From the IMG/VR virus record IMGVR_UViG_3300021373_002579, positions 1-25,413 of that record: a stretch of 25,413 nucleotides of DNA, one strand, 5' to 3'. Source of the stretch: a virus. The translations under genes were made by a program, and so were the position numbers. This document shows, piece by piece, positions 1 through 25,413 of the stretch. A model generated the notes under the pieces. That model saw only the letters and a program-made list of their open reading frames with translations. It made no database searches and was not told the origin of the DNA. The number at the start of each line of letters is the position of its first letter. Positions within the stretch are counted from its first letter, which is position 1.

Positions 1-25
1 TTCGTAACGAAAAAAACGAAATACA

Positions 26-1030
26 ATGGCAATTAAGAAAAAATCATTTAAAGACATAAAGAAGCAGTTTTCTTCTTCTGCAAAATTCAAACCTCAGAGA
101 TTTTATGATTTGGGTACTGAATTTTTAGATGCAGTAGGAGTACCTGGTCCTGCTATGGGTCACCTTAATATGTTCTTGGGTCACTCAGACACGGGAAAAA
201 CAACGGCATTGGTAAAGGCGGCGGTTGATGCTCAAAAAAGAGGTATACTTCCTGTGTTTATTATCACTGAACAAAAATGGTCATTTGACCACGCAAAACT
301 TATGGGTTTTGAATGTGAAGAGGTTGTTGATGAGGAGACTGGAGAGTTAGATTGGGACGGATTTTTTATCTTCAATAACAATTTTGAATATATCGAACAG
401 ATTACTGATTACATCAACTCACTGTTAGATGCTCAAGAAAAAGGTGATTTAGATTACGACCTTTTGTTCCTTTGGGATTCTGTAGGTTCTGTACCATGTA
501 AGATGACATATGATGGTAAAGGAGGTAAACAGCACAATGCTGCGGTTTTAGCCGACAAGATTGGTATGGGAATCAACCAAAGAATCTCAGGTTCACGCAG
601 GTCTGACTCTAAACACGAAAATACGTTGGTTATTGTTAATCAACCTTGGGTAGAACTTCCTGACAATCCTTTTGGACAACCCAAGATTAAAGCAAAAGGC
701 GGAGAGGCTATTTGGTTGAATTCATCTATGGTGTTCTTGTTTGGTAATCAGAAAAATGCGGGTACTACTAAGATTACTGCGGTTAAAGATAAGAGAAAAG
801 TAAAGTTCGCAAGTCGGACAAAAGTCTCGGTTATGAAAAACCACATCAATGGATTGGGATATGAGGACGGTAGAATTCTTGTAACGGCACATGGTTTCTT
901 GGCGGGTAAAGACTCGGCAGAAGAGAAAAAGTCTATTGAAAAGTACAAGTCAGAATATTCTGAGTATTGGAAAGATATTATCGGGACAGGTAGTGACTTC
1001 AAGTTGGAAGAAGATAGTGTAACCACATAA
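26..1030 (+). CDS. uvsX: UvsX/RecA-like recombinase
   Basis: This protein probably coats single-stranded DNA and drives strand exchange in recombination-dependent replication and repair of the phage genome. A RecA-type ATPase core is visible: Walker A at residues 52-60 (GHSDTGKTT), a probable catalytic Glu at E82 after a hydrophobic strand, Walker B ending at D151 (LLFLWDS), and the RecA-like stretch KGGEAIWLNSS near residues 224-234. At 334 aa it is somewhat shorter than T4 UvsX (about 390 aa) and lacks a long C-terminal extension. The ATG lies after an A-rich leader with no Shine-Dalgarno sequence. The rnh-like gene follows 10 bases downstream, so the two are probably co-transcribed. A host-type RecA is less likely given the short core and the phage context. 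Confidence 0.87.
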   Translation: MAIKKKSFKDIKKQFSSSAKFKPQRFYDLGTEFLDAVGVPGPAMGHLNMFLGHSDTGKTTALVKAAVDAQKRGILPVFIITEQKWSFDHAKLMGFECEEVVDEETGELDWDGFFIFNNNFEYIEQITDYINSLLDAQEKGDLDYDLLFLWDSVGSVPCKMTYDGKGGKQHNAAVLADKIGMGINQRISGSRRSDSKHENTLVIVNQPWVELPDNPFGQPKIKAKGGEAIWLNSSMVFLFGNQKNAGTTKITAVKDKRKVKFASRTKVSVMKNHINGLGYEDGRILVTAHGFLAGKDSAEEKKSIEKYKSEYSEYWKDIIGTGSDFKLEEDSVTT

Positions 1031-1040
1031 GTAAAACAAA

Positions 1041-2051
1041 GTGACAAAAACCTTATTAGTAGACGGTAACAATCTGTTTAAGATTGGATATCATGGTGTT
1101 CGGGAATATTACCATAAGGGTAATCATATAGGTGGAATTTACCACTTTGTGAATACACTTAGACGTTTTATATCTGAATACAATTACGATAAGGTTATTG
1201 TTTTTTGGGACGGTAATGACAACTCAAACCAAAGGAAGAAGATATTTCCTGAATACAAAGAGAATCGTCGTTATAACAGACTAAATGATATTCAAAAACA
1301 ATCTTTTGATTGGCAACAAAAGAGGGTCAAAGAATATTTGGAAGAGATGTTTATACGACAAGTTGTTGTTGATGGTAACGAATCTGATGATATGATAGCG
1401 TATTACTGCCAAATATCTGAAGATGAAAACAAAACAATATTCTCCGCGGATAAGGACTTAACTCAACTTATTTCAGAAAAGGTTCAGGTGTATTCACCGT
1501 CACAAAAACAAATGATTAAGTTTGGTGATAAGGTAAAACTTAAAGACATTTCTATACCTCATCAGAATGTTACAACATTTAAAATAATATCAGGAGATAA
1601 GTCTGATAATATTGACGGTATATACTATTTTGGAGAAAAAACATTTGTAAAACTTTTCCCTGAGATAGTTGATTCTGTCGTTAGTGTTGACGATATTTTA
1701 CAGAAAGGTGAACAACTACACGAAAATGACAAAGACAACAGAGCTTTACAGAATTTACTATCAGGTAAAACAAAAAGGGGGGTGTATGGTGAAGAATTCT
1801 ATGTCATTAATAAAAGTTTAGTAGATTTATCCTTACCTTTGTTGACTGATGAAGCAAGGGAACTCGTTGAACTTTATTATAGAGAAGATATTGACCCCGA
1901 AGGTCGGGGATATCAAAATCTTATGAGAATGATGATGAATGACGGGATTTTTAAGTACTTACCTAAAACAGACAATGCATGGGTGTATTTCTTGACACCC
2001 TTTATGAAACTTACAAGAAAAGAAAAAAGAAGATTTAGAAAAACTAATTAA
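1041..2051 (+). CDS. rnh: Rnh-like 5'-3' exonuclease (FLAP/PIN family)
   Basis: This is probably the phage RNase H/5'-3' exonuclease that removes RNA primers and flaps during lagging-strand synthesis. The acidic metal-binding residues of the family appear in order: D8 in LLVDGNN, D57 in FWDG, a basic patch KxxxxPEYKENRR (residues 67-77), E114, D116 and D117 in NESDD, D137 and D139 in SADKD, and D186, D189 and D192 in SGDKSDNIDG, which begins the helix-hairpin-helix-like DNA-binding part. At 336 aa it is close to T4 Rnh (305 aa). The start is GTG: the conserved LLVDGNN begins only five residues in, and no ATG precedes it. It sits between the recombinase and helicase genes, as expected for replication genes. 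A polymerase-associated 5' nuclease is the alternative, but no polymerase domain is attached. Confidence 0.85.
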   Translation: MTKTLLVDGNNLFKIGYHGVREYYHKGNHIGGIYHFVNTLRRFISEYNYDKVIVFWDGNDNSNQRKKIFPEYKENRRYNRLNDIQKQSFDWQQKRVKEYLEEMFIRQVVVDGNESDDMIAYYCQISEDENKTIFSADKDLTQLISEKVQVYSPSQKQMIKFGDKVKLKDISIPHQNVTTFKIISGDKSDNIDGIYYFGEKTFVKLFPEIVDSVVSVDDILQKGEQLHENDKDNRALQNLLSGKTKRGVYGEEFYVINKSLVDLSLPLLTDEARELVELYYREDIDPEGRGYQNLMRMMMNDGIFKYLPKTDNAWVYFLTPFMKLTRKEKRRFRKTN

Positions 2052-2062
2052 AAAACAAAACT

Positions 2063-2518
2063 ATGAGTAAAGAAAAAAATGACATTACGAAGATGGAGTT
2101 TCTACTCACATTGAACGACAACATTATTGTACAAAGGTACTATAACGTTAAGGGGTACAATGGAGAAGCAAAATCTAGTATGGAGTTAGCAGACACTGTG
2201 AATGATATCTACGAAAAGATTCATGGTGACCTGAAAGCAAAAACAGTTTGGTATATGTTGGAGAACCAATATCAAATTATGGTAGACCCAAAAATCTTGG
2301 AGACATCTATGACTGATGGTGATGAGACGTTTAACATTTATGTTAAGTATAATGATGATATTGTCCTACATCGCGGTTGGGATGGTAAGAAGTATCCTCC
2401 CAAAATTCGGTACACTGTAGATGTGCGACCCCATTTAAAGTCCATTCTGAAGTCGTTGACTGAAGTTTTTTCTTCTGACAAATTGACACAGAATTATATG
2501 GAATATACCCTTTCTTAA
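2063..2518 (+). CDS. Unrecognised 151-aa protein in the replication block
   Basis: I do not recognise this protein. It is 151 aa, mixed alpha/beta in appearance, rich in charged residues and aromatics, and has no signal peptide, membrane segment or cysteine pair. The middle (residues about 24-60) has a pattern like a folded domain with a helix (SSMELADTVNDIYEKI). The C-terminal part has the strand-like stretch KIRYTVDVRPHLKSILKSL, with a short acidic and aromatic tail. It lies 11 bases after rnh and 40 bases before the helicase, all on one strand, so it is probably co-expressed with replication proteins. An accessory role in replication is inference from location only. The ATG follows an A-rich leader (AAAAAACAAAACT). 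Confidence 0.75.
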   Translation: MSKEKNDITKMEFLLTLNDNIIVQRYYNVKGYNGEAKSSMELADTVNDIYEKIHGDLKAKTVWYMLENQYQIMVDPKILETSMTDGDETFNIYVKYNDDIVLHRGWDGKKYPPKIRYTVDVRPHLKSILKSLTEVFSSDKLTQNYMEYTLS

Positions 2519-2519
2519 A

Positions 2520-2531
2520 CATATTTATTAA
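2520..2531 (+). promoter_or_regulatory. 12-mer CATATTTATTAA in helicase leader
   Basis: The 40-base gap before the helicase holds CATATTTATTAA. The identical 12-mer lies directly before the gp25-like gene at 7010-7021, and a relative (TATTTATCTTAA) precedes the 1725-aa gene. These are the three longest gaps in the window. Here it ends 27 bases before the ATG. It may be a promoter element or an RNA leader signal; its function is unknown. Confidence 0.3.
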
Positions 2532-2558
2532 GACACATTATTAGTAATCGCAATCAAC

Positions 2559-3938
2559 ATGTCGAATCAAAAAAATTTCGGATATCTCGGAAATACTTTT
2601 CAAATTCAGCTATTAAATAACATCGTTCTGTATAAGGACTTTGCGACTTCTATTGTTGATGTGATTGAACCCAAATACTTTGATAATCAGTATTTTAAGT
2701 TGATTATGCAAATTCTCAAAGAGTATTACCAAAAGTACGAGCATACACCCTCGTATAATACTCTTGAACAACTAATCAAGTCAGAAGTTGCCTCTCCAAT
2801 GGCACAAAAGATGACTCTTGATATGATGGAACAAGTAAAAGAAGCACCTGGTGAAGGTGAAACTTTCGTACAGGAAAAGGCTTTGAAGTTCTGTAAACAA
2901 CAAGAGTTACAAAAGGTTATGACTAAGGCTCAGAAAATTATCGATAAAGGTGATTTTGAGTCTTACGACCACTTGGAGGAAATGGTAAGAGACGCTTTAC
3001 AAGTTGGAGAAGTGGATACGGGTACTGCAGAGGTTTTTGCAAATCTCGAAGAGGTACTAGAAGAAGATTTCAGACATCCAATCCCTATGGGGATACCAGG
3101 TATCGACAACCTTCTTAAAGGTGGAATTGCTAAGGGTGAGTTAGGAGTTATCTTGGCACCAACGGGTGTTGGTAAATCTACTTTCCTTACAAAGATTTCA
3201 AATCACGCATTCAACTTAGGATACAACGTTCTTCAAATTTTCTTTGAGGACAACCCTAAGATTATTCAAAGGAAGCATTTTACTCTATGGACTGAAATAG
3301 CACCCGATTTACTGTCAATGCACAAAGACAAAGTTTTAAACAAAGTTCAGGAAATCAGAGAAAATGCACCGAATAAGTTAGTTCTTAAAAAATTACCGTC
3401 AGATACACTTACTATGAATCAGATTAAGAATCAGATTCGTAAGATGATGGCGGAAGGTACTAAAGTTGATATGGTTGTTTTAGACTATATCGATTGTGTT
3501 GTACCTGATAAGAACTTAGGTGATGAATGGAAAAGTGAGGGTTCAGTAATGAGAGGTTTCGAGGCTATGTGTCACGAACTAGACTTAGTTGGTTGGACGG
3601 CAACACAAGGTAATAGAAGTTCTATTTCTTCTGAAGTTGTTACTACAGACCAAATGGGGGGTTCAATTAAAAAGGCACAGGTTGGTCACGTTATTATTTC
3701 AGTAGCGAAATCGTTACAACAAAAAGAAATGAATCTCGCTACGATAGCAATTACTAAGTCACGTATCGGTAAAGACGGAATTGTATTTGAAAACTGTAAG
3801 TTTGACAATGAAATGATTGAAATAGATACGGAACAAAGTGTTACGTTCCTTGGTCTTGAAGAACAAAAGGAGGAGAAAAACAAAGAAAGAATCCGTGAAC
3901 TTCTTGAGAAAAGGAAACAAAAAGAAAATAAATCTTAA
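2559..3938 (+). CDS. dnaB: Replicative DNA helicase, DnaB/gp41 family
   Basis: This is the hexameric 5'-3' helicase that unwinds the replication fork and normally works with a primase. Residues about 10-150 form a helical N-terminal domain of the DnaB type, and a RecA-like motor follows from about residue 175. Walker A is APTGVGKST (200-208), the catalytic Glu is E230 in FFEDNP, Walker B is VVLDYID with D309, the Q motif is TATQGNR (Q350), and the arginine finger region is KSRIGKDG (R402). The length of 459 aa matches T4 gp41 (475 aa). The C-terminal 30 residues are highly charged (EEQKEEKNKERIRELLEKRKQ), as in proteins that recruit partners. No primase gene is in this window. The ATG has no Shine-Dalgarno sequence. 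Confidence 0.93.
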   Translation: MSNQKNFGYLGNTFQIQLLNNIVLYKDFATSIVDVIEPKYFDNQYFKLIMQILKEYYQKYEHTPSYNTLEQLIKSEVASPMAQKMTLDMMEQVKEAPGEGETFVQEKALKFCKQQELQKVMTKAQKIIDKGDFESYDHLEEMVRDALQVGEVDTGTAEVFANLEEVLEEDFRHPIPMGIPGIDNLLKGGIAKGELGVILAPTGVGKSTFLTKISNHAFNLGYNVLQIFFEDNPKIIQRKHFTLWTEIAPDLLSMHKDKVLNKVQEIRENAPNKLVLKKLPSDTLTMNQIKNQIRKMMAEGTKVDMVVLDYIDCVVPDKNLGDEWKSEGSVMRGFEAMCHELDLVGWTATQGNRSSISSEVVTTDQMGGSIKKAQVGHVIISVAKSLQQKEMNLATIAITKSRIGKDGIVFENCKFDNEMIEIDTEQSVTFLGLEEQKEEKNKERIRELLEKRKQKENKS

Positions 3939-3954
3939 TTAATTGTCTTAAAAG

Positions 3955-5235
3955 ATGGAAAATCTAATGAATAAAGTAGAGAAAGATATGCGCTATGTTA
4001 TAAAAAGGAGTGGTGATAAAGTTGTTTTTAAAACTGAAAAAATTGAAGTTGCAGTTTTGAAGGCGATGAAGAGTACAGACCAAGTAGATGAAGAAATGGC
4101 TGAAAAAATCGCACGTATCACGACTAAGGCGTTGTTTAGAAATAATAAAGAAAGAGTACCTCACGTAGATGATATTCATGATATGGTAGAAAACAAACTC
4201 ATGGATAACGGTCTTAACGAGGTTGCAAAAGAATATATAGTATATAGGGCTAAGAATAGACCAGATATCTTCTCAAAAAGAGTTAACCTAAAACCTTATG
4301 ACTATCCTGAGTTAAATGAGTTCGTTGATGCAATCAGACACTCATACTGGGTTCACACAGAATTTAACTTCACCTCAGATATTCAAGATTTTAAGGTTCA
4401 CCTTGATGAAAAAGAGAAGACTGCACTTGAAAGAGCGATGTTGGCGATTTCTCAGATTGAAATTGCGGTGAAAACATTTTGGGGAGACATTTACAAAAGA
4501 ATGCCTAAACCCGAAATTGGTAACGTAGGAGCGACATTTGCGGAGTCTGAAGTTAGACATGCGGACGCTTACTCACACCTAATTCAATTGTTAGGTCTTA
4601 ATAAGGAGTTCGAAAACTTAATGCAAGTACCGGCGATTAGAAGAAGAATTAAGTACCTTGAAAAGTCTATTTCTAATTCTAAGAGTGTTGAGAACAAAGA
4701 GTACTTTGAGTCGGTTATACTATTCTCAATGTTTATTGAGAACGTATCGTTGTTCTCTCAGTTCTTAGTTATTATGTCATTCAATAAACATAAGAATATG
4801 TTAAAAGGTATTAGTAATGCTGTTGAAGCGACTTCTAAAGAAGAGAACATTCACGCTAGCTTTGGTTTTGACTTAGTCAACTTGATAAAGAAGGAAAACC
4901 CACATTGGTGGACAGATGAATTAGTAGAGGATTTGATTGATGCAACACTTGAGGCGTGTGACGCTGAGATTGAAATTGTTAATTGGATTTTTGAAAAAGG
5001 AGACTTAGACTTTTTAACTAAAAAACAAACAATGGAGTTTATAAAACACAGATTTAATGTATCATTAAACTCGATTGGAATTGATAGTATTTTCACAATC
5101 AACGAACCATTACTTGAAACGACAGAATGGTTTGATGATGAGATACTTACAACAAAACATACCGATTTCTTCAATAAGAGAAGTATCAATTATAGTAAGA
5201 AATCAAAATCGATTACGTCAAACGACTTATTTTAA
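3955..5235 (+). CDS. nrdB: Ribonucleotide reductase small subunit with N-terminal ATP-cone
   Basis: This is the beta subunit of class I ribonucleotide reductase, which holds the metal cofactor that starts the radical chemistry for dNTP synthesis. An ATP-cone covers residues about 12-102 (VIKRSGDKVVF near 15-25, closing with YIVYRAKNR). The ferritin-like domain follows, with probable metal ligands E169, E199, H202, E262, E297 and H300. A tyrosine (Y206) is at the usual radical position. The tail ends SNDLF, which would dock in NrdA. The stretch QIEIAVKTFW followed by PKPEIGNVGATFAESEVRHADAY looks like flavobacterial NrdB. In most class I enzymes the ATP-cone is on NrdA; here it is on NrdB, as known for Leeuwenhoekiella blandensis, so dATP would be sensed by this subunit. 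nrdA follows after 18 bases. An in-frame ATG at 3967 is an alternative start. Confidence 0.95.
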   Translation: MENLMNKVEKDMRYVIKRSGDKVVFKTEKIEVAVLKAMKSTDQVDEEMAEKIARITTKALFRNNKERVPHVDDIHDMVENKLMDNGLNEVAKEYIVYRAKNRPDIFSKRVNLKPYDYPELNEFVDAIRHSYWVHTEFNFTSDIQDFKVHLDEKEKTALERAMLAISQIEIAVKTFWGDIYKRMPKPEIGNVGATFAESEVRHADAYSHLIQLLGLNKEFENLMQVPAIRRRIKYLEKSISNSKSVENKEYFESVILFSMFIENVSLFSQFLVIMSFNKHKNMLKGISNAVEATSKEENIHASFGFDLVNLIKKENPHWWTDELVEDLIDATLEACDAEIEIVNWIFEKGDLDFLTKKQTMEFIKHRFNVSLNSIGIDSIFTINEPLLETTEWFDDEILTTKHTDFFNKRSINYSKKSKSITSNDLF

Positions 5236-5253
5236 TTTAACTACAACATAAAA

Positions 5254-6960
5254 ATGGAAAATAGAAAACCTTTTGATTGGATTAATGAAGAATCCATCAC
5301 CTTTCTTAGGAGAGGATATTTGAGTGAGGGTGAAGAACCTCTTGAAAGAATTAGAACAATTGCAGACCATGCAGAAAAGATATTAGGAATCGAAGGATTC
5401 GCTGATAAATTTTATGACTACATGGGTAAGGGATGGTATTCACTATCATCACCTGTATGGGCTAATTTTGGAAAAAAGAGAGGACTACCCGTAAGTTGTT
5501 TTGGCTCAAATATCGGAGACAATATCGAATCTATTTTGTACACACAAGCTGAAGTTGGTGAAATGAGTAAGATGGGTGGAGGTACCTCAGGTTATTTTGG
5601 TAACATTCGTGAAAGAGGTGCAGGAATTACTGACAACGGACATGCCCCTGGGGCGGTTCATTTTATGAATCTGTTTGAGAGTGTTGTTGATAACATCTCA
5701 CAAGGAGCTACACGTAGAGGTCGTTTCTCACCTTATCTACCTGTAGAGCATCCTGATATTATGGAGTTCCTTGAAATTGGTACGGAAGGATTTCCTATTC
5801 AAGATTTGACACACGCAGTAACCGTAAGTGACGACTTCATGAAAGAAATGATTGAAGGTGATGAAAAAAAGAGAGCGATTTGGGCTAAAGTAATTCAGAG
5901 GCGTGGTGAAATTGGATATCCATACATCATGTTTAGTGATACTATGAACAATAACTCTCCTGATGTGTACAGAGATAAAGGTGCTAAAATTTACAATTCT
6001 AACCTTTGTTCTGAAATTGCGCTTCATAACTCAGAAGAAGAATCTTTTGTCTGTGTGTTGTCATCTATGAATGTTCTACATTATGACGAATGGAAAGATA
6101 CTGACGCTGTTGAGACTATGACATATTTCTTAGATGCTGTAGTTACTGAATTCTTGACTAAAATTGAAGACCTTAAGTCTGATGGTTCTATTGAAGGTAA
6201 TAGAGCATTCTTCTACTTGGAGAAGGCTTACAACTTCGCTAAGAGACAAAGAGCGTTAGGGTTAGGAGTTTTAGGATGGCATTCACTACTTCAATCGAAG
6301 GGATTACCCTTTGACACTAAAGAAACTGCAAAACTCAATGTAGAGGTGTTTAAATTGATTAAAGATAAATCATACGCAGCTTCTGCTGAGTTGGCAGAAA
6401 AGTTTGGAGAACCTGAATATCTTAAAGGTTATGGTCGTAGAAATGTTACCTTAAATGCGGTGGCACCGACAACATCGTCAGCATTTATCTTAGGACAAGT
6501 TTCACAATCAATCGAACCAATATGGTCTAACTGTTATGTGAAAGACGTGGCAAAACTTAAAGTTACAATTAAGAATCCAGTTCTGAAAAATCTATTAGTT
6601 GAGTTGGGTAAAGACACAAAAGAAGTTTGGGATACGATTAAGAAGAAAGATGGTTCGGTCCAACACCTTAATTTCTTGACTGACGAACAAAAAGATGTGT
6701 TTAGAACATTTGCGGAAATAAATCAAGCGTCGATTATCAACCAAGCGGCGGTCAGACAAGACTTTATTGACCAATCACAATCGTTGAATTTGATGGTATC
6801 ACCTGATATGCCAACGAGAGATGTAAATAAATTACTTATTGATTCATGGAAGTTAGGTGTGAAGACATTGTATTATCAACATTCGATGAACTCGGCACAA
6901 GCATTCGCAAGGAAAAAGTTAAATTTGAATGACCTACAATGTGTGGCATGTGAAGGATAA
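5254..6960 (+). CDS. nrdA: Ribonucleotide reductase large (catalytic) subunit without ATP-cone
   Basis: This is the alpha subunit that reduces ribonucleoside diphosphates to deoxy forms together with NrdB. All catalytic residues can be placed: C82 in PVSCF and C267 in FVCVL form the redox pair; N250, C252 and E254 in SNLCSEI form the active site with the thiyl radical cysteine; the loop APTTSSAFILG is at 404-414; Y540 and Y541 in TLYYQ lie on the radical path; and the C-terminal shuttle pair is C563 and C566 in QCVACEG. At 568 aa it is far shorter than E. coli NrdA (about 760 aa). The N-terminus begins directly with the helical region before the barrel, so it has no ATP-cone. That domain is on NrdB instead. 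It is the last gene of the DNA-metabolism block; a terminator follows within 10 bases. Confidence 0.95.
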   Translation: MENRKPFDWINEESITFLRRGYLSEGEEPLERIRTIADHAEKILGIEGFADKFYDYMGKGWYSLSSPVWANFGKKRGLPVSCFGSNIGDNIESILYTQAEVGEMSKMGGGTSGYFGNIRERGAGITDNGHAPGAVHFMNLFESVVDNISQGATRRGRFSPYLPVEHPDIMEFLEIGTEGFPIQDLTHAVTVSDDFMKEMIEGDEKKRAIWAKVIQRRGEIGYPYIMFSDTMNNNSPDVYRDKGAKIYNSNLCSEIALHNSEEESFVCVLSSMNVLHYDEWKDTDAVETMTYFLDAVVTEFLTKIEDLKSDGSIEGNRAFFYLEKAYNFAKRQRALGLGVLGWHSLLQSKGLPFDTKETAKLNVEVFKLIKDKSYAASAELAEKFGEPEYLKGYGRRNVTLNAVAPTTSSAFILGQVSQSIEPIWSNCYVKDVAKLKVTIKNPVLKNLLVELGKDTKEVWDTIKKKDGSVQHLNFLTDEQKDVFRTFAEINQASIINQAAVRQDFIDQSQSLNLMVSPDMPTRDVNKLLIDSWKLGVKTLYYQHSMNSAQAFARKKLNLNDLQCVACEG

Positions 6961-6966
6961 AAAAAG

Positions 6967-6992
6967 ACCCGTGGAAAACCACGGGTTTTTTT
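6967..6992 (+). terminator. Rho-independent terminator after nrdA
   Basis: A perfect 7-bp GC-rich stem, CCCGTGG and CCACGGG, encloses an AAAA loop and is followed by seven T. An outer A-T pair extends the stem. Upstream A residues (6961-6965) could also pair with the T tract, so it may work on both strands. It separates the metabolism genes from the tail genes. Confidence 0.9.
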
Positions 6993-7000
6993 ATAAAATA
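6992..7000 (+). promoter_or_regulatory. Candidate late promoter -10 before gp25
   Basis: TATAAAATA lies 22 bases before the gp25 ATG, just after the terminator. It is close to the T4 late promoter core TATAAATA. A similar element lies 23 bases before the 1725-aa gene. The position after a terminator and before late structural genes fits a promoter, but AT-rich DNA makes chance matches common. Confidence 0.35.
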
Positions 7001-7009
7001 ACTCTAAGT

Positions 7010-7021
7010 CATATTTATTAA
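7010..7021 (+). promoter_or_regulatory. 12-mer CATATTTATTAA before gp25 start
   Basis: Identical to the 12-mer at 2520-2531. It ends one base before the gp25 ATG, so it occupies the ribosome-binding region and no Shine-Dalgarno sequence is present. It is too close to the start codon to be an ordinary -10 element for this gene, so a role in the mRNA leader is possible. Confidence 0.3.
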
Positions 7022-7022
7022 T

Positions 7023-7502
7023 ATGGCGATAAAGAAAACATATGGAGTAAATTTTCCATTCAGAGAAAGTACTGAAGGTACTTATCTGGATTTGACTGAA
7101 ACGGTACCTGAAGAAATACGTGCCGATTTACTTCATTTAATACTCACTAGAAAAGGTAGTAGATATTATCTTCCTGACTTTGGGACGAGAATATACGAAT
7201 TTATCTTCGAACCAATGGACGGACCTACATTTGATGCTATTAAATCAGATATTCAGGTTGCCTGTGATAAATATATTCCTAATTTACAGATTAACGATAT
7301 TAGTATTAAACCATATACTGACGACGATAAAAGTCCTGTAGGGGAACTAAATGTTCAAGACCAAGAAGCTACTTACGAGATGTTTGATATATTCAGAACT
7401 GCGGGTGAAGGGGTTGAAGAGTATACCGCCAAAGTAAAGATAGACTATTCTATTAAAGATAGTACCTTTGATACAAAAGATTTCATTATAATTAATATTT
7501 AA
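7023..7502 (+). CDS. 25: Baseplate wedge protein, gp25-like
   Basis: This is a small baseplate wedge subunit of the GPW/gp25 family, which joins the sheath to the wedge in contractile tails and has lysozyme-like sequence features without needing enzymatic activity. The family pattern covers residues 11-95: LDLTETVPEEIRADLLHLILT, then RKGSRYYLPDFGTRIYEFIFE (44-63), where T4 and P2 relatives have a G-rich turn and PDFG. The length of 159 aa suits the family (T4 gp25 is 132 aa). It is the first gene after the terminator and leads the tail block; the gp6-like gene starts 5 bases downstream. The gp25-gp6 pairing is conserved among contractile tails, which supports both calls. Confidence 0.9.
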   Translation: MAIKKTYGVNFPFRESTEGTYLDLTETVPEEIRADLLHLILTRKGSRYYLPDFGTRIYEFIFEPMDGPTFDAIKSDIQVACDKYIPNLQINDISIKPYTDDDKSPVGELNVQDQEATYEMFDIFRTAGEGVEEYTAKVKIDYSIKDSTFDTKDFIIINI

Positions 7503-7507
7503 GACAG

Positions 7508-9346
7508 ATGGCTAATCGTAAAATATCATATACAGAGAGAGATTTTGAAGGTCTAAGACAGGACCTTATTAATTTTACACAACAATATTACCCTGAACTT
7601 ATTGATAATTTTAATGACGCTTCCGTCTATTCAGTATTTTTAGATTTAAATGCTGCTATCGGAGATAATTTACATTATCATATTGACAGAAGTATTCAAG
7701 AAACGGTATTACAATACGCCCAACAAAAGTCTTCAATATATAACATCGCGAGAACTTACGGTCTTAAGATACCAGGAAACAGACCGTCGATAGCTCTGGT
7801 AGATGTCTCAATTACAGTGCCCGCTTTTGGAGACCAAGAAGATAGTAGATATCTAGGGATAATACGTTCAGGTTCACAATTTGTAGGTGCCGGTCAGATA
7901 TTTGAGAATCAAGATGACATAGACTTTAGTACTCAATATAACAGTAAAGGATTTCCTAATAGGACTAAAATACCAAACTTTGATGCCAATAATAGAGTAG
8001 TTAATTATACTATAACCAAAAGGGAGGTTATGGTTAATGGTACCTCTAAGGTATTTAAAAAAGTCATTAATGCGAATGATGTTAAACCTTTCTACGAATT
8101 TTTCTTACCAGAAAAGAATGTTATTAGTATAACTTCTTTAATACAAAAAGATGGAATTTCATACTCAAGTCCACCTACTTATGATGAATTTATAACTTCA
8201 CCTGATAAATGGTATGAAGTGGACGCACTAGCCGAAAACACAGTTTTTGTTGAAGACCCAACAAAAGCGTCAGACAACCCAAGTATTAAAGTAGGTAGGT
8301 ATATTGAAACTGAAAATAGATTTATTTCAGAATACACACCTAAAGGTTATTGTAGAGTACAGTTTGGTAGTGCAACAGTTACCGCTGATGAGCAATTGGC
8401 AGAATTTGCTAGAACGGGTATACCCGTAAGATTACAGGACTATCAAAATAATATCGCGTTAGGTAAAACAGTTAAGGCAAATACTACTATATTTGTTAAG
8501 TACAGGGTAGGGGGTGGTTCTTCATCAAATATCGGAGTTAACACGATTAATCAAATTGGAAATATAAACTTTTCGATAAATGGACCTTCTGAAAATATTA
8601 ATCAAAACGTATTACAAAGTTTAAGATGTAATAATGTTACTGCAGCGATTGGAGGGGGAGACCTACCAACAACAGAAGAGGTTAGAAATATGGTCACATA
8701 TAACTTTGCGGCACAAAAAAGAGCAGTGACTATTAATGATTATAATTCACTAATAAGAACAATGCCTAGTCGATTTGGTGCACCTGCTAAAGCTTCAATT
8801 ACTGAAGAAGACAATAAAATAAAGATAGAAATTCTTTCTTTAGACTCAAACGGAAAGTTGACCGAAAATGTTTCAAATACATTAAAGGATAATATCGCGA
8901 ATTATTTATCAAATTATAGGATGATAAATGATTATATTTCTATTAGAAGTGCAAATGTTATTGACTTAGAATTTGAATTTAGTGTAGCAATGACATCGAC
9001 AGAAAATCAGGGACAAGTAATAACAAATATAGTTAATAGTGTGAATTCTTATCTTTCACCAAATACAAACCTCTTAGGTAAGAATGTAAACATATCTGAT
9101 ATACGTAGAATTATTCAAGATATTCCGGGAGTTAGTACACTCGCGGATTTAAAGGTTTACAACAAAACAGGAGGGCAATACTCCTCTTCTGAAACATCCC
9201 AAAGGTACGTTGATAATGATACTAAACAAATTGAGTTAGTTGATGATACAATTTTTGCACAACCTAACCAAATATATCAGATTAGATTTCCTGAAAAAGA
9301 CATCAAAGTGAGAATCAAACAACTTAAGAACGTAGACTTCTCATAA
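7508..9346 (+). CDS. 6: Baseplate wedge protein, gp6-like (Baseplate J family)
   Basis: This is probably the wedge protein that dimerises with neighbours to form the inner baseplate ring, like T4 gp6, P2 gpJ and TssF. The N-terminus (ISYTERDFEGLRQDLINF, residues 5-22) and the following DASVYSVFLDLNAAIGDNL are typical of T4-like gp6. A Baseplate J-type signature, KRAVTINDYNSLI, lies near residues 401-413, preceded by TTEEVRNM. The C-terminal part (about 480-560) has the usual domain with DIRRIIQDIPGVSTL. Its 612 aa compare with 660 aa for T4 gp6. It is co-transcribed with gp25, and a 70-base gap follows. There is no signal peptide or membrane segment. Confidence is high for the family and slightly lower for strict gp6 equivalence. 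Confidence 0.88.
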   Translation: MANRKISYTERDFEGLRQDLINFTQQYYPELIDNFNDASVYSVFLDLNAAIGDNLHYHIDRSIQETVLQYAQQKSSIYNIARTYGLKIPGNRPSIALVDVSITVPAFGDQEDSRYLGIIRSGSQFVGAGQIFENQDDIDFSTQYNSKGFPNRTKIPNFDANNRVVNYTITKREVMVNGTSKVFKKVINANDVKPFYEFFLPEKNVISITSLIQKDGISYSSPPTYDEFITSPDKWYEVDALAENTVFVEDPTKASDNPSIKVGRYIETENRFISEYTPKGYCRVQFGSATVTADEQLAEFARTGIPVRLQDYQNNIALGKTVKANTTIFVKYRVGGGSSSNIGVNTINQIGNINFSINGPSENINQNVLQSLRCNNVTAAIGGGDLPTTEEVRNMVTYNFAAQKRAVTINDYNSLIRTMPSRFGAPAKASITEEDNKIKIEILSLDSNGKLTENVSNTLKDNIANYLSNYRMINDYISIRSANVIDLEFEFSVAMTSTENQGQVITNIVNSVNSYLSPNTNLLGKNVNISDIRRIIQDIPGVSTLADLKVYNKTGGQYSSSETSQRYVDNDTKQIELVDDTIFAQPNQIYQIRFPEKDIKVRIKQLKNVDFS

Positions 9347-9381
9347 TACATCCATATACTTTTATTTTTTTGAAATTAAAA

Positions 9382-9407
9382 TTAGGATAAATAACTATTT
9401 ATCTTAA
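9382..9407. repeat. AT-rich inverted repeat before the 1725-aa gene
   Basis: Arms TTAGGATAAATA and TATTTATCTTAA flank a 2-base centre (AC) and pair over 12 positions with one G-T mismatch. The left arm carries the candidate late promoter and the right arm resembles the CATATTTATTAA 12-mer. It could be an operator, a weak leader hairpin, or two overlapping opposed elements. Confidence 0.5.
9386..9393 (+). promoter_or_regulatory. Candidate late promoter -10 (GATAAATA)
   Basis: GATAAATA lies 23 bases before the ATG at 9417, in one of the few real gaps of the tail block. It matches seven of eight bases of T4 late TATAAATA and the looser NATAAATA form of marine T4-like phages. No -35 would be expected for such promoters. 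Confidence 0.4.
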
Positions 9408-9416
9408 AAGTAATTT

Positions 9417-12400
9417 ATGCCCAAATCATATAGATTTAGAACTGAAGTTGGTGTTGATAAAGAAGTAAGAATTAACATCGAGCAAGATTTTGATTTCTTA
9501 GAAATTTTATCCTTAAAATTTAAGCAAGAAGATTTGTATGGCAGATTTTGTGCCGACTACGGTGTCGTTGCTGGAAGAGTTGTGGTTAATGGGGGTTTTG
9601 GTGTACCTAATGTAAATGTGTCTATCTTTGTCCCGTTAGACAATATTGATGAACAGGACCCTATAATATCCACCTTATATCCTTATAAAAAGATAACGGA
9701 TAAGAATGAGGATGGGTACAGATATAATTTATTACCTTACGAACAGGAATATGGAGGACATACCCCGACAGGTACGTTCCCAAGTCGAGATGATGTTTTA
9801 ACGAGAAATGAAGTTTTACAGGTATATGAAAAGTATTATAGGTATACTGTCAAAACTAATGAATCTGGTGACTTTATGATTTTTGGAGTACCGTTAGGTC
9901 AACAAAAAGTAGTTATGGATTTGGACTTATCTAATATAGGTCAATTCTCATTAAGGCCGGCGGATTTAATAAGAATGGGCAGGGGTGTAAAAACACAATT
10001 TAACGGTCAACAGTTTAAGTCTAGTGAAGACTTAAATAGTTTACCACAAATAGTAAATATCATTAAAGAAATTGAAGTTTACCCTTTTTGGGGTGAAAAT
10101 GATATATGTGATGTTGGAATTACTAGAACGGATTTTGATTTGAGAGATGAAGGAATTGAAATAAACCCGACTTCGATTTTTATGGGTTCTATATTTTCCA
10201 CAGTAAAAGATGAATATCTAAGGGCAAATTGTAAACCAAAAAACAAGTCAGGAAAACTGTGTGATTTAGAAACGGGACCTGGTCAAATATTAGCTTTGAG
10301 ACAAACCATTGACGTTGACTTTAGCGGGAGACCAATCATTGAAGAATATAAATTAGAAGAAGGTGGTAATGTGATTGATAGTGACGGGGTGTGGATGATT
10401 GACTTACCAATGAATTTAAATTATGTCACCACTAATGAGTTTGGAGAACAAATTATTTCACCCGACCCCAAAAACGGTATACCGACAAAAGGTAGGTATA
10501 GATTTAAAATAAAATATCAGAATGAAGGAGGATTAGATGAGGATGTTTTACGTGCTAATTATTTAGTACCAAACATTAAAGAGCATGGATGGTCAGGTAG
10601 TACGACTGATGAAATACCTTCAGAGGAGAAGAGAAATAAATCATACGCATTTTCACTAAATTGGGATGACTATTATGATAGTGACGCAGCAATAAATTGT
10701 AATGATAGTTTTTATGAATTTAATTACAATAAAGTTTATACCATTGCGAGTCACCTTGACAGATTTAAATGGGGATTTAATAGAAATAAACATTTAGGTA
10801 TAAAAGAGATTAACGATGATACGTGTCGCTCAACAAACAACACACCACCAGTAAATGACGCGTCTAGAAGAAATAGCCCATTCATATTTCTATTCAATTT
10901 TCTTCTTAGTATAGTAACAGTACCTTTAGTTACTTTGATAATAATTGCTCATGTATTGGCGTTCATATACCCGATATTAAGAATTATCATAAATATTATA
11001 GTTGCAATAATAAATGGAATTATTTATGCCTTATGTAAAGCGGTTGCTTGGATACCTGGGGTAAACTTAGAGTGTAAAAAATCAACAATAACGCCATTAC
11101 CGAAGGATAACCCATTTAAGACAATTGCACTACCTATGATGTCATATCCTGACTGCGAGGCATGTGAATGTAAAACAAGTCCAACGGATAATAGTAGTGA
11201 ACAGGAAGAGTCTGCATTACAAGCAGAAAGTGATATGGCTTTCGGAGCGTTATTAGACGCTACTACGATAAGTAATTTTGAGTATGACCCAATACAATCT
11301 GCCGCAAGTTACGAATGTCCATACTATTACCCCGGTATGCAAAACACTTACTTGTATAGATTGCAACAACAAATACTTGGTTCAGGAAGTGAAAACAACA
11401 ATGATAATGGTTATTATCGAGATTTAATTTTAGAAAATGATTCATTAGCTGGAGGTACTGACAAAGACCAAAAAGAGTGGTACAAATCACCGATATATCC
11501 AGTATTTAAAGATTTCGGAGCAGACAGTAATAATGGGTATAAGATTAGATGGAAGTTTCAGTATAACCCAACATGGGCTCAAGCTCTTAACTTGATGAAT
11601 AGAAGACACATGTACTTCGGCGATAACGGTAATAGTGGTTTGTTTTGGACAATGCAGAATAGCACAGGATTCCGTACAACGAATAGAATAGAGGTTAGGT
11701 GTGTAAATGATGAGTTTGGTTCACAAGACGGCGCACCGTGGACTGATATGTGTAATGTCTTCTTGTTTGACCCAGGTACTGAAGTTAAAACGGGTACTCT
11801 AATGACGTTTAATGACTTAAACAATATTGTTGACCCTAACTTAGACACTCACCCAGGAGGTAACCAATTTGGTAACACATCAATAACAGGTCAGACGAAT
11901 GGAAATCCTAATGGGTACACAACAGTTCCTGTACCATATGTAAAGGTAAACGGACAACAGGGTACAGGATATGCTAATTTAGTAGTAACAGGAACCACTT
12001 CTTTCTATACATTTAAAAGTGGTGTTGAATACTTTCAGGTATTGACTGCTATGACAATTAGTGAATTGAGTACTAAGTTAAAAAATGACGAATTAAATAG
12101 TTTACTTAATAAATTTGTAAGGAGATACAGAACTAAACATGGGTGTAGTTTGGGTTCTGATTTAGAAGATGGTTTTGAGTCTTCATATAAATCTACTGAA
12201 CACGCGGTTGATTGGGAAAATATAGTCGTAGGTTTCTTTGTAAGAGGTGTTGACGTTTATACGCCTAGACAAAAAATGAGATATGATTTATCTAAACTAT
12301 TTGGTTGGGGTGTATATGATGAGAATGTATATGTGAGTAATATTGTTGTTGAAGGTGATTATTATATGAATGTACCTATACAGCCTAATTATGGTGATAG

Positions 12401-14594
12401 TGATGATGAGTGGTGGAGTTCATATAAATCACCCTCACCACACTATGAACTTGATGGAAACAATGTCGGTGGAATTAACTTACCATGGAATTCAGGGACA
12501 AACGGTGACGGAAACAACTGGAACCCATCAAATAGATTATATCATACTTCATATACATTCACCCCAAAACAGTCTGATTGGGAGACATTTAGAACTTATA
12601 GTTTTAATAAATATGTTTCATTAGATGGTCAGTGTAATAATCGTATGACTGGATATATGGGTGAATTTGCGACAAATGTTGAGTCAGAAAACTTTCCCGA
12701 TTCAGGACTTAATCCTTGGATGCAAAGAGGTATTGAAGGTTGCGGATATCAATGGGCGGATTATACCGGTACGGGTGAAGATAAAAGAGAAAGACGGCTT
12801 GATGAAAATTCACACAGAATAACCTCAGTATGTTCATTGTACTTACCTAAAAACTTTGAAGGTAATGGAGACGGCACATATCCAAACGATGTACCGTATA
12901 CCGATATGGTAAGACACGATAAGATAGTATTTAGGTCAGATAGATTACCCTCTGGTGATGTATTTGAAAATTTTGATGGAGATAGAAAAACATTCAGAAG
13001 ATATGTTCTACATATGAACAATGTTCAAAAAATATATTTTATTAGTGACGATGGTGTTATAACTACAGGTGCGGGTGGTGAAGTAGTTGGTGCCGCGGAT
13101 GACAGTGGTAATTCTGCAGATGATTTGGAAGATGCAAACCAAACAGTGTCTAACGTGATATCATCATTCAGTTGTGGTGGTATGGTACCCTTAGGATGTT
13201 ACGAAGGTGAAGGTGATGAATTTGACATACAGAATCCGTGTTATTTAAGTGAGAATCAAGTGTGGACTGGTTCTGAGAGAGTAGTGAATGGATGTTATAA
13301 TTTTGTAATTAAGAGAGTTATATTATCAATACCTAGAGATTTAATTTTGTTTTTTGAATGGAGAACAAGAATAAGATTTATGTATGCTTTATGTCAGGGT
13401 ATAATAGGTGAAATGTTCCAAAACAATTGGTTAAACGGTACTTTATATATGCCGGCTTTTCAAAAACAAACATTATTTAATTCTGATAATGAGCCTAGAA
13501 GATATCGTTATTGTGGTGACCCACAACAATTTTGGGACAACAGAAAAAATCAAGGACCAGTGTATTTTAATACTGACACTAATTCATTCTTTTACAGGTC
13601 AACACCATTCAACGATGAAAGTAATCAATTTGTAGGTCAAGAACCTGGAAGGTCTTACTATACTGGGCAAAACAAGAAAAACATATGGAGTCCCACCACT
13701 ATAATGGAATTAGGTCCTAGAGATGAGTTCACTAAAGAAATTGCATTTTCACCTGAATTTGAAGGATACTTTGTAGATTTAGTAACATCATCGTCCTATA
13801 AAGATATATCTACTATTATCAATCTATTTGCGGTATCTAGACTCGCTAACTCAAACTTTTTAGAAAACTTATTAAACGCAGGAGACGCTAGTGTAGGTGC
13901 GATATTCTCAAGAGAATTTGATACAATAGCTGACGGCACTGCATTTGCAGATTTTATAACTAATCCATTTGATTCTCGTGTTGATGGTGACTTTGCTCAA
14001 ATGATAAGTATTAATAGTGAATTTGGTGTCTTACCATACTTAGACGGTAATTACGAAGACAGTATTACAGTTGCTGATGATAGGTTTGGTATATGGTTTA
14101 GTTCAAATACCCAAAATAGAAGATTAATAACAGATGGTGTTACAACATTTGGTACAGAAGTAGATGGGCCTACTAATAGATTTGGATACCCTAACTCACA
14201 GATAATACCATACTATATGTGGAGAGTAAAAGACAACGGTCTGTTTGGTACCGAACAAAATACATGGGAAACGTCATGTGTATACGCATCACCATATCAA
14301 GGAGACGACTTTTTTAATGGTAGTGGTAAGTACATGAAACCAAATGCGGGATATGGTCTCGGTTATATTTATAATAAAAACTCTGATGGGTCAGAATTAG
14401 ACGAGTTCCCAACTAATAGTCCTAATGTTTGTGATGACTCTTCTTCGGGAGGTATAATACCAGATGCGTTATCGGATGGTTTAGCCCGAGGAAACTTTAA
14501 AGTAGGTAATCCGTTCCATTTCTATTTTGGGTTAAGAAGAGGAAAAACTGCAATGAGTAGATACATACAAAAATATATTTTTGATTTAGAATGA
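9417..14594 (+). CDS. Giant tail/baseplate protein with N-terminal beta domain and internal hydrophobic segment
   Basis: I cannot assign this 1725-aa protein to a named family; its location between gp6-like and gp7-like wedge genes makes it a tail or baseplate component. Residues about 50-175 look like a carboxypeptidase-regulatory (CNA-B-like) beta sandwich: VAGRVVVNGGFGVPNVNVSI, then YTVKTNESGDFMIFGVPLG. Residues 489-549 are strikingly hydrophobic, with only R522 and K541 as charges, enough for two or three membrane spans. Just after lies C580-xx-C583-x-C585. The rest is rich in Asn, Gly, Tyr and Trp, as in beta-rich fibre or adhesin proteins. Another semi-hydrophobic stretch (about 1295-1350, FMYALCQGIIGEMF) lies near the C-terminus. 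There is no signal peptide. Its stop overlaps the next start (ATGA). It may be a host-contact or membrane-penetrating protein, but that is inference. Confidence 0.85.
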   Translation: MPKSYRFRTEVGVDKEVRINIEQDFDFLEILSLKFKQEDLYGRFCADYGVVAGRVVVNGGFGVPNVNVSIFVPLDNIDEQDPIISTLYPYKKITDKNEDGYRYNLLPYEQEYGGHTPTGTFPSRDDVLTRNEVLQVYEKYYRYTVKTNESGDFMIFGVPLGQQKVVMDLDLSNIGQFSLRPADLIRMGRGVKTQFNGQQFKSSEDLNSLPQIVNIIKEIEVYPFWGENDICDVGITRTDFDLRDEGIEINPTSIFMGSIFSTVKDEYLRANCKPKNKSGKLCDLETGPGQILALRQTIDVDFSGRPIIEEYKLEEGGNVIDSDGVWMIDLPMNLNYVTTNEFGEQIISPDPKNGIPTKGRYRFKIKYQNEGGLDEDVLRANYLVPNIKEHGWSGSTTDEIPSEEKRNKSYAFSLNWDDYYDSDAAINCNDSFYEFNYNKVYTIASHLDRFKWGFNRNKHLGIKEINDDTCRSTNNTPPVNDASRRNSPFIFLFNFLLSIVTVPLVTLIIIAHVLAFIYPILRIIINIIVAIINGIIYALCKAVAWIPGVNLECKKSTITPLPKDNPFKTIALPMMSYPDCEACECKTSPTDNSSEQEESALQAESDMAFGALLDATTISNFEYDPIQSAASYECPYYYPGMQNTYLYRLQQQILGSGSENNNDNGYYRDLILENDSLAGGTDKDQKEWYKSPIYPVFKDFGADSNNGYKIRWKFQYNPTWAQALNLMNRRHMYFGDNGNSGLFWTMQNSTGFRTTNRIEVRCVNDEFGSQDGAPWTDMCNVFLFDPGTEVKTGTLMTFNDLNNIVDPNLDTHPGGNQFGNTSITGQTNGNPNGYTTVPVPYVKVNGQQGTGYANLVVTGTTSFYTFKSGVEYFQVLTAMTISELSTKLKNDELNSLLNKFVRRYRTKHGCSLGSDLEDGFESSYKSTEHAVDWENIVVGFFVRGVDVYTPRQKMRYDLSKLFGWGVYDENVYVSNIVVEGDYYMNVPIQPNYGDSDDEWWSSYKSPSPHYELDGNNVGGINLPWNSGTNGDGNNWNPSNRLYHTSYTFTPKQSDWETFRTYSFNKYVSLDGQCNNRMTGYMGEFATNVESENFPDSGLNPWMQRGIEGCGYQWADYTGTGEDKRERRLDENSHRITSVCSLYLPKNFEGNGDGTYPNDVPYTDMVRHDKIVFRSDRLPSGDVFENFDGDRKTFRRYVLHMNNVQKIYFISDDGVITTGAGGEVVGAADDSGNSADDLEDANQTVSNVISSFSCGGMVPLGCYEGEGDEFDIQNPCYLSENQVWTGSERVVNGCYNFVIKRVILSIPRDLILFFEWRTRIRFMYALCQGIIGEMFQNNWLNGTLYMPAFQKQTLFNSDNEPRRYRYCGDPQQFWDNRKNQGPVYFNTDTNSFFYRSTPFNDESNQFVGQEPGRSYYTGQNKKNIWSPTTIMELGPRDEFTKEIAFSPEFEGYFVDLVTSSSYKDISTIINLFAVSRLANSNFLENLLNAGDASVGAIFSREFDTIADGTAFADFITNPFDSRVDGDFAQMISINSEFGVLPYLDGNYEDSITVADDRFGIWFSSNTQNRRLITDGVTTFGTEVDGPTNRFGYPNSQIIPYYMWRVKDNGLFGTEQNTWETSCVYASPYQGDDFFNGSGKYMKPNAGYGLGYIYNKNSDGSELDEFPTNSPNVCDDSSSGGIIPDALSDGLARGNFKVGNPFHFYFGLRRGKTAMSRYIQKYIFDLE

Positions 14595-16315
14595 GTAATA
14601 AAAAATCACATGAGATTAGGATTGTTAGAGGTGAAGACCGTTTTGCCGGCTCTTCAAATTCTGATATACAAATTAATGTCGATTTACAAGGAAATAAAAG
14701 GAATAAAGTTGAGGGTGACAGGGTAAAAATTCTAAATTTAGAACAACAATTTAATGATGAAAGACAGAGGTCTAAAAAATTTAGAATCGCCGGTAAGATA
14801 ACTAATATATTTGATAATGTAATTTCTGGTGGTACACAGTATGAACCATATAAAAATAGTTTATACTACATAAATGAAGTAAATACTGTAGAGAGTGGGT
14901 CGATAATATGGGAAGGTTATCCACAATATGACGAATTTACTTTTTATCGCACTAGAGGTATTGATGGACATTTAACTTTTATTAATAAGAGTGCGACAAC
15001 ATATAATTGGACTACATATATTTCATATGGATACAGTAACAAAGAAGACCAATCGATGAAACACAAAGTTATTTTTGAAGGCGGTGTTTCTGTAAATAAT
15101 TTTGTTGTGACTGATGGTGTTCCTTACTACATATTAAACAAACAAAAATCAGGAAAAAACTTATTAACATTTTATTGTGGTGTAGACCATAATCTATCTA
15201 TCGGTGATTGGATTTACACTAAAAATGAAATTGCAGGTAAAAGGTACTTTGAAGTGTATAGTTTAGGTGACGAGTCTTATGGTAACGAAAAAAGAGTATT
15301 TTCGATTCTTAATTACGGATTTGATGACCCTTTATTTGGTAATTACGCAACAGGTAATTTTAGGAGAGTTATAGACATTAATAATACAGGTGAAACAACA
15401 TCAAAATATTATATAAGAACTCATAAAATTTTAACTCAGAGTACTAATTCAGACATAACTAAACTAGGATTTGAAAGTAATCCATTTCCGGTAAAGAAAA
15501 AATTAGAATACTCAGGACTAACTCCTAATAATGTACAAAGAACATCAATAAAGGACGGGTCAATGACTGTTGGAATATCTTTTGATGAAGATATAAACCT
15601 TGAAGGGTTAAAAGATAATTTAGACAGACCTATAACAGAATTATATGTGACAATACTTAATAAAGGTTATATGGGTTGGTTTAATAACCCTTCATTAGGA
15701 TTTAATTTAAGTAGTACTGGAATTCAAGTTGGTTGGGATATGAACTTTCTTAGTAATGATGTTGATGAATGGTGGGGAGTTAATAATTACAATAATCGAG
15801 ATAATATACCATTTGGTGAGTATGAGACTAACGGTAATACCTTTTATTACAACAAAGATTTAAAAAAGGGAGACGTTATTATGGGTTCAATGTGTGAATA
15901 CAATGAATATGAAAATAAAGAAACTGAATTGAGTGAAATTAGTCATAAAATCTCGTATAACCCTCAAATATTTGATAATAATAGTTTAAATACAAATCCG
16001 GATGGTTATGTATATAAACCACACTATAAAATACCAATTACTACATATTCTGATTATATAGAAACGGGAGAAAAAGACAAGGTCGATTTAGTTCCCGACT
16101 ATGCGTTCTTTTCTAAGTATGAGAATCAATGGAGATGGAGAGATATCTATCAGTACGGATTTATTGATAGTAATGGTAATGGATATAATTACCCATTTAT
16201 AAATGGATGCCACTATCCATATACTAGTATTTTATTTTTACTATCCCCAATGGAAAAAGACTTAAATAATTATAATAGTGTAATTTACGCACCAATAATT
16301 GACGATTGTGAATAA
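14591..16315 (+). CDS. Unrecognised 574-aa tail-region protein
   Basis: I do not recognise this protein. It starts inside the ATGA overlap with the preceding giant gene, which suggests translational coupling and a shared complex. The first 80 residues are polar and basic (HEIRIVRGEDRFAGSS, then EQQFNDERQRSKKFRIAGKI) and may form a structural arm. The remainder is rich in Asn, Tyr, Gly and Ser, with many short strand-like stretches and little helix, as in beta-structured tail or fibre proteins. It has few cysteines, no signal peptide, no membrane segment and no enzymatic motif that I can see. Position in the run between gp6-like and gp7-like genes suggests a baseplate-associated part. Its end overlaps the next gene by 8 bases if that gene starts at GTG 16308. 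Confidence 0.8.
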   Translation: MSNKKSHEIRIVRGEDRFAGSSNSDIQINVDLQGNKRNKVEGDRVKILNLEQQFNDERQRSKKFRIAGKITNIFDNVISGGTQYEPYKNSLYYINEVNTVESGSIIWEGYPQYDEFTFYRTRGIDGHLTFINKSATTYNWTTYISYGYSNKEDQSMKHKVIFEGGVSVNNFVVTDGVPYYILNKQKSGKNLLTFYCGVDHNLSIGDWIYTKNEIAGKRYFEVYSLGDESYGNEKRVFSILNYGFDDPLFGNYATGNFRRVIDINNTGETTSKYYIRTHKILTQSTNSDITKLGFESNPFPVKKKLEYSGLTPNNVQRTSIKDGSMTVGISFDEDINLEGLKDNLDRPITELYVTILNKGYMGWFNNPSLGFNLSSTGIQVGWDMNFLSNDVDEWWGVNNYNNRDNIPFGEYETNGNTFYYNKDLKKGDVIMGSMCEYNEYENKETELSEISHKISYNPQIFDNNSLNTNPDGYVYKPHYKIPITTYSDYIETGEKDKVDLVPDYAFFSKYENQWRWRDIYQYGFIDSNGNGYNYPFINGCHYPYTSILFLLSPMEKDLNNYNSVIYAPIIDDCE

Positions 16316-17699
16316 GTATAGATTTAATATCAACCCTAATGACAGATATCTCAACATACCAATTGAGATAAAAACCGACATGCTTGGGAGAGATGATTTG
16401 GTGGATAAGTATGAGGAAGAGGTACTACAAGAAGTAATTAATCCAATAGAGGATTTTGAAGTAACAAGATATACGCATAAAGATTGGATAAAAAATAATG
16501 AGATACAGTCATCTATTGAGTACGAGTTTTATTTCTACAATAGAAATACGGATATAGTAAATGAAACATCAACGTCAACGGCAATTTATGTAAATGATTA
16601 TAAATTTACTGAAAACCCTAATTTTAGTGGTGAATGTTTTACTGATGCAGAAATTTATTACGGAGCAAACTCTTTTAAAAGAAGTTTCTTTAAACTTGAT
16701 TTTTATGACACGACAGATAGTGAAACACAACAACTGTATTTATCACTAATTTTACCAACACAGCAGGGAAAGACTAGAAGTTCAGATACCGACCCGATAA
16801 TATCGAATCCATTTGTAAATGGACCCACACAAAGTGAGCAAGTCCCATCAGGTGGTTTTGGTTCAGGATTAAAAGAAATGGTTGAAGACAATAATCAATC
16901 ACTTGAGATAGATTCCAATATGATTTTTAACGATTCATATAAGGCCATATTTACAAGTTGTAGTTCATTTACAATAGAAAGGTATTTGGAGATAAATATG
17001 TATTTAGATGAGATACAACCAATTAATAATAATGTTAGTATAGATTGGCAAGGAACATGTTATGAGTTGACTAGTGTTGATACACAAGTGGTAATATCGG
17101 ACCCACCACTAACAGAATATATTGATAGTTTTAATCAGTTTGATATTGGTGACTGTGGATGTATACCACCGTCACCGACACCGACACCATCATCTTCAGG
17201 ACTACCACCACCTTTACCACCATGGCCACCAGCACCGTCACCATCAATAACACCTACACCTTCTATTTCACAACAAACTGAAGGTTCGGGGGGTGAGATA
17301 AATAATAACCCACAAGGTACAGGTCAAGGAGAAACGTCATCTCCTATTATTGCTCCACCAAATGTACAAATTAGAAAACCTAATTTCTTATTAGATTTTA
17401 TTGGTGATAAAGAAGGTTATTTTATTTATTGGTTAAAGAATCCAAATTATATAGATATTGATACTTTCTATATGAGTGCAAAATTCTTTAATGCTAAGAC
17501 AGGACAATTTAGTAGATTTTTAAATAAAAGGCAAACTTCATTATCGGAGAGATTCACCTTTGACAAATCTAAGTTTTTCTACTACAAAGTTCAGTTAGAC
17601 ACCGACAATTATGTATATGAAGTTTTAGATTCAGAAACTAATCAAAGAGTTGGTACAAATGCTGAGATAAAATGGTTTGAGTATATGAATCCATCATGA
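16308..17699 (+). CDS. Tail-region protein with cysteine half-module and Pro-rich linker
   Basis: The function is not recognised. GTG at 16308 (giving MNKYRFN) is chosen; TTG at 16299 would add three residues and lengthen the overlap with the previous gene to 17 bases. Three parts are visible: an N-terminal region of about 240 residues; a short cysteine motif with G249-T-C-Y at one end and D282-C-G-C285 at the other; and a Pro/Ser/Thr linker (about 287-321, including PPSPTPTPSSSG and PPWPPAPSPS). A C-terminal domain of about 100 residues (EGYFIYWLKNP) follows. The CY...CxC motif plus linker resembles the repeats of the last gene of the window, so the two proteins may share building blocks. 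Its stop overlaps the next ATG (ATGA). It is probably a tail or fibre part. Confidence 0.8.
   Translation: MNKYRFNINPNDRYLNIPIEIKTDMLGRDDLVDKYEEEVLQEVINPIEDFEVTRYTHKDWIKNNEIQSSIEYEFYFYNRNTDIVNETSTSTAIYVNDYKFTENPNFSGECFTDAEIYYGANSFKRSFFKLDFYDTTDSETQQLYLSLILPTQQGKTRSSDTDPIISNPFVNGPTQSEQVPSGGFGSGLKEMVEDNNQSLEIDSNMIFNDSYKAIFTSCSSFTIERYLEINMYLDEIQPINNNVSIDWQGTCYELTSVDTQVVISDPPLTEYIDSFNQFDIGDCGCIPPSPTPTPSSSGLPPPLPPWPPAPSPSITPTPSISQQTEGSGGEINNNPQGTGQGETSSPIIAPPNVQIRKPNFLLDFIGDKEGYFIYWLKNPNYIDIDTFYMSAKFFNAKTGQFSRFLNKRQTSLSERFTFDKSKFFYYKVQLDTDNYVYEVLDSETNQRVGTNAEIKWFEYMNPS
17166..17270 (+). repeat. Low-complexity Pro/Ser/Thr linker
   Basis: The DNA is made mostly of CCA, CCG, ACA, ACC and TCA codons and encodes a Pro-rich flexible linker inside the gene at 16308. 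It is less regular than the linkers in the final gene and contains no perfect tandem copies. Confidence 0.8.
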
Positions 17700-18766
17700 A
17701 TGAAGAAAAATATTTTATAAAGATATCACCTGAATCGTTAAAGAGTGATGTTTTTGAAAAAACATATAGTGGTAATACGTTTGGAGTGTACTCTGCGATG
17801 ACACAAGTCTTATCAGGGGGAACTAACGGAAGTAGTCTTTTGACAGGACTTACAATACCGATAGTTTTTAAACAGACTTTTGATGATATTGGATTTTACA
17901 GTGGTTTTGACGGATTTATTTTACAAAAAGATGTTGTAAGTAATTTCTCAGTAAGTGGTGATAGTACAAATCAGTATACTATAAAGATGTATAATACTGC
18001 TGACGAGTTTAAAAAGTTCTTAAAACTATCAACGTATGAAATAGATTGGGGTGATGGTACAATAGAACCTTTTACTGCAGTTTTTCCTGACTACATGGTA
18101 CATAATTATCCACCACTGAGTGCCAATTATACAATAAAACTTACACAGAGAAATCCATGGGGTGTTACTAATATTGAAAAAAAGGTTACGATACCTAACA
18201 CACCAGTTGAGATAAATAACAGTCCTAACGAAGTTACTTTTACACCACAGTCTGGTAATTGGGCAAATGTTTCATTTAACGCTAACTATATTTTTGACGG
18301 TGACGCGAACAATACGGTAGACGCTCAGGTAGTGGGTGGTTCTTTTACTATTACGGGATATACATCATCTAAATTAACGGAGTTAAAATTATATGGACCG
18401 ACAAAATACGATACATCTGTAGTAGTAAAAAGAAAAAATGAGAATTACGGTAGGGTTACTGAGATAACAGATTCATATACTGCATATACAATACAAGATG
18501 TAAACTATTTTGATTACCCAAATGGTAAAACAATATATATCATGGAATCTAGTGGATTAACTAGTGATATGATAACGGCAGAACCGATTACTAAAGAAGA
18601 AGTATTATTTGGTGTAGTATCGTCGCCAGAAATACAATCACAAATATTTATAGATAGAGGTAAAAACTCGGCATTCGAAGGAATACAGAGACTCGGAGAA
18701 GTTGATAACATTGGAGACTTAGTATCTTATGGATACGGTTTCTTTAAAATAAAAGAACAAGAATAA
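17696..18766 (+). CDS. Tail-region protein with PKD-like Ig fold
   Basis: The specific role is not recognised. Residues about 90-168 look like a PKD-type immunoglobulin-like domain: YEIDWGDGT (residues 114-122) carries the typical WGDG turn, followed by H136 and a closing strand region YTIKLTQRNPWGVTNIEKKVTI. Such domains are common in phage tail and capsid decorations and in surface adhesins, where they help binding. The segment after it (about 171-235) may be a second beta domain. The C-terminal end is YGYGFFKIKEQE. It is 356 aa with no signal peptide, membrane segment or cysteine cluster. It starts in an ATGA overlap with the preceding gene and ends one base before the next ATG, so it is part of a tightly coupled tail operon. 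Confidence 0.8.
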   Translation: MNEEKYFIKISPESLKSDVFEKTYSGNTFGVYSAMTQVLSGGTNGSSLLTGLTIPIVFKQTFDDIGFYSGFDGFILQKDVVSNFSVSGDSTNQYTIKMYNTADEFKKFLKLSTYEIDWGDGTIEPFTAVFPDYMVHNYPPLSANYTIKLTQRNPWGVTNIEKKVTIPNTPVEINNSPNEVTFTPQSGNWANVSFNANYIFDGDANNTVDAQVVGGSFTITGYTSSKLTELKLYGPTKYDTSVVVKRKNENYGRVTEITDSYTAYTIQDVNYFDYPNGKTIYIMESSGLTSDMITAEPITKEEVLFGVVSSPEIQSQIFIDRGKNSAFEGIQRLGEVDNIGDLVSYGYGFFKIKEQE

Positions 18767-18767
18767 A

Positions 18768-19676
18768 ATGGCGTTAGGTACATACGGAACAACAAGACCA
18801 TCAGATATGTCTCCCGAAGATGTGGAGATAATACTGAATTACACACCCTCAAGAGACGTTACTAATGATTTTGAGTTAAAGAAACTAAACGCTTCAGATG
18901 TTTTAACACCATATTTTCATAACGCAGACACGGGTGGAAATGCTGATGTTGAAATACTCGGAGGTATGTACAATCTCAAACTACCTGCCGATGAGTTTAA
19001 TGAGATTGGTATCTACACATTATATATTAGACCTGTAGAGATAAGAACAACGATAACTGACTGCGGTGTTTTATCTGCGTTACCCAACGTCAAAGGGGTT
19101 ATTGTGGACTTGAATCAGGTACCTGCACAATATAGAAATAGGTTTGTAAATCAAGGTTTAGTAGGTCATAGAATTGAGTACCTAAATGATGATGGTAGTA
19201 AAATAACTAATTTTTATAGAATTATTACTTCATCATTTTACTGTGAACCTGTAGTTACAAACCTAACTAATTCATCTCAAAAATCGATAAGATATCGTTA
19301 TGTTGAAAGTGGTAGTGATTTGTTATTTTGTACTGTATCGCCGGCAAGTGCTCCATCTAATAAGCCAAATGCGACTCCATTTATAGGTCAACCAAACCAA
19401 AACATTATAATAACTAATACATTCTTTAATCCGATAAGTGTTGAAATTGAAATGGCGGAACACGATATAGATACATTAGCAATTGCACTTTACGGTAACC
19501 AAACTAAATCAATTGAAGATGGTGTTTACACTCTATATGATAGAGACCTTAACATATACAAACAATACAACCTTTATGAGATTCGTGATGAGTTTAATAA
19601 TCTACTTTATGAGGTACGTCAGGACCGAGGAGGTAACATAGACTTTAGTAAGAACTTTACAAACATCACAGGGTAA
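18768..19676 (+). CDS. Unrecognised 302-aa tail-region protein
   Basis: I do not recognise a named family. The protein looks well folded: a polar N-terminus with MSPEDVEIILNYTPSRDV, then a compact region with LGGMYNLKLPADEF and IGIYTLYIRPVEI (about 65-92), then DCGVLSALPNVKGVIVD, and a C-terminal region ending in NLLYEVRQDRGG. The alternation suggests mostly beta structure. It lacks membrane segments, a signal peptide and repeats. It lies directly before the gp7-like gene, whose ATG shares one base with this stop (TAATG), so both are probably made in fixed proportion. A baseplate wedge or adaptor role similar in place to T4 gp53 or gp8 is possible, but I see no sequence signature for either. 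Confidence 0.8.
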   Translation: MALGTYGTTRPSDMSPEDVEIILNYTPSRDVTNDFELKKLNASDVLTPYFHNADTGGNADVEILGGMYNLKLPADEFNEIGIYTLYIRPVEIRTTITDCGVLSALPNVKGVIVDLNQVPAQYRNRFVNQGLVGHRIEYLNDDGSKITNFYRIITSSFYCEPVVTNLTNSSQKSIRYRYVESGSDLLFCTVSPASAPSNKPNATPFIGQPNQNIIITNTFFNPISVEIEMAEHDIDTLAIALYGNQTKSIEDGVYTLYDRDLNIYKQYNLYEIRDEFNNLLYEVRQDRGGNIDFSKNFTNITG

Positions 19677-22627
19677 TGGCGGACAACAAATATAGATATC
19701 CACCGGCTCCCCCTAACGCTAGGGGGACTTTTTCAGATGAACTTGTCGGTTTTCAATTAATCGATGGTGGAGGTCTTACGCAAGGTAACTTTGAATTTAG
19801 TACTAATGTTGTTGAAAAGGTAAATAGAAAATTCGACACAGGTGTTTTTTCAGAACCGATATCACTTAATGATTTAGACTTTAATAGTTTAGAGGAATCT
19901 AAATTGGTAATGGCTAAGAACTTTAAAGTCTACCCAAATTTTGACATATCTAAAGTCACTAATTTCTCGATATATGGTTCAATAAGAAAAAGGTTCTCAG
20001 CTTCTGTTACAAAGATAATAAATTACTTCCCTGCAGGTATACAGGTTGATAAGATTTATTATGGATTAACAACTGGATATACTGCATATAACATTGATTA
20101 TGATGATGTTGAAGGTTTAACTACTTTTGATATTGATGTGGCAAGATTTAAGAATAATTTTGATATTGATTATTCTGAAAACGCGGATAGAAATATTTCT
20201 GTTAGACCGATGGAGGTTAGTCCACTTAGGAATTTGACAAGAAATTTTTTAAAATACTCACTATTTTTTAGTGATTTAGAAAAAGAATATAAGTTTGTAG
20301 ATTTTGACCCATCACCTAGATTATCTGCGGGTACTGTTACAATTGTTGTTGAAGGTAACCCATTTAGTGGTGAGCAAGAGTCTACTAGGTCTATTATATT
20401 AAAACCTAATAAAATAGAGACTGAAAAGGCTTTTAAAGACCCATTCGACGAAGTTGAGGATTTCTTAATTAATAGAATGGTATCGCCAAAATACACCGCT
20501 GATTTTCAGTTTATGAGGGAAGGTGAAGATGGTAAATTTTACAAAACTAAACAAAAAGTAACATGGCCATTAGATGGTTTTTGGAACTTAGATATAAGAA
20601 CTGATAGTTTTGATAGTTATCTTGAGCAATTAAATATAATTGCTGATGATATAGATGAGTTTAGGTCAGACTTAATTTCTAGATTTTTAACAACAGGGGC
20701 ATTTAAAGACTTTGACACTCAGAGTCAAAAAGTAGAAAAAGTCTTACAACTTTACGGAAGAAGTTTTGATGAAACAAAAAAATTCATTGATGCTTTAGCA
20801 TTTATGAACTCAGTAAATTATACGGTAAAAGACGATATTCCGTCACAACTATTACAAAACTTAGCCGAGACGTTAGGTTGGGATACAAATATTTCAATGA
20901 TAACGAACGAGGATTTCTTAAAGAGTGTTTTTGGGGACGGTGAAAAGTCGGCGTTTACAGGTCAAAGTAGAGCCAAAACACCCACCGAACTTGACCAACA
21001 ATACTACAGAAATCTAATTTTAAACTCAGCATACCTGTTTAAATCTAAAGGTACTCGAAGGTCTATTGAGTCTTTGATGAGAATGATAGGTGCGCCTGAA
21101 GCGTTGATAGAATTTAATGAGACGATATATCTTGCGGACGGACCTATTAACATCGAAAGATTTAATGAAGAATATGCTACTATAACAGGAGGTACAAAAA
21201 CAACAGAAACACCAGTATTAAATCCAAACGTTACATTTAGCTTTGAAGGTGTTCAATACACGGGTTTCACAACTGAGTTATCGATAACTTCAGTTGACTC
21301 TACAAGGGATGATTATCCTATAGACGAGTACGGTTACCCTAAGGCGATGACACCTACGGAAGATATTTTCTTTGAAAAAGGCGCGGGTTGGTATGAACAG
21401 ACACCTGAACACAGGTCACCTGAACAAGTTGATGTTAGTGGTTCAGTATTTACAGGTCAAAATCCTGACGTGCAGACTGTATTAGAGCCATTTACTTATG
21501 GTGAGAAATACTTTGATAGGTTTAGACATTTCCCATATATGGATTTAGGGTTTGGTATTACGACTGTTAAAGACAACAACAAATCGTGGACAGACAACGA
21601 GTTAGGTTTGAGAAGAAACACTCAAGCGGGTTATGACGCACATTATATCGTTAATGACGAAAGATTAGTATTGAATAGAAAAAATATAGACTTAAGTCTT
21701 AATATGGGTCAAGGTATAATATATGACATATGGACAATGTCAAAAAAATATGATTACCCATTCCCATCTACAGGACTTACATCACCATATCCATATCCTA
21801 AAGGGGTTGACTGGACAGTAATTAATCCAAAGCCAAAAGAAAAAACTTTTTTTGAATTCGCTCAGTCATTCTATCGTAATATGATTAACGTTAGAAATCG
21901 ACAAACAATAACTGATGGTAAGGGAGGAGGTTACCCAACACTACAATCAGTATATTGGAAATATTTACAGTCGGAAGAAAATGTAGGTATACCATCTAAT
22001 AAATACACATACCAAAAAATGATTGATTTCACAAATGGAATTGGTGATTATTGGATGAAACTTGTTGAACAGATGATACCTGCATCTACCATATGGATGG
22101 GTGGTCAAAAAATGGAGAATAATGTCTTACAAAGACAAAAGGTTGTTTGGAGACGACAGAGAGGGTGTGTATTAGTACCTATACCCTGTATACCATGTAC
22201 TTTTTCTGGACAACTATTAGGTGCGGATTGTGTAACACAAACACTTACCTGTGATATCGGTCTTACTAATCCACAAACAACATTAATTAACAGTATTAAT
22301 AGTGCGATTTCAAATGAAGGGTACAACATAAGTGATTGTGTTCTTAATACATTAACTAGTTTATGGTATGTCGATATAAGATTGAGCGGTACTTTATTGA
22401 GAAAGGACTTATTCTACACTGGTTATGGAGGGGGTGATTACCCATCAAATCAACTATGGATTGCGGCTGTAGAAAATTCGTTATCTAATTTATCTCAGGA
22501 AGGTTTAGGTTATGAAATCGATGGGACTGAGATAACAGTGTCAAATATAGGGTGTAATAATGATTTTACTAATAAAAGTTTGCAAATAAATGTAGGTGTT
22601 AATATAAGTATTAATTGTACATCATGA
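19676..22627 (+). CDS. Baseplate wedge protein, P2 gpI/gp7-like
   Basis: This 983-aa protein is probably the third wedge subunit, equivalent to P2 gpI, T4 gp7 and Afp12. The support is a central region like phage tail protein I: helical residues about 310-400 with DDIPSQLLQNLAETLGWD, then YYRNLILNSAYLFKSKGTRR (443-462) and MIGAPEALIEFNE (470-482), matching the family pattern of a helix, a KGT turn and a G...E ending. A later conserved-looking stretch, YWMKLVEQMIPASTIWMGG, precedes a basic end (VVWRRQRG, 823-830). From C831 (CVLVPIPCIPC) to the end comes a cysteine-containing extension of about 150 residues of unknown role. gp25- and gp6-like genes in the same operon support the call, although five genes intervene. 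The stop overlaps the next start (ATGA). Confidence 0.6.
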   Translation: MADNKYRYPPAPPNARGTFSDELVGFQLIDGGGLTQGNFEFSTNVVEKVNRKFDTGVFSEPISLNDLDFNSLEESKLVMAKNFKVYPNFDISKVTNFSIYGSIRKRFSASVTKIINYFPAGIQVDKIYYGLTTGYTAYNIDYDDVEGLTTFDIDVARFKNNFDIDYSENADRNISVRPMEVSPLRNLTRNFLKYSLFFSDLEKEYKFVDFDPSPRLSAGTVTIVVEGNPFSGEQESTRSIILKPNKIETEKAFKDPFDEVEDFLINRMVSPKYTADFQFMREGEDGKFYKTKQKVTWPLDGFWNLDIRTDSFDSYLEQLNIIADDIDEFRSDLISRFLTTGAFKDFDTQSQKVEKVLQLYGRSFDETKKFIDALAFMNSVNYTVKDDIPSQLLQNLAETLGWDTNISMITNEDFLKSVFGDGEKSAFTGQSRAKTPTELDQQYYRNLILNSAYLFKSKGTRRSIESLMRMIGAPEALIEFNETIYLADGPINIERFNEEYATITGGTKTTETPVLNPNVTFSFEGVQYTGFTTELSITSVDSTRDDYPIDEYGYPKAMTPTEDIFFEKGAGWYEQTPEHRSPEQVDVSGSVFTGQNPDVQTVLEPFTYGEKYFDRFRHFPYMDLGFGITTVKDNNKSWTDNELGLRRNTQAGYDAHYIVNDERLVLNRKNIDLSLNMGQGIIYDIWTMSKKYDYPFPSTGLTSPYPYPKGVDWTVINPKPKEKTFFEFAQSFYRNMINVRNRQTITDGKGGGYPTLQSVYWKYLQSEENVGIPSNKYTYQKMIDFTNGIGDYWMKLVEQMIPASTIWMGGQKMENNVLQRQKVVWRRQRGCVLVPIPCIPCTFSGQLLGADCVTQTLTCDIGLTNPQTTLINSINSAISNEGYNISDCVLNTLTSLWYVDIRLSGTLLRKDLFYTGYGGGDYPSNQLWIAAVENSLSNLSQEGLGYEIDGTEITVSNIGCNNDFTNKSLQINVGVNISINCTS

Positions 22628-25413
22628 GTATTACAAAATACATAACAGATACTGTAAAAACATTTTTTACCAACTCATCATCTACTGATGTTGGTCTAAA
22701 TGAGGTGCCTACTGTTGATAGTGTATTAAATGAACCACAACAAAATTGTTATAGATGGGATAGATGTGATGGAGGTAGTGGTAATATATATACCGTAACT
22801 TCTTACACACCTACTGATGACACGGTTCTTTATTACGGAGTTTGTTATGAACAAAGTAATGATATAGTAATTGCTGAACCTACGGATTTATCATCTATAC
22901 CTAGTAATCAATTTTTTGGTAAATGTTCTCTTTGTAGTCCTTGTAATTTAGGATGTAGTTTAACTTTTGGTCCAGTATCGCCGAGTGTTACACCAACTAA
23001 TACAGTAACACCAACACAAACACCGAGTAATAGTGTTACACCTTCAACTACGCCGTCGATTACACCAACGACAACACCAAGTAACACTACTACACCATCA
23101 GTAACTAGTACACCTGATGAGTCACCTTCAACTACGCCGTCGATTACACCAACGACAACGCCAAGTAACACTACTACACCATCAGTAACTAGTACACCTG
23201 ATGAGTCACCTTCAACTACGCCGTCGATTACACCAACGACAACGCCAAGTAACACTACTACACCATCAGTCACACCAACGACAACACCAAGTAACACTGC
23301 TACACCATCAGTCACACCAACACCAACAATTAGTGTGACTCCAACAGTTACACCATCTTCACCTGAGGATGTTACATGGTATCGAGTAGGACTTTGTTGT
23401 GAGTCAGACACACCACCTGTAGTTGACTTAGGGGTTTCTGGAGGTACTGCTAATCCTAATGACGGATTACTTTATGATGGTGTTAGTATATCCTTAGCTT
23501 CGGGCGGAAACCCAAGTAGTGATGTAATCGACGCATCAGAGTTAATTGCAAACTACTGTAGTACTATTACTTGTCCATCACTAACACCAACAACTACAGT
23601 TACACCTACAACCACACCTACAACCACACCTACCATAACAACAACACCTACAAACAGCGTTACCCCAACAGTTACTGCGACACCATCATCATCAGTACCT
23701 GAAACATACAGTAGATATTCGTTAAATACTTGTTGTGACAATCATTATCCGGGTGTTGTCACAATTACCGAGGCAAATATATTAGATAGTTTAGGTGTTG
23801 GACCTGGAGATATAGTTGCTTTGGATGATATTTGTTACACTATTTTTCAAGCGATACCTGGTGAAGGTCCGAACACTCCATCTACACAAGTATCTTATGT
23901 TGATTGTGAAACCTGTTTATCTAATGTATCTGTAACAAATAGATGTGCACATACATATGTGGCCTGTTTTGAAGATTCATATGGGGCGGGTGACCTTATG
24001 GCGGCACCGACAAGAGTTAATACACTCATATCAACAAACAATCCTGTTGGTACTGCAGATGAAAACATCAAATTTACACATAATGTAGATAATTCAGATG
24101 GAACAGAAGTATCATTTGATGATTGTTACACATATGACCCGACCTATAATAGTTCACATACATTTAAAATACAAACCGACCAACATAACGGATGTTGTGC
24201 TGATAGTGTAAAATGTGGTGGGGCATACGTTATTTTAAGAACTTGTGATGATTATGTGGGTTCGGTAACATCACTAAATGGACAACAATTAGAGGCGTTA
24301 ACTCTAATGCCTTGTGAATTTGTTTCAGGAAGTTCAATAGGTGGAGGTGTTGTACAATTAACAGATACGATACAGTCACCTGAACTATTAGGTAGTGAAT
24401 ATTACTTAGGTACCTCACAAGACACAATAATATATAATGATGGATTTAGTGGTATTTGCTTCACGATAGTAGGTAACACAAGTAATCTAAACTCACAACA
24501 AACACAATTACAAGGTACTGATTGGGTTACTAACTCACAAGTAGTAAATAATTGTAACAATAGTGATTGTCATTGTTTAAACGATATTGTTATGACAAAT
24601 AACAATATTTCGTCATACACTATAAAATATTTAGAATGTGGGGTTACAGGTTCAGGAAACTTTACGTCAGTACCTGTACCTGCGGGTGGAACAACAACGT
24701 TAACCGACTGTATTAATGTAAACTCATTAGTTTTATTTAGAACAAATGATGGACAAGTTGCAAATGTGGACTTTGATTATAGCTCTGTGGGTAGTTGTAA
24801 TCAGTATGTGTATTTTGAAGGTGCTGGTATTTCACAGTGTTGTGATTCAACCGATACACCTATAACCACCGATATAGGATTACCGTTAAGTGCAGGTATA
24901 GGTGAAAATGATTATGTTGTTATCAATGGAGACGCCTATCAGTTAGGTTTGTACAATAGTTCATCGACAGGTACTATCTATACAAATGTTACAGGACCAT
25001 ACGCGGATTGTGATGATGCGGTTACAAACGCAACAAATCCGTGTAGATATGATATGGAACCATGCTGTACACAAGTTAATGGACCATCTTATTACGCACC
25101 ATTCACATTAGAAGTGAACACTATTTTAACTAATGGAGACACTTTCTATAACACAGTAGTATCACCTTATCCAACTGTCACAGATAAGTGTATGTCTGTA
25201 CAAACCTATACTGGGAATTATTCTGTGGATACTGTATTTTGGCAAAACATAACCTTTATCGGTAACGGATGTATTAATAGGTGTCAGAGATGCACATTCT
25301 TAGTTAGACCATGTAGTTGGTCGACCAACTATATCTTGTGGTATGTTAACACACAACCAGGTATGACAGTGGGTAGTGTTTGGGAAGATACAGGATTAGC
25401 AGCTTGGCTAAGT
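22624..25413 (+). CDS. Large modular cysteine-rich, Pro/Thr-linker tail or adhesin protein (3' end outside window)
   Basis: This open frame starts at the ATGA overlap with the gp7-like gene and runs 930 codons without a stop to the right edge, so the protein is incomplete. It has a modular build. Cysteine-containing modules lie at about residues 41-107, 251-318, 361-432, 533-651 and 728-799, with the start of another at 890. Each module begins with an aromatic/hydrophobic strand and C or CC, has a central (C)Y or CF strand, and usually ends Y/N-x-x-C with a further C. Pro/Thr linkers separate the first three (118-246 and 318-360). There is no signal peptide, as usual for phage virion proteins. 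Location at the end of a baseplate block suggests a receptor-binding or decorating tail protein. I do not recognise a named family, and the function is inferred. Confidence 0.85.
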   Translation, partial: MSITKYITDTVKTFFTNSSSTDVGLNEVPTVDSVLNEPQQNCYRWDRCDGGSGNIYTVTSYTPTDDTVLYYGVCYEQSNDIVIAEPTDLSSIPSNQFFGKCSLCSPCNLGCSLTFGPVSPSVTPTNTVTPTQTPSNSVTPSTTPSITPTTTPSNTTTPSVTSTPDESPSTTPSITPTTTPSNTTTPSVTSTPDESPSTTPSITPTTTPSNTTTPSVTPTTTPSNTATPSVTPTPTISVTPTVTPSSPEDVTWYRVGLCCESDTPPVVDLGVSGGTANPNDGLLYDGVSISLASGGNPSSDVIDASELIANYCSTITCPSLTPTTTVTPTTTPTTTPTITTTPTNSVTPTVTATPSSSVPETYSRYSLNTCCDNHYPGVVTITEANILDSLGVGPGDIVALDDICYTIFQAIPGEGPNTPSTQVSYVDCETCLSNVSVTNRCAHTYVACFEDSYGAGDLMAAPTRVNTLISTNNPVGTADENIKFTHNVDNSDGTEVSFDDCYTYDPTYNSSHTFKIQTDQHNGCCADSVKCGGAYVILRTCDDYVGSVTSLNGQQLEALTLMPCEFVSGSSIGGGVVQLTDTIQSPELLGSEYYLGTSQDTIIYNDGFSGICFTIVGNTSNLNSQQTQLQGTDWVTNSQVVNNCNNSDCHCLNDIVMTNNNISSYTIKYLECGVTGSGNFTSVPVPAGGTTTLTDCINVNSLVLFRTNDGQVANVDFDYSSVGSCNQYVYFEGAGISQCCDSTDTPITTDIGLPLSAGIGENDYVVINGDAYQLGLYNSSSTGTIYTNVTGPYADCDDAVTNATNPCRYDMEPCCTQVNGPSYYAPFTLEVNTILTNGDTFYNTVVSPYPTVTDKCMSVQTYTGNYSVDTVFWQNITFIGNGCINRCQRCTFLVRPCSWSTNYILWYVNTQPGMTVGSVWEDTGLAAWLS
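23041..23270 (+). repeat. 84-bp in-frame tandem repeat, about 2.7 copies
   Basis: Copies are at 23041-23124, 23125-23208 and 23209-23270 (partial). Copies 1 and 2 differ by one silent base (ACA versus ACG at 23074-23076). Each full unit encodes 28 residues, beginning PSTTPSITPTTT and ending TSTPDES. It extends the first Pro/Thr linker of the last gene. Confidence 0.97.
23230..23313 (+). repeat. 42-bp tandem repeat, 2 copies, overlapping the 84-bp array
   Basis: Units 23230-23271 and 23272-23313 each encode TPTTTPSNTTTPSV or the one-residue variant with A for T. They overlap the last partial 84-bp copy and suggest a shorter ancestral period. Confidence 0.9.
23575..23703 (+). repeat. Second Pro/Thr linker of the final gene
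   Basis: A low-complexity stretch of ACA/ACC/CCT/CCA codons encodes TPTTTVTPTTTPTTT-like sequence between the second and third cysteine modules. It has short imperfect periods only. Confidence 0.85.

Follow-up and report, generated by a model that had tools for sequence, protein, structure and literature searches.

What does a cysteine-rich protein do for a phage when its gene stands directly behind the baseplate operon, and are its recurring cysteines the mark of a true protein module? The window, which here means the whole linear virus fragment of 25,413 bases that was analysed, runs out inside such a gene (product P0001). An original prediction made from the DNA letters had described the product as resembling a receptor-binding array assembled by duplication from a cysteine module that has no named domain.

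A cysteine-rich gene follows the baseplate operon

The P0001 gene starts with the ATG at position 22624, which shares an ATGA with the stop codon of the gene before it. Residues are numbered either along the ORF, which counts from 22615, or from the ATG, which is the ORF number minus 3. Counted from the ATG at 22624, all 27 residues named in the original prediction are correct. Full-length relatives are present in L002 and L003; their frames measure 1042 and 1028 codons from stop to stop, and they are about 50-55% identical to the window product over its whole extent. Judged by these relatives, roughly 45 residues are missing beyond the contig end. Most of the N-terminal N0 module, which is present in relatives, is gone from the window (22624-22750), apparently by an internal deletion. 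No tRNA or Rfam features were found in the window. The features discussed below are as follows.

7023-9346, + strand: baseplate wedge genes by PHROG, gp25-like (7023-7502) and gp6-like (7508-9346)
19676-22627, + strand: conserved 983-aa gene directly upstream of the P0001 gene, used as syntenic anchor; 235 relatives in viral contigs
22624-25413, + strand: modular Cys-rich putative adhesin gene (P0001), 930 aa seen, open at the contig end
22747-22944, + strand: M1, probable divergent copy; profile-profile 81% against window-clade modules, conserved in L013, L014 and L028
22969-23376, + strand: Thr/Pro/Ser linker 1, with an 84-bp DNA tandem repeat (2.8 copies, 99% matches, 23039-23270)
23368-23580, + strand: M2, clear copy by independent profile; exchanged between L002 and L003 by DNA comparison
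23584-23706, + strand: Thr/Pro linker 2
23704-23922, + strand: M3, clear copy (CC...CY...CxxC) by independent profile; modelled with AlphaFold
23938-24216, + strand: M4, Cys-containing segment, module homology unsupported by profile-profile comparison
24217-24576, + strand: M5, probable long divergent copy; profile-profile 68%
24577-24798, + strand: M5b, different Cys-poor segment, not a copy by profile-profile comparison (ATG residues 652-725)
24799-25044, + strand: M6, clear copy by independent profile and profile-profile comparison; CY cysteine replaced by AY
25045-25293, + strand: M7, probable copy; profile-profile 60%
25294-25413, + strand: start of M8, uncertain, cut by the contig end; 33% against M5

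Judged by profiles, M2, M3 and M6 are clear homologues of one domain family, M1, M5 and M7 are probable further copies, and M8 is an uncertain one. The recurring unit first seen by eye is thereby confirmed. M4 (about residues 433-531), which had been proposed as a degenerate copy, finds no support as one, and M7 (C814-C815 to C890) had been overlooked.

The P0001 gene follows a T4-like baseplate operon. Farther upstream lie UvsX-like, DnaB-like and ribonucleotide-reductase genes, then the gp25-like and gp6-like genes (PHROG baseplate wedge subunit matches, E 9e-17 and 2e-23), all on the + strand. P0001 is encoded on this same strand, and its gene has the position in or after a baseplate or tail operon that is expected of a receptor-binding protein. 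Over its full length, the gp6-like protein shares 26-27% identity with counterparts in Flavobacterium phage immuto, in a Microcystis phage and in a large uncultured phage. In immuto (MW353175; cultured, distantly related), annotated tail fibre and tail spike genes end the corresponding tail operon. They resemble the P0001 gene in coming after a baseplate wedge gene, which is homologous to the window's at 26% identity; the likeness is one of synteny only, and none of the 50,697 phage records searched matches P0001. Elsewhere in the operon, the ORF 9417-14594 for a large protein of 1725 aa contains a strongly hydrophobic 60-residue stretch (residues 489-548, window 10881-11060), which resembles two or more membrane helices.

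Predicted fold and cysteines of the module

The module consensus is YxxxxCC ... GDG(F)xxxGxCY ... C(x3-7)C(x1-2)C, and we define the family as CC - GxxxxxxCY - C..CxC over about 65-80 aa. Its fold, which had been left for prediction, could be modelled with good confidence for M3: AlphaFold with a 33-row alignment gave five strands and a C-terminal helix at pLDDT 81.6 and pTM 0.68. We infer that each module would form a small five-stranded beta domain with a C-terminal helix. The M3-M8 stretch, folded jointly with three sequences, reached a pLDDT of 27.8, and this model was discarded.

Canonical copies contain six cysteines. By eye, M2 and M6 of the window and their orthologues contain four and lack the CY cysteine. 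Since the CY cysteine is lost together with a second cysteine, this suggests that it perhaps pairs with one of the last two. The module cysteines would then form disulphides. M3 holds five cysteines within its own borders, an odd count, so the pairing scheme is not clean, and the reducing cytoplasm, where tails are assembled, is awkward for disulphides. It is rather unlikely, though worth weighing, that the cysteines instead bind metal in the manner of a zinc ribbon rather than all pairing; in that case a four-Cys site could consist of C1, C2, C4 and C5, and C3-C6 would be an additional pair. Four cysteines indeed stay in the copies that lack the CY cysteine, and a reducing cytoplasm favours metal sites, whereas the adjacent CC and the terminal CxC differ from the usual two CxxC knuckles. 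Sequence and fold searches, which a zinc ribbon could escape, gave no match to one. We favour disulphide pairing; metal binding would also be compatible with an adhesin.

The absence of a named domain was borne out. P0001 has no match in Pfam, PHROG or NCBIfam, and the members of the module alignment have no convincing family match in Pfam and PHROG. Searches of the PDB with the module model, by Foldseek and VIA-align, gave no E below 0.001 and no credible relative. The best Z (4.3, B. subtilis YdhK) and the weaker IF2/NusG small barrels are within the chance range, and we claim no fold family. Foldseek against viral models gave weak matches, the best-looking of which were uncharacterised phage proteins (probability about 0.8, E about 0.5-1). 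The family phrog_15511 matched the L014 protein (E 7e-11) over a Thr/Pro linker and M3; since no module alignment member matches phrog_15511, this was attributed to the linker. Scans of bacterial genomes with P0001 and L014 gene b, which reach close relatives only, gave no relative, and no description of such a protein was found in the literature searched.

Relatives at the same position

We collected loci via the 983-aa anchor gene: 80 were fetched and 79 parsed, two of which end at the anchor, leaving 77 usable. The next gene carries recognisable modules in 75 of the 77 loci with sequence past the anchor; the genes at this position in relatives encode modular Cys-rich proteins. The layout met most often combines SprB-like repeats with a C-terminal domain, and a small DCCG domain frequently stands before them. 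The window's closest loci have, ahead of the SprB part, Cys modules, further N-terminal Cys domains and Thr/Pro linkers. VWA domains are added in L009, L010, L011, L013, L018 and L019, and in L017, which duplicates L010; in L010, Pfam finds VWA in three stretches (E 6.5e-49) and SprB (E 2e-11). The available text of a jumbo-phage survey describes other lectin domains in tails, and mentions vWA only in assembly or Ter proteins (PMC7824862).

The relatives combine the Cys array with the SprB part in two ways. In L014 and L028, a Cys array gene is followed by a separate gene with DCCG, SprB-like repeats and the C-terminal domain, and the window's Cys array, also a gene of its own, corresponds to the first of these two. 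In L009, L010 and L013, the Cys array and the SprB half are fused in one giant protein that also holds VWA. These layouts would fit an N-terminal array that accreted in front of an older SprB adhesin and later split from it, a direction read from the layouts rather than from a tree.

P0001 itself has no Pfam match to the SprB repeat, which lies in the next gene in L014 and L028. Like the SprB adhesins of Flavobacterium gliding (PF13573), whose repeats have counterparts in the second gene or fused C-terminal half of the relatives, it is long, repetitive and expected at a surface; in contrast to them, the phage proteins are encoded within a tail operon. A similar relationship exists to VWA adhesins (PF00092). 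DxSxS VWA domains alternate with pairs of Cys modules in L009, L010, L011 and L013, whereas P0001 has no match to a VWA domain with MIDAS and contains only Cys modules and linkers. Among the 16 listed VWA copies, DxSxS is present in 11; with the duplicate L017 set aside, it is present in 8 of 13. The other five listed copies, in L009, L011, L013 and L019, lack it, and some may have lost metal binding. The 2902-aa protein of L010 (L010:12940-21645) contains a further large domain at residues 1791-2070, which also occurs in L021, L027 and L034. In L010, L027 and L034, this domain is apparently inserted inside a Cys module, parting the CC half from the CY half, and a DGTSL motif upstream of it may be a degenerate MIDAS.

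Exchange of modules and of the whole gene

The DNA of the P0001-type gene is about 87-100% identical between L002 and L003 over most of its length, whereas module 2, which has Thr/Pro linkers of variable length on both sides, is only 41-56% identical. Most blocks that flank module 2 are at 90-100%; the exceptions are these linkers and the distal half of M3, which is at 68%. A stretch of about 250 residues in the next gene, which includes the first SprB-like repeats, is at 54-74%, after which 99% is reached again. By backbone, the nearest relative of the window is L019, with 81-94% identity in six upstream genes, yet its adhesin is of the VWA type and has no BLAST match to P0001. Conversely, L014 and L028 have backbones only 48-91% identical to the window, yet their adhesin is of the P0001 type. 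The differences between close phages are thus confined to single modules or to the whole gene, and the drop in module 2 together with the mismatched adhesin of L019 supports an exchange of both modules and genes.

Linker-mediated recombination may be the cause; the repetitive DNA of the linkers would then let the phages gain, lose and swap modules. The fragments of 18 relatives, all of them linear and possibly incomplete, showed no reverse transcriptase (PF00078) that would belong to a diversity-generating element. Assembly by duplication, as originally proposed, is borne out for M2, M3 and M6 and probably holds for M1, M5 and M7, but it is an incomplete account, as exchange between phages is also visible. 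Modular phage receptor-binding proteins that are exchanged by recombination form a known kind of tail adhesin. The present proteins share with them cassettes bordered by repetitive linkers and the mismatch between backbone and adhesin relationships. They differ in being built from a Cys module that is absent from Pfam, PHROGs and NCBIfam.

A probable role in host recognition

We consider P0001 to be probably a host-recognition (receptor-binding) adhesin at or near the baseplate or tail tip of a T4-like myovirus. The receptor-binding role named in the original prediction can soundly be inferred from the position of the gene, the domains that accompany it and its rapid turnover; binding as such stays putative. 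P0001 would hang from the baseplate region, with the Thr/Pro linkers as extended spacers. Cysteine pairs (CC, CY, terminal C..CxC) would keep each module rigid outside the cell, and variable module faces may contact host surface molecules. The host probably belongs to the Bacteroidota, as suggested by the SprB repeats and the distant phage relatives, although a Microcystis phage is among the nearest phage relatives of the gp6-like protein. Little is known about the receptors that Bacteroidota phages use or about their receptor-binding proteins. Adhesins of the gliding machinery are candidate phage receptors in Flavobacteriia (PMC7345892, PMC13288928).

The main competing explanation, which we hold to be unlikely, is that the modules decorate the virion, coating the tail or forming whiskers that bind weakly or protect the particle, with true receptor binding left to a downstream collagen-like fibre. 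Long Thr/Pro spacers and repeated domains would suit such a coat, and L002 does have a separate fibre-like gene further on: its P0001 homologue is followed by a SprB-type protein, a Thr/Pro-rich protein and then a collagen-like GTSGSSG fibre. However, sharp module exchange between near-identical phages and replacement of the whole gene, as in L019, are more typical of specificity determinants, and the gene directly follows the baseplate operon. The host-recognition reading is preferred.

A broader proposal is more tentative. It is possible, if somewhat short of an even chance, that, in a clade of T4-like Bacteroidota phages, the unnamed cysteine-stabilised recognition domain is the unit by which host specificity is exchanged, and that it joins MIDAS-bearing VWA, SprB-like repeats, linkers of a mucin-like kind and collagen-like fibres to form tail adhesins whose architecture resembles that of extracellular-matrix proteins. 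An alignable module swapped between near-identical phages would offer a handle linking tail sequence to host range. That relatives pair the module with VWA points to metal-dependent adhesion by a phage tail; if confirmed, this would be unusual.

Module similarity exceeds cysteine composition

We built an independent profile from 25 modules of L009, L010, L011, L013 and L019, leaving out the window and the P0001-type relatives; the family was not chosen blind, since the search that collected these modules started from the window's M2. The profile finds ORF residues 256-320 (M2, 23.7 bits), 368-444 (M3, 14.0 bits) and 738-803 (M6, 8.9 bits). The best scores of 300 shuffles that preserve the cysteine positions have a median of -0.1, with 5 reaching 7.8 and 1 exceeding 15. 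In profile-profile comparison, the window-clade copies match the copies of other phages with a probability of 96.9% (E 1.4e-10), against at most 11% for unrelated control profiles. E-values of an earlier profile search are biased, because those profiles included window copies.

Self-alignment of the modules had been set as the test that could refute the repeat. Pairs of single module sequences gave p 0.002-0.02 against Cys-fixed shuffles, uncorrected for the many pairs. This signal is marginal and too weak to decide, and the proof of the repeat therefore rests on the profiles, by which similarity beyond cysteine composition is clear for M2, M3 and M6, and for these three only.

A search with the module alignment found the module in nine of the 18 relatives' contigs, and four of its matches lie in the L097 protein. 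A profile that did not include L097 detected four copies in the L097 protein (26.3, 23.9, 21.0 and 10.2 bits). It is thus highly improbable that P0001 is merely a low-complexity, fast-evolving protein with a shared cysteine composition and no true domain repeat: weak pairwise tests and the unsupported M4, M5b and M8, for which this is possible, speak for it, whereas for M2, M3 and M6 it is already contradicted by the shuffle test, the profile-profile homology, the confident M3 model and the copies in L097.

The L097 gene (L097:4233-7253, - strand) is a second adhesin-like gene about 60 kb away in L010's contig; its 1007-aa product contains at least four Cys modules, and this protein and its neighbours have an N-terminal domain in common with L014 gene b. 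A CC module is also seen in a 3120-aa Thr/Pro-rich ORF (L098:416-9775, - strand), the N-terminus of which appears Hint/intein-like by eye.
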